From Streptococcus thalassemiae (GTDB taxonomy: Bacteria > Bacillota > Bacilli > Lactobacillales > Streptococcaceae): a DNA stretch of 64,000 nucleotides. Numbering within the stretch: the stretch's first letter is position 1; the number at the start of each line of letters is the position of its first letter. Below the pieces are notes generated by a model, which was not told where the DNA came from, made no database searches, and saw only the letters and a program-made list of their open reading frames with translations. The position numbers and the translations under genes were made by a program. Of the stretch, positions 1 to 64,000 are shown one piece after another. The stretch is from assembly GCF_903645285.1 (NCBI RefSeq), contig NZ_CAHJXN010000002.1, positions 62,001 to 126,000 on the forward strand. The letters are read 5' to 3'.

Positions 1-257
1 AAACCGCCAAAACCACCTGCACCACCAAAGCCACCGTTGGCACCCGCAGCACCATATTGGTCATAGGCCGCACGTTTTTGGTCGTCACTCAAAGTCTCAT
101 AGGCTTCCTGAACTTCCTTGTACTTTTCCTCAGCACCAGGCTCCTTATTGATATCTGGGTGATATTTTTTCGAAAGCTTACGATAAGCCTTTTTGATCTC
201 GTCTGCCGAAGCGTTTTTGGACACCCCCAGACGATCATAAAATTCAGTATTGTTCAT
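1..257 (-). CDS. dnaJ: Chaperone DnaJ (N-terminal part, cut by window edge)
   Basis: Hsp40 co-chaperone that stimulates the ATPase of DnaK and delivers unfolded clients. The visible 85 codons hold the J domain with its HPD motif (context [10 protein letters not shown]) followed by the start of the Gly/Phe-rich linker (GGFGGAGG). The zinc-finger and C-terminal domains lie beyond base 1. The start is the ATG at 255-257, which gives the family's usual N-terminus [11 protein letters not shown]. There is no clear Shine-Dalgarno sequence upstream. Instead the 5' side runs straight into a dispersed repeat. It lies downstream of dnaK but is separated from it by a DJ-1-like gene, so it may be only loosely coupled to the hrcA-grpE-dnaK transcript. 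Confidence 0.95.
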
Positions 258-263
258 AATTCA

Positions 264-351
264 AGATACAAAGGGCGTCAAACGGACACAGCCAAAATAG
301 GGGTTTTGACGACGGACGCTTGCGTCCTAGAAAAAACTATCTTTTTGGCAC
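264..351 (+). repeat. Dispersed small repeat, copy C (SPRITE-like)
   Basis: It opens with AGATACAAAGGGCGT, continues with CACAG and AAAATAGG, then a perfect 6-bp hairpin (GGACGC-TT-GCGTCC), then CTAG and a TCTTTTT run. The same order of blocks occurs in the opposite orientation directly after dnaK (1290-1378). The hairpin stems differ in sequence but sit in the same place, so structure rather than sequence is kept. Assignment to the pneumococcal SPRITE family is a guess from the terminator-like layout. Seven bases separate it from the dnaJ start codon. Confidence 0.5.
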
Positions 352-360
352 AGTCCGTAG

Positions 361-510
361 CCCGTGTTCAATTCCCTGAACACCTTTGTTCCTTTCTATT
401 GATGTTGTGAATCGAACCACCATTTAGGTCGGGGTCAATTCCTTTCTTTTATATTGAGTAAGAAATTTGAGAACCCGTGTTCAGTTACGAACACCCTTGT
501 TCCTTTCTAT
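361..510. repeat. Duplicated GTGTTC/GAACAC hairpin between the DJ-1-like gene and dnaJ
   Basis: Two near-copies at 361-399 and 474-510 share the blocks CCCGTGTTCA, GAACACC and TTGTTCCTTTCTAT. Each can fold through GTGTTC pairing with GAACAC. On the minus strand each copy presents AGAAAGGAACAA. The rest of 258-527 holds no gene I can support. Confidence 0.5.
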
Positions 511-527
511 AATTTTCATGTAAATCT

Positions 528-1160
528 TTAGAGGCTGTTTTCTATACTCTGCTTCACTTGATCAAACTCTTCATCTGATAGAGTAAATATCAAATCCTCT
601 TCAGCATACTCGTTCTGTTCTCTAAAATAGTTGTCAGTATTTTCTGCCAAACCTAGACCGAAAATCACTTTTCTTGCAAACTCTTGATGTGCAAAACCGA
701 TAGCCGTAATGATTTGTTTATCTTGGACAAGAACTTTCGGTTGGAAATTCTCACGTGGAAGAAATTCAAAATAGTCAAAGAAGTTTTGCCAAATTCCACC
801 TGTAAATTTCGTGTCGTTCAACAAGCCTGCTTTCGCCAATAAAAGGGGCGCTGAAGAAATGGTGGCAATTAGGATATCTTGCTCATTAAGACTTCTCAAA
901 AACGAGATCAATTTCTCATCTTGTAGAGCAGGACCTATATTTACCATTCCTGGCAAAATCACACAAGAATAATCTTCTATACGGATCTGATCCAATGTTT
1001 TCGTCGGTTGACAGGACAAACCATCCTCAGAGACCACCATCGAATGATCTGAAGCTACATAATCAATCGTGATGTCAAAAGACAGAGCTAAAGTACTCGT
1101 TAAAGTGGTTATCTCATAAAGAGAAAAATTAGGATAAATGATACAAAGTACTTTTTTCAT
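528..1160 (-). CDS. DJ-1/PfpI family protein
   Basis: Class I glutamine-amidotransferase-like fold of the DJ-1/PfpI superfamily, about 210 residues, probably cytosolic. The family includes glyoxalases, deglycases, chaperones and regulators, so the substrate cannot be named. The nucleophile-elbow region reads LIATISSAPLLLAKAG, where the catalytic Cys of DJ-1 (context AICAGP) is replaced by Ser (about residue 102). The conserved acidic residue near the N-terminus (YPNFSLYE) is present. I start at the ATG at 1158-1160 (MKKVLCIIYP), nine bases after GAGG; the upstream in-frame ATG overlaps that site. It sits between dnaK and dnaJ on the same strand, behind a terminator at 1184-1211, so it may be transcribed only by read-through or from its own promoter. 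Confidence 0.85.
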   Translation of the reverse strand: MKKVLCIIYPNFSLYEITTLTSTLALSFDITIDYVASDHSMVVSEDGLSCQPTKTLDQIRIEDYSCVILPGMVNIGPALQDEKLISFLRSLNEQDILIATISSAPLLLAKAGLLNDTKFTGGIWQNFFDYFEFLPRENFQPKVLVQDKQIITAIGFAHQEFARKVIFGLGLAENTDNYFREQNEYAEEDLIFTLSDEEFDQVKQSIENSL

Positions 1161-1183
1161 ACGCAACATCCTCTATTTTACCG

Positions 1184-1211
1184 AAAAACAGAGGCTGGGT
1201 TGCAACCTCTG
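1184..1211 (-). terminator. Rho-independent terminator between dnaK and the DJ-1-like gene
   Basis: On the minus strand CAGAGG and CCTCTG pair around an 11-base loop and are followed by TTTTT. It lies about 25 bases upstream of the DJ-1-like start codon, so it could end the dnaK message or act as a leaky attenuator. Confidence 0.7.
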
Positions 1212-1289
1212 GATTTCTTCTTATCATTACGACGTTCGAGTTTTAAAAATCAAACTAGTAATGCTAAATCGAGCACGCCCTAACCTCTT

Positions 1290-1375
1290 GGTGAAAAAGA
1301 CAAATCTTCCTAGAAACTAAAGTTTCTGCATCAGATTTCCTATTTTCACTGTGAGGTTTTAACGGGCTTTGCATC

Positions 1376-1378
<3 letters not shown>
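1290..1378 (-). repeat. Dispersed small repeat, copy B, flush with the dnaK stop codon
   Basis: Reading down the minus strand from the dnaK TAA: TAAGATGCAAAGCCCGT, then CACAG, AAAATAGG, a 7-bp hairpin (AGAAACT-TT-AGTTTCT), TAGG and TCTTTTT. The layout matches copy C (264-351), and the first 50 bases match the element that follows grpE. The TAA stop codon is itself the first three bases of the shared sequence. Confidence 0.5.
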
Positions 1379-3214
<1,836 letters not shown>

Positions 3215-3236
3215 TTAGTTAATTTTCTATTTTTGA

Positions 3237-3369
3237 TATTTCCCTTAAGTGGTGGGGACGTGAGCAACTCCCTTCGGGATTTAATCACTTATTTTTGAGC
3301 CTATTGTCTCAAAAATCCCCTGTTTCAGTAGCAGAAGCTACTGAAACTTTCACCACGGCGGGAAATATC
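3237..3369 (-). other. Long fold-back structure in the grpE-dnaK gap
   Basis: GATATTTCCC at 3237-3246 pairs perfectly with GGGAAATATC at 3360-3369. Nested inside are GTGGTG against CACCAC and two internal hairpins, TTTTTGAG..CTCAAAAA and TTTCAGTAGC..GCTACTGAAA. More stems follow at 3375-3392 (GCAAGCC..GGCTTGC) and near 3460-3480 (GTCGAAAT..ATTTCGAC). The gap 3200-3572 contains no supported gene. Whether this is a structured mRNA spacer, a processing site or a mobile repeat is not decided by the sequence. Confidence 0.5.
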
Positions 3370-3525
3370 TTCCTTGCAAGCCTCCGGCTTGCCTCTTATC
3401 TTTCTTCATAGTTTATTGTCGTTTCGGACAAGTTTTCTATTATGTTACGACACGAGGAGTCGAAATCAATTTTATTTCGACGACGAGTTGCTTCAGCTAC
3501 CGTCAGAATTGCCTAACCGAACACT

Positions 3526-3575
3526 TCGTCAATCTCCTATTTTTACTGTAAGCTTTATACGGGCTTTGTATCTTA
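3526..3575 (-). repeat. Dispersed small repeat, copy A, flush with the grpE stop codon
   Basis: From the grpE TAA the minus strand reads TAAGATACAAAGCCCGT, then TTACAGTAAAAATAGG, then a short CGAA-GTG-TTCG hairpin and TTAGG. The order of blocks is the same as after dnaK. The downstream part is more worn than in copies B and C. Confidence 0.45.
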
Positions 3576-4097
3576 GCTATACACCACTACCATTGCTGGG
3601 CGCAGGATGCGATCATGGAGTTTGTAGCCTTTTTGGAAGACTTGGGCGATAGTATCTGCTAGGTGTTCATCATCTGCTGGGAGAGTTTGGATAGCCATAT
3701 GGTAGTTATGGTCAAATTCACCGTCAGCTGCGATTTCTTCGATTCCTTCTTCTTTCAAAGCGTGAATCAAGCTTTCTTGCACCATTTCCAAGCCCTTCTT
3801 CACATCATCTGTCAAACCTTCAACTGCGAGTGCACGCTCAAGGTTGTCGAGCGATGGTAAGATTGCTTTTGCCAAGTCCTGACTACGATAACGTTGTAAG
3901 TTTTGACGCTCTTCATTGGCACGGCGTTGGATATTTTGCATTTCTGCATGAGCGCGAAGGTATTTGTTTTCGAACTCATCTGCACGTTCATTTGCCAAGT
4001 CCAACTCAGATTTCTCAGGAGTTGTTTCTTCTACCGTTTCCACAACTTCCTCTTCTTGGACTTCTTCTACTTCTTCATTTTTTATATCTTGGGCCAT
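3573..4097 (-). CDS. grpE: Nucleotide exchange factor GrpE
   Basis: GrpE, 174 residues, releases ADP from DnaK as a homodimer. The acidic, disordered N-terminus ([17 protein letters not shown]) leads into the long coiled coil ([19 protein letters not shown]) and the C-terminal beta domain ([16 protein letters not shown]). The start is the ATG at 4095-4097 ([11 protein letters not shown]), five bases after AGGAGG; the longer frame starting at 4121 would run through the ribosome-binding site. It follows hrcA by 26 bases and belongs to the CIRCE-controlled transcript. Confidence 0.97.
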
Positions 4098-4123
4098 TTT
4101 CGCCTCCTTTAATGATTTCAATC

Positions 4124-5158
4124 TTAATGTACTTCGTAATGATTACTGCTGAGGTAGCGGTAAAAATCTGTCAACTTCATGGTCAAAACACGGTTGACTA
4201 CGTTGACTTGGTTGATTAGCTGCTGATAATCCAGATTAACAGGACCGATAATGGCTAGAATTCCAACTCCCCGATAAGGAATGAGGAACTTGCTACTAAT
4301 CACCGCTAGGTCAGCTAGACAGGACTCTTGACTGTCTGCAACACGGACGTTTTGCATCTGATCCTCACGCAACCCCTCACGAATCTCCAGAGCCACCTTT
4401 TGCGGTTGGTCAAAGAACTGATAAGCTGCCAGATTGGCAAAATTCAAGAGATTAACCTTGCCCGCCACCACAATGTTTTCATTGAACATTTCCTTAAAGA
4501 TATGTTCAAAGAGATCGATAACATTGTCCGTTGTTGTAAAGTAACGCTGGATAATCTGCGGAATCTCCGTCCGAATCTTGTAGTGAATATCTAGAACAGT
4601 ATGACCGAGGAAACGTTCCTGAATGATGCTCTTCAGCTTCAGCAAATCCTCCTGTAAAAAGTTCCTTGGAATCAGAAACTGACTAGTAACCGTTCGCGAC
4701 TCGTCTAGGGTAAATACTGCCAAGGCTGTATGTTGCCCCAAAACAACGATATCAAAGGCTGTCAAACGTTGCCTGCTCGGCTCAACATCCAGTGCTACTA
4801 CCGTACAGCCACTCAAGTCTGTCAGTAGATTAGCAGCCTCTTGCAGAATATCCTCCAATTTGAAGAATTCCTGGTCAAAGGCTTTGACAATCTCATATAC
4901 CTCATTTTCAGCTAGTCGGTCAAAATCCAGTGAGTGTTTTACATAGTACTGAAAACCAGCAACACTTGGCATCCGACCACTTGAAGTATGAGCCTTCTCA
5001 AGCAAACCTTGCTTTTCTAGAGCCGCCATGTCATTACGAATGGTTGCACTGCTAGAGTTAATAGACTCTTGCAAGGCTTTGGATCCGACAGGTTCGTGCG
5101 TTTTGGTAAAGATGTCAATAATCAGATTTAAAATATCCTGCTGACGCTCTGTAACCAC
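4124..5158 (-). CDS. hrcA: Heat-inducible transcription repressor HrcA
   Basis: HrcA binds CIRCE operators and represses class I heat-shock operons; GroESL is its usual folding partner. The N-terminal winged helix ([32 protein letters not shown]) is followed by the dimerisation and inserted domains, 344 residues in all. I choose the GTG at 5156-5158 (VTERQQD), seven bases after AGGAG; the ATG 11 codons upstream overlaps the operator-proximal leader and would not match the family N-terminus. It is the first gene of the operon and is autoregulated through two CIRCE copies directly upstream. Confidence 0.96.
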
Positions 5159-5184
5159 CTCATCACTCCTCTCTGTCTGATCAA

Positions 5185-5211
5185 TTAGCACTCGATATAC
5201 TTAAGTGCTAA
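5185..5211. promoter_or_regulatory. CIRCE operator, downstream copy
   Basis: TTAGCACTC, nine bases, AAGTGCTAA: one mismatch to the CIRCE consensus (TTAGCACTC-N9-GAGTGCTAA). It lies between the -10 box and the hrcA start, so bound HrcA would block elongation or initiation. Confidence 0.93.
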
Positions 5212-5221
5212 CTCATGATTC

Positions 5222-5251
5222 TATTATACACCCTTAAAAAAGAATGTCAAG
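5222..5251 (-). promoter_or_regulatory. hrcA-grpE-dnaK promoter
   Basis: Minus-strand TTGACA (5246-5251) and TATAAT (5222-5227) with a 16-base spacer and TG directly before the -10 box. It is flanked on both sides by CIRCE copies. Confidence 0.85.
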
Positions 5252-5267
5252 ATAAAAACTCAAAAAA

Positions 5268-5294
5268 TTAGCACTCTTTTATCAAGAGTGCTAA
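5268..5294. promoter_or_regulatory. CIRCE operator, upstream copy
   Basis: A perfect TTAGCACTC-N9-GAGTGCTAA about 16 bases upstream of the -35 box. With the copy at 5185-5211 it brackets the promoter. Confidence 0.95.
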
Positions 5295-5333
5295 AAATCA
5301 GTCTGAAGACCTAGAACCTTGCTATTCATCTAC

Positions 5334-5831
5334 TTAGTATTTCATTTTTAATCTGAAATAACCATAGATTAGATAAGAAATCATTAAAGCATATAAAAGA
5401 AAAATAACGAAGAAAGACATAGAAAGTTCTTCTTTAAATAAACTTATACAAACAACAAGACCACCTAAGAAAGTAGCTGCACATGAACGAAATCTATATC
5501 GCATAACTTCCCATCTGTGCCCCTTACTCATATAGACTTGATCCTCTGGAAGTAAATTAGAAGACGATTTACGAAGAATCGAACAAGAACCTGCTCCTAT
5601 CAATTCCCAACCTCTATTTCTAAAATCTTGCAGTTCATGCTTATGCTTTTTAAGAAATCTAGAATCATAGATACAGTAGATGACATCGTCTGGTTGACAT
5701 TGGTCAAAATAGAACAAACCAAAACAACTCGTTCTATATCTCCAGCCTTTCAAGTGCATCTCATGCAAATATTCTTCTTCCTTGTCCAAATCAACAATGG
5801 TGAAAATCCGAAATTCTACTCTGCTATTCAT
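5334..5831 (-). CDS. DUF2812 domain membrane protein
   Basis: 165 residues. The N-terminal half matches the DUF2812 pattern (RIFTIVDLDKEEEYLHEMH, KGWRYRTSCFGLFYF, FRNRGWELIG), and the C-terminus has two hydrophobic spans (about 115-155). The function of DUF2812 is unknown. It lies 34 bases downstream of a second DUF2812 gene and a PadR regulator. Small DUF2812 membrane proteins are often found next to PadR-type regulators, so a PadR-controlled membrane function is likely but unspecified. Confidence 0.85.
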   Translation of the reverse strand: MNSRVEFRIFTIVDLDKEEEYLHEMHLKGWRYRTSCFGLFYFDQCQPDDVIYCIYDSRFLKKHKHELQDFRNRGWELIGAGSCSILRKSSSNLLPEDQVYMSKGHRWEVMRYRFRSCAATFLGGLVVCISLFKEELSMSFFVIFLLYALMISYLIYGYFRLKMKY

Positions 5832-5865
5832 TGTCTTACCCCAAAATTAGAAAACATGCCTGGCG

Positions 5866-6444
5866 TTATTTATTAGATAATTCTTTCCACTTTTGACTCA
5901 ATCTCCAAAAAATATAAGAAATCTGAATCGCAAAAACTATCAATAAAACCCAATCTATTATGAAAATCAAAAACACTTCCCAACTGAAAGAACTAGCTCC
6001 ACTGACAAACCTTGAGAAAACCGGTAGTAGAGCTAAAAAGAGAAGCAAAATAGGAAGCATCCGCCTCGTTAAAATCCGTTTGACCACCGCTAACTTCCCG
6101 GCCGCGTCATTATAAATTTCAAACTCAGCATCCGACTCAATTCCAGAATGAAGTTTTCTAAAGTAGGAAAAACCATTAAAGTCTGTAATATGCTCCCAGC
6201 CACAGTCTTTAAATAATTGTAAATAGGAGGCTCTATCTGATTTTTTCATGGGATAAAAGTCCAACTGATAAGACACTTGCTCAGGGTGACCCTTTTCAAA
6301 GGTATACTTAACTGCAAACAATAAGATAGAATAGCTTACTTTTCTAAGTTTCCAGCCCTTAGCATGCATTTCTCTAAAGTATAGAGCCTCCCTCTCATAA
6401 TCCGCAATTGTAAAAAGTCGATAAACAACTTTCTTTTCCATCAT
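5866..6444 (-). CDS. DUF2812 domain membrane protein
   Basis: 192 residues with the same N-terminal layout as its neighbour (YRLFTIADYEREALYFREMH, AKGWKLRKVSYSILLF, LFKDCGWEHITDFNGFSYF). Two membrane segments follow (about 130-147 and 158-182) and the tail is charged. The start ATG overlaps the padR stop by four bases and has GGGAGG upstream, so the two genes are translationally coupled. The paired DUF2812 genes look like an old tandem duplication, although their DNA has diverged. Confidence 0.85.
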   Translation of the reverse strand: MMEKKVVYRLFTIADYEREALYFREMHAKGWKLRKVSYSILLFAVKYTFEKGHPEQVSYQLDFYPMKKSDRASYLQLFKDCGWEHITDFNGFSYFRKLHSGIESDAEFEIYNDAAGKLAVVKRILTRRMLPILLLFLALLPVFSRFVSGASSFSWEVFLIFIIDWVLLIVFAIQISYIFWRLSQKWKELSNK

Positions 6445-6761
6445 ACTTCCTCCCGACTGTTTCTATAGAGCCGTTTAATACGCTTCAATTCAATATCTAA
6501 GACTTTTCGTCCCAAGTCTGTTATCTGATAGATTTTTCGTTTTTCCTCTTCTCGGACAAAGGAAATCAAACCATCCTTTTCCATTTTTGACAAGGTTCCA
6601 TACATAGTTCCAGGACTAATCGAAACCTGCGAATCTGTCATCTCCTTAACCTTTTGCGCAATACTATAACCATGACCTTCCTTTTGCAGACAGAACAAGA
6701 TATAAAAGCCCGTTTCCGTCATCGGAAGATAAACTCGACGAATCTTATCCGTTAATTCCAT
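6441..6761 (-). CDS. PadR family transcriptional regulator
   Basis: 106 residues with the PadR winged helix: FYILFCLQKEGHGYSIAQKV, then MTDSQVSISPGTMYGTLSKM (recognition helix) and the wing DGLISFVREEEKRKIYQITDLG, followed by a short C-terminal helix. PadR proteins usually repress themselves and an adjacent membrane-protein gene and respond to small hydrophobic ligands or antimicrobials. Here the partners are the two DUF2812 genes. AT-rich palindromes lie just upstream of the start. Confidence 0.92.
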   Translation of the reverse strand: MELTDKIRRVYLPMTETGFYILFCLQKEGHGYSIAQKVKEMTDSQVSISPGTMYGTLSKMEKDGLISFVREEEKRKIYQITDLGRKVLDIELKRIKRLYRNSREEV

Positions 6762-6784
6762 TTATAAGCACCTCCTATTCAGTT

Positions 6785-6829
6785 CGATATATCGCACTTC
6801 GTTATACAAAATATATCACACCTCGATAT
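6785..6829 (-). promoter_or_regulatory. Probable PadR promoter/operator
   Basis: A perfect palindrome CGATATATCG (6785-6794) and an interrupted one, ATATC-N7-GATAT (6813-6829), flank a minus-strand TATAAC (-10-like, 6801-6806). The repeated GATAT half-sites close to a PadR gene suggest self-regulation; no binding evidence is available here. Confidence 0.45.
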
Positions 6830-6840
6830 AAAACACAAGA

Positions 6841-6866
6841 AAAAAGATCACCCACAGGTAATCTTT
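6841..6866 (-). terminator. Terminator after glnA
   Basis: Minus strand: GATTACC and GGTGATC pair around a short loop and are followed by TTTTTTC. Confidence 0.75.
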
Positions 6867-6874
6867 CCTCTATA

Positions 6875-8221
6875 TTAGTAAAGGTCTAAATAATTATCAA
6901 TTTCCCATTGTGAAACGAAGGTTGCATAACTTGCCCATTCGATTCGTTTGGCTTCAAGGAAACTAGTATAGATGTGTTCTCCAAGAGCTGCTCTGACAAC
7001 CTCATCTTCTGTCAAAGCTTTCAAAGCGTTGTGAAGAGTTGATGGAAGGTCTGTAATACCAGCTTCCTTACGCTCTTCTGCTGTCATGATGTAGATATTT
7101 TCTTCGATAGGAGCTGGTGCTTCGATTTTATTCTCAATACCATGCAAACCAACTTCCAAAAGAACTGCCATAGCAATATATGGGTTTGCCATCGGATCTA
7201 CTGAACGCAACTCAAGACGAGTTCCCATACCACGTGAAGCAGGTACACGCACAAGTGGCGAACGGTTACGACCAGCCCAAGCAATGTAAACAGGCGCTTC
7301 ATAACCTGGAACCAAACGTTTGTATGAGTTAACCGTTGGATTCATGATAGCAGTATAGTTGTAGGCATGCTTGATCAAACCGCCAAGGAAATGGTAGGCC
7401 GTTTCTGACAACTGCATTCCTTTTGGATCATTTGGATCAAAGAAGGCATTGTTTCCTTCTGCATCAAACAAGGACATATTACAGTGCATACCTGATCCGG
7501 CAATACCAAATTTTGGTTTCGCCATAAAGGTTGCGTAAAGTCCGTGTTTGCGAGCAATGGTTTTAACAACAAGTTTAAAGATTTGAATCTTATCACAAGC
7601 ACGGAGAACTTCATCGTACTTGAAGTCAATCTCATGTTGTCCAACCGCAACCTCGTGGTGACTCGCTTCTACTTCAAATCCCATTTTGGTCAAGACATTG
7701 ACAATCTCACGACGTGTATTGTCCGCAAGGTCAGTAGGCGCCAAATCAAAGTAGCCACCCTTGTCATTTACTTCAAGTGTTGGATCACCATTTTCATCTA
7801 GTTTAAATAGGAAGAATTCTGGCTCTGGACCAAGGTTGAAGGATTTGAATCCCACTTCTTCCATGTGACGAAGAGCACGTTTCAAATTACCACGAGGGTC
7901 CCCTGCAAATGGTTCACCTTCTGTTGTATAGACATCACAGATCAAACCTGCAACACTTCCATTTTCATCTCCCCACGGGAAGACTGTCCATGTATCCAAG
8001 TCTGGGTACAAGTACATATCCGACTCATTGATACGTACAAAACCTTCAATAGAAGATCCATCAAACATAGCCTTATTTGACAAGACCTTATCTAATTGTT
8101 CATCTGTAGCAGGAATTTCGACGTTTTTCATGGTTCCCAAAATATCTGAAAACATGAGACGAATAAAGGTAACATTTTTTTCCTTGACTTCACGACGAAT
8201 ATCTGCAGCTGTGATTGGCAT
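6875..8221 (-). CDS. glnA: Glutamine synthetase type I
   Basis: ATP-dependent synthesis of glutamine from glutamate and ammonium. 448 residues, the length of the Gram-positive dodecameric GSI enzymes. Visible motifs include FDGSSIEGF near the N-terminus, the metal/substrate region [16 protein letters not shown] and the ATP-binding [17 protein letters not shown]. It lies 36 bases downstream of glnR in the classic glnRA operon. In this group feedback-inhibited GlnA and GlnR act together, so the promoter upstream of glnR with its GlnR site should control it. Confidence 0.98.
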
Positions 8222-8257
8222 GAGTTTTCTCCTTAATGTATGACTACTTACGGTTGC

Positions 8258-8614
8258 CTAACCGCGACCAAAAGGTGACTGTACTGAAGCAAAGCGACCC
8301 TGTTGGAGGAGTTCATTGTGAAGTGCACGACGCACCTCAGTCTGACTCACCGCTTTCTTGGATTTCGCTTCACGTTCAGCATATTTTTTCTTAATGGCAG
8401 CGATATTATAACCTTCAGAGAGATAATCTTTGATTTCAAGTAGACGATCCATGTCATTCAAGGAATACATGCGACGGTTCCCTTCGTTTCGATCAGGCTT
8501 AATCAACTCTTGATCTTCATAATAACGAATCTGACGCGCCGATAGATCAGTCAACTTCATAACACTGCCGATAGGAAAAACAGCCATATTTCGGCGAAAT
8601 TCTTTTTCCTTCAT
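8258..8614 (-). CDS. glnR: Nitrogen repressor GlnR (MerR family)
   Basis: 118 residues. The MerR-type winged HTH (MKLTDLSARQIRYYEDQELI, RRMYSLNDMDRLLEIKDYL) is followed by a short C-terminal tail that in the family senses feedback-inhibited glutamine synthetase. It represses glnRA and other glutamine/glutamate genes when nitrogen is plentiful. A perfect GlnR operator lies just upstream of its promoter. Confidence 0.97.
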   Translation of the reverse strand: MKEKEFRRNMAVFPIGSVMKLTDLSARQIRYYEDQELIKPDRNEGNRRMYSLNDMDRLLEIKDYLSEGYNIAAIKKKYAEREAKSKKAVSQTEVRRALHNELLQQGRFASVQSPFGRG

Positions 8615-8637
8615 TTACAATTTCCTTCTTTCTGTCT

Positions 8638-8666
8638 ATTATAGTCTAAAAAAAGATAAACGTCAA
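8638..8666 (-). promoter_or_regulatory. glnRA promoter
   Basis: Minus-strand TTGACG (8661-8666) and TATAAT (8638-8643), 17-base spacer. Confidence 0.8.
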
Positions 8667-8673
8667 TTGATAA

Positions 8674-8690
8674 TGTTATAAAATGTAACA
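8674..8690. promoter_or_regulatory. GlnR operator
   Basis: TGTTATAAAATGTAACA fits the consensus TGTNA-N7-TNACA exactly. It ends one base before the stop codon of the next gene and lies just upstream of the glnRA -35 box. Confidence 0.88.
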
Positions 8691-9218
8691 TTATTTTTCT
8701 TTTTTCTCTAAAAAGAGACGAATACGATCAATGTCGTAATTTACGAGAATTGCGACAAAAACTCCCATGAACGTTTCTGATACACGCGCAAATACGTACA
8801 AAATTGTTTCGCCACTCGGGATCGATAGGGTAATGATTAACATAGCTGCTACACCACCAATAACCCCTGCTTTATTATTCATGGCTACATTTGTCATAAT
8901 GGTTAACATGGTGCAGATTGGAACAACTACCAAGGTCACCCAAAAGGCTTCGTGGAAAAAGGTATTTAATAAGAAGAAAACCAAGGCATAGAGGCCACCG
9001 ATACTATTTCCTAGAATACGCGAAGTCCCAAAATGAACACTCTTATCAAAACTCTCCCTCAGGCTAAAAACAGCTGTCAAAGCACCAATTTGAAGACCTT
9101 TCCAACCAAAAAAGCCAAAAATCAAGAGAACTAGAAAAACAGCAATACCTGTTTTAAAGGTTCGCATACCAAGTTTGAACTGGGATTTATCGAATTTATA
9201 TTTTTTAAAATAACTCAT
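8691..9218 (-). CDS. Aromatic acid exporter family / FUSC-like membrane protein
   Basis: 175 residues with about four to five hydrophobic segments (FKTGIAVFLVLLIFGFFGW, ILGNSIGGLYALVFFLLNTF, AFWVTLVVVPICTMLTIMT, GVIGGVAAMLIITLSIP) and a cytosolic C-terminus rich in charged residues. This is the N-terminal ArAE/FUSC membrane module found in small Firmicute proteins. The substrate is unknown. It lies immediately upstream of glnR on the same strand, and its stop codon abuts the GlnR box, so glnRA probably starts afresh. Confidence 0.8.
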   Translation of the reverse strand: MSYFKKYKFDKSQFKLGMRTFKTGIAVFLVLLIFGFFGWKGLQIGALTAVFSLRESFDKSVHFGTSRILGNSIGGLYALVFFLLNTFFHEAFWVTLVVVPICTMLTIMTNVAMNNKAGVIGGVAAMLIITLSIPSGETILYVFARVSETFMGVFVAILVNYDIDRIRLFLEKKEK

Positions 9219-9302
9219 AATCTCAACTTTCTATTTCCATTTTATCATAAATTGACTGATTTTATGAGTAATAGTTGAGATGAAGCGTTTTTATTTTAAG
9301 CA

Positions 9303-9330
9303 AAAGAAAAGAGGAACTTTCATTCCTCTC
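9303..9330 (-). terminator. Terminator after pgk
   Basis: Minus strand: AGAGGAA and TTCCTCT pair around a six-base loop, with a T-rich tail. Confidence 0.75.
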
Positions 9331-9353
9331 TTCTTTGATTTGTTTATAAAATC

Positions 9354-10550
9354 TTATTTTTCTGTCAAGGCTGCAAGTCCTGGAAGAACTTTACCTTCGA
9401 GAAGCTCCATTGAAGCGCCTCCGCCCGTACTAATCCATGAGAATTTGTCTGCACGACCAAGGTTAATCGCTGCGGCAGCTGAGTCACCACCACCGATGAT
9501 TGATTTAACGCCTGGTTGTTTCACGATAGCATCCATCACACCGATTGTACCAGCTTGGAAGTCTGGGTTTTCAAATACACCCATAGGTCCGTTCCATACA
9601 ACTGTTTTGGCACCAGTCAAAGCTTCGTCAAATTTAGCGATAGATTTTGGACCGATGTCAAGACCAAGGAAGCCTTCAGAAACTGCTTCACCTTCAGTGT
9701 CACGCACTTCAGTGTAACCAGCAAATGCGTTAGCTTCTTTAGAGTCAACTGGCAAGATCAATTTACCGTTTGCTTTTTCAAGAAGAGCTTTCGCAACATC
9801 CAATTTGTCTTCTTCTACAAGTGAGTTACCGATTTCGATACCTTGTGCTTTGTAGAATGTGTAAGTCATACCACCACCGATAAGGACTTTATCAGCTTTT
9901 TCAAGCAAGTTTTCGATAACACCGATCTTGTCTGAAACTTTTGAACCACCAAGGATTGCTACGAATGGACGTTCTGGAGTTTCAACTGCTTCTTGGATGT
10001 AGGCAATTTCGTTTTCAAGAAGGAAACCAGCAACTGCTTTTTCAACATTTGCTGAGATACCAACGTTAGATGCGTGTGCACGGTGAGCTGTACCGAATGC
10101 ATCGTTTACGAAGATACCATCTCCAAGTGATGCCCAGTATTTACCAAGTTCAGGATCGTTTTTAGATTCTTTCTTGCCGTCAACATCTTCATAACGAGTG
10201 TTTTCAACCAAGAGAACTTGTCCATCTTCAAGAGCGTTGATAGCTGCTTCCAATTCAGCACCACGAGTGACACCTGGGAACACAACATCTTGACCAAGTT
10301 TTGCTGCCAAGTCAGCAGCTACAGGAGCAAGTGATTTACCAGCTTTATCAGCTTCTTCTTTCACACGTCCAAGGTGAGAGAAAAGAATTGCACGTCCACC
10401 TTGTTCGATGATGTACTTAATAGTTGGAAGAGCTGCTGTGATACGGTTGTCGTTAGTGATTACGCCATCTTTCAATGGTACGTTGAAGTCAACACGAACG
10501 AGGACTTTTTTACCTTTCAAGTCAACGTCTTTAACAGTAAGTTTTGCCAT
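9354..10550 (-). CDS. pgk: Phosphoglycerate kinase
   Basis: Glycolytic enzyme transferring phosphate between 1,3-bisphosphoglycerate and ADP. 398 residues, full length. The N-terminal substrate domain carries [11 protein letters not shown] and LFSHLGR, the nucleotide domain carries GGAKVSDK-type sequence (here [12 protein letters not shown]) and the C-terminal [10 protein letters not shown] loop. It is a single-gene transcript with its own promoter and terminator. Confidence 0.99.
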
Positions 10551-10586
10551 GTTACAAAAACCCCTTTATTTATTTTATTCGAAACT

Positions 10587-10615
10587 ATTATATCACACTT
10601 TGGAAATATAAGGAA
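10587..10615 (-). promoter_or_regulatory. Probable pgk promoter
   Basis: Minus-strand TATAAT (10587-10592) with a weak TTCCTT at the -35 position. Confidence 0.5.
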
Positions 10616-10789
10616 AGATTTCACAAGATTTTTCGATATTTAATCTTTGTGGCATGCTAGAGTATATTATTTTTGCTTTTTCTCACGAATTTTCTTTCTA
10701 AAATCTTAGCTTAACACTTGTTAGATTTACTTTTATCCTTTAAAATAGAATAGGAGATATTCCGCGATTATTTTTCGGAGGAAAAAGAA

Positions 10790-12421
10790 ATGTCCATTAA
10801 TTGGCAGGAAATTTTATTTCACTTTTTAGGTGGTCTGGGGCTATTCTTATATAGTATCAAGACCATGGGAGACGGTTTGCAACAAGCTGCTGGAGATCGC
10901 CTTCGTTTTTACATTGACAAATATACTAGTAATCCTTTCTTTGGAGTTCTGGTTGGTATTGGGATGACTGCTCTAATTCAGTCTAGTTCTGGTGTAACAG
11001 TTATCACAGTCGGTCTGGTCAGTGCCGGTCTCCTAACCTTACGTCAGGCTATCGGAATTGTCATGGGGGCTAATATCGGGACAACAGTCACATCCTTTCT
11101 TATTGGGTTTAAACTAGGTGACTATGCCCTGCCTATGCTCTTTATCGGTGCTGTCTGTCTCTTCTTTACAAAAAATCGGACAGTCAATAATATCGGACGC
11201 ATCCTCTTTGGTGTCGGTGGTATCTTTTTTGCCCTCAATCTCATGAGCGGTGCAATGGCTCCACTCAAAGATTTACAGGTCTTTAAAGACTATATGATTG
11301 AGCTAAGTAAGAATCCTGTTTTGGGTGTCTTTGTCGGTACCGGCTTGACCTTACTGATTCAAGCTTCCTCGGCTACCATCGGGATTTTACAAAACCTCTA
11401 CGCCAGCAATCTCATTGACCTGCAAGGAGCTTTGCCAGTTCTATTTGGTGACAATATCGGGACAACCATTACAGCCATCATTGCCTCTTTAGGTGCTAAT
11501 ATTGCAGCTAAACGGGTAGCAGGAGCTCATGTTGCCTTCAACGTTATCGGAACAGTCGTCTGCGTTATTTTTCTAGTTCCTTTTACAGCCCTGATTCATT
11601 GGTTTGAATCTACGCTAAATCTAGCACCAGAAATGACCATCGCCTTTGCTCACGGAACTTTTAATATTACCAACACCATTGTCCAATTTCCATTTATCGG
11701 AGCTCTGGCTTACTTTGTAACCAAGATTATTCCTGGAGAAGACGAGGTTGTCAAATACGAACCCTTATATCTTGATGAACATTTCATCAAACAAGCCCCA
11801 TCTATCGCTCTCGGAAATGCTAAGAAAGAGCTCTTGCACTTAGGAAACTACGCTGCTAAAGCCTTTGACCTTTCCTATAAGTATATCATTGACTTGGATA
11901 AAAATGTAGCTGAAAAAGGGCATAAAACCGAAGAAGCCATTAACACCATCGATGAGCAATTAACACGTTATCTCATTGCCCTTTCAAGCGAAGCTCTCAG
12001 TCAAAAAGAAAGCGAAGTTCTCACCAATATCCTTGATTCCTCCCGTGATTTGGAACGGATTGGAGACCACGCGGAGGCTCTACTCAATCTAACTGACTAT
12101 CTTCAACGGAAAAATGTTGAATTTTCTGATGCTGCCTTGAAAGAATTAGAGGAAGTTTATCGTCAAACTAGTGACTTTATCAAAGATGCTCTGGATAGTG
12201 TGGAAAACAATGATATTGAAAAAGCACGCAGTCTTGTAGAACGCCATGAAGCAATCAATAAGATAGAACGTGTTCTCAGAAAAACCCACATCAAACGCCT
12301 CAACAAAGGCGAATGTTCAACACAAGCTGGGGTCAACTTTATCGACATCATCTCACACTACACTCGTGTATCAGACCACGCTATGAACCTTGCTGAAAAG
12401 GTTTTTGCAGAACAAATCTAA
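10790..12421 (+). CDS. Na/Pi cotransporter family protein with PhoU-like tail
   Basis: 543 residues. The N-terminal half has two inverted NptA/YjbB-type membrane repeats, each with its QSS-like signature (ALIQSSSGVTVITVG and LIQASSATIGI). The C-terminal 200 residues form helical PhoU-like repeats (SRDLERIGDHAEALLNL, THYTRVSDHAMNLAEK-type). The family moves phosphate with sodium or exports it; the PhoU part suggests phosphate-linked control. It is divergent from pgk and has GGAGG nine bases before ATG. It is not clustered with pst genes here. Confidence 0.9.
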   Translation: MSINWQEILFHFLGGLGLFLYSIKTMGDGLQQAAGDRLRFYIDKYTSNPFFGVLVGIGMTALIQSSSGVTVITVGLVSAGLLTLRQAIGIVMGANIGTTVTSFLIGFKLGDYALPMLFIGAVCLFFTKNRTVNNIGRILFGVGGIFFALNLMSGAMAPLKDLQVFKDYMIELSKNPVLGVFVGTGLTLLIQASSATIGILQNLYASNLIDLQGALPVLFGDNIGTTITAIIASLGANIAAKRVAGAHVAFNVIGTVVCVIFLVPFTALIHWFESTLNLAPEMTIAFAHGTFNITNTIVQFPFIGALAYFVTKIIPGEDEVVKYEPLYLDEHFIKQAPSIALGNAKKELLHLGNYAAKAFDLSYKYIIDLDKNVAEKGHKTEEAINTIDEQLTRYLIALSSEALSQKESEVLTNILDSSRDLERIGDHAEALLNLTDYLQRKNVEFSDAALKELEEVYRQTSDFIKDALDSVENNDIEKARSLVERHEAINKIERVLRKTHIKRLNKGECSTQAGVNFIDIISHYTRVSDHAMNLAEKVFAEQI

Positions 12422-12430
12422 GAACCAAGA

Positions 12431-12457
12431 AGCTATCCTGAATGGGATGGCTTTTTG
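12431..12457 (+). terminator. Terminator after the Na/Pi transporter gene
   Basis: AGCTATCC pairs with GGATGGCT and is followed by TTTTTGCTTTT. Confidence 0.8.
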
Positions 12458-12750
12458 CTTTTCCTAAGCAAGACTAGGCTGAATGAAACTGAGAGAGTAT
12501 TCTGCAGATATAGTGGATTAAATTAAAAAAGTATAGTGTATTGAATCTATAACAGTACACCTTGACTGCTAAAATATTTCTAGAAATTGATTTGGCTTTC
12601 CGAATTAATTTGTTCAGATTTTATTTCACTTCAATATACTGATAAATCCATTCACTAGCACAGGGCAAGAGGGAGTCGCTATTGATTTCAACGGTAGCAG
12701 GTACATACAGAGGACTCCTAACTCAGATATACTGCAATATCATTGTATGC
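12458..12750 (-). other. Eroded intergenic stretch with a coding remnant
   Basis: No complete gene. On the minus strand 12621-12722 is an open frame of 33 codons ending in EWIYQYIEVK and a TAA. It has no good start and a stop directly upstream, so it looks like the tail of a lost gene. Beside it (12508-12650) are AT-rich segments with partial inverted similarity (TATAGTGGATTAAA against TTTCACTTCAATATA), as in degenerate streptococcal insertion remnants. I cannot name the source. Confidence 0.3.
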
Positions 12751-12780
12751 AAAAAACCTCTGAGATTCTTCTCAAAGGTT
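12751..12780 (-). terminator. Terminator after pyrG
   Basis: Minus strand: AACCTTTGAGA and TCTCAGAGGTT pair around AGAA, then TTTTTTG. Confidence 0.88.
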
Positions 12781-12789
12781 CTGATTTTG

Positions 12790-14409
<1,620 letters not shown>

Positions 14410-14506
14410 CTAAAATGCTCAAGGCCTTGTTAACTACGAGGGGACATAGAAAACAAGACCCTACTAATAAGAATAATCTGGGACTACTGCACCAGATTCA
14501 CAACTA

Positions 14507-14658
14507 ATACTCTTCGAAAATCTCTTCAAACCGCGTCAACGTCGCCTTGCCGTAGATATGTGTTCCTGACTTTGTCAGTCTTATCTACAACCTCAAAACA
14601 GTGTTTTGAGCAACCTGCGGCTAGTTTCCTAGTTTGCTCTTTGATTTTCATTGAGTAT
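14507..14658 (+). repeat. BOX element 1 (A-B-C), full length
   Basis: Begins AATACTCTTCGAAAATCTC, contains a match to the BOXA1R primer (reverse of CGTCAACGTCGCCTTGCCG, with one difference), the CTCAAAACAGTGTTTTGAG palindrome and the terminal CTTTGATTTTCATTGAGTAT. It lies in the pyrG leader, between the attenuator and the start codon. Confidence 0.93.
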
Positions 14659-14687
14659 AAAATACAAGAAGATAACTTCTTGAAAAA

Positions 14688-14740
14688 ACAAAAATAGCTC
14701 CCTAAAAACTAGGGAGCCCCGACCTCTAAAAGAGGTGCCC
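14688..14740 (-). promoter_or_regulatory. pyrG CTP-sensing attenuator (reiterative-transcription type)
   Basis: The predicted +1 (14740) starts GGGC. A small hairpin follows (ACCTC-TTTT-GAGGT), then a strong terminator, GCTCCCTA-loop-TAGGGAGC (14697-14717), and a T run. In Bacillus pyrG, low CTP makes polymerase stutter G residues onto GGGC; the poly-G tail then pairs with the C/U-rich 5' arm of the terminator and prevents termination. All parts of that arrangement are visible here. Confidence 0.78.
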
Positions 14741-14747
14741 GAACAAT

Positions 14748-14776
14748 ATGATACCTAAAAATAGGATAATTGTCAA
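14748..14776 (-). promoter_or_regulatory. pyrG promoter
   Basis: Minus-strand TTGACA (14771-14776) and TATCAT (14748-14753), 17-base spacer; seven bases then GGGC. It lies directly after the rpoE stop codon. Confidence 0.85.
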
Positions 14777-14786
14777 TAGCTAACTT

Positions 14787-15374
14787 TTATTCCTCGCTGG
14801 TTTCAGCATCATCTTCTGAGAACTCGTCATCTTCCTCGTTGAGATCCACGTCTTCACCCAAGTCATCAGGAGCGATTTCGTTGATTTCTGCATCGTAAGC
14901 TTCCACTTCATTTTTCTCATCATCTGGATTTTCATCATCGTATGAAAGAGCTGGATCTGCTTCGTATGCATCTTCGTCTTCTGGATCATCTGCATTGTAG
15001 TCAATAGCATCTGAATCGCCATCCATAAAGGCATTGACACGTTTTTTCTTAGCTTTTGGTGCCACTTCATCGTCATCATTTTCTTCAAGAGCGATGATCT
15101 CTTCGTCGATTTCGTCCACACCATACCATGAACGAAGGCCCCATTTGTTGTCTCCAAGTGAGATGAAGCTACCGTCAAAGTTCAACTCTGTGTAGAACAG
15201 AGGCAAGGCTTCGCGGATATCGCTGTTTGATGTTCCAAGGTAGTTTTGAATTTCGTTTACAAGATCGCTAAAATGCATCTCATGATCGCGACCACGAAGT
15301 TCCAAGATAGCACGCGCTACCTCAATCATAGATAGTTCACTTTTTTCTTGCCCAGCAAATACTTCTAATTCCAA
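14787..15374 (-). CDS. rpoE: RNA polymerase delta subunit RpoE
   Basis: Gram-positive delta subunit, which displaces nucleic acids and alters promoter selectivity of RNA polymerase. The N-terminal HARE-type winged helix ([20 protein letters not shown] to [17 protein letters not shown]) is followed by an unstructured, very acidic C-terminal half ([29 protein letters not shown]). I choose the TTG at 15372-15374 as start, seven bases after AGGAG, because it gives the family N-terminus (M)ELEVFAG; the ATG five codons upstream overlaps the ribosome-binding site. 195 residues. Confidence 0.95.
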
Positions 15375-15446
15375 AGCGTTTCTCCTCATTTATACTACTA
15401 TCGCCAGAGCGAACAGACTCTGACCTCATTTTATCATTTACTCTTT

Positions 15447-15475
15447 ATTTTACGATAATTTTGCAGAATAGTCAA
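15447..15475 (-). promoter_or_regulatory. rpoE promoter
   Basis: Minus-strand TTGACT (15470-15475) and TAAAAT (15447-15452), 17-base spacer. Confidence 0.75.
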
Positions 15476-15501
15476 AGGTTAAGGGGGAGAAAATGGCAGG
15501 A

Positions 15502-15981
15502 TTAGACTAATTTCAGTACAAAACTCCTTCCTTTTTCTGTTGCTCCATTTTCCACAAATCCAAGCGACTTGAAACACCTCCTAGAAGCATGATTGTAGGT
15601 GTAGATTTCCTTGACTCTCAATTCTTTCCATCCTTTTACTCGAGCCAATTCAATCAAAGCACTTAGAATCTTTTTTCCAAGTCCTCGATGTTGGTAAGCG
15701 GAATTCCCAATCACAATGGGGAGATTATCCTGAGATAGTGTAACATCCCCAATTGGAAACCATTCTCCCTTCTCCTTGACTTCAATCCAAAAAAGCTCTC
15801 CATGCTTATCCAAATAAGAATACATAGCTTCCAGGGTCGCTGGACTATAAGGTCTCTTCACCCCATCTACGAGGTAAACCAAGTTCACATCCTGATACCA
15901 AGCAAAAGCTTCTTCACAATGATTGACCTTATCATAAGGAACAAGACGCAGTGCATTATCTATTTGTAAAATCCGTTTCAT
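15502..15981 (-). CDS. GNAT family N-acetyltransferase
   Basis: 159 residues. The acetyl-CoA binding motif A is visible as YQHRGLGKKILSALIELARVKGW (Q-x-x-G-x-G core), followed by NHASRRCFKSLGFVENG, the usual motif B. The acceptor is unknown; the family includes ribosomal-protein, antibiotic and small-molecule acetyltransferases. Its start overlaps the 3' end of the ParB-like gene by 26 bases and has AAAGGA inside that gene, so the two are translationally linked. Confidence 0.88.
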   Translation of the reverse strand: MKRILQIDNALRLVPYDKVNHCEEAFAWYQDVNLVYLVDGVKRPYSPATLEAMYSYLDKHGELFWIEVKEKGEWFPIGDVTLSQDNLPIVIGNSAYQHRGLGKKILSALIELARVKGWKELRVKEIYTYNHASRRCFKSLGFVENGATEKGRSFVLKLV

Positions 15982-16375
15982 CTGCTTTCCTTTTCAACAA
16001 AAGAGTTACTGCTTGATTAAAACCATCACACCAATTATACCATTTTGCTTCATACCCATCTTGATCTAAGATATGATTTTTTAAATCAAAAACAGAGTAA
16101 ATCTTTCTTTCCTCGCAAGCTTGCGCATAGAGATGATATAGTTCATCACCACCATCTCTATCCCACTCAGCAGAAATCGTATCCCGACCTGCCAATAAAG
16201 CCTGATAAGCCCTGTGATGCCCATCTGTAATCAACAAGCAATTTCCAAAGGCAAGAATACTAATTGGATCAACTTGGATCGCTTCTGCCGACTGGTAAAG
16301 TGTCTGGATGCCTGCTAGTTTCTTTTCTGATAAGTATAGTTGAGTCGGATGAAGATCTGCTATACTGACTTTCAT
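15956..16375 (-). CDS. ParB/sulfiredoxin-fold domain protein
   Basis: 139 residues, one domain. The signature LLITDGHHRAYQALLAG matches the ParB/Srx-type nucleotide-binding motif (DGHHR). There is no HTH or partner-binding domain, so it is not a chromosome-partitioning ParB. Single-domain members are often annotated as ParB-like nucleases or serine kinases without direct evidence. It overlaps the downstream GNAT gene and follows the PAP2 gene on the same strand. The function is unknown. Confidence 0.75.
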   Translation of the reverse strand: MKVSIADLHPTQLYLSEKKLAGIQTLYQSAEAIQVDPISILAFGNCLLITDGHHRAYQALLAGRDTISAEWDRDGGDELYHLYAQACEERKIYSVFDLKNHILDQDGYEAKWYNWCDGFNQAVTLLLKRKADETDFTNR

Positions 16376-16402
16376 TTCTTTCTCCTCAAGGGAATTTGAT
16401 AC

Positions 16403-17053
16403 TCACTTCTGTTTACATTTAAATCGCCATTGGAAGCGTAGCTTGTCATAGAAAGGAAACTCTACAAACAGGACTCCCAAACCCACACAGAGACTGGCAA
16501 GAACGTCTGATGGATAATGAACTCCCAGATAGACCCTTGATACCAACACACTGACTAGGTAGAGGCCAAGGACGATTTGTACGATTTTTCTCCAGACTGG
16601 ATTTTTAATTCGTTGACTGACAATGACAATTAGAGTACCTACCATCAAAGTTACAGCCAGAGAATGGCCACTTGGGAAAGAAAATCCCTTCTCCTCTACC
16701 AGATGTAAAATAGCTGGTCGCGGGCGCTGGTAGATATTTTTAAAGGTCACGATTAAAAGTCCTGCCAAAGCCAGATTTCCCAGCATGAAGAAACTTTCTA
16801 TCTTCCACCTCTTACGATAAAAGACAAAAACTGTAATCACAACCCAAGTGATAATCACTGGAATATCAATCAGGCGTGTAATGGCTCGGAAAAGAATAGT
16901 CAAATAATCTGGTAAGTCTCCTCGAACGGCAGTCTGTATCGGTTGGTCAAAACCGATCAACATTTCAGGGTAAAATTTGACCATGTAGCCAAGAATAACG
17001 AAAAGTAAAAGGGCAAAACTGCCCTTCATTAAAAATATTTGTTTATCTTTCAT
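16403..17053 (-). CDS. PAP2 superfamily membrane phosphatase
   Basis: 216 residues, six predicted membrane segments. The three PAP2 motifs are complete: KNIYQRPRP, FPSGHS and SRVYLGVHYPSDVLA, so catalytic His and Arg residues are in place. The family dephosphorylates lipid phosphates such as undecaprenyl pyrophosphate or phosphatidate. The N-terminus overlaps the end of ribU by 11 bases, so it is probably co-transcribed under the FMN riboswitch. There is no evident link to riboflavin; the pairing may be simple read-through. Confidence 0.92.
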   Translation of the reverse strand: MKDKQIFLMKGSFALLLFVILGYMVKFYPEMLIGFDQPIQTAVRGDLPDYLTILFRAITRLIDIPVIITWVVITVFVFYRKRWKIESFFMLGNLALAGLLIVTFKNIYQRPRPAILHLVEEKGFSFPSGHSLAVTLMVGTLIVIVSQRIKNPVWRKIVQIVLGLYLVSVLVSRVYLGVHYPSDVLASLCVGLGVLFVEFPFYDKLRFQWRFKCKQK

Positions 17054-17606
17054 AATGTTTTAAGGTTGGTTTCAAAAGGACGTACAACAACCAGAATGAA
17101 ACGGAAAAGATTACACCCTCAATCAAGTTAAAAGGTAACACCATAGTCATTAGGTAGTTGGAAAGTCCCAAAATTTTTCCAATATCAAAGTTAGCAAACT
17201 TAGCGTACAAAGGAACAGCGTAAACATAGTTGAGAACTAACATTGCCACGGTTAAACCAATAGTCCCAGCTAGAGAGCCTAGTAGGAAACGAAGGGTTGT
17301 CCGTTCCTTTTTCCAAATCAAAGCAAATACGATGACAAAAACTCCCAAAGCTACGATATTCATCGGCAAACCAATGTAAGTATTCACTCCTTGACTATTA
17401 AGAAGCAATTTCAAGAGTGAGCGAAGCAAGAGAATTCCTAGAGCAGCAGGCAGATCCATGACCACCAAGCCCACAAGGACTGGCAAGATACTAAATTCGA
17501 TCTTGAGGAAGGACGCCGCTGGCAAAAGCGGAAAGTCAAAGTACATCAGCACAAATGAGATGGCTGATAAAATCGCAATGGTCGAAAGTCGACGTGTGTT
17601 TGTCAT
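17043..17606 (-). CDS. ribU: Riboflavin ECF transporter substrate-binding protein RibU
   Basis: Integral membrane S component that binds riboflavin and works with the shared ECF energising module. About six hydrophobic helices (LSTIAILSAISFVLMYFDFP, ILPVLVGLVVMDLPAALGIL, YIGLPMNIVALGVFVIVFAL and others) with the RibU-like FPLLPAASFLKIEFS segment. I start at the ATG at 17604-17606 (MTNTRRLS), eight bases after GGAGG. The FMN riboswitch about 170 bases upstream supports the assignment strongly. 187 residues. Confidence 0.95.
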   Translation of the reverse strand: MTNTRRLSTIAILSAISFVLMYFDFPLLPAASFLKIEFSILPVLVGLVVMDLPAALGILLLRSLLKLLLNSQGVNTYIGLPMNIVALGVFVIVFALIWKKERTTLRFLLGSLAGTIGLTVAMLVLNYVYAVPLYAKFANFDIGKILGLSNYLMTMVLPFNLIEGVIFSVSFWLLYVLLKPTLKHYER

Positions 17607-17775
17607 AACAGGTTCCTCCAATTTTCTATAAAATCAGAAGAAGTTAGAAAGGATTTCTCTATCTATTCTCACTTTTTATATCCCAAATCTTCCCTCTCAC
17701 TCTATTAAGAAAATTCAAGCAAGCGGTTACAGTTCAGCTATAAATCTATCAGAACAGACAAAGCTATTCTTTCGT

Positions 17776-17986
17776 CTTCTCCCATCCAGACTATACTGTC
17801 GGTTGTGGAATCTCACCACATCAGCTTGCGCTCGCGGACTTATTTGGCTAAGATATTTTAGATTTATCTAGGCGTCGCAGTCGAAGATAATACTTAAAGT
17901 ATATCGAGACAAGACAACGACGAGAAAGCTAAAATAGCTAGGCAAATTTACCGCCGGTCGGGAATCACACCCTGCCCTGAAGACTC
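17776..17986 (-). ncRNA. FMN riboswitch (RFN element)
   Basis: Minus strand: the conserved 5' core TCTTCAGGGCAGGGTG, then TTCCCGACCGGCGGTAA, and on the 3' side GTCCGCGAGC, GAGATTCCAC, CCGACAGTATAGTCTGG and ATGGGAGAAG. All aptamer blocks are in order. The variable arm between GGCGGTAA and CCGCGAGC is unusually long, about 110 bases, making the element 211 bases long. No clear terminator follows, so translational control or a less obvious platform is possible. Confidence 0.96.
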
Positions 17987-17990
17987 TTTT

Positions 17991-18019
17991 ATCATAACAA
18001 AAAACGCTTGCAAGCGCAA
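17991..18019 (-). promoter_or_regulatory. ribU promoter inside the trmL terminator
   Basis: Minus-strand TTGCGC (18014-18019) and TATGAT (17991-17996) with a 17-base spacer. The -35 box lies in the terminator stem and the T tract forms much of the spacer. Transcription would start just before the riboswitch. Confidence 0.55.
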
Positions 18020-18027
18020 GCATTTTG
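17997..18027 (-). terminator. Terminator after trmL
   Basis: Minus strand: AATGCTTGC-GCTT-GCAAGCGTT followed by TTTTG; nine-base-pair stem. Confidence 0.85.
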
Positions 18028-18041
18028 TTCATTTTCATTTT

Positions 18042-18545
18042 TTATTTCAATTTATCTGCTTCATAGGTATGAACGAGCTCAAGACCTGCAAAGTTCTGCT
18101 GGCGGAGGGCTTCGTAGACAATCATGCAGACAGTATTCGACACATTGAGACTGCGGACATGTTCATCATTCATAGGAATACGGAGAGCCTTTTCAGGATG
18201 TTCGCGCATAAAGTCCTCCGGCAAACCCTTGTCTTCACGTCCAAAGAGAAAATAGTGGTCCTCGTCAGTCGATAAATCCACCTCAGAATACACGTTCTCA
18301 GCGAATTTCGAAATCAGATAGAGTTTGCCCTTCATCTGAGACATGAAATCTTCTAAACTCTCGTAAAAATAAATCTCTAGCTTATCCCAATAATCCAATC
18401 CAGCTCGCTTCATCTTGCGGTCATCGATAGGAAATCCCATGGGCTTGATGATGTGGAGAGGAGAATTGGTCGCAGCACAAGTACGCGCGATATTGCCTGT
18501 ATTTTGTGGAATTTGAGGTTCAAATAATACAATGTGATTTGTCAT
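18042..18545 (-). CDS. trmL: tRNA (cytidine(34)-2'-O)-methyltransferase TrmL (SPOUT family)
   Basis: Methylates the wobble nucleoside of tRNA-Leu species using SAM. 167 residues, the short SPOUT form. Knot motifs are visible: [14 protein letters not shown] near the N-terminus, [10 protein letters not shown], and the C-terminal [19 protein letters not shown]. The start is the ATG at 18543-18545 ([10 protein letters not shown]) behind AGGAAG; the longer frame would run through the leader terminator. Older annotations call this gene an rRNA methyltransferase. A structured leader with an attenuator lies immediately upstream. Confidence 0.93.
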
Positions 18546-18567
18546 GACTTGCTTCCTTTCAACATTG

Positions 18568-18670
18568 CAAAAAAATAGCCACACTGCCCGGAGTCAAGCT
18601 CAGCAAACAGCGTGGTTAAGGCATCGTTAACTTACCTCACAACAGGTTTGAAGTAAATCAGCGAAACTAC
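18568..18670 (-). ncRNA. Structured leader of trmL with attenuator (possibly a 23S-methyl-type motif)
   Basis: The leader runs about 125 bases from the promoter to the start codon. It contains a first imperfect hairpin (ACCT-GTTGTG-AGGT core inside TTTACTT..AAGTTAA) and then a terminator, CCACGCTG pairing with CAGTGTGG (18579-18614), followed by CTATTTTTTT. This matches the general description of the 23S-methyl motif, known from Lactobacillales upstream of genes annotated as 23S rRNA methyltransferases, but I identify it from memory of that description only. Confidence 0.5.
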
Positions 18671-18676
18671 TTTCTT

Positions 18677-18704
18677 AGTATAACACTTTCAGAATCATTG
18701 TCAA
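18677..18704 (-). promoter_or_regulatory. trmL promoter
   Basis: Minus-strand TTGACA (18699-18704) and TATACT (18677-18682), 16-base spacer. Confidence 0.75.
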
Positions 18705-18737
18705 TAGAAACGACTTGATTTTTTCAATTTTTTCAAG

Positions 18738-19568
18738 CTATTTCCAAGGGTTGTAAAATCGTCCCTGATTCTGCAAGATAAGTAGTAAACTAGCTACTAA
18801 AAACAAGGTTGCCAAGAGCAAGGTAAGATAGTCTCCTTTTTTCAAGGCCTGATAACTATACCATGTGCGTTTTTTCTCTTTCCCAAAGCGTCGAAGTTCC
18901 ATGGCGGTCGCAATGGTATCAATGCGTTCTAGCGAGCTAAAAATCAAGGGCGTAATAATGCGCAGATTGCCTTTGATTCGTTGCATAAGAGAAGCTTTCT
19001 TGGATAATTCCATCCCACGCGCTTCCTGAGACATCTTGATAGTAAAGAATTCTTCCTGCAAATCTGGAATATAGCGCAAGGTCAGACTGACTGAATAGGC
19101 AATCTTATAAGGCACACCAATTTGATTTAAACTGGAAGCAAACTGACTAGGATGAGTTGTCATCAAAAAGATAATAGCCAGAGGAATAGTGCAAAGATAC
19201 TTAATGACCAGATTTAGCAGATAAAAGAGTTCTTGGCTGGTCAGAGTGTAGGCTCCGATTCCCTGCCAAATCACACTTCTCTCTCCGTAAAGTCCAACCC
19301 CATACTCGGGAGAAAAGAGATAGACCATCAAGACATTTAAAACGGCAAATACCGTCGCAAAAACGGCCACAAAGGAAACATCTTTAAAGCGGATTTGTGA
19401 TAAATAGAGGAGAAAGACCGAAAAGATGGCAATCAGAACAAGCAGTCTAGTATCATAGCTAATCATGGCCGCCAATGATACAAGGATGAAAAAGAGGAGT
19501 TTAGCAGCTCCTGACAAGCGATGAATCACAGTATATCTATGCTGGTAACCAATTAGTTTAGCTTGCAT
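18738..19568 (-). CDS. ECF transporter transmembrane component (EcfT-like)
   Basis: 276 residues, membrane-embedded T component coupling ATPases to an S protein. Hydrophobic segments occur at about 25-75, 90-150 and 240-260, with the coupling-helix region holding the ARG-type signature ([16 protein letters not shown]). It overlaps the end of the double-ATPase gene by 16 bases, so the two are made together. This is a dedicated ECF system rather than the shared ecfA1-ecfA2-ecfT set, because its ATPase is a fused double protein next to its own S component. Confidence 0.9.
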
Positions 19569-21235
19569 CCTTCTCTCCTTTCTTTATAAAATGCCGTTAA
19601 AGCAAGTGGATCCACGTCGAGTTTCTTTGCCAAGTTGAAGATAGAAGTTTCTTTTAGATTGGCTTTTACTAACAGCTCAGGATTGCTCAACAGACTAGCT
19701 GGATCAGTATCGGCAATCAATTCCCCATCCACCATAACAAGGGCTCGGTCTGAATAATCCAGCATCAATTGCATATCATGCGTAATCATGACAATCGTAT
19801 GCCCTTTTTGATGCAGCTCTTCGAGAAATTCCATAATCTCAGTATAGTTCTTCTGGTCTTGACCTGCTGTCGGTTCATCTAAGAGGATAATTTCAGCCCC
19901 TAAGACCAAAATCGAAGCAATAGTCACACGTTTTTTCTGACCAAATGACAGGGCAGAAATAGGCCAATTACGGAATTCATAAAGCCCACAAATTCTCAAG
20001 GTTTCATAGACTCTTGTTTCAATTTCCTGCTCGTTCACACCTCGCAAGCGAAGTCCCAGAGCCACTTCATCAAAAATCATGTTGGTCGAAATCATTTGAT
20101 TGGGATTTTGTAGTACATAGCCTACTCGTTCCGCCCGCTCTGCAACAGAATCTCCTTTTATATCCTGTCCTTCCCAAAGATAGTGGCCTTCAGTCTGGAT
20201 AAAGCTACTTAAGGCCTTGGCTAGAGTTGACTTCCCTGCTCCATTTTTTCCGACAATGGCAATTTTTTCACCCTTTTTAATATCTAAATGAATGAATTTT
20301 AAAATCGGTCTATCATCATAAGAAAAAGACACGTCCTCTAATTTAAAGAGTGACTGCAATTCTAGGGTTTCTTTTGCCAGTTCATTCTGCAACTGAACCT
20401 GACCTTTTGAGATAGACATGTTATCCAGATTCGCTAATTGTTCTTCCTTGGCTAAATCCACACCCAATTGACGGAGAGTCGTTAGATAAAGGGGTTCCCG
20501 AATTCCATTTTGTGTCAATAAATCAGTCGAAAGTAACTGGTCAGGGCTCCCATTAAAGAGAATACGACCATCATTGATCAAGACAATCCGATCCACAGGA
20601 CGATGCAGAACGTCCTCCAAACGGTGCTCGATAATAAGAGTCGTCGTTCCTTCTTCCTTATGAATCTGATCAATCAATTCAATAATATCCTGACCTGACT
20701 TGGGATCCAGATTGGCGAGTGGCTCATCAAACAAAAGAATCGGACTCTCATCAATCAAGACACCAGCCAGACTGACTCGCTGCTTTTGTCCACCTGACAA
20801 ATCCTGAGGACGCTGAGACAGTAAAGAAAGAAGGTCCAGCTTTTCAGCCCATTTATGAACACGACTTTTCATCTCATCTAGAGCTTTCACGTCATTTTCC
20901 AGAGCAAAAGCCAAATCCTCTGCCACGGATAAACCGATAAACTGCCCATCTGTATCCTGTAAAACTGTGCTGACTAGATGAGATTTATCATAGATGCTCA
21001 TATCAAAGGCGGCTTGGCCCTTGATCAAAAATTCTCCAGACGTTTGACCCTTGTAAATATTGGGAATAATCCCATTCAAACACTGACCCAAGGTAGACTT
21101 ACCTGACCCAGATGGCCCAACAATTAAGACTTTCTCTCCCTTGTAAATGGTCAAGTCCACCCCTTGCAAGGTCGGTTCTTGTTGTGTTTCATACCGGAAA
21201 GAGAAATCCTTCCACTCAATTATAGCTTCTTTCAT
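19553..21235 (-). CDS. ECF transporter fused double ATP-binding protein
   Basis: 560 residues with two complete ABC ATPase domains. Domain 1: Walker [10 protein letters not shown], signature LSGGQKQRV, Walker [12 protein letters not shown]. Domain 2 (from about residue 295): Walker [10 protein letters not shown], signature-like LSFGQKKRV, Walker [12 protein letters not shown]. Domain 2 has the LSFGQ variant usual in the YkoD-type fused proteins. It drives the adjacent T and S components. A BOX element and a terminator lie between it and the S-component gene upstream, so coupling to that gene may be partial. Confidence 0.93.
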
Positions 21236-21259
21236 CTTACTCTCTTCATTCGCTTCTTC

Positions 21260-21372
21260 TACTCAATGAAAATCAAAGAGCAAACCAGGAAGCTAGCCGT
21301 AGGTTGCTCAAAACACTGTTTTGAGGTTGCAGATAGAGCTGACGCGGTTTGAAGAGATTTTCGCAGAGTATT
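21260..21372 (-). repeat. BOX element 2, internally deleted
   Basis: BOX in reverse orientation: begins TACTCAATGAAAATCAAAGA, contains CAAAACACTGTTTTGAGG and ends with the boxA terminus. It lacks the stretch between the two GTCAG copies of a full BOX, which removes the end of boxA and part of boxB. Confidence 0.9.
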
Positions 21373-21483
21373 AGACTTCTATTTTATCATAAATCAAGCC
21401 CTTCTTGCAGTCTTTTCTCTTAAAATCTTAGCGCCAAAAAGATTCCTATCCTAGCTTACTTGCCTAACTAATCTATAAACATC

Positions 21484-21507
21484 GAAAAAGACTGGTTGCC
21501 CAGCCTT
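21484..21507 (-). terminator. Weak terminator after the ECF S-component gene
   Basis: Minus strand: GGCTGG-GCAA-CCAGTC followed by TTTTTC. Confidence 0.6.
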
Positions 21508-21517
21508 CCCCATCATT

Positions 21518-22063
21518 TTAGTCCTTTTTCAAACTTCCTGCACGAGTTTGAGTTCCTGCATAGGCAAGCAAGAGAAGAGTACCTGCAATAGCTACAGATA
21601 CACCATTAGCAATTCCCGCAACAATTCCTTGTGCAAATACTTTTTCTGCCGCTTCTTGATAAATCACAACATCTCCAAGTGGTGCCAAGACACCCCAAAC
21701 AAGAGCATTTGCAAGTAGTTGAATGAGATTAAAAATAAGAATATCTTTCCAGTCAAAGACACCATTGATCACGCGAACGTACTTTCTAAATAGCCCCACA
21801 GCTAGACCAAAGAGGCCGCTAGCGATAATCCAAGTCCACCACAAACCGTAACCAGCAATAGCGTCCTTCACCGCATGCCCAATTAAACCAACAAGTAGCC
21901 CCACTAGAGGACCAAAAATGATAGACAAGAGACTCTGTACCGCATACTGAAGCTGGATACTTGTATTTGGAACAGGTGTCGGAATGCTGATCATCCCGAT
22001 GACAACAAAGAGCGCAGCTCCAACACCGATAGCAACAACTTGTTTAATTGATTGATTTTTCAT
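21518..22063 (-). CDS. ECF transporter S component (UPF0397 family)
   Basis: 181 residues, about five to six membrane helices ([78 protein letters not shown]). It matches the UPF0397/S-component group found with fused double ECF ATPases. The ligand is not known. It is 15 bases downstream of the SAM-hydrolase-type gene, which suggests a substrate related to SAM, adenosine or methionine metabolism; that is inference from position only. Confidence 0.88.
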
Positions 22064-22078
22064 CTATGTTCTCCTATT

Positions 22079-22927
22079 TTATGATTCTATTTTCTTTATT
22101 TCAATGGTCCAAGATGAACCGACACCTACATTATAGGCCTTGGCAAAAGAACCTTGGTTGATAGCCAGACCTAAACGATAGAGAGAGTTGATGTAAAGGA
22201 TGGGTTGCCCAATTCTCACATCTGCAAAAGATTTGCCATAGACAACCTGATTTTGATAGACCAGCATATCAGCGTGATAGATAGTCACCTCAAAACGGTC
22301 ACCGAATGCTGGTTCCAGCTTGTAAAATTCTTCTCGCGTGATCGAGGTCCAGAGCGAACCAAAACGCACATCCAGAATATCAATGGCTCCCTTCACCAGA
22401 TGATCTTCAATGATGGTCTCTACGACTGGAAGTTCCACAATCTGGTCCACACTGAGCTCTGGCCCCACTTCCTCAAAACTAATGTGACCACTGGCCAGTT
22501 TAGCACCAGTATAGGCATAGACATCACGACCGTGGAAGGTATAAGAATGCTCTGTGTTTTGACGTCTATTGGCTACCTCAGAAATTTCACGAATGGCTAC
22601 AATACCAACATGTTTCTTGATAAAGGAAAGCGTCCCATTATCTGGCGTGACAATGTATTGATTTTTTGCAGTCTTGGCAACTACACTCTTACGTTTCGAG
22701 CCGACACCTGGATCGACAACCGATACAAAAGTCGTTCCCTCAGGCCAGTAATCCACCGTCTGAAAGAGACGGTAACTCCCCTCAAAAATATTATAAGGCG
22801 TGATATCGTGCGTCAAATGATGAATTTTTAAGGTTGGAGATTCTTCTAAAGCCACTCCAATCATAGCCGATACCGCACCATCAACCAGACCAAAGTCTGA
22901 TTGTAATACCAGTAAATTATTATTCAT
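22079..22927 (-). CDS. SAM hydroxide adenosyltransferase / SAM hydrolase family protein
   Basis: 282 residues of the DUF62 family, which splits S-adenosylmethionine into adenosine and methionine using an activated water. Family motifs: LQSDFGLVDGAVSAMIG, FVSVVDPGVGS, IVTPDNGTLSF and TFHGRDVYAYTGAKLASG. The C-terminal beta domain completes the trimer interface. I start at the ATG at 22925-22927 (MNNNLLVLQSDF), five bases after AAGGAG; the nine extra upstream codons overlap that site. It is first in an apparent operon with an ECF S component. Confidence 0.93.
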   Translation of the reverse strand: MNNNLLVLQSDFGLVDGAVSAMIGVALEESPTLKIHHLTHDITPYNIFEGSYRLFQTVDYWPEGTTFVSVVDPGVGSKRKSVVAKTAKNQYIVTPDNGTLSFIKKHVGIVAIREISEVANRRQNTEHSYTFHGRDVYAYTGAKLASGHISFEEVGPELSVDQIVELPVVETIIEDHLVKGAIDILDVRFGSLWTSITREEFYKLEPAFGDRFEVTIYHADMLVYQNQVVYGKSFADVRIGQPILYINSLYRLGLAINQGSFAKAYNVGVGSSWTIEIKKIES

Positions 22928-23115
22928 TTTATCTCCTTGTATATCCTTTATCATACCATATTTCAGAGAAAGGTGCTAATAGCTATTTCAATTGATTAGG
23001 GTATAGTTTTACCTTATAGCAAATTTCCTACTAAAAACTCTGGTTATTAGCTAGTAGGTGCATTTTTTCTTGAAAAAAGGTATGATAGTTACATAATGAA
23101 GAAGTAGGTTTTATT

Positions 23116-24465
23116 ATGAAAATTATCCTTGTCGGAGGGGGAAAAGTTGGTTTTGCCCTCTGTCGCTCCTTGGTTGCAGAAAAGCATGATGTTTTGCTGA
23201 TTGAGCAAGACGAAGCTGTTCTCAATCATATTGTTAATCGCTTTGATATCATGGGTATCCTTGGTAACGGGGCCGATTTTACCATCCTTGAGCAAGCCAG
23301 TGTCCAGGATTGTGATATCTTTATCGCCCTGACTGAATACGATGAAGTGAACATGATTGCAGCCGTTCTAGCCAAAAAAATGGGAGCTAAAGAGACCATC
23401 GTTCGGGTGCGGAACCCTGAATATTCTAACTCTTATTTCAAGGAAAAGAATATTCTCGGTTTTTCTCTTATCGTTAATCCTGAGCTCTTGGCTGCCCGCG
23501 CTATCGCGAATATCATTGACTTCCCCAACGCCCTATCTGTCGAACGTTTCTTTGGTGGACGGGTCAGCTTGATGGAATTCACTGTTAAATCCTCCAGCGG
23601 TCTTTGCCAAATGCCCATTTCTGATTTTCGGAAAAAATTTGGCAATGTCATTGTCTGTGCGATAGAGAGGGATCATCAAATTATCATTCCAAGCGGTGAC
23701 ATGACTGTACAGGATAAAGATAGAATCTTTGTCACTGGTAACCGTGTTGACATGATGCTCTTCCATAATTATTTCAAGTCTCGTGCCGTGAAGAGTCTTC
23801 TCATCGTCGGTGCAGGTAGAATTGCCTATTATCTACTAGGTATCCTCAAAGACAGTCGTATCGATACCAAGGTTATTGAAATCAATCCCGAAATCGCCAG
23901 CTTCTTTAGCGAAAAATTCCCAAATCTTCATATCGTTCAAGGAGATGGTACTGCAAAAGATATCCTGCTAGAAGAAAGTGCTCAAAACTATGATGCCGTT
24001 GCGACTCTAACAGGAGTCGATGAGGAAAATCTGATTACTTCTATGTTCCTTGACAGGGTAGGTGTACAGAAAAATATCACCAAGGTCAATCGTACCAGTC
24101 TCCTCGAGATCATCAATGCGCCTGATTTTTCAAGTATCATCACACCTAAAAGCATCGCTGTAGATACAATCATGCACTTTATTCGTGGTCGGGTTAATGC
24201 CCAGTATTCAGACCTTCAGGCTATGCACCATCTAGCCAATGGCCAAATCGAAACTCTGCAATTCCATATCAAGGAAGCTAATAAGATGACTGCCAAACCT
24301 CTTTCTCAACTGAAATTGAAAAAAGGGGTTCTTATTGCAGCCATTATTCGAAAGGGTAAGACTATTTTCCCAACTGGGGAGGATATGTTGGAAGTTGGAG
24401 ACAAGCTCCTAGTAACAACTTTGTTGCCAAACATCACCAAGATTTATGACTTAATTGCGAGGTAA
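23116..24465 (+). CDS. trkA: Trk potassium uptake regulator TrkA
   Basis: Cytosolic gating subunit, 449 residues, with two tandem RCK units. Each has a Rossmann NAD-binding motif (IILVGGGKVGFALCRSL at residue 2 and LLIVGAGRIAYYLLGIL at about 230) followed by a TrkA-C domain (about 140-215 and 365-445). It assembles as a ring under TrkH. The TrkA-C domains of related streptococcal proteins bind c-di-AMP; whether this one does is not visible here. It is translated just ahead of trkH, with a three-base gap. Confidence 0.96.
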   Translation: MKIILVGGGKVGFALCRSLVAEKHDVLLIEQDEAVLNHIVNRFDIMGILGNGADFTILEQASVQDCDIFIALTEYDEVNMIAAVLAKKMGAKETIVRVRNPEYSNSYFKEKNILGFSLIVNPELLAARAIANIIDFPNALSVERFFGGRVSLMEFTVKSSSGLCQMPISDFRKKFGNVIVCAIERDHQIIIPSGDMTVQDKDRIFVTGNRVDMMLFHNYFKSRAVKSLLIVGAGRIAYYLLGILKDSRIDTKVIEINPEIASFFSEKFPNLHIVQGDGTAKDILLEESAQNYDAVATLTGVDEENLITSMFLDRVGVQKNITKVNRTSLLEIINAPDFSSIITPKSIAVDTIMHFIRGRVNAQYSDLQAMHHLANGQIETLQFHIKEANKMTAKPLSQLKLKKGVLIAAIIRKGKTIFPTGEDMLEVGDKLLVTTLLPNITKIYDLIAR

Positions 24466-24468
24466 GAA

Positions 24469-25908
24469 ATGAATAAAAGTATGATTCGTTACCTCCTTTC
24501 AAAGTTACTTTTGATTGAAGCTGTTCTCCTCTTGGTTCCTGTAGCTGTCGCTCTCTATTACCGTGAATCGAGCCAAGTCTTTACAGCCCTCTTTACAACG
24601 ATTGGGATTCTCGTATTACTTGGCGGTTCAGGAATTTTACAAAAGCCAAAAAATCAACGGATTTATGCCAAGGAGGGAGTCTTGATTGTTGCCCTCTGTT
24701 GGATCCTTTGGTCCTTCTTTGGTGGTCTCCCCTTTGTCTTTGCTAGACAAATTCCCAGCGTTATCGATGCCTTTTTTGAGATCAGCTCTGGCTTTACAAC
24801 TACTGGAGCAACTATTCTGAATGACGTTTCAGTTCTCAGCCGTTCCCTCCTCTTTTGGCGAAGTTTTACCCACTTAATTGGAGGAATGGGAGTGCTTGTT
24901 TTTGCACTTGCTATTATGGATAATGCCAAGAATAGCCACCTAGAAGTGATGAAGGCTGAGGTTCCTGGTCCCGTCTTCGGTAAGGTTGTATCCAAACTCA
25001 AAAACACTGCCCAGATTCTCTATCTCCTTTATCTAGCTCTCTTTTCACTCTTTGTCATCATCTATTATCTAGCTGGTATGCCCCTATTTGATAGTTTTGT
25101 CATTGCCATGGGAACAGCAGGTACAGGAGGTTTTACAGTCTATAACGATGGAATTGCCCACTATGGTAGCTCACTGATTACCTATCTGGTTAGTATCGGA
25201 GTTCTGGTTTTTGGGGTCAATTTCAACCTCTACTACTACCTCATGCTCCGTCGCATCAAAGCCTTCTTTGGAGATGAAGAACTTCGTGCTTACTTGGTCA
25301 TCGTGCTGGTTTCTACAGGCTTGATTAGCCTTAATACCCTCTATCTCTACCCGGGATTTTCAAAAAGTTTTGAAATGGCCTTCTTCCAGGTTTCCAACAT
25401 CATTACAACAACTGGTTTTGGATATGGAGATATTACTAACTGGCCTCTCTTCTCCCAGTTTATCCTCCTCTTTCTCATGGGAATCGGTGGCTCCGCTGGA
25501 TCAACCGCAGGTGGACTCAAGGTTATTCGAGGCCTCATCCTTTCAAAAATTGCTAAAAATCAGATTTTGTCAATCCTATCGCCCCACCGTGTTTTGACCC
25601 TCCATGTTAATAAAACGGTGATTGACAAAGATACCCAGCATAAGATTCTCAAGTACTTTGTCATCTATTCTATGATTTTGCTAGCACTTATCTTTATTGT
25701 CAGTCTAGACAGCAATGATTTCCTGGTCGTTACCAGTGCTGTCTTTAGCTGCTTCAATAATATCGGGCCTATCCTAGGAACGACCTCTAGTTTCTCAATC
25801 TTTAGTCCTATCTCAAAAATTCTCCTCTCCTTTGCAATGATTGCAGGTCGTTTGGAAATTTACCCAATCCTACTTCTCTTTATGAAGAGAACTTGGTCTA
25901 AGAGATAA
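24469..25908 (+). CDS. trkH: Trk potassium uptake channel subunit TrkH
   Basis: 479 residues, membrane pore protein. Four selectivity-loop segments are visible in order: SSGFTTTGATIL, GTAGTGGFTVYND, SNIITTTGFGYGD and FSCFNNIGPILG. Together with TrkA it forms a K+ (or Na+/K+) uptake system. It ends before a strong terminator at 25913. The two genes form a clean bicistron divergent from the SAM-hydrolase gene. Confidence 0.96.
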   Translation: MNKSMIRYLLSKLLLIEAVLLLVPVAVALYYRESSQVFTALFTTIGILVLLGGSGILQKPKNQRIYAKEGVLIVALCWILWSFFGGLPFVFARQIPSVIDAFFEISSGFTTTGATILNDVSVLSRSLLFWRSFTHLIGGMGVLVFALAIMDNAKNSHLEVMKAEVPGPVFGKVVSKLKNTAQILYLLYLALFSLFVIIYYLAGMPLFDSFVIAMGTAGTGGFTVYNDGIAHYGSSLITYLVSIGVLVFGVNFNLYYYLMLRRIKAFFGDEELRAYLVIVLVSTGLISLNTLYLYPGFSKSFEMAFFQVSNIITTTGFGYGDITNWPLFSQFILLFLMGIGGSAGSTAGGLKVIRGLILSKIAKNQILSILSPHRVLTLHVNKTVIDKDTQHKILKYFVIYSMILLALIFIVSLDSNDFLVVTSAVFSCFNNIGPILGTTSSFSIFSPISKILLSFAMIAGRLEIYPILLLFMKRTWSKR

Positions 25909-25912
25909 AATA

Positions 25913-25952
25913 CAACCACACCTTGTGTCTTACAAAGTGTGGTGTTTTTATT
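25913..25952 (+). terminator. Terminator after trkH
   Basis: ACCACACCTTG pairs with CAAAGTGTGGT, followed by GTTTTTATTTT. Confidence 0.88.
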
Positions 25953-25955
25953 TTC

Positions 25956-26106
25956 ATACTCTTCGAAAATAAAATTCAAACCACGTCAGCTTCGCCTTGC
26001 CGTATATATGTGACTGACTTTGTCAGTCTTATCTACAACCTCAAAACAGTGTTTTGAGCAACCTGTGGCTAGCTTCCTAGTTTGCTCTTTGATTTTCATT
26101 GAGTAT
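25956..26106 (+). repeat. BOX element 3 (A-B-C), full length
   Basis: Begins ATACTCTTCGAAAATAAAAT, contains GTCAGCTTCGCCTTGCCGTA, CTCAAAACAGTGTTTTGAG and the terminal CTTTGATTTTCATTGAGTAT. It lies between the convergent trkH and pfl genes, four bases after the trkH terminator. Confidence 0.93.
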
Positions 26107-26196
26107 CAAATACTTCCCGCAACTCAACAAGTATCTTTGAATCTCGGTCAGACATTTCAGTACCTGACTCAAGGAATTGAAGAGCCCAAAAAACAA

Positions 26197-26226
26197 CCCT
26201 CAGTCGTTTGACCGAGGGTTCCTTTT
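26197..26226 (-). terminator. Terminator after pflB
   Basis: Minus strand: AACCCTC and GAGGGTT pair, with GGTCAAACGACT as a partly paired loop, followed by GTTTTTT. Confidence 0.85.
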
Positions 26227-26244
26227 CATTATTCAAAAACTTGA

Positions 26245-28569
26245 CTAGCTCAACGCATCCAAGGCATCATCCATTGAAAGAACTTCGTGGAAGACACGTT
26301 GTGTCAATTCAGTTTTTTGTTCTGGAGTGAGGTATTTAGTGTTTACACAGTATCCAGAGATACGGACGATAACGTCTTCACCTGACATGATCTTTTCGTA
26401 AACATCGTTCAAGTCCATAACGTTCAAGTTAACGTGTTGTCCACCGTTTTCGAAGTAACCATCAAGGATTGTTACCAAGTTATCAACTTGTTCGTCACGA
26501 GTCTTACCAAGAGCACGTGGTGATACTTGAGTTGTCAATGAGATACCGTCAGCTGCGTAACTAAAGTCAAGGCTAGAAAGTGAGTTCAAGTTTTGCAACC
26601 AGCCACCTTTAGCTTTGTTAGATGGGTTAGCACCTGGTGAGAAGAATTCAAGTTTAGACAAGTTCACAGAACCATCTTCGTTGAGGTATACACCTTTGTG
26701 AACTGGTGAGTTACCAGTTTGTTTAGAGTAAGCAACGTTAGATGTGATTGTCAAAAGTGATACAGTAGCTTCTGCGTCTTTGTAAAGTTTGTGGCTACGT
26801 AGACGAGTTGTGTAAGCTTCAATCAACCATTCTGCCAATTCGTTTGAACGTGGGTCATCTTCACCCCAACGTGGGTATTCACCGATTGTTTCGTAATCGT
26901 AGATATAGCCGTTTTCATCACGGATTGGTTTAACTGTAGCGTACTTAATAGCTGACAATGTATCAACAGTGTTAGCAAATCCACAGATACCGAATCCCAT
27001 GTTTGCACGTTGTTTAGTTGGCAAGAAGGCCATTTGAACAGCTTCGTAGTTGTACTTATCAGTCATGTAGTGGATGATGTTCAAAGCATCTACGTAAGTG
27101 TCAGTCAACCAGTCAAGAGATTTTTCAAAGTTAGCTTTAACTGATTCGAATTCAAGAACTTCGTCACGGATTGGTTCGATGTCAAATACTTTGTAGTCTT
27201 TGTGAACATCGTCGTAACCACCGTTCAAACCAGTAAGAAGGGCTTTCAATACGTTTACACGCGCACCGAAGTACTGGATGTTGTGGCGTTGTTCTTCATT
27301 TTCTGGGTCAAGTGGAGACACACAGCATGAGATACAGCTCATTTCCCCATATCCGTCTTTAGCCATTGTTGTTACACCTTCGTATTGGATAGAAGAGTGT
27401 TTGTGGCTCATGTGCATACAGTAGCGACGGAAGTTGTATGGCAATTTATCAGTCCAAAGAACTGTCAAGTTTGGTTCTGGAGAGTTACCGATGTTGTCAA
27501 GAGTGTTCAAGAAACGGTAGTCCATCTTAGTAACACGGTGACGACCGTCGTTACCCATACCAGCCATAGAAGTTGTGATGAAAGTTGGGTCACCTGAGTA
27601 CAATTGGTCGTAAGCTTTTGTACGAGCAAATTTAACTGTACGAAGTTTCATAACGAAATCATCAACGAATTCTTGGATTTCTGATTCAGTAAATGTACCA
27701 CGAGCAAGGTCACGTTCTGCAAAGATGTCCAATACGATTGGTACACGTCCTAGGGATGTAGCAGCACCGTTGATAACACGGCAGACAGCCATGAAGGCGA
27801 TGTTAACCCATTGGATAGCTTCTTTAACGTTCATCGCTGGTTTGCGAACATCAACTCCGTAAAGGTCACCCAAGCGAACAACTTGTTGCAATGCTTGGTA
27901 TTGAAGGTTGATTTCTTCACGAAGACGGATTGTTTCTTCATCGATTTCTTCAATTGCATTCCAGTCGTTTACTTTTTCTTGCATCAAGTAGTCTGCACCG
28001 TAAAGAGCAAGACGTGCGTAAACACCGATGATACGTCCGCGTGAGTATGCATCTGGAAGACCAGTTACAGTGTGTGCGTGACGAGCGCGACGGATGTTTG
28101 AAGTGTAGGCACGGAAGATACCGTCGTTAACTGTTGTTACGTATTTAGTAAAGATTTCGTGAACAGCTGGATCTGGTTCGTATCCATTTTCCTTCAAAGT
28201 AGTTTCAGCCATACGGATACCACCTTTTGGCATGAAGTTCAATTTGAAGAGTTCATCGTTTTGGATACCGAAGATAACTTCGTTTTCTTTATCGATAAAT
28301 CCTGCTGGGATATCAGCGATAGATGTTGGACGAGTGTCCATTGGGAAACGAGTTTCTTCGTAGTGAGCCTTCGTTTCTTCTACAATTTTTTTGATGTGAA
28401 GTGAACGTTCTGTTGGTCCAGCAAGGAAGCTTTCATCTCCATCGTAAGGTGTGTAGTTAGCTTGTACGAAGCGTGATACACTTGCTTTTTCTTTCCAATC
28501 TACGCCTTTGAAGCCTTCCCAAGCTTTGTCAAAAATATCTTGTGCTTCAACAACTGTTTTAACAACCAT
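26245..28569 (-). CDS. pflB: Formate acetyltransferase (pyruvate formate-lyase)
   Basis: Glycyl-radical enzyme converting pyruvate and CoA to acetyl-CoA and formate in mixed-acid fermentation. 774 residues. The active-site Cys pair is in [16 protein letters not shown] (about residue 410-420) and the radical-bearing glycine in [12 protein letters not shown] near the C-terminus. I start at the ATG at 28567-28569 ([13 protein letters not shown]) behind GAGGACATTAAC. It needs a separate activating enzyme, not in this window. An inverted repeat lies between its promoter and start. Confidence 0.98.
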
Positions 28570-28594
28570 GTTAATGTCCTCTTTTTTCTTTCTA

Positions 28595-28612
28595 GTAACA
28601 ACCATCTGTTAC
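28595..28612. promoter_or_regulatory. Inverted repeat in the pflB leader
   Basis: GTAACA-ACCATC-TGTTAC, a perfect six-base inverted repeat 26 bases upstream of the pflB start codon and just downstream of a minus-strand extended -10 (TGGTATACT). It is placed like an operator. It does not match Rex or CcpA consensus as I know them. Confidence 0.4.
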
Positions 28613-28806
28613 ATTCATGAGTCAAGTATACCATACAGTAACCGATTTCAACAAGTGAAAATTCCCTATTTTTACACTTTCTTTTCTAAAACAGTCTACA
28701 TTTTATTTCAAACTGTATTATATTTTGAAAAAATAAAGTCCTTTTTTCTTTTTTTCAGAAAAAAAGGTATAATAAAAGAAAATAAGCGGTAAAAAGGGGG
28801 CTAGAC

Positions 28807-29868
28807 ATGTTGATTTTTCCTTTGTTAAATGATTTGTCAAGAAAAATCATCCATATTGACATGGATGCCTTTTTTGCTGCAGTGGAAATCAGGGATAATC
28901 CTAAACTCAGAGGAAAACCTGTCATTATCGGAAGCGACCCTCGGCAAACAGGTGGACGTGGTGTCGTTTCCACTTGTAGCTATGAGGCTCGAGTTTTTGG
29001 TGTCCATTCAGCCATGAGCTCCAAGGAAGCCTACGAACGTTGTCCCCAGGCAGTCTTTATCTCAGGGAATTATGAAAAATACAAGACTGTGGGACTCCAG
29101 ATTCGAGCTATCTTTAAGCGCTATACAGATTTGATTGAACCTATGAGTATTGACGAAGCCTATTTGGATGTAACAGAAAATAAACTTGGGATTAAGTCAG
29201 CGGTCAAAATCGCTCGTCTCATTCAAGAGGATATCTGGCAGGAACTCCATCTAACTGCTTCTGCTGGCGTTTCTTATAACAAATTCTTAGCTAAAATGGC
29301 GAGCGATTATCAAAAACCACATGGTCTGACAGTGATTCTACCTGACCAGGCTGAGGATTTTCTCAAACAAATGGACGTGGCCAAGTTTCATGGAGTAGGA
29401 AAAAAGACGGTGGAACGGCTTCATCAAATGGGAATTTTTACCGGCGCTGACCTACTTGAAGTCCCTGAGGTAACCCTAATAGACCGTTTTGGAAGACTGG
29501 GCTATGATCTTTATCGAAAGGCTCGTGGCATTCACAATTCCCCCGTCAAATCCAATCGCATCCGTAAATCAATCGGGAAGGAGAAAACCTACGGGAAGAT
29601 TCTCCGTGCTGAGGAAGACATCAAAAAAGAGCTGACTCTTCTATCAGAAAGAGTCTCTCTCAATCTCAGTCAACAAGAAAAAGCTGGAAAAATTGTCATT
29701 TTGAAAATCCGCTACGAAGACTTTTCAACCCTTACCAAACGAAAAAGTCTGGCTCAAAAAACACAGGATGCTAGTCAGATAAGCCAAATCGCCCTGCAAC
29801 TCTATGAAGAGTTAAGCGAGAAAGAAAGAGGTGTCCGCCTGTTGGGGATTACCGTGACTGGATTTTAA
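28807..29868 (+). CDS. dinB: DNA polymerase IV (Y family)
   Basis: Translesion polymerase, 353 residues. Catalytic motifs: [42 protein letters not shown] (the SIDE carboxylates) and [20 protein letters not shown]. The little-finger domain spans about 240-350. The C-terminus, LLGITVTGF, lacks an obvious QLxLF clamp motif, although a divergent one may exist. It is divergent from pflB and convergent with uppP, with which it shares a terminator. Confidence 0.97.
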
Positions 29869-29900
29869 AACCTTGAAGAGTTGCCCCTTCAAGGTTTTTC
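29867..29900. terminator. Shared terminator of dinB and uppP
   Basis: AACCTTGAAG pairs with CTTCAAGGTT; T-rich flanks on both strands make it bidirectional. Confidence 0.85.
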
Positions 29901-30746
29901 TTATACAAATAAACGAACAAAGCTATAAAGTAGCAAAACACTACCAAGCACGATGCGGTATTTACCAAAAAGGGTAAAGTCGTGTTTTTTCACATAGCTT
30001 GTCAAGAAACGAATAGCCACCATGCTGACTGCAAAAGCTACTCCCATCGCAACCAAGAGCAAGAACAATTGCCCAAAGCTCAAGAGCTGTCCTGCTTTCA
30101 AAAATTTAAAAATCTTTAAGGCACTGGCCCCAAACATAACAGGAATTCCAAGATAGAAGGTAAATTCTGTCACAACAGAACGACTGGTTCCATTTAACAA
30201 ACCACCGACAATCGTTGCACCTGAACGGCTAGTCCCTGGTAAAAGGGCAAGAACTTGGAAGAGTCCGATATAGAAGGCTGTCGTATAAGGAAGCTTGTCT
30301 AACTCTGTTACACTTGGCTCGATAGCACGCGCTTTATTGCGCTTTTCCAAATAGATAAAGGCAATCCCGTAGATAATCAACATGAGAGCAACAGAAACCA
30401 TATTATGGAAGTGGGTATCAAACCAATCATCAAATTTAAAGACGGCAAGTAAAGGCAAAGTGGCAACCAAGACCTTCAACCACAGTCTCCAAGTCTTACG
30501 AACTTCCTGCTTATCCTTAGTCGATTTGAAAGGATTGAGCTTGTTAAAGTAAATCACCATAACCGCTAAAATCGCACCAAGCTGAATCACGACATTAAAC
30601 ATAGACATAAAGGCTTCATTTTGATTTTGGTATTGGATAAACTCCTCTGCTAAAATCAAGTGACCTGTACTAGAAATGGGCAACCATTCCGTAATTCCTT
30701 CAACAATCCCGAAGAAGATAGATTTTAAAATTTCAATAAGATACAT
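29901..30746 (-). CDS. uppP: Undecaprenyl-diphosphatase UppP (BacA)
   Basis: Membrane phosphatase recycling the undecaprenyl carrier lipid for wall synthesis; confers bacitracin tolerance. 281 residues, seven or more membrane helices. The two inverted-repeat catalytic motifs are [20 protein letters not shown] near the N-terminus and [20 protein letters not shown] at about 170. It stands alone, convergent with dinB. Confidence 0.97.
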
Positions 30747-30806
30747 AGATTACTCCTTTTTCTATCTTCCATTATAGCATACTTTTTCAGTCTATGGCAG
30801 TTCTCT

Positions 30807-32696
30807 TTAAAAGGCGCCGATACTGCCACCGCCTCCACCGCCAGAGAAGCCACCGCCAGAACTTCCACTTCCAGAAGATACAGAGTAGGTACTTGCTGTA
30901 TTTGCGACACTGGCATATTGGCTCATTTGCGCGCTTGAATGATAAAACATACTATGCCAACCATAAGCTACATATAGATTGATATCTGGATTTTCCACTT
31001 GAATCTGATGAACCTTCATCAAATGGCTGACCTTGTCCGCATAGCCAAATAAGGTCGCATAGACCAAGAGGCGATTCCAGACCACAATACTTTCCAACTC
31101 TGCCTGATCCAATCGCGCAATCTCCCGCAACATATTTTCAAAACTGGTCCAGAGATAGTAGACTTCTGCTCCTGCTTCATTTAGGACACCATCACGATTA
31201 TCTAGTCGAAGCTTCCAGTAATAGAAAACAGCCAAAACTAAACCTAGAAAACCAAGTATTGGCAAGAGGAGGTAAAGATAGCCATAAACATCCAAACTGT
31301 ACAAGAACAAACCAAATCCGATAAATAGGGGCAAGATAGTCAAGACCCCCATACCCACTTGCAAGGCCTTTTCCCCACCAGTTAAAGGACGATAATAATC
31401 TGGGAGTCCCCAGAAGGAAACTCGACTTCTCACTCCTTCTTGCATCTGGCTCAATACTTCTTCAAAAGAAGATTTGAGCTGACGCCCCTTTGCTTGAATC
31501 CGTTTTTCATCAGAGACTTTTGCTCTACGATAAAGACTATCAGATACCTTGTAATCCGCAAACAAATTGGAAAGAGTTTCTTCTTTTTTGCCCGAAAAAG
31601 CCAGATTTAGACAGTCTTTCTCAAAACTGGACAAACCATCTTCTTTGACCAGCCTCAAACCAACTGCATCTCCTTCTGAAATGATAGAGACATTCCCACG
31701 GTCTATCACATCTAGCAAGGTAGCTTGAATAAGTTGATCAAAGGTGAATTTTCCAGCTCCCTTGACCAAGGGACTCACTTCCTCCAAGGAGGTCGAGTAG
31801 ACTGCTTCTGATAAAACCATAGGCTCTAATTCCATTGGTGGTTCATAGAGACGATGATTTTTGGCATATTTGACGGAAGGAGTGGTCTTTCTTCTATAAA
31901 TAAAATAAAAGCAAATACTCAATAACAAGGAGATAGAAAGTATCGAAGGGAAGATCCAAGTAACGAGTTGTTTACTTTGCTCTTTTTCTTTAAAAATCGA
32001 GTCTTCTATCTTATTAAACTCTTCTAAACGATTCCCTTTCAATCCCTGATCCCTAGCGCTAGCAAAATCGGTCCGAGGCCAGTATGCATGCAATTCAACT
32101 CCACGTTTAGCCGGAAGATTGTCTAAACGGATAGTATAATCAAGGTTACTCTTTTCAATCGATCCCTCTCTAAAAAGTTGCCCTGTATGGAAAAAGAGTT
32201 TTTCAGCCCCCTTGTCGCCCCTTACATGAAATTCAAACTTTCCAATAGCCCCTGAACTATCTGTTAAAGGTTGCCAATTTAATTCAGCAATGTCATCATA
32301 TAGAAAAAGCAAATTTTTCAAGTTCCAAACGAGGTCAACTTCAACTGTGTCGCCTTCTTGACCTGGATTATAAACTTTAACAGTATAACCATCTGCTCCT
32401 TCTATCACTTCGCTCGTAACGTCTGCTAGTTCAGCACCATTTTTCGCAGCCTGAACCTTTGGATGAGAATCAATGTCAAATCCACTAGGCATCTTGCCAG
32501 CACGTCCAAGTCCCACGATTTGACCCTTAAAGTCCTCCTCAAACTGATAAACTATCTTCTGTCTAAATTCTGCCGTATTATCTGCATGAATATACAAATC
32601 CCCTTGATAAGAGTTTATCTTGAAATCAATGGCAAAAACAGAGAATGGCAGAAGGCAAAACAAGCCTAAAACAAATAAGAAAAAAGTTTTTTTCAT
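30807..32696 (-). CDS. DUF2207 domain membrane protein
   Basis: 629 residues. Signal peptide (KKTFFLFVLGLFCLLPFSVF), extracellular DUF2207 beta domain (about 22-220), a membrane segment at about 245-265, a cytosolic middle part, and two more membrane segments at about 450-500. The C-terminus is very rich in Gly/Ser (SGSGSSGGGFSGGGGGGS), as in many DUF2207 proteins. I start at the ATG at 32694-32696 behind GGGGG. The function is unknown. It is divergent from the amino-acid transporter. Confidence 0.88.
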   Translation of the reverse strand: MKKTFFLFVLGLFCLLPFSVFAIDFKINSYQGDLYIHADNTAEFRQKIVYQFEEDFKGQIVGLGRAGKMPSGFDIDSHPKVQAAKNGAELADVTSEVIEGADGYTVKVYNPGQEGDTVEVDLVWNLKNLLFLYDDIAELNWQPLTDSSGAIGKFEFHVRGDKGAEKLFFHTGQLFREGSIEKSNLDYTIRLDNLPAKRGVELHAYWPRTDFASARDQGLKGNRLEEFNKIEDSIFKEKEQSKQLVTWIFPSILSISLLLSICFYFIYRRKTTPSVKYAKNHRLYEPPMELEPMVLSEAVYSTSLEEVSPLVKGAGKFTFDQLIQATLLDVIDRGNVSIISEGDAVGLRLVKEDGLSSFEKDCLNLAFSGKKEETLSNLFADYKVSDSLYRRAKVSDEKRIQAKGRQLKSSFEEVLSQMQEGVRSRVSFWGLPDYYRPLTGGEKALQVGMGVLTILPLFIGFGLFLYSLDVYGYLYLLLPILGFLGLVLAVFYYWKLRLDNRDGVLNEAGAEVYYLWTSFENMLREIARLDQAELESIVVWNRLLVYATLFGYADKVSHLMKVHQIQVENPDINLYVAYGWHSMFYHSSAQMSQYASVANTASTYSVSSGSGSSGGGFSGGGGGGSIGAF

Positions 32697-32763
32697 CAAT
32701 TAAGCCCCCTTTTTATCTTTCTTATCATTATAGCATTTTTTCGTAAGTAAAGGCTTACTTATG

Positions 32764-32792
32764 TTGAAAAATTACGCATTTTTCGATAAAAT
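32764..32792 (+). promoter_or_regulatory. Promoter of the amino-acid ABC transporter
   Basis: TTGAAA (32764-32769) and TAAAAT (32787-32792), 17-base spacer, 42 bases before the start codon. Confidence 0.65.
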
Positions 32793-32834
32793 AGGAGACA
32801 GTTATTTTTTAATAGATTAGAAATAGGAGAAATC

Positions 32835-34400
32835 ATGAAAAAAATATACTTATCTATTTTCACAAGTCTCTTGCTGATGCTGGGACTTGTCAATGTTGCC
32901 CAAGCCGATGAATATTTACGCATCGGGATGGAAGCAGCATATGCTCCCTTTAACTGGACCCAGGATGATGATAGCAATGGGGCTGTCAAAATTGATGGGA
33001 CTAACCAGTATGCCAATGGATACGATGTTCAAATCGCCAAGAAAATCGCTAAGGACTTAGGCAAAGAACCTTTGGTTGTTAAAACCAAGTGGGAAGGTCT
33101 AGTCCCCGCCCTTACTTCTGGTAAGATTGACATGATTATCGCAGGTATGAGTCCAACTGCCGAACGCAAACAAGAAATTGCCTTTTCAAGCAGTTACTAC
33201 ACTAGCGAACCAGTTCTACTAGTCAAAAAAGATTCTGCCTACGCAAATGCAAAATCTTTGGATGACTTTAATGGTGCAAAAATCACTTCTCAACAAGGGG
33301 TCTACCTCTACGACTTGATTGCACAAATCTCAGGTGCTAAAAAAGAAACAGCCATGGGAGACTTCGCTCAAATGCGCCAAGCTCTTGAGGCTGGTGTCAT
33401 TGATGCCTATGTTTCTGAACGCCCAGAAGCACTGACTGCCGAAGCTGCGAACTCTAAGTTTAAAATGGTTCAAGTAGAACCTGGTTTCAAAACTGGGGAA
33501 GAAGATACAGCTATCGCCATTGGACTTCGTAAAGATGACAATCGTATTAGCCAAATCAATGCCAGCATTGAAACCATTTCAAAAGACGACCAAGTTGCCT
33601 TGATGGATCGTATGATCAAGGAACAACCTGCCGAAGCTACAACAACTGAAGAGACTAGCAGTAGTTTCTTTAGCCAAGTTGCTAAAATTCTTTCTGAAAA
33701 CTGGCAACAACTCTTGCGTGGTGCTGGTATCACTCTTTTAATCTCTATCGTCGGAACCATCATCGGTCTCATCATCGGTCTTGCCATTGGTGTTTTCCGT
33801 ACTGCTCCTCTCTCTGAGAATAAAGCCATTTATGGATTACAAAAACTAATCGGCTGGATCCTCAATGTCTACATTGAAATTTTCCGTGGTACCCCAATGA
33901 TCGTTCAATCGATGGTTATCTACTATGGAACTGCCCAAGCTTTCGGGATCAACCTTGACCGTACACTAGCTGCTATCTTCATCGTTTCAATCAATACCGG
34001 TGCCTACATGACTGAAATCGTCCGTGGTGGTATCCTAGCAGTTGACAAGGGACAATTTGAAGCTGCGACTGCTCTTGGTATGACCCATAACCAGACCATG
34101 CGTAAGATTGTCCTACCTCAGGTAGTCCGCAACATCCTACCAGCAACGGGTAATGAATTTGTCATCAATATCAAAGATACATCTGTATTGAACGTTATCT
34201 CTGTTGTCGAACTTTATTTCTCAGGAAATACCGTGGCAACACAAACCTATCAATACTTCCAAACATTTACAATCATCGCCGTGATTTACTTTGTCCTCAC
34301 CTTCACCGTAACACGTATCCTACGCTTCATCGAACGCCGAATGGACATGGATACCTATACTACAGGTGCTAACCAAATGCAAACGGAGGATTTGAAATAA
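32835..34400 (+). CDS. Amino-acid ABC transporter, fused substrate-binding protein and permease
   Basis: 521 residues, GlnP-type fusion. Signal sequence ([19 protein letters not shown]), a periplasmic-binding-protein type II domain (about 27-265, with [16 protein letters not shown] and [19 protein letters not shown]), then a permease domain (about 290-510) with the EAA loop [20 protein letters not shown]. It imports polar amino acids, probably glutamine or a related residue; specificity cannot be read here. Its stop overlaps the start of the ATPase gene. Confidence 0.93.
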
Positions 34401-35140
34401 TGACCCAAGCAATCCTTGAAATTAAACACCTCAAAAAATCCTATGGCCAAAACGAAGTGCTAAAAGACATTTCACTCACTGTCCACAAGGGAGAGGTTAT
34501 CTCTATCATCGGAAGCTCAGGAAGCGGGAAATCGACCTTCCTACGCTCCATTAACCTTCTTGAAACACCAACCGATGGACAAATCCTTTATCATGGACAA
34601 AACGTCCTCGAAAAAGGCTACGACCTCACGCAATACCGTGAAAAGTTGGGGATGGTGTTCCAATCCTTTAACCTCTTTGAAAATCTTAACGTTCTCGAAA
34701 ACACAATCGTCGCTCAGACAACAGTCCTTAAACGCGAACGCACAGAAGCTGAAAAAATTGCCAAAGAAAACCTAGAAAAAGTCGGCATGGGAGAACGCTA
34801 CTGGCAAGCGAAACCAAAACAACTCTCAGGTGGTCAAAAACAACGTGTGGCCATCGCTCGCGCCCTTTCAATGAATCCTGACGCTATTCTCTTTGATGAA
34901 CCAACATCAGCTCTCGATCCAGAAATGGTTGGAGAGGTCCTCAAAATCATGCAAGATCTGGCTCAGGAAGGCTTGACTATGATTGTCGTAACTCACGAGA
35001 TGGAATTCGCCCGTGATGTCTCTCACCGTGTTATCTTTATGGATAAGGGTGTGATTGCTGAAGAAGGTAAACCAGAAGACCTCTTCACTAATCCTAAAGA
35101 AGACCGTACAAAAGAATTCCTTCAACGCTATCTCAAATAA
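34400..35140 (+). CDS. Amino-acid ABC transporter ATP-binding protein
   Basis: 246 residues, GlnQ type. Walker [11 protein letters not shown]-loop [10 protein letters not shown], signature LSGGQKQRV, Walker [13 protein letters not shown] and switch His in VVTHEM. It energises the fused permease encoded just upstream; the stop and start codons overlap (TAATG). A terminator follows. Confidence 0.95.
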
Positions 35141-35146
35141 AAAGAA

Positions 35147-35176
35147 AAGGCTGCATCAACCATGCAGTCTTTTTGC
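35147..35176 (+). terminator. Terminator after the amino-acid transporter
   Basis: GGCTGCAT-CAAC-CATGCAGTC followed by TTTTTG. Confidence 0.85.
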
Positions 35177-35246
35177 TGTTCAAAATGAAAAGGCAGATTC
35201 TCTATCTCTACTACTTGAGGGTCAAGAATCCGCCGGTATCCAAAGA

Positions 35247-35462
35247 TTAATCTTCAAATTTTTCATGATTTTTTTCATAGAAATCAATTAAGCCTAGGGC
35301 TGTTTCAAATGAAATATTCTTTACTTTTGCACGACCCTGCGCCAGAGCAATGATAGACATTTCACGCGCATTCGTTTCTTTAGAGATACGGTAGCCTGTG
35401 ATTTTCTTATCACGAACCCAGCCAACAACTGATTCTACTTTTTCAAAGTTTGACTTAGCCAT
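35247..35462 (-). CDS. Small HTH-like protein
   Basis: 71 residues. The middle reads as a helix-turn-helix (ITGYRISKETNAREMSIIAL then RAKVKNISFETALGLIDFYE), similar in layout to short Xre/Cro-like proteins. No other domain. AGGAG lies at a proper distance from the ATG. Upstream is a near-consensus promoter whose -10 box sits inside a perfect inverted repeat, which suggests that the protein represses itself. Other targets are unknown. Confidence 0.75.
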   Translation of the reverse strand: MAKSNFEKVESVVGWVRDKKITGYRISKETNAREMSIIALAQGRAKVKNISFETALGLIDFYEKNHEKFED

Positions 35463-35484
35463 GTTTTTCTCCTATTTTCTTCTT

Positions 35485-35524
35485 TACAATATTTAATTGT
35501 ATACGTTTTTACTACTTTTGTCAA
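35485..35524 (-). promoter_or_regulatory. Promoter and probable self-operator of the small HTH gene
   Basis: Minus-strand TTGACA (35519-35524) and TACAAT (35496-35501), 17-base spacer. The -10 box is one arm of the perfect inverted repeat TACAAT-TAAAT-ATTGTA (35485-35501). Confidence 0.65.
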
Positions 35525-36088
35525 TAAAAAAACATATATTCAACGAAAATAATTAGTTCAGAATTTTCTTACTTCCTTTTTAAAGCCGATAATATATAGG
35601 TTTTGCTAGCCTCTACACCATAAATATTTGCTAATAAAAATATTGTATTATTACCCTCTTGAGGTGCAAAATTATTCAAGCTTTTAAAAAAATGCTTCCC
35701 TATTTCCGTAAGATAGCTTATTTCTTCGATTTAATAACTGAATATGACAATCCTAACCTTTAGAAATCCAAGCATTCACTAGCTCAAAAACTCCTATCTT
35801 TCTTCCTCAAGAAATCATCTGATAGATAGCTATTCCTTATATTCTTCAAATCCATCACTCATTTGGATATTGAGGTGCTAACCTAAAACCAAACACCCGA
35901 TTCTCTAAACCATCCTTAATAAAGATGACAAGACAGATAAGTTCAGTCAATTACTCATATATCCTTTTAATATGGTATGTTTGTCAATAAAAAGAAATCA
36001 AATCACATCTTAAAGACCGTGTGAGTTTACTTTTCAAAATAGATGGGAAATCAAAATGAAGGATGGAAATCTGAGCCAAATATCATAA
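35525..36088 (-). pseudogene. Eroded coding stretch, unidentified
   Basis: Between the HTH gene and ilvA there are about 760 bases without an intact gene. On the minus strand two open patches look like former coding sequence: 35569-35730 (53 codons, ending TYILSALKRK and TAA, no start) and 35855-35950 (31 codons, ending FGFRLAPQYPNE and TGA). They are in different frames and separated by stops. I do not recognise the parent protein. Confidence 0.35.
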
Positions 36089-36175
36089 GTGCTATAATGA
36101 ACAGAAGTAAGAATTGCACGATAAGCTTCCTAAAACCATAGGAATCGCCCCCTTTCTTCATCTTCATTATAGCAC
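36089..36175. repeat. 87-bp element with 20-bp imperfect inverted ends (MITE-like)
   Basis: The left end GTGCTATAATGAACAGAAG and the reverse complement of the right end, GTGCTATAATGAAGATGAAG, match over most of their length. The interior is 45-50 bases with no coding potential. Each end carries TATAAT, so outward or inward promoter activity is possible. The parent element is unknown. Confidence 0.45.
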
Positions 36176-36220
36176 CTATACATCAGTTGTGCAAATAATA
36201 TGATATTTTTTTATTAGTCC

Positions 36221-37471
36221 TCAGACAAGCATATTATAAAGCGTTTCATTCCCATTTAAGTTAATATAAGCCGGATCAAAACCTTCCATTCTACGGATCA
36301 AACCTGCATAATCATGCTTATCTGCCAAAGCAATCCCGATCAATACAGGCCCTGTCCCCTTACTAGCTCTTTTGATATACTCAAAACGTGTGATATCATC
36401 GTTTGGCCCCAGGATATCATTTACAAATTCACGCAATGCTCCTGGACGCTGTGGAAAATTGACCACAAAGTAATGCTTGATCCCATCATAAATCAAGGCG
36501 CGCTCTTCCATTTCTGGCATACGGTTGATATCATTATTTCCTCCAGAAATGATACAACAAATGGTTTTCCCCTTGATATATTCAGCTAAAACCTCTAAAG
36601 AAGCGATACTAGCCGCTCCAGCAGGTTCTGCGACAATCCCTTGCTTAGAGTAAAGGTCAATCAAAGTTTCAGAAATCAATCCCTCATCGACACCTACCAA
36701 AGTTTGAACATGTTGACGAGTTGCTTCATAGGTCAATTGACCTACCTTTTGTACAGCAATCCCATCCGCAAATTTGTCAATTTCCTTGAGTTTAACAGGC
36801 CCACCAGCTTCAAAGGCAGCCTTCATGGAACGTGCTCCATTAGCCTCTACCCCAATGACTTCAATTTCTGGACTTGTTTCCTTGATATAGGTAGAAACCC
36901 CAGCAATGAGACCACCACCACCAACAGGAACCAAGACAGCATCAAAATCAATCGATTCTTTTCGAGCCTCTTCTAAAATCTCATAAGCAACTGTCCCTTG
37001 ACCAGCTTGAACATGAGCATCATCAAAGGGATCAATAAAGGTACGATTTTCAGAGACTGTAAATTCTTGGGCTGCTTTAGCTGAAGCATCAAAGGTATCT
37101 CCAACTAGTTTAATGGTTACGAAGTCCCCACCAAAAAAGCGAACTTGACCAATTTTTTGTTGCGGAGTTGTAATTGGCATAAAAATAGTAGCAGGAATTT
37201 TCATCTCATTACAGGTATAGGCTACTCCCTGCGCATGATTTCCCGCAGAAGCGCAGACCACCCCACGCTCACGCTCTTCCTTGCTGAGCTGAGAAATAGC
37301 ATAATAGGCACCACGAATTTTAAAAGAGCGAACACGCTGGGCATTTTCTTTTTTCAAATAAATCTTAGCACCATACTTCTCCGATAAATAATGGTCATAA
37401 TCAAGCGGTGTATTAACGACCACACCATTCAAGACCTTATGAGCCTTGATTATATCTTTTGAACTTAACAT
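36221..37471 (-). CDS. ilvA: Threonine ammonia-lyase (threonine dehydratase)
   Basis: PLP enzyme turning threonine into 2-oxobutanoate, the first step to isoleucine. 416 residues: catalytic domain with the PLP lysine in RVRSFKIRGAYYA and the phosphate-binding glycine loop VPVGGGGLIAG, then a single ACT-like regulatory domain (about 335-416, HYFVVNFPQRPGALREFV). This is the short form with one regulatory domain. It lies 50 bases after the unknown 118-residue gene with a terminator-like hairpin between. Confidence 0.97.
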   Translation of the reverse strand: MLSSKDIIKAHKVLNGVVVNTPLDYDHYLSEKYGAKIYLKKENAQRVRSFKIRGAYYAISQLSKEERERGVVCASAGNHAQGVAYTCNEMKIPATIFMPITTPQQKIGQVRFFGGDFVTIKLVGDTFDASAKAAQEFTVSENRTFIDPFDDAHVQAGQGTVAYEILEEARKESIDFDAVLVPVGGGGLIAGVSTYIKETSPEIEVIGVEANGARSMKAAFEAGGPVKLKEIDKFADGIAVQKVGQLTYEATRQHVQTLVGVDEGLISETLIDLYSKQGIVAEPAGAASIASLEVLAEYIKGKTICCIISGGNNDINRMPEMEERALIYDGIKHYFVVNFPQRPGALREFVNDILGPNDDITRFEYIKRASKGTGPVLIGIALADKHDYAGLIRRMEGFDPAYINLNGNETLYNMLV

Positions 37472-37490
37472 ACAAAACCTCTTTTTCTAT

Positions 37491-37518
37491 AAAAAACAGT
37501 CACTAATGACTGTTTTTT
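37491..37518. terminator. Hairpin with T/A tracts between the unknown gene and ilvA
   Basis: AAAAAACAGTCA-CTAA-TGACTGTTTTTT: perfect stem with T runs on both strands. On the minus strand it would end or attenuate transcription before ilvA. Confidence 0.75.
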
Positions 37519-37520
37519 AG

Positions 37521-37877
37521 TTATTCATCTCCGAAAACTTCAGCAACACTTTCACGGTATTTATGAGCCATACGAATTGAAAACTCTTTAGGAAGTTCAT
37601 AACGATTTGTGGAAATCCAATCATATAACCATTCTGCCAAACTTTCTTCACTATCATTACGATGGAAGATAAAATAGTTTAAAATTTCTTTATATTCTAC
37701 ATCATTCAAATCCAGCGTGTCTACAAATTGACTACGAGGAACAAAATTAGAATCTAATTTTCTTAGTTGATCTGTCAATTCTCCCAATTGTAAATCCAAC
37801 TGAAAAAATAGTTTTTGCAGTTGCCTATCAGTTCCATCACATCCTGTCTTGATAGAAAACAAATTGGTAATATTCAT
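37521..37877 (-). CDS. Conserved hypothetical protein in the ilv cluster
   Basis: 118 residues, no signal peptide or membrane span, mainly helical, rich in acidic and aromatic residues (YKEILNYFIFHRND, LAEWLYDWISTNRYELP). I recognise no domain. It sits between ilvC and ilvA on the same strand, 83 bases after ilvC. Its constant position in the cluster may indicate a role linked to branched-chain amino-acid synthesis, but nothing in the sequence proves that. Confidence 0.75.
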   Translation of the reverse strand: MNITNLFSIKTGCDGTDRQLQKLFFQLDLQLGELTDQLRKLDSNFVPRSQFVDTLDLNDVEYKEILNYFIFHRNDSEESLAEWLYDWISTNRYELPKEFSIRMAHKYRESVAEVFGDE

Positions 37878-37960
37878 ATGATTTCAACCCCTAAATAAGT
37901 GCATCTAATATCCCACGAATAGCTGAAGCTACTATTTTAGCAAAATTCTTTGCTTTCTAA

Positions 37961-39016
<1,056 letters not shown>

Positions 39017-39049
39017 TTAGGCTGGTTTAACAAATTTAAAATATTTTTA

Positions 39050-39152
39050 TACTCAATGAAAATCAAAGAGCAAATTAGGAAGCTAGCCGCAGGCTGTACT
39101 TGAGTACGGCAAGGCAAAGCTGACGTGATTTGAATTTGATTTTCGAAGAGTG
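39050..39152 (-). repeat. BOX element 4, shortened, flush with the ilvN stop codon
   Basis: Reverse orientation: starts TACTCAATGAAAATCAAAGA and ends TTTTCGAAGAGTG, immediately before the ilvN stop (39153-39155). The middle is reduced: after CGCCTTGCCGTA-like sequence it jumps to the CTGCGGCTAGCTTCCTA segment, with no boxB palindrome. Confidence 0.88.
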
Positions 39153-39629
39153 TTAATCACGGGTAAATCCAGTTGCACCCGTTCGAGCAATATTGCGAAT
39201 ACCGTATGGTCGAATGACTCGCAATAGAGCTTCACTCTTTTCAGCATTTCCTGTCATCTGAATGGTAATCGAGCTTGGCGCTACGTCTACCACTGTTGCA
39301 CGGAAAGGTTGAATAATGGCTAGAATCTCAGCACGCTTCTCAGCTGGCGCTGACATCTTAACCAAAATCACCTCGCGTTCCAAGTGTGGTTTATCCGTAA
39401 TATCACGAATGCGAATCACATCAATCTGACGATTGAGTTGCTTGATGATTTGCTCCACCTCATCATGTGAATCTACATCAATAATAATGGTGATACGCGA
39501 TACATTCGGATCTTCTGTTGCTCCAACAGAGATACTTTCGATATTAACCTGACGACGAGATAGGACACCTGTAAAGCGATTGAGGACTCCTGAACGATTT
39601 TGTAGTTTTGCTGTTAACATTCTACGCAT
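39153..39629 (-). CDS. ilvN: Acetolactate synthase small subunit
   Basis: Regulatory subunit, 158 residues, with an N-terminal ACT domain (LTAKLQNRSGVLNRFTGVLSRR, NIESISVGATEDPNVSRITI) that binds valine and a C-terminal ACT-like domain. It activates IlvB and confers feedback inhibition. Its start overlaps the ilvB end by eight bases. The stop codon abuts a BOX element. Confidence 0.97.
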   Translation of the reverse strand: MRRMLTAKLQNRSGVLNRFTGVLSRRQVNIESISVGATEDPNVSRITIIIDVDSHDEVEQIIKQLNRQIDVIRIRDITDKPHLEREVILVKMSAPAEKRAEILAIIQPFRATVVDVAPSSITIQMTGNAEKSEALLRVIRPYGIRNIARTGATGFTRD

Positions 39630-41322
39630 GGAACTTCACCCCCAACATCTCATGATTACTCTTACCAGCTGGTACCATTGGTAACACCTGTTCCTTACGA
39701 GAAATATCTACCTCGATTAGCATAGGAACATCCTCAGTGATGACTTCAAGGTCTTGAGCCAAGGTCTCAGGATTGTCAAATTTATAGTTTTTAATACCGT
39801 AAGCTTGTGCCATCAATTGGAAATCAGGAAGGGTATCAAAGACCGACTCTGATGTTCTACCTTCATAGAAGGATTCCTGCCACTGACGAACCATTCCAAG
39901 TGAGTGGTTGTTTAGCATAACCACCTTGATTGGCACCTTATAAATGTTCAAAATCGCCAATTCCTGGTTGGTCATTTGGAAACCACCATCCCCAACAAAC
40001 AAGACTACTTCCTTATCTGGGTTGGCAATTTTAGCACCGATTGCTGCTGGAATTCCAAATCCCATGGTTCCTAAACCACCTGAAGTCACTAACTGACGTT
40101 CATTTTGGTAGGGATAATACTGGGCTGTCCACATCTGATGTTGACCAACGTCTGTTACCACAATGGCATCTCCATTCGTCAACTCACCAATTCGCTCAAT
40201 AACGGCTTGAGGTTGAACAACTCGTTCTTTCTTATCATAAGAACGAACGCGGTTCTTGTCTTTAGTAACTTTTTCAATCCATTTTTCAGTATTGTTATGA
40301 ACTGTCGGTTCTGCTAGTAACATTTGCAAGGCTTTCTTAGCATCTCCAACTACTGGAATATCCGCACTGATAATCTTTCCGATCTCAGCTGGGTCAATAT
40401 CAATATGGGCAACCTTAGCATTCTTAGCGAAAGTCTTAGGATTCCCAGTCAAGCGGTCATCGAAACGACAACCAATACTAATCATAAAGTCCGCTTCCGT
40501 CATGGCAATATTAGCTGCGAATGACCCATGCATCCCCCCCATTCCAAGGAAGAGTGGATGACTCGTTGCAATCGTTCCTTGCCCCAAAAGGCTGGTTACC
40601 ACTGGAATTTGGTAACGTTCTGCAAATTCATTTAATTCTGCAGCAGCTTCAGTATAACTAATTCCACCACCAGCTAGCAAGACTGGCTTTTTAGCCTTGG
40701 ATAATTGCTTCAAGATTTTCTTGATTTGCATATCATTTGGCTCAAGAGTCGGTTGATAGCTTGGTAGGTTCACTTCTGGTGAATAAATGAAGTCTGTTTC
40801 TAAAGCAGATACGTCTTTAGGCAGGTCAATTACAACTGGCCCTGGGCGACCTGTAGTTGCGATATGGACAGCTTCCGTAATGATACGCGGAATATCTGCT
40901 GTCTCACGAACTTGGTAATTGTACTTAGTGATTGGCATGGTAATTCCCACGATATCTGCCTCCTGAAAGGCATCTTTCCCAATCCCTGCTCGCGCCACCT
41001 GACCTGTAAAGACCAAAAGGGGAACGCTATCGCTCATGGCATCTGCAATCCCTGTAATGGCATTTGTTGCTCCTGGTCCACTAGTGACGACGGCAACACC
41101 CAACTTTCCAGTTGATTTGGCATAACCTTCAGCTTCATGCAAACAACCTTGCTCATGACGTCCTAGAATGTGGCGAATACCTTTAAAATTATATATCGCA
41201 TCATAAAAAGGCAAGACAGCACCACCAGGATAACCAAAGATGGTATCAATTCCTAAATCACGAAGTGTTTCCAAAACTAGGTCCGACCCCGTCTTAGGAG
41301 ATTCTAAACTGATTTTCTCCAT
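39622..41322 (-). CDS. ilvB: Acetolactate synthase large subunit
   Basis: ThDP- and FAD-dependent enzyme condensing pyruvate with pyruvate or 2-oxobutanoate. 566 residues. N-terminal ThDP half with the activating Glu in GRHEQGCLHEAEGYA and TIFGYPGGAVLPFYDAIY, a central FAD domain, and the C-terminal ThDP motif VGDGGFQMTNQEL to VVMLNN. It is the first gene of ilvBNC. A promoter and a CodY-like box lie upstream. Confidence 0.98.
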   Translation of the reverse strand: MEKISLESPKTGSDLVLETLRDLGIDTIFGYPGGAVLPFYDAIYNFKGIRHILGRHEQGCLHEAEGYAKSTGKLGVAVVTSGPGATNAITGIADAMSDSVPLLVFTGQVARAGIGKDAFQEADIVGITMPITKYNYQVRETADIPRIITEAVHIATTGRPGPVVIDLPKDVSALETDFIYSPEVNLPSYQPTLEPNDMQIKKILKQLSKAKKPVLLAGGGISYTEAAAELNEFAERYQIPVVTSLLGQGTIATSHPLFLGMGGMHGSFAANIAMTEADFMISIGCRFDDRLTGNPKTFAKNAKVAHIDIDPAEIGKIISADIPVVGDAKKALQMLLAEPTVHNNTEKWIEKVTKDKNRVRSYDKKERVVQPQAVIERIGELTNGDAIVVTDVGQHQMWTAQYYPYQNERQLVTSGGLGTMGFGIPAAIGAKIANPDKEVVLFVGDGGFQMTNQELAILNIYKVPIKVVMLNNHSLGMVRQWQESFYEGRTSESVFDTLPDFQLMAQAYGIKNYKFDNPETLAQDLEVITEDVPMLIEVDISRKEQVLPMVPAGKSNHEMLGVKFHA

Positions 41323-41360
41323 TGTTCCCCTTTCTTTCCTCTTAAAAATAACTTGTTACT

Positions 41361-41415
41361 ATCATACCACTTTTTCAAAATTTTTCAAGACAAAAGAAGA
41401 AATTTTCTGAATTTT
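41361..41415 (-). promoter_or_regulatory. ilvB promoter with CodY-like box
   Basis: Minus-strand TTGAAA (41383-41388) and TATGAT (41361-41366), 16-base spacer. Just upstream, AAAATTCAGAAAATT (41401-41415) matches the CodY consensus AATTTTCWGAAAATT at 13 of 15 positions. CodY control of branched-chain genes is established in streptococci. Confidence 0.6.
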
Positions 41416-41486
41416 CTATTTTAACGTTTATTTATGAATATTATTTTTGTTTTTATTAAAAAGATACCGATTTCATTATTTAAAAA

Positions 41487-41513
41487 AGAAAAAAAGAACT
41501 GATTTCTCAGTCC
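41487..41513 (-). terminator. Terminator after fakA
   Basis: Minus strand: GGACTGA-GAAA-TCAGTTC followed by TTTTTTTC. Confidence 0.85.
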
Positions 41514-41523
41514 TTCATTAATC

Positions 41524-43191
41524 TTATTCCACACTAAATAGGTATGGGTAAACTGGTTGTTGGCCTTGGTGGATTTCGACTTCAACATCTTCGAATTCTT
41601 CTGCGATTTCTTGAGCAATTTCATTGGCAAGTTCTTCGCTTCCGTCTTCACCGACATAGAAGGTTACGATTTCACTATCTTCATCCAACATATGTTTCAA
41701 TGTTTCAGTCAAGGTTTGGTGCATGTCAGGGTTTGACACGAGAATTTTCCCATCCACCATACCAAGATTATCATTTTCATGGATTTCTAAACCATCAATG
41801 GTTGTATCACGCACAGCTGTTGTGACGCTTCCGCTAATGACATCGCTAAGGGCTGCAGTCATACGCTCTTGGTTTTCTTCGATGGACTTGCTTGGATCAA
41901 AGGCGAGAAGACTTGTCAAACCTTGAGGAAGAGTGCGAGCTTCTACCACTACTGCTGGTTGCTCCAAAACTTCTGCTGCAGATTGAGCTGCCATGAAAAT
42001 GTTTTTGTTGTTTGGCAGGAAGATAATGTTACGGGCATTGACCTGTTCAACAGCCTTGATAAAGTCTTCTGTTGAAGGGTTCATGGTTTGACCGCCTTCG
42101 ATAACATAATCCACACCTTGAGAACGGAAGATATCTGCTAGACCTTTACCAGCCACTACAGCAATCAAAGCATACTCTTTTTCTTCAGCAGGCTTGCTAA
42201 CTTGAGTAGCTTCTTTCTCAACCTGTGCTTCGTGTTGGTTGCGCATATTGTCAACTTTTACCTTGACCAAGCTACCATATTTGAGTCCTTCTTGCATAAC
42301 AAGTCCTGGATCTTCTGTATGGACATGGACTTTAACAATTTCATCATCGTTAACAACGAGGAGAGAATCCCCAAGTTCATTCAAATAGTTACGAAATTCG
42401 TCGTAGTCAAAATCTTTGGCATAGGTTGGACCTTGTTTAAGAGCTACCATGATTTCAGTACAATAACCAAAGGTAATGTCCTCAGTCGCTACATGACCAG
42501 CTACAGACTTGTGGTGCTCTGCATTGATCATCTCACTCATGTTGGCAGGAGTGGCTACAAAGTCCTCAGATGCAATATATTCGCCAGTAAGGGCTGAAAG
42601 GAAACCTTCGTAGATTAAGACCAATCCTTGACCACCTGAGTCCACAACACCAACTTCTTTCAAGACTGGAAGCATGTCTGGTGTTTTAGCTAGAGCTGTT
42701 TTAGCACCTTCCAAGGCTGCGCGCATGACTTCAACAGCGTCATCGGTTTGCTCAGCTTTTTTCTTAGCACCGATAGCAGCCCCACGAGAAACTGTCAAAA
42801 TCGTTCCTTCAACTGGTTTCATAACTGCCTTATAGGCAACTTCCACACCTGATTGGAAAGCAAGGGCCAAGTCTTGACCTGTTAACTCGTCTTTATCCTT
42901 GATGGCTTGTGAAAATCCACGGAAAAGCTGAGACGTAATAACACCTGAGTTCCCACGCGCACCCATCAAAAGCCCTTTGGCAAGAATGCTCGCTACCTCG
43001 CCAACTGTAGAAGCTGGCTTGTCTGCAACTTCTTTAGCACCATTTTCAATGGTCATCCCCATGTTTGTTCCAGTATCTCCATCTGGAACAGGGAAGACGT
43101 TTAATGAATTGACATATTCAGCTTGCTTATTCAAGCGAGTTGATGCAGCCTGCACCATTTCTTGAAATAAGCTAGTAGTAATTTTTGACAC
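41524..43191 (-). CDS. fakA: Fatty acid kinase catalytic subunit FakA (DAK2 domain)
   Basis: 555 residues. N-terminal DAK2/DhaL nucleotide-binding domain with the metal-binding motif VFPVPDGDTGTNMGMT and the GARGNSGVITSQLFRGF loop, then a middle domain and a C-terminal DegV-like fold (about 320-555). FakA phosphorylates fatty acids presented by FakB proteins, feeding phospholipid synthesis. It follows the Asp23-type gene by two bases, the usual asp23-fakA pair. Confidence 0.93.
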   Translation of the reverse strand: MSKITTSLFQEMVQAASTRLNKQAEYVNSLNVFPVPDGDTGTNMGMTIENGAKEVADKPASTVGEVASILAKGLLMGARGNSGVITSQLFRGFSQAIKDKDELTGQDLALAFQSGVEVAYKAVMKPVEGTILTVSRGAAIGAKKKAEQTDDAVEVMRAALEGAKTALAKTPDMLPVLKEVGVVDSGGQGLVLIYEGFLSALTGEYIASEDFVATPANMSEMINAEHHKSVAGHVATEDITFGYCTEIMVALKQGPTYAKDFDYDEFRNYLNELGDSLLVVNDDEIVKVHVHTEDPGLVMQEGLKYGSLVKVKVDNMRNQHEAQVEKEATQVSKPAEEKEYALIAVVAGKGLADIFRSQGVDYVIEGGQTMNPSTEDFIKAVEQVNARNIIFLPNNKNIFMAAQSAAEVLEQPAVVVEARTLPQGLTSLLAFDPSKSIEENQERMTAALSDVISGSVTTAVRDTTIDGLEIHENDNLGMVDGKILVSNPDMHQTLTETLKHMLDEDSEIVTFYVGEDGSEELANEIAQEIAEEFEDVEVEIHQGQQPVYPYLFSVE

Positions 43192-43193
43192 GG

Positions 43194-43559
43194 TTATTCT
43201 CCTACAACTTTGATATTTTGAATGTAGACATTTACAGTCTGAGCAGTAATTCCAAGCTGGTTTTCCAAGCTAAAGGCAACACGCTCTTGAATGTTTTTTG
43301 ACACTTCACTAATCTTTGTTCCGTAGCTCAACACGGTATACACATCAACTGCAATGCTGCCATCTTCGGCTGCCTTTACGACGACACCTTTAGAATAATT
43401 TTCCTTACCTAGAAGGGCTTGGAAATTATCTTTGAGGGCATTTTTACTAGCCATACCGACCACACCAAAAATCTCAGTTGTTGCACCGCCTACGACAGTT
43501 GCAATCACTTCATCTGTTAGTTCGATTTGACCATCTTTTGTATTGATTTTTACAGTCAT
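43194..43559 (-). CDS. Asp23/Gls24 family protein
   Basis: 121 residues, YloU-like Asp23 fold (VATVVGGATTEIFGVVGMAS, VDVYTVLSYGTKISEVSKNI, VNVYIQNIKVVGE). Members are linked to envelope stress and membrane association, but their biochemical role is unclear. Directly upstream of fakA and co-transcribed with it. Confidence 0.92.
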   Translation of the reverse strand: MTVKINTKDGQIELTDEVIATVVGGATTEIFGVVGMASKNALKDNFQALLGKENYSKGVVVKAAEDGSIAVDVYTVLSYGTKISEVSKNIQERVAFSLENQLGITAQTVNVYIQNIKVVGE

Positions 43560-43677
43560 CCTTTTTACCTCAACTAGTTGATACTCTATTTTATCATATT
43601 TCAGCCCAAGTGTAAAAGCAGAATACTGTATCAGCTGATATTTACTCTGCTTTTAAAATGATTTTTTCGCTATGACA

Positions 43678-43702
43678 AAAGAAAAAGACCCTGAGGTCTC
43701 CT
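43678..43702 (-). terminator. Terminator after rpmB
   Basis: Minus strand: AGACC-TCA-GGGTCT followed by TTTTTCTTTT. Confidence 0.75.
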
Positions 43703-43713
43703 TGCTTTTATTA

Positions 43714-43902
43714 TTAAACGCGTTCAACTTTACCTGATTTCAAAGCACGAGCTGAAGCCCAAACTTTTTTAGGTTTACCATCGATAAGAACAGTAACTTT
43801 TTGAAGGTTTGGTTTTACGGCACGTTTTGTTTGGTTCATCGCGTGTGAACGGTTGTTTCCTGATACAGTCTTACGACCTGTAAAGTAACATACTTTAGCC
43901 AT
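43714..43902 (-). CDS. rpmB: Large ribosomal subunit protein bL28
   Basis: 62 residues with the bL28 signature ([36 protein letters not shown]). No zinc-binding Cys quartet, so it is the zinc-independent form. It is encoded divergently from the IS30 element, behind AGGAGG and a promoter at 43962-43990. A short GTGCTAGCAC palindrome occurs in its leader. Confidence 0.97.
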
Positions 43903-43961
43903 TTGTGTTTTCCTCCTATTAGATCTAATATAGCGGATGTGCTAGCACCACATACCGTACT

Positions 43962-43990
43962 ATGTTATCACACTTTCTTCTTTTTTGCAA
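43962..43990 (-). promoter_or_regulatory. rpmB promoter
   Basis: Minus-strand TTGCAA (43985-43990) and TAACAT (43962-43967), 17-base spacer. A direct repeat shared with the scrap zone at 45810 begins next to the -35 box. Confidence 0.6.
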
Positions 43991-44025
43991 GGGAATTGGA
44001 AGATTTTTTTATTTATTTGTGATTC
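43991..44025 (+). repeat. Direct repeat, copy 1
   Basis: GGGAATTGGAAGATTTTTTT and ATTTGTGATTCGG recur at 45810-45837 (GAATTGGAAGATTTTTTATT, TTGTG). The copies flank the IS30 element and the transposase fragment. Confidence 0.55.
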
Positions 44026-44041
44026 GGGTAACTTCTCAAAG

Positions 44042-44074
44042 TAACTTCCACTTGCCTGACCAAAGTGGAAATTA
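44042..44074. repeat. Palindrome resembling the IS30 ends
   Basis: TAACTTCCACTT pairs with AAGTGGAAATTA. The arm shares AACTTCCAC with the right terminal repeat of the neighbouring IS element. Confidence 0.5.
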
Positions 44075-44091
44075 GTCTAAAACGGATTTTT

Positions 44092-45353
44092 ATGGTGGAA
44101 TTAAGTATGAGACGTTTGAATTAGAAATGAGGCTCACTATGACAAAACATAAACACCTTACCCTTTCAGACCGTAACGATATCCAACTAGGCTTAGAGCG
44201 CGGTGAAACCTTCAAAGCTATTGGACAATCCATTCTAAAAGACCCAACCACTGTTTCTAAAGAAGTCAAACGAAACAGACAAGTCCGAGAGTCTACATGC
44301 AATAATCTTCCTTGCCCTCTACTCGACAAAGCTCCCTTTGTCTGTAATGGATGTCCTAAAAGAAGACAAAACTGTGGCTATCAGAAAATCTTCTACCTCG
44401 CTAAACAAGCTCAAAAACAGTACGAACAAACTCTTGTTGAAGCTCGTGAAGGAACTCCCCTCAATTCCAAGACCTTCTGGGAAATGGACAAAGTCATTTC
44501 TGATGGGGTTAAAAAGGGACAACACATCTATCATATCCTCAAAACTCATAACCTTGATGTCAGCTCCTCAACCGTCTATCGACACATCCGAAAAGGATAC
44601 CTATCTATCGCTCCTATTGACCTAGCCAGAGCCGTTAAATTCAAAGAAAGACGGAAAACTAAGCTACCTTCCATCCCTAAAGAAGCTAAAAAAGGCCGTT
44701 CCTATGAGGATTTCCAAAACTATTTAGCACTGCATCAACTAGACTCTTGGCTGGAAATGGATACGGTTATGGGCAGAATGGGAGGTAAAGTCCTACTCAC
44801 CTTCAATCTCTCTTTCTGTAACTTTATCTTCGCTAGACTTCTGGATAATAAAACTGCCCTTGAGGTTACCAAACACCTCTATGACATCAAGAACACTCTT
44901 CACCAAGCTGATAAAGATTTCTGTCAACTCTTTCCTGTCATCCTGACAGATAATGGTGGAGAGTTTGCCAGGGTTGATGATATCGAAATGGATGTGCGAG
45001 GAGAGAGTAAACTCTTCTTTTGTGACCCTAATCGCTCTGACCAGAAAGGGAGAATTGAGAAAAATCACACGCTGATTCGCGACATTCTGCCTAAAGGAAC
45101 TTCTTTTGACAATTTAACTCAAGAGGAAATCAATCTCGTCTGTTCGCATGTCAACAGTGTCAAACGCGCTGCTTTGAATGGAAAGTCAGCCTATGAACTC
45201 TTTGCCTTTACTTACGGAGAAGAAATTCCTAAACTTCTAGGTATTTCTAAAATACCTGCAGAAGACGTCTGTCAGTCGTCTAAATTACTCCAACATAAGT
45301 TCTAAAAACTAACCTTTAACCACATTCAAACGTCTCACACTAACTTCCACCAT
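44092..45353 (+). mobile_element. IS30-family insertion sequence
   Basis: About 1.26 kb. Imperfect terminal inverted repeats of about 30 bases: left ATGGTGGAATTAAGTATGAG then ACGTTTGAAT; the right end read inward is ATGGTGGAAGTTAGTGTGAG then ACGTTTGAAT. It encloses one intact transposase gene. The outer flank of the right end extends into a palindrome (TAACTTCC..GGAACTTA). I could not define a clean target duplication. The element appears complete and possibly active. Confidence 0.88.
44127..45305 (+). CDS. IS30 family transposase
   Basis: 392 residues. N-terminal HTH typical of IS30 (HLTLSDRNDIQLGLERGETF, IGQSILKDPTTVSKEVKRNR), a Cys-containing linker, a second HTH-like segment (SSSTVYRHIRKGYLSI) and the DDE catalytic core: first Asp in SWLEMDTVMG, second in ILTDNGGEFA, Glu in GRIEKNHTLIRDILPKG. 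Full length and uninterrupted. Confidence 0.95.
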   Translation: MRLTMTKHKHLTLSDRNDIQLGLERGETFKAIGQSILKDPTTVSKEVKRNRQVRESTCNNLPCPLLDKAPFVCNGCPKRRQNCGYQKIFYLAKQAQKQYEQTLVEAREGTPLNSKTFWEMDKVISDGVKKGQHIYHILKTHNLDVSSSTVYRHIRKGYLSIAPIDLARAVKFKERRKTKLPSIPKEAKKGRSYEDFQNYLALHQLDSWLEMDTVMGRMGGKVLLTFNLSFCNFIFARLLDNKTALEVTKHLYDIKNTLHQADKDFCQLFPVILTDNGGEFARVDDIEMDVRGESKLFFCDPNRSDQKGRIEKNHTLIRDILPKGTSFDNLTQEEINLVCSHVNSVKRAALNGKSAYELFAFTYGEEIPKLLGISKIPAEDVCQSSKLLQHKF

Positions 45354-45451
45354 AGCGGAACTTAATCTGAAACGCTTTCAGATGAGGGGATTTTGTGCGC
45401 TCTTTTTTTCTATTCATTTTGGCTACAAAAGCAATAAAATCAAGCATTAGT

Positions 45452-45495
45452 AAAACCAGTGGAACTTACCCTGACACGGATTTCCACTGGTTTTT
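45452..45495. repeat. Palindrome with terminator features
   Basis: AAAACCAGTGGAA pairs with TTCCACTGGTTTTT. It shares GTGGAACTTA with the IS30 ends and has a T run on the plus strand. Confidence 0.5.
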
Positions 45496-45510
45496 ACAAT
45501 TTTTATCAGA

Positions 45511-45543
45511 CTAACTTCCACTTCTACTAGCGGTGGAACTTAG
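45511..45543. repeat. Palindrome resembling the IS30 ends
   Basis: CTAACTTCCAC..GTGGAACTTAG with TTCTACTAGCG as loop and partial stem. It is the third small palindrome with the AACTTCCAC/GTGGAACTTA arm in this zone. Confidence 0.5.
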
Positions 45544-45651
45544 TTTGGGAATTTACCTATTTGTGATTCGAATGTGATAATGTCTTTAGTAAATCAAACG
45601 TGAAAATGTCCCATTTGGTAGAATAGTCATATAAAAAAGATCCAACTGAAT

Positions 45652-45816
45652 ATGAATGAAACGAAAAAATATCTTGTGATAACAGCTATAGCTCAAGGAA
45701 AGAAAGCAAAGAAACGGGCCTGTGTCGAACTTAAGCTTTCTGAAAGATAACTCAATCGTCTGCTACTAGCCTATCAACAGAAAGGAAAAGAAGCCTTCAG
45801 ACACGGAAACAGAGAA
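45652..45816 (+). pseudogene. Transposase N-terminal fragment (ISNCY/IS1202-like)
   Basis: Translation from the ATG at 45652 gives MNETKKYLVITAIAQGKKAK and continues KRACVELKLSER, an in-frame TAA, then LNRLLLAYQQKGKEAFRHGN. This is the N-terminal HTH region of an IS1202/ISNCY-type transposase as I recall it. It carries one stop and is cut off after about 55 codons, where the direct repeat (copy 2) begins. The rest of 45354-45944 shows only palindromes and AT-rich sequence. Confidence 0.65.
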
Positions 45817-45837
45817 TTGGAAGATTTTTTATTTGTG
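45810..45837 (+). repeat. Direct repeat, copy 2
   Basis: GAGAATTGGAAGATTTTTTA and TTTGTG match 43991-44025. It directly follows the truncated transposase fragment. Confidence 0.5.
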
Positions 45838-45944
45838 TCTTAAATCAGATTTTACGTGACATTTTCTGCTCTTCACATGTCATTGTTGATTAACAAAAAA
45901 CCAGCATTGAAAATAAGTGTATAAAAATCATCTCTAACTACTAC

Positions 45945-46260
45945 TCAGGAGATGGCTGTTAAGTCTAAGTACCACAGCTCATCTATCGGTTTTCTTACGA
46001 TAATATCCGAGTCTAAATACAGTACACGAACCTCACTTACATACTTTGGAATAAAATACCTAAAGAAGGTAGCGTAAGAAAGTCCCTCAAATGGTAAACG
46101 ATAATCTCTCAGAATACTACTGTCAATCGGAAGACCATCATTAAAAATATAAAACTTCCGATTATCATAATGAACACACAGGGATTTTATTGTTGTTTCA
46201 ACTTTATTCATACTGAGCATTACCTGCGCCTAAGACAATCGCTTTTTTCTCTTCTTTCAC
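45945..46260 (-). pseudogene. Glycosyltransferase family 8 fragment
   Basis: The open part (45945-46220) encodes VETTIKSLCVHYDNRKFYIF, LSYATFFRYFIPKYV and the metal-binding DxD in VLYLDSDIIVRKP, all typical of GT8 enzymes. It stops after about 90 codons, well short of the usual 250-400. Just upstream in another frame is the expected N-terminus (KKAIVLGAGNAQYE, possible GTG start at 46258-46260), so a frameshift separates the two parts. Both a frameshift and a C-terminal truncation make it non-functional. Confidence 0.72.
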
Positions 46261-46591
46261 TCTTTATCTCATTTCTTTTTTCCCATCATATGTTTCTACG
46301 TAACCATTATTTTCGCCCATTCGTTCGTAAAACCATACCCGTGGAGATTTTAGATGAAATCCCATTACGGTTTACGATTTTCCCACTAGGACACGGAGTT
46401 TGGCAAATCGATTCTATTTGCCAAACGTAGTTAATGAGGCAGTTAGCTAGTTCGCTTCCTTCCCATTACGACGGAAAAGTCCACGAATCGATACCATTCG
46501 TGGATTTTTCCTATTGAAGCGTTTAGGTAAGCCGCCATAGCGGTTACCGTCAAATGACAGCAACTTTATGTTGCTAGTCATTTGTAACGAT
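46261..46591. other. Hairpin-rich intergenic stretch downstream of prfC
   Basis: No gene seen. Stems: TTTGGCAAAT..ATTTGCCAAA (46399-46425), TCCACGAAT..ATTCGTGGA (terminator below), and AAATGACAGCAAC..GTTGCTAGTCATTT (46555-46585). Confidence 0.5.
46472..46511 (-). terminator. Terminator after prfC
   Basis: TCCACGAAT and ATTCGTGGA pair; GGAAAA and TTTTCC extend the stem, giving T-rich flanks on both strands. Confidence 0.65.
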
Positions 46592-48136
46592 TTACATCTT
46601 CTCTTCCAACTCTACATCTGGATACTTATCCGCAAACCAACGAAGGGCAAAGTCATTTTCAAAGAGGAAGACTGGTTGGTCGAAACGGTCTTTGGCCAAG
46701 ATATTTCGGCTTGATGACATCCGTTCATCCAAGTCCTCAGGCTTGATCCAACGAACAGTCTTTTTACCCATTGGGCTCATAACCACTTCTGCATTGTACT
46801 CGCCTTCCATACGGTGTTTAAAGACTTCAAACTGGAGTTGACCAACAGCTCCCAGCATGTACTCGCCTGTTTGGTAATTCTTATAAAGCTGAATAGCTCC
46901 TTCTTGCACCAATTGCTCAATCCCCTTGTGGAAGGATTTTTGCTTCATGACATTCTTAGCAGAAACTTTCATGAAAATTTCAGGAGTAAAGGTTGGCAGT
47001 GGCTCAAACTCAAACTTGTTTTTTCCAACTGTCAAGGTATCCCCAACTTGATAAGTACCTGTATCGTATACACCGATAATATCACCCGCCACGGCATTGG
47101 TTACATTCTCACGACTTTCCGCCATAAATTGAGTAACATTTGACAGCTTAGCTCCCTTACCAGTACGAGGCAGATTGACACTCATACCACGCTCAAATTC
47201 ACCTGATACGATACGGACAAAGGCGATACGATCACGGTGACGAGGGTCCATGTTGGCTTGGATTTTAAAGACAAATCCTGAGAAATCCTTGTCATAAGGA
47301 GCCACAATTTCACCGTCTGTTTTCTTGTGACCATGTGGTTCTGGAGCAAACTTGAGAAAGGTTTCAAGGAAGGTCTGCACACCAAAGTTTGTCAAAGCTG
47401 AACCGAAGAAGACTGGCGTCAATTCTCCAGCAAGGATAGCTTCCTCTGAAAACTCATTCCCAGCTTCATTTAAAAGTTCAATATCATCCTTGACTTGCTC
47501 GTAGAAAGGATTGTTGCCAAAAAGCTTGTCCCCATCTTCTAGACTGGCAAAACGCTCATCCCCTCTATAGAGTTCCAAGCGTTGGTTATAGAGGTCATAC
47601 AAGCCTTCAAAGGCTTTCCCCATCCCGATAGGCCAGTTCATCGGGTAGCTAGCAATGCCCAAGACTTCTTCCAACTCTTGCAAGAGGTCTAGTGGCTCAC
47701 GACCGTCACGGTCCAGCTTATTCATAAAGGTAAAGACTGGAATTCCACGGTGTTTCACAACCTCAAACAATTTCTTAGTTTGGGCCTCGATACCCTTGGC
47801 AGAATCCACGACCATGACCGCAGCATCCACCGCCATCAAGGTACGATAGGTATCTTCTGAGAAGTCCTCATGCCCTGGCGTGTCTAGGATGTTGACGCGC
47901 TTACCATCGTAGTCAAACTGCATCACAGATGAAGTAACGGAAATCCCACGTTGCTTCTCGATATCCATCCAGTCAGACTTAGCAAAAGTCCCTGTTTTCT
48001 TTCCTTTAACCGTACCAGCCTCACGAATCTCGCCCCCAAAGTAGAGCAGTTGCTCAGTGATGGTTGTTTTCCCCGCGTCCGGGTGAGAGATGATGGCAAA
48101 GGTACGACGTCTCTTAATTTCTTCTTGAATATTCAT
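46592..48136 (-). CDS. prfC: Peptide chain release factor 3
   Basis: GTPase that recycles RF1/RF2 from the ribosome. 514 residues. G motifs: [15 protein letters not shown] (G1), [14 protein letters not shown] (G3), FMNKLDRD (G4). Domain 2 and the RF3-specific C-terminal domain ([18 protein letters not shown]) are present. It is divergent from gatCAB with a 213-base gap. Confidence 0.97.
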
Positions 48137-48349
48137 AAGTTCTCTTTCTTTGATTCTCTATTTTTCTTGTTTCATATAGCTAAGAATGATTTCTACATTG
48201 GATTGTACCATTCCTTTCAACACTCCATTATATCGGATTTTAGCATTTTTTTCAATTTCTATTTCTTTTCACTTCCCCCTCCCTTATTTATAGGAAAATA
48301 TGGTAAAATAGAACAGACTAAAAATCATCATTTCACGAAAGGATGCAAG

Positions 48350-48652
48350 ATGAAAATTACGCAAGAAGAGGTAACACACGTTGCCAATCTTTCAAAATTA
48401 AGATTCTCTGAAGAAGAAACTGCTGCCTTTGCGACTACCTTGTCTAAGATTGTTGACATGGTTGAATTGCTGGGCGAAGTTGACACAACTGGTGTCGCAC
48501 CTACTACGACCATGGCTGACCGCAAGACTGTACTCCGCCCTGATGTCGCCGAAGAAGGAACAGACCGTGACCGCTTATTTAAAAACGTACCTGAAAAAGA
48601 CAACTACTATATCAAGGTACCAGCTATCCTAGACGATGGAGGAGATGCCTAA
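48350..48652 (+). CDS. gatC: Glutamyl-tRNA(Gln) amidotransferase subunit C
   Basis: 100 residues, the small belt subunit that stabilises GatA-GatB. Family features: [20 protein letters not shown] and the C-terminal [17 protein letters not shown]. The start is the ATG at 48350 behind AAAGGA; the frame is open far upstream into the prfC region, but that part is not coding. The stop overlaps the gatA start by one base. Confidence 0.96.
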
Positions 48653-50118
48653 TGACTTTCAACAATAAAACCATTGAAGACTTGCACAATCTCCTTGTCT
48701 CTAAGGAAATTTCTGCAACAGAATTGACCCAAGCAACGTTTGAAGATATCAAGTCTCGCGAGACAGCTATCAACGCTTTTGTCACCATCGCTGAGGAACA
48801 AGCTCTTGCTCAAGCCAAAGCTATTGATGAAGCTGGAATTGACGCTGACAATGTCCTTTCAGGAATTCCACTTGCTGTTAAGGATAATATCTCTACAGAC
48901 GGCATTCTCACAACTGCTGCCTCAAAAATGCTCTACAACTATGAGCCAATTTTTGATGCGACAGCCGTTGCCAATGCAAAAGCCAAGTGTATGATTGTCG
49001 TAGGGAAAACCAACATGGACGAATTTGCCATGGGGGGGTCAGGTGAAACTTCTCACTACGGTGCCACTAAAAATGCTTGGGACCACAGCAAGGTTCCTGG
49101 TGGATCATCAAGTGGTTCTGCTGCAGCTGTAGCCTCAGGACAAGTCCGCTTGTCACTTGGTTCTGATACGGGTGGTTCTATCCGCCAACCTGCTGCCTTC
49201 AACGGGATTGTTGGTCTCAAACCAACCTACGGAACAGTTTCTCGTTTCGGTCTCATTGCCTTCGGTAGCTCATTAGATCAAATCGGACCTTTCGCACCAA
49301 CTGTTAAGGAAAACGCCCTCTTGCTCAACGCTATTGCCAACGAAGATGCAAAAGACTCTACTTCTGCTCCTGTCCGCATTGCCGACTTTACTTCAAAAAT
49401 CGGTCAAGACATCAAGGGCATGAAAATCGCTTTGCCTAAGGAATATCTCGGTGAAGGAATTGACCCAGAAGTTAAAGAAACCATCCTGAATGCCGCTAAG
49501 CACTTTGAGAAACTTGGTGCTATCGTTGAAGAAGTCAGCCTTCCTCACTCTAAATACGGGGTTGCCGTATACTACATCATCGCTTCATCTGAAGCTTCAT
49601 CAAACTTGCAACGCTTTGACGGTATCCGTTACGGCTACCGCGCAGAGGATGCGACTAATCTTGATGAAATCTATGTAAACAGCCGTAGCCAAGGTTTCGG
49701 TGAAGAAGTGAAACGTCGTATCATGTTAGGTACTTTCAGTCTTTCATCAGGTTATTACGATGCTTACTACAAGAAGGCTGGTCAAGTCCGTACCCTCATC
49801 ATCCAAGATTTCGAAAAAGTCTTCGCGGATTACGACTTGATTTTGGGTCCAACTGCTCCTAGTGTTGCCTATGACTTGGACTCACTCAACCATGACCCAG
49901 TTGCCATGTACTTGGCTGACCTCTTGACCATCCCAGTCAACTTAGCTGGTCTACCAGGGATTTCGATTCCTGCTGGATTCTCTCAAGGTCTACCTGTCGG
50001 TCTACAATTGATTGGTCCTAAATATTCTGAGGAAACCATTTACCAAGCTGCTGCTGCTTTTGAGGCAACAACAGACTACCACAAACAACAACCTGTGATT
50101 TTTGGAGGTGACAACTAA
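48652..50118 (+). CDS. gatA: Glutamyl-tRNA(Gln) amidotransferase subunit A
   Basis: Amidase subunit, 488 residues, releases ammonia from glutamine for transamidation of Glu-tRNA(Gln). Ser-cisSer-Lys triad: Lys in [10 protein letters not shown], cis-Ser in [16 protein letters not shown] and nucleophile Ser in [13 protein letters not shown]. Overlaps gatC and gatB by single bases, so the three subunits are coupled. Confidence 0.98.
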
Positions 50119-51560
50119 TGAACTTTGAAACAGTCATTGGACTTGAAGTCCACGTAGAGCTCAACACCAATTCAAAAATCTTCTCACCTACTTCTGCCCA
50201 CTTTGGAAATGACCAAAATGCCAACACTAACGTGATTGACTGGTCCTTCCCAGGAGTTCTGCCAGTTCTCAATAAAGGGGTTGTCGATGCTGGTATCAAG
50301 GCTGCTCTTGCCCTCAACATGGACATCCATAAAAAGATGCACTTTGACCGCAAGAACTACTTCTATCCTGATAATCCAAAGGCCTACCAAATTTCTCAGT
50401 TTGATGAGCCAATCGGCTATAATGGTTGGATTGAAGTCGAGCTAGAAGACGGTACAACTAAGAAAATCGGTATCGAACGTGCCCACCTAGAGGAAGACGC
50501 TGGTAAAAACACCCACGGTACAGACGGCTACTCTTACGTTGACCTAAACCGCCAAGGGGTGCCATTGATTGAGATTGTATCTGAAGCTGACATGCGTTCG
50601 CCAGAAGAAGCCTATGCTTACCTAACAGCCCTCAAGGAAGTTATCCAGTATGCTGGTATTTCTGACGTTAAGATGGAAGAAGGTTCTATGCGTGTGGATG
50701 CCAATATCTCCCTTCGCCCTTATGGTCAAGAAAAATTCGGTACCAAAACTGAGTTGAAGAACCTCAACTCCTTCTCAAATGTTCGCAAAGGTCTTGAATA
50801 CGAAGTCCAACGTCAAGCCGAAATCCTTCGATCAGGTGGTCAAATTCGCCAAGAAACCCGCCGTTACGATGAAGCTAACAAGGCAACCATCCTCATGCGT
50901 GTCAAGGAAGGGGCTGCAGACTACCGCTACTTCCCAGAACCAGACCTACCTCTCTTTGAAATTTCAGATGAGTGGATTGAGGAAATGCGTACAGAGTTGC
51001 CAGAGTTTCCAAAAGAACGACGTGCGCGTTACGTGGCTGACCTTGGCTTGTCAGACTACGATGCCAGCCAGTTGACCGCAAACAAAGTCACTTCTGACTT
51101 CTTTGAAAAAGCTGTTGCCCTTGGCGGTGACGCTAAACAAGTCTCTAACTGGCTCCAAGGAGAAGTTGCTCAGTTCTTGAATGCCGAAGGCAAGACACTT
51201 GAACAAATCAAATTGACGCCAGAAAACTTGGTTGAAATGATTGCCATCATCGAAGACGGCACTATCTCTTCTAAGATTGCCAAGAAAGTCTTTGTCCACC
51301 TGGCTAAAAATGGCGGTGGCGCGCGTGAATACGTTGAGAAAGCAGGCATGGTTCAAATCTCAGATCCAGAAATCTTGATTCCAATCATCCACCAAGTCTT
51401 TGCGGATAACGAAGCCGCGGTTGCCGACTTCAAGTCAGGTAAACGTAACGCAGACAAGGCCTTCACAGGCTTCCTTATGAAAGCAACCAAAGGCCAAGCC
51501 AACCCACAAGTCGCCCTTAAACTCCTTGCACAAGAATTGGCGAAGTTGAAAGAAGATTAA
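50118..51560 (+). CDS. gatB: Aspartyl/glutamyl-tRNA amidotransferase subunit B
   Basis: 480 residues, kinase/transamidase subunit that activates the misacylated tRNA. N-terminal cradle domain ([50 protein letters not shown]) and the C-terminal helical and tail (YqeY-like) domains. Last gene of gatCAB, followed by a terminator. Confidence 0.98.
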
Positions 51561-51562
51561 AA

Positions 51563-51615
51563 AATAATCTCCAGATTAGGAACTATCCGTGAGTTCTCTA
51601 GTCTGGAGATTTTTC
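51563..51615 (+). terminator. Terminator after gatB
   Basis: AATCTCCAGA pairs with TCTGGAGATT around a 27-base region with its own short stem; TTTTC follows. Confidence 0.8.
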
Positions 51616-51645
51616 AATATACTTCGTTATTAGGCGGTTACACTT

Positions 51646-51686
51646 AAAAAAGCCCTTCCTCTAGGAGTAGAGGAAAGGCTTTTTTC
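51646..51686. terminator. Terminator downstream of the surface-protein gene
   Basis: AAAAAAGCCCTTCCTCTA and TAGAGGAAAGGCTTTTTT pair with one bulge; T runs on both strands, so it is bidirectional. Confidence 0.85.
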
Positions 51687-51745
51687 TTGATTATCATAAA
51701 CTTCAGAATGATAGATAAGCGACTTATTACGCTTTATACCATTTC

Positions 51746-54700
51746 TTACTCCTTATCATCTTTACGACGTCTTGAAACTAAACCTAAGCCAGTCATTGCG
51801 GCTAAAGCTCCAAGAAGGAGAGATGAAGTTGATGATTGAGTACCTGTATTCGGAAGTTCCCGTTTACCATCTACAAATGTTGATTCATTTGAATTCACTA
51901 TTTGAGTTGATTTATCTGATGTCACTGTTACATCTGAATGATCTGGGGTATCTGATTGTCCAGGAACATCTGGATGATTTGGCTTATCCGATTGTCTAGG
52001 CACTTCTGGATGAGAAGGAGTTCCATCATGACTTGGAGTAATCACTTTCTTAAAGATATGGGTTGTTACATTTCCAACTAAAATAGTCTTGACATATTCA
52101 TAGCCAGTAAATGTTCCCTTATCTTTTGTACCATCTTCTTGAGGTTTTAGAATATTACCTTCAGTATCTTTCCAAACTGTTGATTTACTTTCTTCATTAC
52201 TTGGAGTTGAAGGTGTTGGTGAATATGGTGTTGAAGAAGATTTCTTAGTATACACATGAATTGTATTTCCATCTTTATCTTTCTTAGTTTCTTTGTAAAT
52301 ATACTCTGGAATGTCTTTCTTATCCTTCGTTCCTTTGTCTGAAGGATTGATTTCTTTGCCTTCTTCATCTACATAACTTGTTACGACTTGACGGTATACA
52401 TGCCTTGTATTTCCTTTTTCGTCTTTCTTACTTTCTTTGTAAATGTACTCTGGAATGTCTTTCTTATCCTTCGTTCCTTTATCTGAAGGGTTGATTTCTT
52501 TGCCTTCTTCATCTACATAAGTTGTAACAACCTTACGGTAGACATACTCAACAGTTGCAACTCCTTCTTTTAATTCTCCTGACTCAGGATCAGATGTTTC
52601 AGATTTCTTCACGAATTCATAAACATCTCCGTCAGCAGTTGTAATTGTTGTTGGTTTGTGATCAGTTGTATCGTACTGAGTTCCAACTAAATCACCATTA
52701 ACATCCATCACTGTTGTAGGAATTTCTTTACCTTCAGATGTACCTGAAATTGATAATCCATTCTCATCTACATAGTTAACAACTACAAATCCAATATGAG
52801 CTTCTGGTAATTCTTCTGTAGCATTTTGTAATTCATATACATAAGTGACAACCGATGTTCTACCTTTTACATCTGATTTTTCTGCATCTGAATATTGCGT
52901 TACTTTTATAAATTTGTAAACTTTTCCATCAGCTGTTTTAATAGTTTCTGGTTTATTGTCTGTTGTGTCATATGGTGTTTTCACTAGCGACGCTGGAGTA
53001 TCGATTACTGATTTATCAACTTTAACACCAGTTTCAGTAGTTCCTGATAATGGACGACCAGCTTTATCAATATAAGTAACAATTACATTACCATATTTTT
53101 GTTTTGTTTCATGTTCCGGTACTTCTTCATAAACATAAGTAACATTTTGTGGTTGTTCACTTACCTTACCTTTTTCCTCAGCTGAACCTGGTTTAGTTGT
53201 TGCAGTAAGAATGTATACTTTACCATCTTTTTCGATACGTTCAGGTTTAAAGTCTGATGTTGAAGTATCGTAATCTGTTCCCACTACAGTATCTTTTGGT
53301 TGTACTGTTTGAGTTTCTTTTAATGTAACTCCAGTAGTTGTTTCATAAGATACTGTTACTCCTTGACCTTTAACTGCTCTATAAGTGTAAGTAGCTGTTT
53401 GAGGTTGTTCAGTGAAATTAGTTGGAATTTTATCTACTTTTACAAATTCATAAACCTTACCATCTTTATCTGTAATGCGATTTAGATGTTCTAAGTTTAC
53501 TTTTTCGTTTAGTGATTTCTTACCAGTATTTGTTGGATCTTTGATTTCTTTTCCAGATTCATTAACAAATTTTTGAATAATTTCACCTTTTACTTCAGTG
53601 TAAACATAAGTTACAACAGTTGGAGTTTCAGTTACTTTACCATTCTCTTTTGAAGAGCCTTCTTTCACCCCACCATTTTTCTCTACAAGTTTATAAAGTT
53701 TTCCATCTTTCGTAATCGTTAAGTCTTTAACAGTTGTAGTATTATATTCATCTCCTGTTGGAACTTGAGATTTCAAGTGGTTATCAGGTTTGATTGATTC
53801 ACCTGCTTCGTCTTCGTACTTAACAGTCACATCACCATTTTGTAAGGTATACACATAGGTGATGACCGCTGGGGTATCACTTACTTTACCAGTTTCTGGG
53901 GCGGAATCTGCTTTGGTCTCTTTCAGTTTATATACTTTGCCGTCTGCTGTTTGAATTCTTGGTTTCTTAACATCTTCTGACGTTGTATCGTAAGCTGTTC
54001 CTGTTTCGACACCTTTTTTCAATTCATTTGGTGTTGAAATTGCTGTTCCTGTTTCGTCTTCGTACTTAACAGTTACGTCTCCATTTTCTAAGGTATACAC
54101 ATAGGTGATGACCGCTGGGGTATCACTTACTTTACCAGTTTCTGGGGCGGAGTCTGCTTTGGTCTCTTTCAGTTTATATACTTTTCCATCTTCTGTTTGA
54201 ATTCTTGGTTTCTTAACAGTTTCTGGCCTTGTATCGTAAGCTGTTCCTGTTTCGACACCTTTTTTCAATTCATTTGGTGTTGAAATTGCTGTTCCTGTCT
54301 CGTCTTCGTACTTAACAGTTACGTCTCCATTTTCTAAGGTATACACATAGGTGATGACCGCTGGGGTATCACTTACTTTACCAGTTTCTGGGGCGGAATC
54401 TGCTTTGGTCTCTTTCAGTTTATATACTTTGCCGTCTGCTGTTTGAATTCTTGGTTTCTTAACATCTTCTGGCGTTGTATCGTAAGCTGTTCCTGTTTCG
54501 ACACCTTTTTTCAATTCATTTGGTGTTGAAATTGCTGTTCCTGTTTCGTCTTCGTACTTAACAGTTACGTCACCATTTTCTAATGTGTATACGTATGTGA
54601 TGACCGCTGGTGTATCACTTACTTTACCAGTTTCTGGGGCGGAATCTGCTTTGGTCTCTTTCAGTTTATATACTTTGCCGTCTGCTGTTTGAATTCTTGG

Positions 54701-57700
54701 TTTCTTAACATCTTCTGGCCTTGTATCGTAAGCTGTTCCTGTTTCGACACCTTTTTTCAATTCATTTGGTGTTGAGATTGCTGTTCCTGTTTCGTCTTCG
54801 TACTTAACGGTTACGTCACCATTTTGCAACACATACTCATAAGTAACTGTTTGTTTTTCTGTAGATACTTTACCTATTTCTGCAGCTGAACCTGTTTTTA
54901 ATCCATTATTTGCTTCAACAAGCTTATAAACTCGTCCATCTTCTTTTCTTATAGTTGCGTCTTTCGTCGCAGTATAGTCACTTCCTACTTGTCCATTTGT
55001 TACTAGTGCTACTGGATCTTTTAGGTTGGTTTCTGTGCCTGCGATGACGTATTTAACTTCGACATTTCCACCTACTTTTGGTGCATACTCATAAACGACT
55101 TCTTGTTTCGCTTCTGTTACTTTACCTGTTTCTGGAGCTGAATCTGCTTTTAGTCCATTATTTGTTTTAACTAATTCATAGACTAAGCCGTCTTTTGTAA
55201 GTGTGTTTTCTTTCGTCGCAGTGTAGTCACTTCCTACTTGTCCATTTGTTACTAGTGCTACTGGATCTTTTAGGTTGGTTTCTGTGCCTGCGATGACGTA
55301 TTTAACTTCGACATTTCCACCTACTTTTGGTGCATACTCATAAACGACTTCTTGTTTCGCTTCTGTTACTTTACCTGTTTCTGTAGCTGAACCTGCTTTT
55401 AGTCCATTATTTGTTTTAACTAATTCATAGACTAAGCCGTCTTTTGTAAGTGTGTTTTCTTTCGTCGCAGTATAGTCACTTCCTACTTGTCCATTTGTTA
55501 CTAGTGCTACTGGATCTTTTAGGTTGGTTTCTGTGCCTGCAATGACATATTTAACTTCGACGTTTCCACCTACTTTTGGTGCGTACTCATAAACGACTTC
55601 TTGTTTCGCTTCTGTTACTTTACCTGTTTCTGTAGCTGAACCTGCTTTTAGTCCATTATTTGTTTTAACTAATTCATAGACTAAGCCGTCTTTTGTGAGT
55701 GTGTTTTCTTTTGTCGCAGTGTAGTCACTTCCTACTTGTCCATTTGTTACTAGTGCTACTGGATCTTTTAGGTTGGTTTCTGTGCCTGCGATGACGTATT
55801 TAACTTCGACATTTCCACCTACTTTTGGTGCATACTCATAAACGACTTCTTGTTTCGCTTCTGTTACTTTACCTGTTTCTGGAGCTGAATCTGCTTTTAG
55901 TCCATTATTTGTTTTAACTAATTCATAGACTAAGCCGTCTTTTGTAAGTGTGTTTTCTTTCGTCGCAGTGTAGTCACTTCCTACTTGTCCATCTGTTACT
56001 AATGCTACTGGATCTTTTAGGTTGGTTTCTGTGCCTGCGATGACGTATTTAACTTCGACATTTCCACCTACTTTTGGTGCGTACTCATAAACAACTTCTT
56101 GTTTCGCTTCTGTTACTTTACCTGTTTCTGTAGCTGAACCTGCTTTTAGTCCATTATTTGTTTTAACTAATTCATAGACTAAGCCGTCTTTTGTAAGTGT
56201 GTTTTCTTTCGTCGCAGTATAGTCACTTCCTACTTGTCCATTTGTTACTAGTGCTACTGGATCTTTTAGGTTGGTTTCTGTGCCTGCAATGACATATTTA
56301 ACTTCGACGTTTCCACCTACTTTTGGTGCGTACTCATAAACGACTTCTTGTTTATCCGCTGTAACTGTACCTTGTTCTCCAGCTGATGTAGCTTTATGTC
56401 CTTTATATACATAAACTTTCCCATCAGTATCTGTTAATTCTTCACCTGCTACTGGCGCTGTTGAAGTATAGCTTGTTCCAACTTTTAATCCCTTAGCGAC
56501 ATCTGTTGATGGTTTTAATTCAGTTGTTGTACCTTCAATAACGTATTTTGCAACTACATCTCCACCAACTGGGACAAATCGCTCATAGTATACATTTTCA
56601 ACAATATCACCATTATTAAGGACTTCAGGTGTAATTCTTACTTCATCAATTGCCGCTTTAGCAATATATTGATCATTAACTTTTACTTCTGGTTTTTCCC
56701 ATTCTGAAGGTGTTGGAGAAGTTACAGACTCCCATTTAGCATTTGCAGGAATTTCCCAATTACCTTCTACCACTCGACCTGTTTCTTTTCCTGTATAAAC
56801 TTTTCTCGATGCTGTAACAACTTGTTCAACAGGTTGTGAAATCACATTAGTTTCGTTATTTTTTTCTAAATAATGAATAGTTCGTTTAACTTCTTTTGTT
56901 TCAGTTACTTCCTTAGCTTCTTCATATAAATAAGTTACTTTCTTAGTGACTTGCTTTTCATATGTTCCCGATGGTGTTGCAGAGGTTGGATCTAACTCTT
57001 TATAAATGTAAGTTCGTCCATTTTTAGTCATAACGTCATCTTTATTGGTCGTGTATGGCTCATTTGCAAATCCTTCGGTAGTTCTTCTTGCTTCAGAATC
57101 TCTTGGTGATAAATCCAATCCACTAGTTGTATAGTAGCGAGAAATAACTTTACCTCTAATATCTTCTGTTCTAAGACCTACAACATTTGATTCTAACCAA
57201 GTATTTGAAGCATTTTTCAAAAATATTTGTGATGTACTTTGGATAAAGTTTGGATTTTGTTGGTCGACTCTAACATTAAAATGATCTACAAAAGGTGTTT
57301 CTTTAGTTACTTGATAATCAGATTTGAAAACATATTTTACAGCTGTTACATCTTTCCAATTAGAAATCTGATCTGCTGTTACATATGTCGCTGTAGTTTT
57401 ATCTGCCACAGTTGAAGTCGTATAAACAACGTCCCATGAATCAGATTTATCAACAATTGGTCCTTCTAAATATGTAACTGCTTCTTTTTTAGGTACTAAT
57501 ACAACTGCCTCTTTAATTTGTTGTGGATTATCTGTTAAGTTTTGAATAGTTGGCGTTAAGGTCACTTCATTTCCATTTACTACATCTATAATTCCTCGAA
57601 CAACTGGAGTTCCAGGTTTTGAGATACCAAGTGCAGTGTAATACTCAATAACATTTGTAAATTTTACATCAACACTTGCTCTGGATATTGTATTACCACT

Positions 57701-60304
57701 TTCATGCCCATCAACATAATCCGAATTCAACGAACGATCTCGTCCTTTTAATGTTTGTGAATTACTATTCCAAACTAAATAAGACTCAATATTATAAGTA
57801 TTACTTTCTACTAATCCATTATTTTCAACTTCAAAAGTTAAAGCCACAGGTCTATATCCCTGCTCTGCCGTTATATTCTCAGAAACATCATATTTCGTTA
57901 TTCCTAAATCTTTTGTATCAAAAATATATGCTGTTTTTCCTGTGTTTTTATAGTTAGTAATTGTTCTAGTTGGTATTACAGTAGTATATTTTTCTTTTAT
58001 TTTATCATAATCATATAAAGCTCTACCTTCATTTGGAGTATACACTACATCTGTTGTTAATAATCGATTATCAGTTGTCACACGAAAGTCTTTTAACGGA
58101 ACTTTAGGATCTGCAAGTAGCATTATTTTCGTTTCAGTTATATTTGGATCCAATTTTGATAGGTTTCTTGTTTGTACACCATTTTCACTTTCATTTAATG
58201 ATTTAAAATAATCAGTTGCATGATAACTAACAATTACTGGAAGAATTTTTCCTCTAGAAATATCTTTACTATTAACTCCTCTGCCATTCAGTACATTCAT
58301 TTCGAGTGATAACTCATAAGGTGTTTTATTATGAACAGCTTCTCTAAATTTTCCTGTTTGTGGGCGAACTTCATTAGAAGCTTGAGTTAGATTTTCACTG
58401 AAACTTAAATTGATTCGATTTTTATAACTAGTAATTTTATCATCTTCACTTTTTTCTTTCCAACTAGGTACCTTTACATCTAGAAAAGCATTAAATTCTT
58501 TAATTTTTATTTTTTCCCCATCTTTATAATACTTGTCTTCAATTCCTGAATGTTCTAACACAAGATGTTGATAGTGTTTGGACGAATCAAGTTTAATGGT
58601 AGTTGCCATTTCTTCTGCATTTGAGTACTCTTTAATCAATTCAGGTTGATTTTGCTCATTTATTCCATATAATTTAAATGGTTTTACTAACGTTCCACTT
58701 GCATCAGTATAATTAAGAGTTGATTTAGTTCCATTTGCGTTTAACTTAGCATATTTAAAATCTCCTAGTCTAACAGATGTAAAATAATTATCTTTCTGAT
58801 CTTTCGGAATAAAGTAATTAACAAAATTACCCGAAAAGATTCCCCCATCACCTTTCATCTGAGAATCTTCCAATCTAACCGAAGCCCTAAAAGTATCTGT
58901 ATCTGATTGATTTGAATATAATTTCTGATTACTAGGAGTCCAAATATAGGTATATAAGCTTCCGATAGTAGAAAGTCCATTTGTGGCATAAACACGAAAT
59001 GCATTGTTACTTGGTAATTCTTGTGTAAATGTTGAGCCATCTGGTCGATGCCCTACTGCAGTATAAGTAATTGGTGGAAGATACCCTTTAGTCGGTGTAG
59101 TATCAATATATTTTTGAATTTCATCAGATGTCGTCAAAACTCCCTTTTTTAATCGTAAATAAAGAGCATAATCATTAGTATTAGTACCTTCACTAACCCC
59201 ATTCTCTGGTATAAAAGTTGCCACTCCATTTTCCAGTTTCCACCTATCACTACCTCTCATACCTGGAGCTATTTCAAAAATGTCAGGAATTCCACTAATT
59301 GTGTAATCATATTTTAACAATCGACCATTCCCGTTATGAGAAGCAGTTCCATTCTCATCTGCTTCTCTATTCCGGATATAGGCTGTATTTGCTGCAATAA
59401 AAGGTAATTTGTACGTTGCATTTTCAATAGGCTTAAAAGTACCATCAATAACATTTCCTAATTTCCATTCAGCTTCATGTTTTGTATAGTCAATATATAG
59501 ATTGCCAAAAATAAAGCTTCCTACTTCTTTTGTACGAGTATCTGATTCTCGATAAAGAATTTCAGATAAATAATCAAACGTTGCAGTTATAGTCTTAGAA
59601 ACCGTATAATTATCACCAGTTCCTAATTCTACAGTAATAGGAAGTCGATCACCATTACTTGGAGCGTTTTTTATAGAGGTACCAACTCGCAATATCATCT
59701 CACTCTCTGCAACTGTTCCACCTGTCATAGGATTAAGACTCAATTCATAAATATAAGCAGCCTCTGTTGATTTATCTTCTACTTTCTTAACAAATGTAGA
59801 GTGTTTAAATTCTGGTTGCGATTTTGAATGTAAAAATTCTTTCGGAACTGTAATACGAACTTTTCCATCAACAACCGTTTCATCAGAGGATGCAGAGTAA
59901 GTTATAGATACTTTTTGATAACGACTCCCATTCCCTTCATTTGCAACAGGAATTTGTTTTTCTGTTGGTCCATTATGACTATCAAAATGAACATCTCCGG
60001 ATATAGCTTGGCTTGTAACTCCCTCTCTAAAGCTTACTCCTTCTTCCATCTTTTTGCCATTACGACTATCTTGATTTTTATTTTCTTTAGGTGTTTCTTC
60101 AGCTTTAATTGATTTTAAGATAGAAGTTAATGAGCTGATTTCTTTAGCTTTTTTATCAGCTCCTGACTGTGTTGCATCCAAAGTGCCTAAATATTGCTTA
60201 GCTTCTGCAACGAGTTTTTCGGCATTTTGGATTTGAGAAGCTTGTTTTTTATTTCCTCGGATACGTTCAATTTGAGCTTCCAAATCAGCTAATTTCGTTT
60301 GCAA
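51746..60304 (-). CDS. Giant MucBP-repeat LPXTG surface protein, 5'-truncated (probable pseudogene)
   Basis: From the first usable start codon (TTG at 60304) the frame gives 2852 residues. Order: a short coiled coil (ADLEAQIERIRGNKKQ), about 1200 residues of beta-rich adhesin-like sequence, six MucBP-type repeats of 83 residues, four of 82 residues, several diverged MucBP copies, Pro/Ser-rich wall-spanning sequence, then the sortase motif LPNTG (about residue 2817), a hydrophobic span and RRRKDDKE. MucBP proteins bind mucins or glycans. The frame stays open upstream to a TAG at 60575-60577. Those 90 extra codons encode Glu/Ala/Thr-rich sequence typical of the region after a YSIRK signal peptide, but no start, signal peptide or ribosome-binding site is visible. 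Without them the product would not be exported. Confidence 0.85.
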   Translation of the reverse strand: MQTKLADLEAQIERIRGNKKQASQIQNAEKLVAEAKQYLGTLDATQSGADKKAKEISSLTSILKSIKAEETPKENKNQDSRNGKKMEEGVSFREGVTSQAISGDVHFDSHNGPTEKQIPVANEGNGSRYQKVSITYSASSDETVVDGKVRITVPKEFLHSKSQPEFKHSTFVKKVEDKSTEAAYIYELSLNPMTGGTVAESEMILRVGTSIKNAPSNGDRLPITVELGTGDNYTVSKTITATFDYLSEILYRESDTRTKEVGSFIFGNLYIDYTKHEAEWKLGNVIDGTFKPIENATYKLPFIAANTAYIRNREADENGTASHNGNGRLLKYDYTISGIPDIFEIAPGMRGSDRWKLENGVATFIPENGVSEGTNTNDYALYLRLKKGVLTTSDEIQKYIDTTPTKGYLPPITYTAVGHRPDGSTFTQELPSNNAFRVYATNGLSTIGSLYTYIWTPSNQKLYSNQSDTDTFRASVRLEDSQMKGDGGIFSGNFVNYFIPKDQKDNYFTSVRLGDFKYAKLNANGTKSTLNYTDASGTLVKPFKLYGINEQNQPELIKEYSNAEEMATTIKLDSSKHYQHLVLEHSGIEDKYYKDGEKIKIKEFNAFLDVKVPSWKEKSEDDKITSYKNRINLSFSENLTQASNEVRPQTGKFREAVHNKTPYELSLEMNVLNGRGVNSKDISRGKILPVIVSYHATDYFKSLNESENGVQTRNLSKLDPNITETKIMLLADPKVPLKDFRVTTDNRLLTTDVVYTPNEGRALYDYDKIKEKYTTVIPTRTITNYKNTGKTAYIFDTKDLGITKYDVSENITAEQGYRPVALTFEVENNGLVESNTYNIESYLVWNSNSQTLKGRDRSLNSDYVDGHESGNTISRASVDVKFTNVIEYYTALGISKPGTPVVRGIIDVVNGNEVTLTPTIQNLTDNPQQIKEAVVLVPKKEAVTYLEGPIVDKSDSWDVVYTTSTVADKTTATYVTADQISNWKDVTAVKYVFKSDYQVTKETPFVDHFNVRVDQQNPNFIQSTSQIFLKNASNTWLESNVVGLRTEDIRGKVISRYYTTSGLDLSPRDSEARRTTEGFANEPYTTNKDDVMTKNGRTYIYKELDPTSATPSGTYEKQVTKKVTYLYEEAKEVTETKEVKRTIHYLEKNNETNVISQPVEQVVTASRKVYTGKETGRVVEGNWEIPANAKWESVTSPTPSEWEKPEVKVNDQYIAKAAIDEVRITPEVLNNGDIVENVYYERFVPVGGDVVAKYVIEGTTTELKPSTDVAKGLKVGTSYTSTAPVAGEELTDTDGKVYVYKGHKATSAGEQGTVTADKQEVVYEYAPKVGGNVEVKYVIAGTETNLKDPVALVTNGQVGSDYTATKENTLTKDGLVYELVKTNNGLKAGSATETGKVTEAKQEVVYEYAPKVGGNVEVKYVIAGTETNLKDPVALVTDGQVGSDYTATKENTLTKDGLVYELVKTNNGLKADSAPETGKVTEAKQEVVYEYAPKVGGNVEVKYVIAGTETNLKDPVALVTNGQVGSDYTATKENTLTKDGLVYELVKTNNGLKAGSATETGKVTEAKQEVVYEYAPKVGGNVEVKYVIAGTETNLKDPVALVTNGQVGSDYTATKENTLTKDGLVYELVKTNNGLKAGSATETGKVTEAKQEVVYEYAPKVGGNVEVKYVIAGTETNLKDPVALVTNGQVGSDYTATKENTLTKDGLVYELVKTNNGLKADSAPETGKVTEAKQEVVYEYAPKVGGNVEVKYVIAGTETNLKDPVALVTNGQVGSDYTATKDATIRKEDGRVYKLVEANNGLKTGSAAEIGKVSTEKQTVTYEYVLQNGDVTVKYEDETGTAISTPNELKKGVETGTAYDTRPEDVKKPRIQTADGKVYKLKETKADSAPETGKVSDTPAVITYVYTLENGDVTVKYEDETGTAISTPNELKKGVETGTAYDTTPEDVKKPRIQTADGKVYKLKETKADSAPETGKVSDTPAVITYVYTLENGDVTVKYEDETGTAISTPNELKKGVETGTAYDTRPETVKKPRIQTEDGKVYKLKETKADSAPETGKVSDTPAVITYVYTLENGDVTVKYEDETGTAISTPNELKKGVETGTAYDTTSEDVKKPRIQTADGKVYKLKETKADSAPETGKVSDTPAVITYVYTLQNGDVTVKYEDEAGESIKPDNHLKSQVPTGDEYNTTTVKDLTITKDGKLYKLVEKNGGVKEGSSKENGKVTETPTVVTYVYTEVKGEIIQKFVNESGKEIKDPTNTGKKSLNEKVNLEHLNRITDKDGKVYEFVKVDKIPTNFTEQPQTATYTYRAVKGQGVTVSYETTTGVTLKETQTVQPKDTVVGTDYDTSTSDFKPERIEKDGKVYILTATTKPGSAEEKGKVSEQPQNVTYVYEEVPEHETKQKYGNVIVTYIDKAGRPLSGTTETGVKVDKSVIDTPASLVKTPYDTTDNKPETIKTADGKVYKFIKVTQYSDAEKSDVKGRTSVVTYVYELQNATEELPEAHIGFVVVNYVDENGLSISGTSEGKEIPTTVMDVNGDLVGTQYDTTDHKPTTITTADGDVYEFVKKSETSDPESGELKEGVATVEYVYRKVVTTYVDEEGKEINPSDKGTKDKKDIPEYIYKESKKDEKGNTRHVYRQVVTSYVDEEGKEINPSDKGTKDKKDIPEYIYKETKKDKDGNTIHVYTKKSSSTPYSPTPSTPSNEESKSTVWKDTEGNILKPQEDGTKDKGTFTGYEYVKTILVGNVTTHIFKKVITPSHDGTPSHPEVPRQSDKPNHPDVPGQSDTPDHSDVTVTSDKSTQIVNSNESTFVDGKRELPNTGTQSSTSSLLLGALAAMTGLGLVSRRRKDDKE
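53833..54830 (-). repeat. Tandem array of four 246-bp MucBP units
   Basis: Anchor sequence CGTACTTAAC occurs at 53815 (diverged unit), 54061, 54307, 54553 and 54799, exactly 246 bases apart. Each canonical unit encodes 82 residues with YEDETGTAISTPNELKKGVE and ADSAPETGKVSDTPAVITYV. Units differ at few positions (for example TTPEDV, TRPETV, TTSEDV). Confidence 0.93.
54830..56345 (-). repeat. Tandem array of six 249-bp MucBP units
   Basis: Anchor ATTTAACTTCGAC occurs at 55051, 55300, 55549, 55798, 56047 and 56296, exactly 249 bases apart. Each unit encodes 83 residues with GGNVEVKYVIAGTETNLKDP and TKDGLVYELVKTNNGLKA. The unit nearest the C-terminus is diverged in its second half. Confidence 0.93.
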
Positions 60305-60574
60305 AAGAGATAAATTGATAGATGGTTTTGTCTCAGTTGCTTCTGCAGTGTTAGTATGTTCTGAAACTGCTGAAGCTTGTTCAGCTTCTTTTTCATTTTC
60401 TTTTACAGGTGTCGCTGGCTCAGCTGACTTTTCTTCATTTATTTTTGGTTGCTCAGCTAACTCTGATGTTGTTTCACTATCTGATTTTGACTCAGAGACA
60501 GTTCCTGCTTGCGTATTTTCTTGAACTTGGTTTAGTCCCGTATCAGCATCCTTTGTTACTACCGCTTCGTGTTT
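60305..60574 (-). pseudogene. In-frame 5' extension of the surface-protein gene without a start
   Basis: 90 open codons read KHEAVVTKDADTGLNQVQEN, then Glu/Ala/Ser/Thr-rich sequence such as SELAEQPKINEEKSAEPATP, joining the long frame without a break. There is no ATG, GTG or TTG before 60304 in frame, and a TAG precedes it. The rest of the gap to efp (60578-60863) shows no signal peptide in any frame that I can recognise. Confidence 0.6.
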
Positions 60575-60863
60575 CTAGCGAGGCAGCTCATTATCGTATT
60601 ATCTGCCCGATAGATCTCTTAAATTCAATCGATTTTAATCATTTCAAACGATGATCTTTGTTCTCGATAATTAAGAATTTGCCACTTATATATATCGACT
60701 GTACATACTTCGTATCATATTTCAAAGAAATTTTTAAGATATTTACTGATAAATTTCATTAAAAAATATAGGTAAATATTTCCATTATCCCACCTCCAAC
60801 TTTCTTTTTCATTCCTTTTATGGTAGAATGAAGAGTAATAATATTTATTAAAGAGGTAAAAAC

Positions 60864-61424
60864 ATGATTGAAGCAAGCAAATTGAAAGCTGGTATGACAT
60901 TTGAAACTGCAGACGGAAAATTGATCCGCGTTTTGGAAGCTAGCCACCACAAACCAGGTAAAGGGAACACAATCATGCGTATGAAATTGCGTGATGTCCG
61001 TACTGGTTCTACATTTGATACAAGCTACCGTCCAGAAGAAAAATTCGAACAAGCTATTATCGAAACTGTTCCAGCTCAATACTTGTACAAAATGGATGAA
61101 ACTGCCTACTTCATGAACACTGAAACTTACGACCAATACGAAATACCAGTCGTAAATGTTGAAAATGAGTTGCTTTACATCCTTGAAAACTCTGATGTGA
61201 AAATCCAATTCTACGGAACTGAAGTAATCGGTGTCACTGTACCAACTACTGTTGAATTGACAGTCGCTGAAACACAACCATCTATCAAGGGTGCTACTGT
61301 TACAGGTTCTGGTAAACCAGCAACTATGGAAACTGGACTTGTTGTCAACGTTCCTGACTTCATCGAAGCTGGACAAAAATTGATCATCAACACTGCAGAA
61401 GGAACTTACGTTTCTCGTGCCTAA
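60864..61424 (+). CDS. efp: Elongation factor P
   Basis: Relieves ribosome stalling at polyproline. 186 residues in three OB-like domains. The tip loop reads [10 protein letters not shown], with the Lys that is modified in many bacteria. The C-terminus has the conserved GTYVSRA. It has its own promoter (TGGTAGAAT at about 60820) and AGAGG. It is followed at 21 bases by the Asp23-type gene. Confidence 0.98.
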
Positions 61425-61445
61425 TCTCTAGAAAGAGGTCATTCT

Positions 61446-61835
61446 ATGGGAATTGAAGAACAATTTGGCGAAATCGTTATCGCTCCACGTGTACTTGAAA
61501 AAATCATTGCCATCGCAACTGCTAAAGTTGATGGTGTCCACTCATTTTCAAATAAATCCGTATCTGACACCCTATCAAAACTCTCTCTTGGTCGTGGCGT
61601 CTACTTAAAAGAAAGCAACGAAGAGCTAACTGCTGACATCTACCTCTATCTTGAGTACGGTGTGAAAGTACCAAAAGTTGCTCTTGCTATTCAAAAAGCG
61701 GTCAAAGATGCTGTCCGTGATATGGCTGATGTGGAACTTACTGCTGTCAATATTCACGTTGCGGGAATCGTTCCAGACAAAACACCAAAACCTGAATTGA
61801 AAGATCTATTTAACGAGGACTTCCTCAATGACTAG
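61446..61835 (+). CDS. Asp23/Gls24 family protein
   Basis: 129 residues of the YqhY type ([52 protein letters not shown]). YqhY in Bacillus is linked to control of acetyl-CoA carboxylase, and here the accA/accD genes are encoded close by on the other strand. Overlaps nusB by eight bases. Confidence 0.92.
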
Positions 61836-62253
61836 TCCATTATTAGAATCTAGACGCGAACTTCGTAAATGTGCTTTTCAAGCTCTTATGAGCCTTGAAT
61901 TCGGCACAGATATGGAAACAGCTTGTCACTTTGCCTACACACATGACCGTGAAGATGCTGATGTGCAAATCCCAGCCTTTCTTCTAAACTTGGTTTCTGG
62001 TGTTCAAGCTCAAAAAGACGAGTTGGATAAACAAATCAACCAGCACCTCAAGTCAGGCTGGACAGTTGAACGCTTGACCTTGGTCGAAAAAAACTTACTA
62101 CGCTTGGGTATCTTTGAAATTACATCATTTGATACACCTCAGCTAGTAGCAGTCAATGAAGCCATTGAACTCGCCAAGAATTTTTCAGATCAAAAATCAG
62201 CCCGCTTTATTAACGGACTACTTAGTCAATTTGTAACTGAAGAAAATGAATAA
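61828..62253 (+). CDS. nusB: Transcription antitermination protein NusB
   Basis: 141 residues, all-helical, binds boxA RNA with S10 in rRNA antitermination. Features: [19 protein letters not shown] and the C-terminal [20 protein letters not shown] then FINGLLSQF. Last gene of the efp-asp23-nusB group, followed by terminators. Confidence 0.97.
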
Positions 62254-62255
62254 TC

Positions 62256-62292
62256 AAAAAGGTGTTTGGTCTTCCAAGCACCTTTTGACTTT
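62256..62292 (+). terminator. Terminator after nusB
   Basis: AAAAGGTGTTTGG-TCTT-CCAAGCACCTTTT, then GACTTT. Confidence 0.8.
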
Positions 62293-62319
62293 CCCCTCTG
62301 CACAGAGTAAGAACCACAT

Positions 62320-62354
62320 AAAAACTAGAACTGGCAGTCAGTTCTAGTTTTTGC
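62320..62354. terminator. Second terminator in the nusB-accA gap
   Basis: AAAACTAGAACTG pairs with CAGTTCTAGTTTT around a five-base loop; usable on both strands and so possibly serving accA. Confidence 0.75.
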
Positions 62355-62369
62355 GTATTCTAAAGAATT

Positions 62370-62520
62370 ATACTCAATGAAAATCAAAAAGCAAACTAGG
62401 AAGCTAGCCGTAGGCTGCTCAAAACACGGTTTTGAGGTTGTGGATAGAACTGACGAAGTCAGTAACATATATACGGCAAGGCGAAGCTGACGTGGTTTGA
62501 AGAGATTTTCGAAGAGTATT
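62370..62520 (-). repeat. BOX element 5 (A-B-C), overlapping the accA stop codon
   Basis: Reverse orientation: TACTCAATGAAAATCAAAAA, then CAAAACACGGTTTTGAGG, ACTGACGAAGTCAGT, GCCGTATATATG region, and GATTTTCGAAGAGTATT. The last two bases (62519-62520) are part of the accA TAA stop. Confidence 0.93.
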
Positions 62521-63286
62521 AGTATTTTCTAAATCGTTGATAACGTTCTTCCAACAGCTCTTCTAGCGGTTTTTGTGAAAGTCTAGCTAGCTCAGCTTGA
62601 AGTTCTCTTTTGACATTCTTAATCAGTTCCTTACTAGAAAGTCCTGCTTCAGAAATCACTTTATCCACCACGTCCATTTCTAATAACTCGTGTGAAGTGA
62701 TTTTCATCAACTCTGCTGCTTCCATGGCACGACTGCCGTCCTTCCATAGAATGGAAGCAAAGCCTTCTGGACTGAGAATAGCATAGATAGAATTTTCCAG
62801 CATCCAGACACGGTCTGCGACTGCTAGAGCCAGAGCACCACCTGAACCACCTTCACCGATAATGATAGCGATAATAGGAACTCTCAGATCACTCATTTCC
62901 ATGAGATTGCGAGCAATGGCTTCTCCCTGTCCACGTTCTTCCGCTCCCACACCAGGATAAGCACCTGCTGTATTGATAAAGGTCACAACTGGACGGCCAA
63001 ATTTTTCAGCCTGTTTCATCAACCGTAGGGCCTTGCGGTAGCCTTCTGGATGCGGTTGACCAAAATTCCGCTTGAGGTTATCTTGTAAACTCTTGCCTTT
63101 TTGGATACCAACCACTGTTACAGCTTGATCTCCAAGCCAGCCGATACCACCAACAACTGCACCATCATCACGAAAAGAACGGTCACCATGTAATTGGATA
63201 AATTCATCAAAAATGCCTGTCGCAAAGTCCAAAGTTGTCAAGCGACTCTGCTCACGCGCTTCTCTGACTATTTTTGCAATATTCAT
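62519..63286 (-). CDS. accA: Acetyl-CoA carboxylase carboxyltransferase subunit alpha
   Basis: 255 residues, shorter than the E. coli protein because it lacks the N-terminal extension, as in other streptococci. Carboxyltransferase crotonase fold with [20 protein letters not shown] and [20 protein letters not shown]. Transfers carboxyl from biotin to acetyl-CoA with AccD. Start overlaps the accD stop by four bases. Confidence 0.97.
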
Positions 63287-64000
63287 CTGGGACCCCCTCC
63301 GTGCAATCTGACTAGACTAGCAATCGTATCTGGTAAGTCTCTTCTTTTGACAATAGCATCCACAAATCCATGCTCCAATAGGAATTCTGCCTTTTGGAAC
63401 CCCTCAGGCAAGCTTTCACGAACCGTATTTTCAATGACACGACGCCCAGCAAAACCAACCAAGCTCTGTGGTTCAGCCAGAATAATATCCCCTTCCATAG
63501 CGAAAGAAGCTGTCACACCACCTGTCGTTGGATCTGTCAAAATGGTCAGGTAAAAGAGACCTGCATTTGAATGGCGTTTAACTGCTGCAGAAATCTTGGC
63601 CATCTGCATGAGACTCATGATTCCTTCCTGCATACGGGCTCCACCAGAGGCTGTGAATAGGACAACTGGCAATTTTTCGACAGTCGCATACTCAAATAAG
63701 CGAGTAATTTTTTCACCTACAACTGTACCCATAGAAGCCATAATAAAGTTGGAATCCATAATCCCAAGAGCTACAGTCTGACCTTTAATAAGAGCAGTTC
63801 CTGTCACAACAGCTTCATCCAGCCCTGTTTTTTCACGCATAGCTGCTAGTTTCTTTTGATAACCAGGGAAATGCAAGGGATCCTTGCTTTCAATCCCTGT
63901 AAACAATTCCTTGAAGGTTCCCATATCAATCGTCAAAACCAAGCGTTCTTGGGCAGAAATACGAAAGGTATAGCTACAGTGCGGACAGATACGCTCACTT
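63283..64000 (-). CDS. accD: Acetyl-CoA carboxylase carboxyltransferase subunit beta (5' end off the window)
   Basis: About 239 residues visible of roughly 290. The frame runs to the window edge, where the zinc-ribbon pair CPHC ([20 protein letters not shown]) is seen; the first Cys pair and the start lie beyond 64000. The catalytic domain shows [20 protein letters not shown] and [18 protein letters not shown]. Forms the alpha2beta2 carboxyltransferase with AccA. The apparent start at 63942 is an internal TTG (leucine codon) and not real. Confidence 0.97.

What the first reader, a model, noticed from the sequence alone, without database searches (positions are those of the whole stretch)
51746..60863. 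Giant adhesin gene has lost its 5' end but keeps a perfectly open 8.8-kb frame
The frame is open from a TAG at 60575 to the LPXTG tail, including near-identical repeats, yet there is no start codon for the first 90 codons, no signal peptide and no ribosome-binding site. A pseudogene of this length would be expected to collect stops soon. Either the truncation is very recent, or the coding end is a reservoir that recombines with an expressed 5' end elsewhere (phase or antigenic variation), or an assembly join is wrong.
Basis: partly seen in the sequence, partly recalled or inferred. Interest (0 to 1): 0.72.

Follow-up and report, generated by a model that had tools for sequence, protein, structure and literature searches.

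The report
Garbled start of a giant adhesin
A giant surface-protein gene of a streptococcus looks as if it lost its beginning, but the beginning is still there in a garbled, deletion-riddled form while close relatives carry it intact at the same spot, so this is most likely a local sequencing or assembly error rather than a real headless gene.

Summary
In detail: the minus-strand frame is open from TAG (60575-60577) to the LPXTG tail at 51746, 2942 codons, with no possible start before a TTG at codon 91. The 5' end is not missing, however. Five fetched loci (L058-L062) carry the gene at the same junction with an open signal peptide; the nearest is 99% identical in the N-terminal region. Where they have start codon plus signal peptide, the window has a shorter copy with the words in the same order. 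The tightest patch is 111 nt against 200 nt: 22 deletions, 9 mismatches, no insertion. Flanks are 97-98% identical, and 1460 codons of the body align without a gap. A bad consensus patch in the assembly is the best explanation (0.72). A real, very recent lesion is the main rival (0.22): one relative has a stop at codon 7, and three public relatives lack the head. No second copy was found in the genome, so the reservoir idea is unsupported. In passing: all eight G>=9 tracts of this genome sit at surface-protein genes or a glycosyltransferase, a likely slipped-strand switch set.

The parts
51746..60574 (-). Open frame of the giant LPXTG adhesin (2942 codons, no stop inside): 14 MucBP, 3 SSSPR-51, LPXTG anchor
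51752..51868 (-). LPXTG cell-wall anchor (Gram_pos_anchor, residues 2903-2941 of P0001)
   Evidence: coordinates computed from residue numbers
60302..60304 (-). First possible start codon (TTG), codon 91 of the frame
60575..60577 (-). In-frame TAG that opens the frame; lies inside the garbled segment
60588..60698 (-). Tightest garbled patch: 111 nt against 200 nt in the nearest relative; 102 matches, 9 mismatches, 22 deletions, 0 insertions
60569..60711 (-). Whole garbled segment (143 nt against 235 nt), covering 5'UTR TA tract, start codon and signal-peptide region of the relatives
60712..60863 (-). Upstream intergenic DNA, nearly identical to L058, which carries the intact gene
60864..61424 (+).

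Best explanation
The gene's start and signal peptide are present in the window only as a shortened, deletion-riddled copy, which is most likely a bad consensus patch in this assembly, so the living strain would carry an ordinary, complete YSIRK/LPXTG MucBP adhesin. Shown: the open body, the sharp-edged deletion-only patch, intact orthologues at the same locus, no second match in the genome searches. Inferred: that the patch comes from noisy, deletion-prone sequence (for instance one poor long-read stretch or a badly filled gap) that was never corrected. Expected function by family, untested: secretion through the YSIRK signal, sortase anchoring by LPXTG, and adhesion through the MucBP repeat stalk and N-terminal domain.
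For: (a) The 143-nt segment aligns in order to the 235 nt of L058 with 130 matches, 13 mismatches, 92 deleted and 0 inserted bases: score 99 against a mean of 26.5 and a maximum of 53 in 1000 dinucleotide shuffles. The tightest patch has 22 deletion blocks of 1-15 nt and no insertion. (b) Intact orthologues in the same interval differ from L058 by 10-16 substitutions and 3-4 indel events; the window reverses that ratio. (c) The segment fits L058, the closest strain, better (99) than L059-L062 (75-88), so it looks like this lineage's own allele and not a foreign one. (d) The two flanking aligned stretches are 97.0% and 98.3% identical up to the patch; 1460 codons of the body align without a gap, dN/dS 0.235. 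(e) A search of the 116-nt patch in 284 genus genomes gave only G000, a 49-nt stretch of the intact G271 locus and a 31-nt match in G160. (f) 41 of the 44 nearest listed proteins (P0002-P0045) and 114 of all 120 listed have the YSIRK domain. (g) The assembly has a run of 9 N inside another LPXTG repeat gene.
Against: No reads were available, so an artefact is inferred. No second deletion-only patch was seen in 124,101 aligned bases of this genome against G271, so the assembly is not generally poor there. 44% missing bases is more than ordinary long-read noise (general knowledge). Homopolymer shortening, a usual long-read mark, is not above chance: 6 of 7 runs of four or more are shortened against 5.5 expected. 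Under a more gap-lenient scoring 8 inserted bases appear. Damaged 5' ends are seen elsewhere: the G031 orthologue has a stop at codon 7, and P0036, P0044 and P0045 lack the signal peptide. The 9-N run could also be operator masking (contig C5 reads as 894 N).
Confidence: 0.72

Rival explanations
1. The lesion is real and very recent: this strain truly carries a silenced adhesin gene whose head was destroyed by a complex local mutation, and the body has not had time to collect stops.
For: Body open and with dN/dS 0.235 against L058, as expected if the lesion is young. Other damaged heads are on record: stop at codon 7 in G031 with a 3713-codon frame; headless public proteins P0036, P0044, P0045 with intact tails.
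Against: 22 separate deletions with no insertion in 200 nt, beside 1460 gap-free codons, cannot be independent mutations at one rate, and I know of no single natural event that makes such a pattern (general knowledge). The patch sequence was not found elsewhere in 284 genomes beyond short matches.
Confidence: 0.22
2. The coding body is a silent cassette that recombines with an expressed 5' end elsewhere (antigenic or phase variation); the unneeded head decays while the body is kept open.
For: Body conserved, head garbled; 17 YSIRK signals in the genome could serve as donors.
Against: One match only in the own genome for the N-terminal region and for the 5' DNA. Intact relatives have a complete gene at this locus. 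Neutral decay should bring more substitutions than deletions; here 9 against 22.
Confidence: 0.04
3. The gene is expressed as it stands, from the TTG at 60304 or another start, as a protein without a signal peptide.
For: The frame downstream of 60304 is complete to the LPXTG tail.
Against: No ribosome-binding site seen before it, no YSIRK signal, and a cell-wall anchor that needs export.
Confidence: 0.02

Closest known systems
YSIRK/LPXTG MucBP-SSSPR-51 adhesins of Streptococcus mitis and kin at the same junction (loci L058-L062) and the nearest proteins P0002-P0006
   Same: Same locus (L058-L062), same domains and LPXTG tail (P0002); 95-98% identity in residues 1-400 for P0002-P0006
   Different: They have a complete signal peptide; the window's is garbled. 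The frame is longer here (2942 codons against 2289-2748 aa), with 14 MucBP stretches against 11 in P0002
Gene-breaking errors in long-read or incompletely polished assemblies (PMC12007338, abstract seen; PMC8812927 and PMC9650304, passages seen)
   Same: Assembly errors break genes that are intact in references (PMC12007338); homopolymer-length errors, in that paper's simulated assemblies mostly homopolymer deletions, persist where short reads map badly (PMC8812927)
   Different: The passages I saw speak of scattered errors; this is one dense patch in otherwise clean sequence
Homopolymer-tract control of a streptococcal LPXTG protein: Spy1336/R28 of S. pyogenes (PMC7098570, passages seen)
   Same: Tract of variable length upstream of a surface-protein gene, tied to transcript level; parallels the TA and poly-G tracts noticed here
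   Different: Poly-T there; TA units and poly-G here, and no expression data

Membership tests
YSIRK/LPXTG MucBP adhesin | LPXTG cell-wall anchor at the C-terminus | tested here: met
   PF00746, E 3.8e-9, residues 2903-2941
YSIRK/LPXTG MucBP adhesin | MucBP repeats | tested here: met
   14 stretches, E 6.3e-108
YSIRK/LPXTG MucBP adhesin | YSIRK-type signal peptide at the N-terminus | tested here: not met
   No PF04650 in P0001; met in the relative P0002. The sequence as deposited therefore lacks a defining part; the relative has it
Local assembly/consensus artefact | Degraded copy of the expected sequence, order kept, one error type dominant | tested here: met
   22 deletions, 0 insertions, 9 mismatches in the tightest patch; 0 of 1000 shuffles reach the score of the longer segment
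Local assembly/consensus artefact | Sharp edges with near-identical flanks | tested here: met
   97.0% and 98.3% on the two sides
Local assembly/consensus artefact | Other such patches in the same assembly | tested here: not met
   None seen in 124,101 aligned bases; expected only if the assembly were generally poor
Local assembly/consensus artefact | Raw reads disagree with the consensus | not testable with these tools
   no reads held
Silent-cassette antigenic variation | An expressed partner with the matching 5' end in the same genome | tested here: not met
   single own-genome matches (25 of 25 candidates scored, 9 of 18 scored, 4 of 4 scored)
Simple-sequence-repeat phase variation (for the orthologues and other adhesins) | Repeat tract at the promoter, 5'UTR or reading frame | tested here: met
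   TA tracts of 4-12 units before the start in 8 loci with this signal peptide; 8 of 8 own G>=9 tracts at surface-protein genes or a glycosyltransferase; but 10 of 17 own YSIRK genes have no tract within 160 nt
Simple-sequence-repeat phase variation (for the orthologues and other adhesins) | Tract length varies between strains | tested here: inconclusive
   TA units 8, 9, 8, 9, 8, 4, 12, 7 in eight loci, not all of them orthologous; of four poly-G tracts shared by G000 and G271 one differs, 9 against 10
Simple-sequence-repeat phase variation (for the orthologues and other adhesins) | Expression switches with tract length | not testable with these tools
   needs expression data

The most novel reading that the evidence does not exclude
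The garbled head is real: giant adhesins of mitis-group streptococci are repeatedly switched off by lesions at the 5' end (here, at codon 7 in G031, and in the headless P0036, P0044 and P0045), while recombination and selection keep the 5-9 kb bodies open. These lesions would come on top of a genome-wide set of slipped-strand switches (poly-G and TA tracts) in front of the surface proteins.
Probability: 0.12. Interest if true: 0.7.

Novelty: not a real feature. Interest (0 to 1): 0.22.

Why it matters
If the patch is an artefact, the locus is an ordinary adhesin and should not be quoted as a headless gene or a recombination reservoir; it also shows how one bad 110-nt stretch can fake an 8.8-kb pseudogene. 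If it is real, it would show that giant adhesins can be silenced at the head while the body stays usable. The poly-G tracts found on the way may matter more: they would make surface-protein switching in a common commensal group directly testable.

Tried and rejected
Mobile element or phage scar: the 241-nt region around the patch gave only weak, short matches in 12 phage records (best E 0.005; 11 of 12 Campylobacter) and 15 plasmid records (best E 0.02; 12 of 15 Listeria). Donor allele from another strain: the patch alone is not in 284 genus genomes beyond short matches. Wrong join: rejected, because order and flanks agree with relatives. Second copy in the genome: none found. Homopolymer signature of long reads: not above chance. 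Genome-wide poor assembly: not seen in the part sampled. That scan used matches of 400 nt or more, covered 49,675 of 64,000 window bases, and three of the seven further own stretches (L075-L077) had no counterpart among the G271 stretches fetched. It listed 17 intervals between neighbouring matches; 7 were aligned (the other ten have 15 nt or less on one side), and only 60588-60698 was deletion-only. Four dense-gap spots looked at were substitution-rich divergence, repeat misregister or a wrong pairing. Paper searches: in the titles and abstract starts listed (12 of 48 papers for, 12 of 58, all for the others) I saw no report of poly-G or TA tracts in front of mitis-group adhesins; in PMC6722419, a comparative genomics paper on the group, the words searched gave 0 for 'homopolymer' and 1 for 'phase variation', which concerns restriction-modification (passages). 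That is a limited search, not proof of absence.
Full report
Observation. The minus-strand frame is open from the TAG at 60577-60575 to the stop at 51746: 2942 codons ending in an LPNTG anchor. The first ATG/GTG/TTG is the TTG at 60304, codon 91. Pfam finds MucBP (14 stretches), SSSPR-51 (3) and the LPXTG anchor, but no YSIRK signal.

Where it lies. The window is contig C2:62001-126000 of a 2,026,783-base, five-contig genome of 99.98% completeness. The six relatives found in genome contigs are titled Streptococcus mitis (five) or Streptococcus sp. 68 (one), so the strain is a mitis-group streptococcus by inference; I did not type it. The genome has 17 YSIRK matches and 15 LPXTG anchors. The adhesin is not common: its residues 110-491 match in 8 of 284 genus genomes at E <= 1e-10.

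Relatives are intact at the same place. The nearest of the six loci, L058, is 99% identical over residues 3-391. L058 to L062 align with the window across the whole 1201-nt stretch from the divergent neighbour into the adhesin; the sixth, L063, did not. None of the five has a stop in its first 50 codons. P0002, a protein 98% identical over residues 1-400, starts with a complete YSIRK signal peptide and ends with an LPXTG anchor. Of the 44 nearest proteins listed (P0002-P0045) 41 carry PF04650, and of all 120 listed (413 found) 114 do; those without are P0036, P0044, P0045, P0060, P0071 and P0084.

The head is garbled, not gone. Against L058 the flanking matches are 97.0% and 98.3% identical. 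Between them, 143 nt of the window (60569-60711) stand where L058 has 235 nt. A global alignment gives 130 matches, 13 mismatches, 92 deleted and 0 inserted bases; its score of 99 compares with a mean of 26.5 and a maximum of 53 over 1000 dinucleotide shuffles. With a more gap-lenient scoring the figures are 134, 1, 100 and 8, and again 0 of 1000 shuffles reach the score. The tightest patch, 60588-60698, has 102 matches, 9 mismatches, 22 deletion blocks of 1-15 nt (89 nt in all) and no insertion, z 8.1 over 300 simple shuffles. So the words of the start and signal-peptide region are there, in order, with pieces missing between them. The best-fitting source is the closest strain's allele (L058 99; L059 88; L062 87; L060 77; L061 75).

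Why this is not ordinary decay. Intact orthologues in the same interval differ from L058 by 10-16 substitutions and only 3-4 indel events. The window has the reverse. In the body, 1460 codons align with L058 without one gap; dN 0.006, dS 0.0257, ratio 0.235; L058 ends inside the repeats, so the rest was not compared this way. Mutations falling at one rate could not put 22 deletions into 200 nt and no gap into the next 4380. Recombination with a foreign allele would bring substitutions and a donor; the patch alone was found in no other genome of 284 except a 49-nt stretch of the intact G271 locus and a 31-nt match in G160. The phage and plasmid matches were weak and short.

Why I favour an artefact, and how far. 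A sharp-edged, deletion-only patch in clean surroundings is what an uncorrected, noisy consensus stretch would look like; papers on assembly errors describe deletions and gene-breaking errors in such assemblies (PMC8812927 and PMC9650304, passages; PMC12007338, abstract). The assembly has at least one 9-N run inside another LPXTG repeat gene, although operator masking cannot be ruled out for it. Against this: no similar patch in 124,101 aligned bases, homopolymer shortening not above chance, and no reads to look at. I put it at 0.72.

Main rival: a real lesion. Other sequences do show damaged heads. The G031 orthologue has a stop at codon 7 in a locus whose frame is otherwise 3713 codons long. 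The length filter of the protein search favours proteins damaged near the ends, so these do not prove a preference for the 5' end. They keep the real-lesion reading alive at 0.22.

Reservoir idea. The own genome gave a single match to the N-terminal region (9 of 18 candidates scored, 4 of 4) and to the 5' DNA (25 of 25). Relatives have a complete gene in the same place. Nothing supports a 5' end elsewhere.

A switch of another kind, noticed on the way. In eight loci with this signal peptide the start is preceded by a TA tract of 8, 9, 8, 9, 8, 4, 12 and 7 units ending 12-14 nt before the ATG. In the own genome all eight distinct G>=9 tracts (10 overlapping matches) lie at surface-protein genes or at a glycosyltransferase: five within 123 nt upstream of a YSIRK gene's start, one in the spacer of a promoter-like pair before a gene with a signal-like start (by eye; no Pfam hit in its first 482 residues), one inside the signal region of a serine-rich-type LPXTG gene, and one splitting a family-8 glycosyltransferase. 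In six relatives that I picked, 12 distinct tracts: nine within 125 nt upstream of a start with a signal-like N-terminus by eye (five of them YSIRK-like), one inside a family-2 glycosyltransferase, two unassigned. Of four tracts shared by G000 and G271 one differs in length, 9 against 10. In 204,000 own bases only three tracts of G/C>=7 or of five or more TA or AT units exist, one of them already counted. Limits: 10 of the 17 own YSIRK genes have no such tract within 160 nt, and of the four own loci with eight or more TA units only two lie before a YSIRK gene. This looks like slipped-strand phase variation, as discussed for a poly-T tract before R28 in S. pyogenes (PMC7098570, passages). It is inferred, not tested.

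Noticed in passing
G000 whole genome; L120-L129 and L096:1505: All 8 distinct G>=9 tracts of the genome sit at surface-protein genes (5 upstream of YSIRK genes, 1 in a promoter-like spacer before a gene with a signal-like start, 1 inside an LPXTG gene's signal region) or split a glycosyltransferase: a likely set of slipped-strand switches.
   Followed up: partly
L154-L177 (six relatives): 12 distinct G>=9 tracts: 9 just upstream of genes with signal-like starts, 1 in a family-2 glycosyltransferase, 2 unassigned; four G271 tracts correspond to G000 tracts, one of them of different length.
   Followed up: partly
L058-L062, L012, L013, L021: TA tract of 4-12 units between promoter and start in loci with this signal-peptide type.
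   Followed up: partly
L012 (G031:C4:1958647-1962228): Orthologue of the window adhesin with an in-frame stop at codon 7 of the signal peptide and a long open frame after it.
   Followed up: no
P0036, P0044, P0045: Public relatives (source ENA) without a signal peptide, starting with short unrelated pieces joined to the adhesin.
   Followed up: no
L096:1265-17822 (G000:C3): Serine-rich-type LPXTG gene of 5446 open codons whose signal region is out of frame with the body at a G10 tract.
   Followed up: partly
L094:2887-2895: Nine N inside a repeat LPXTG gene, splitting it into two overlapping frames: an assembly gap or a masked stretch.
   Followed up: no
window 53800-56140: Tandem MucBP units seem to vary in number between strains: 14 stretches in the window protein, 11 in P0002.
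   Followed up: no
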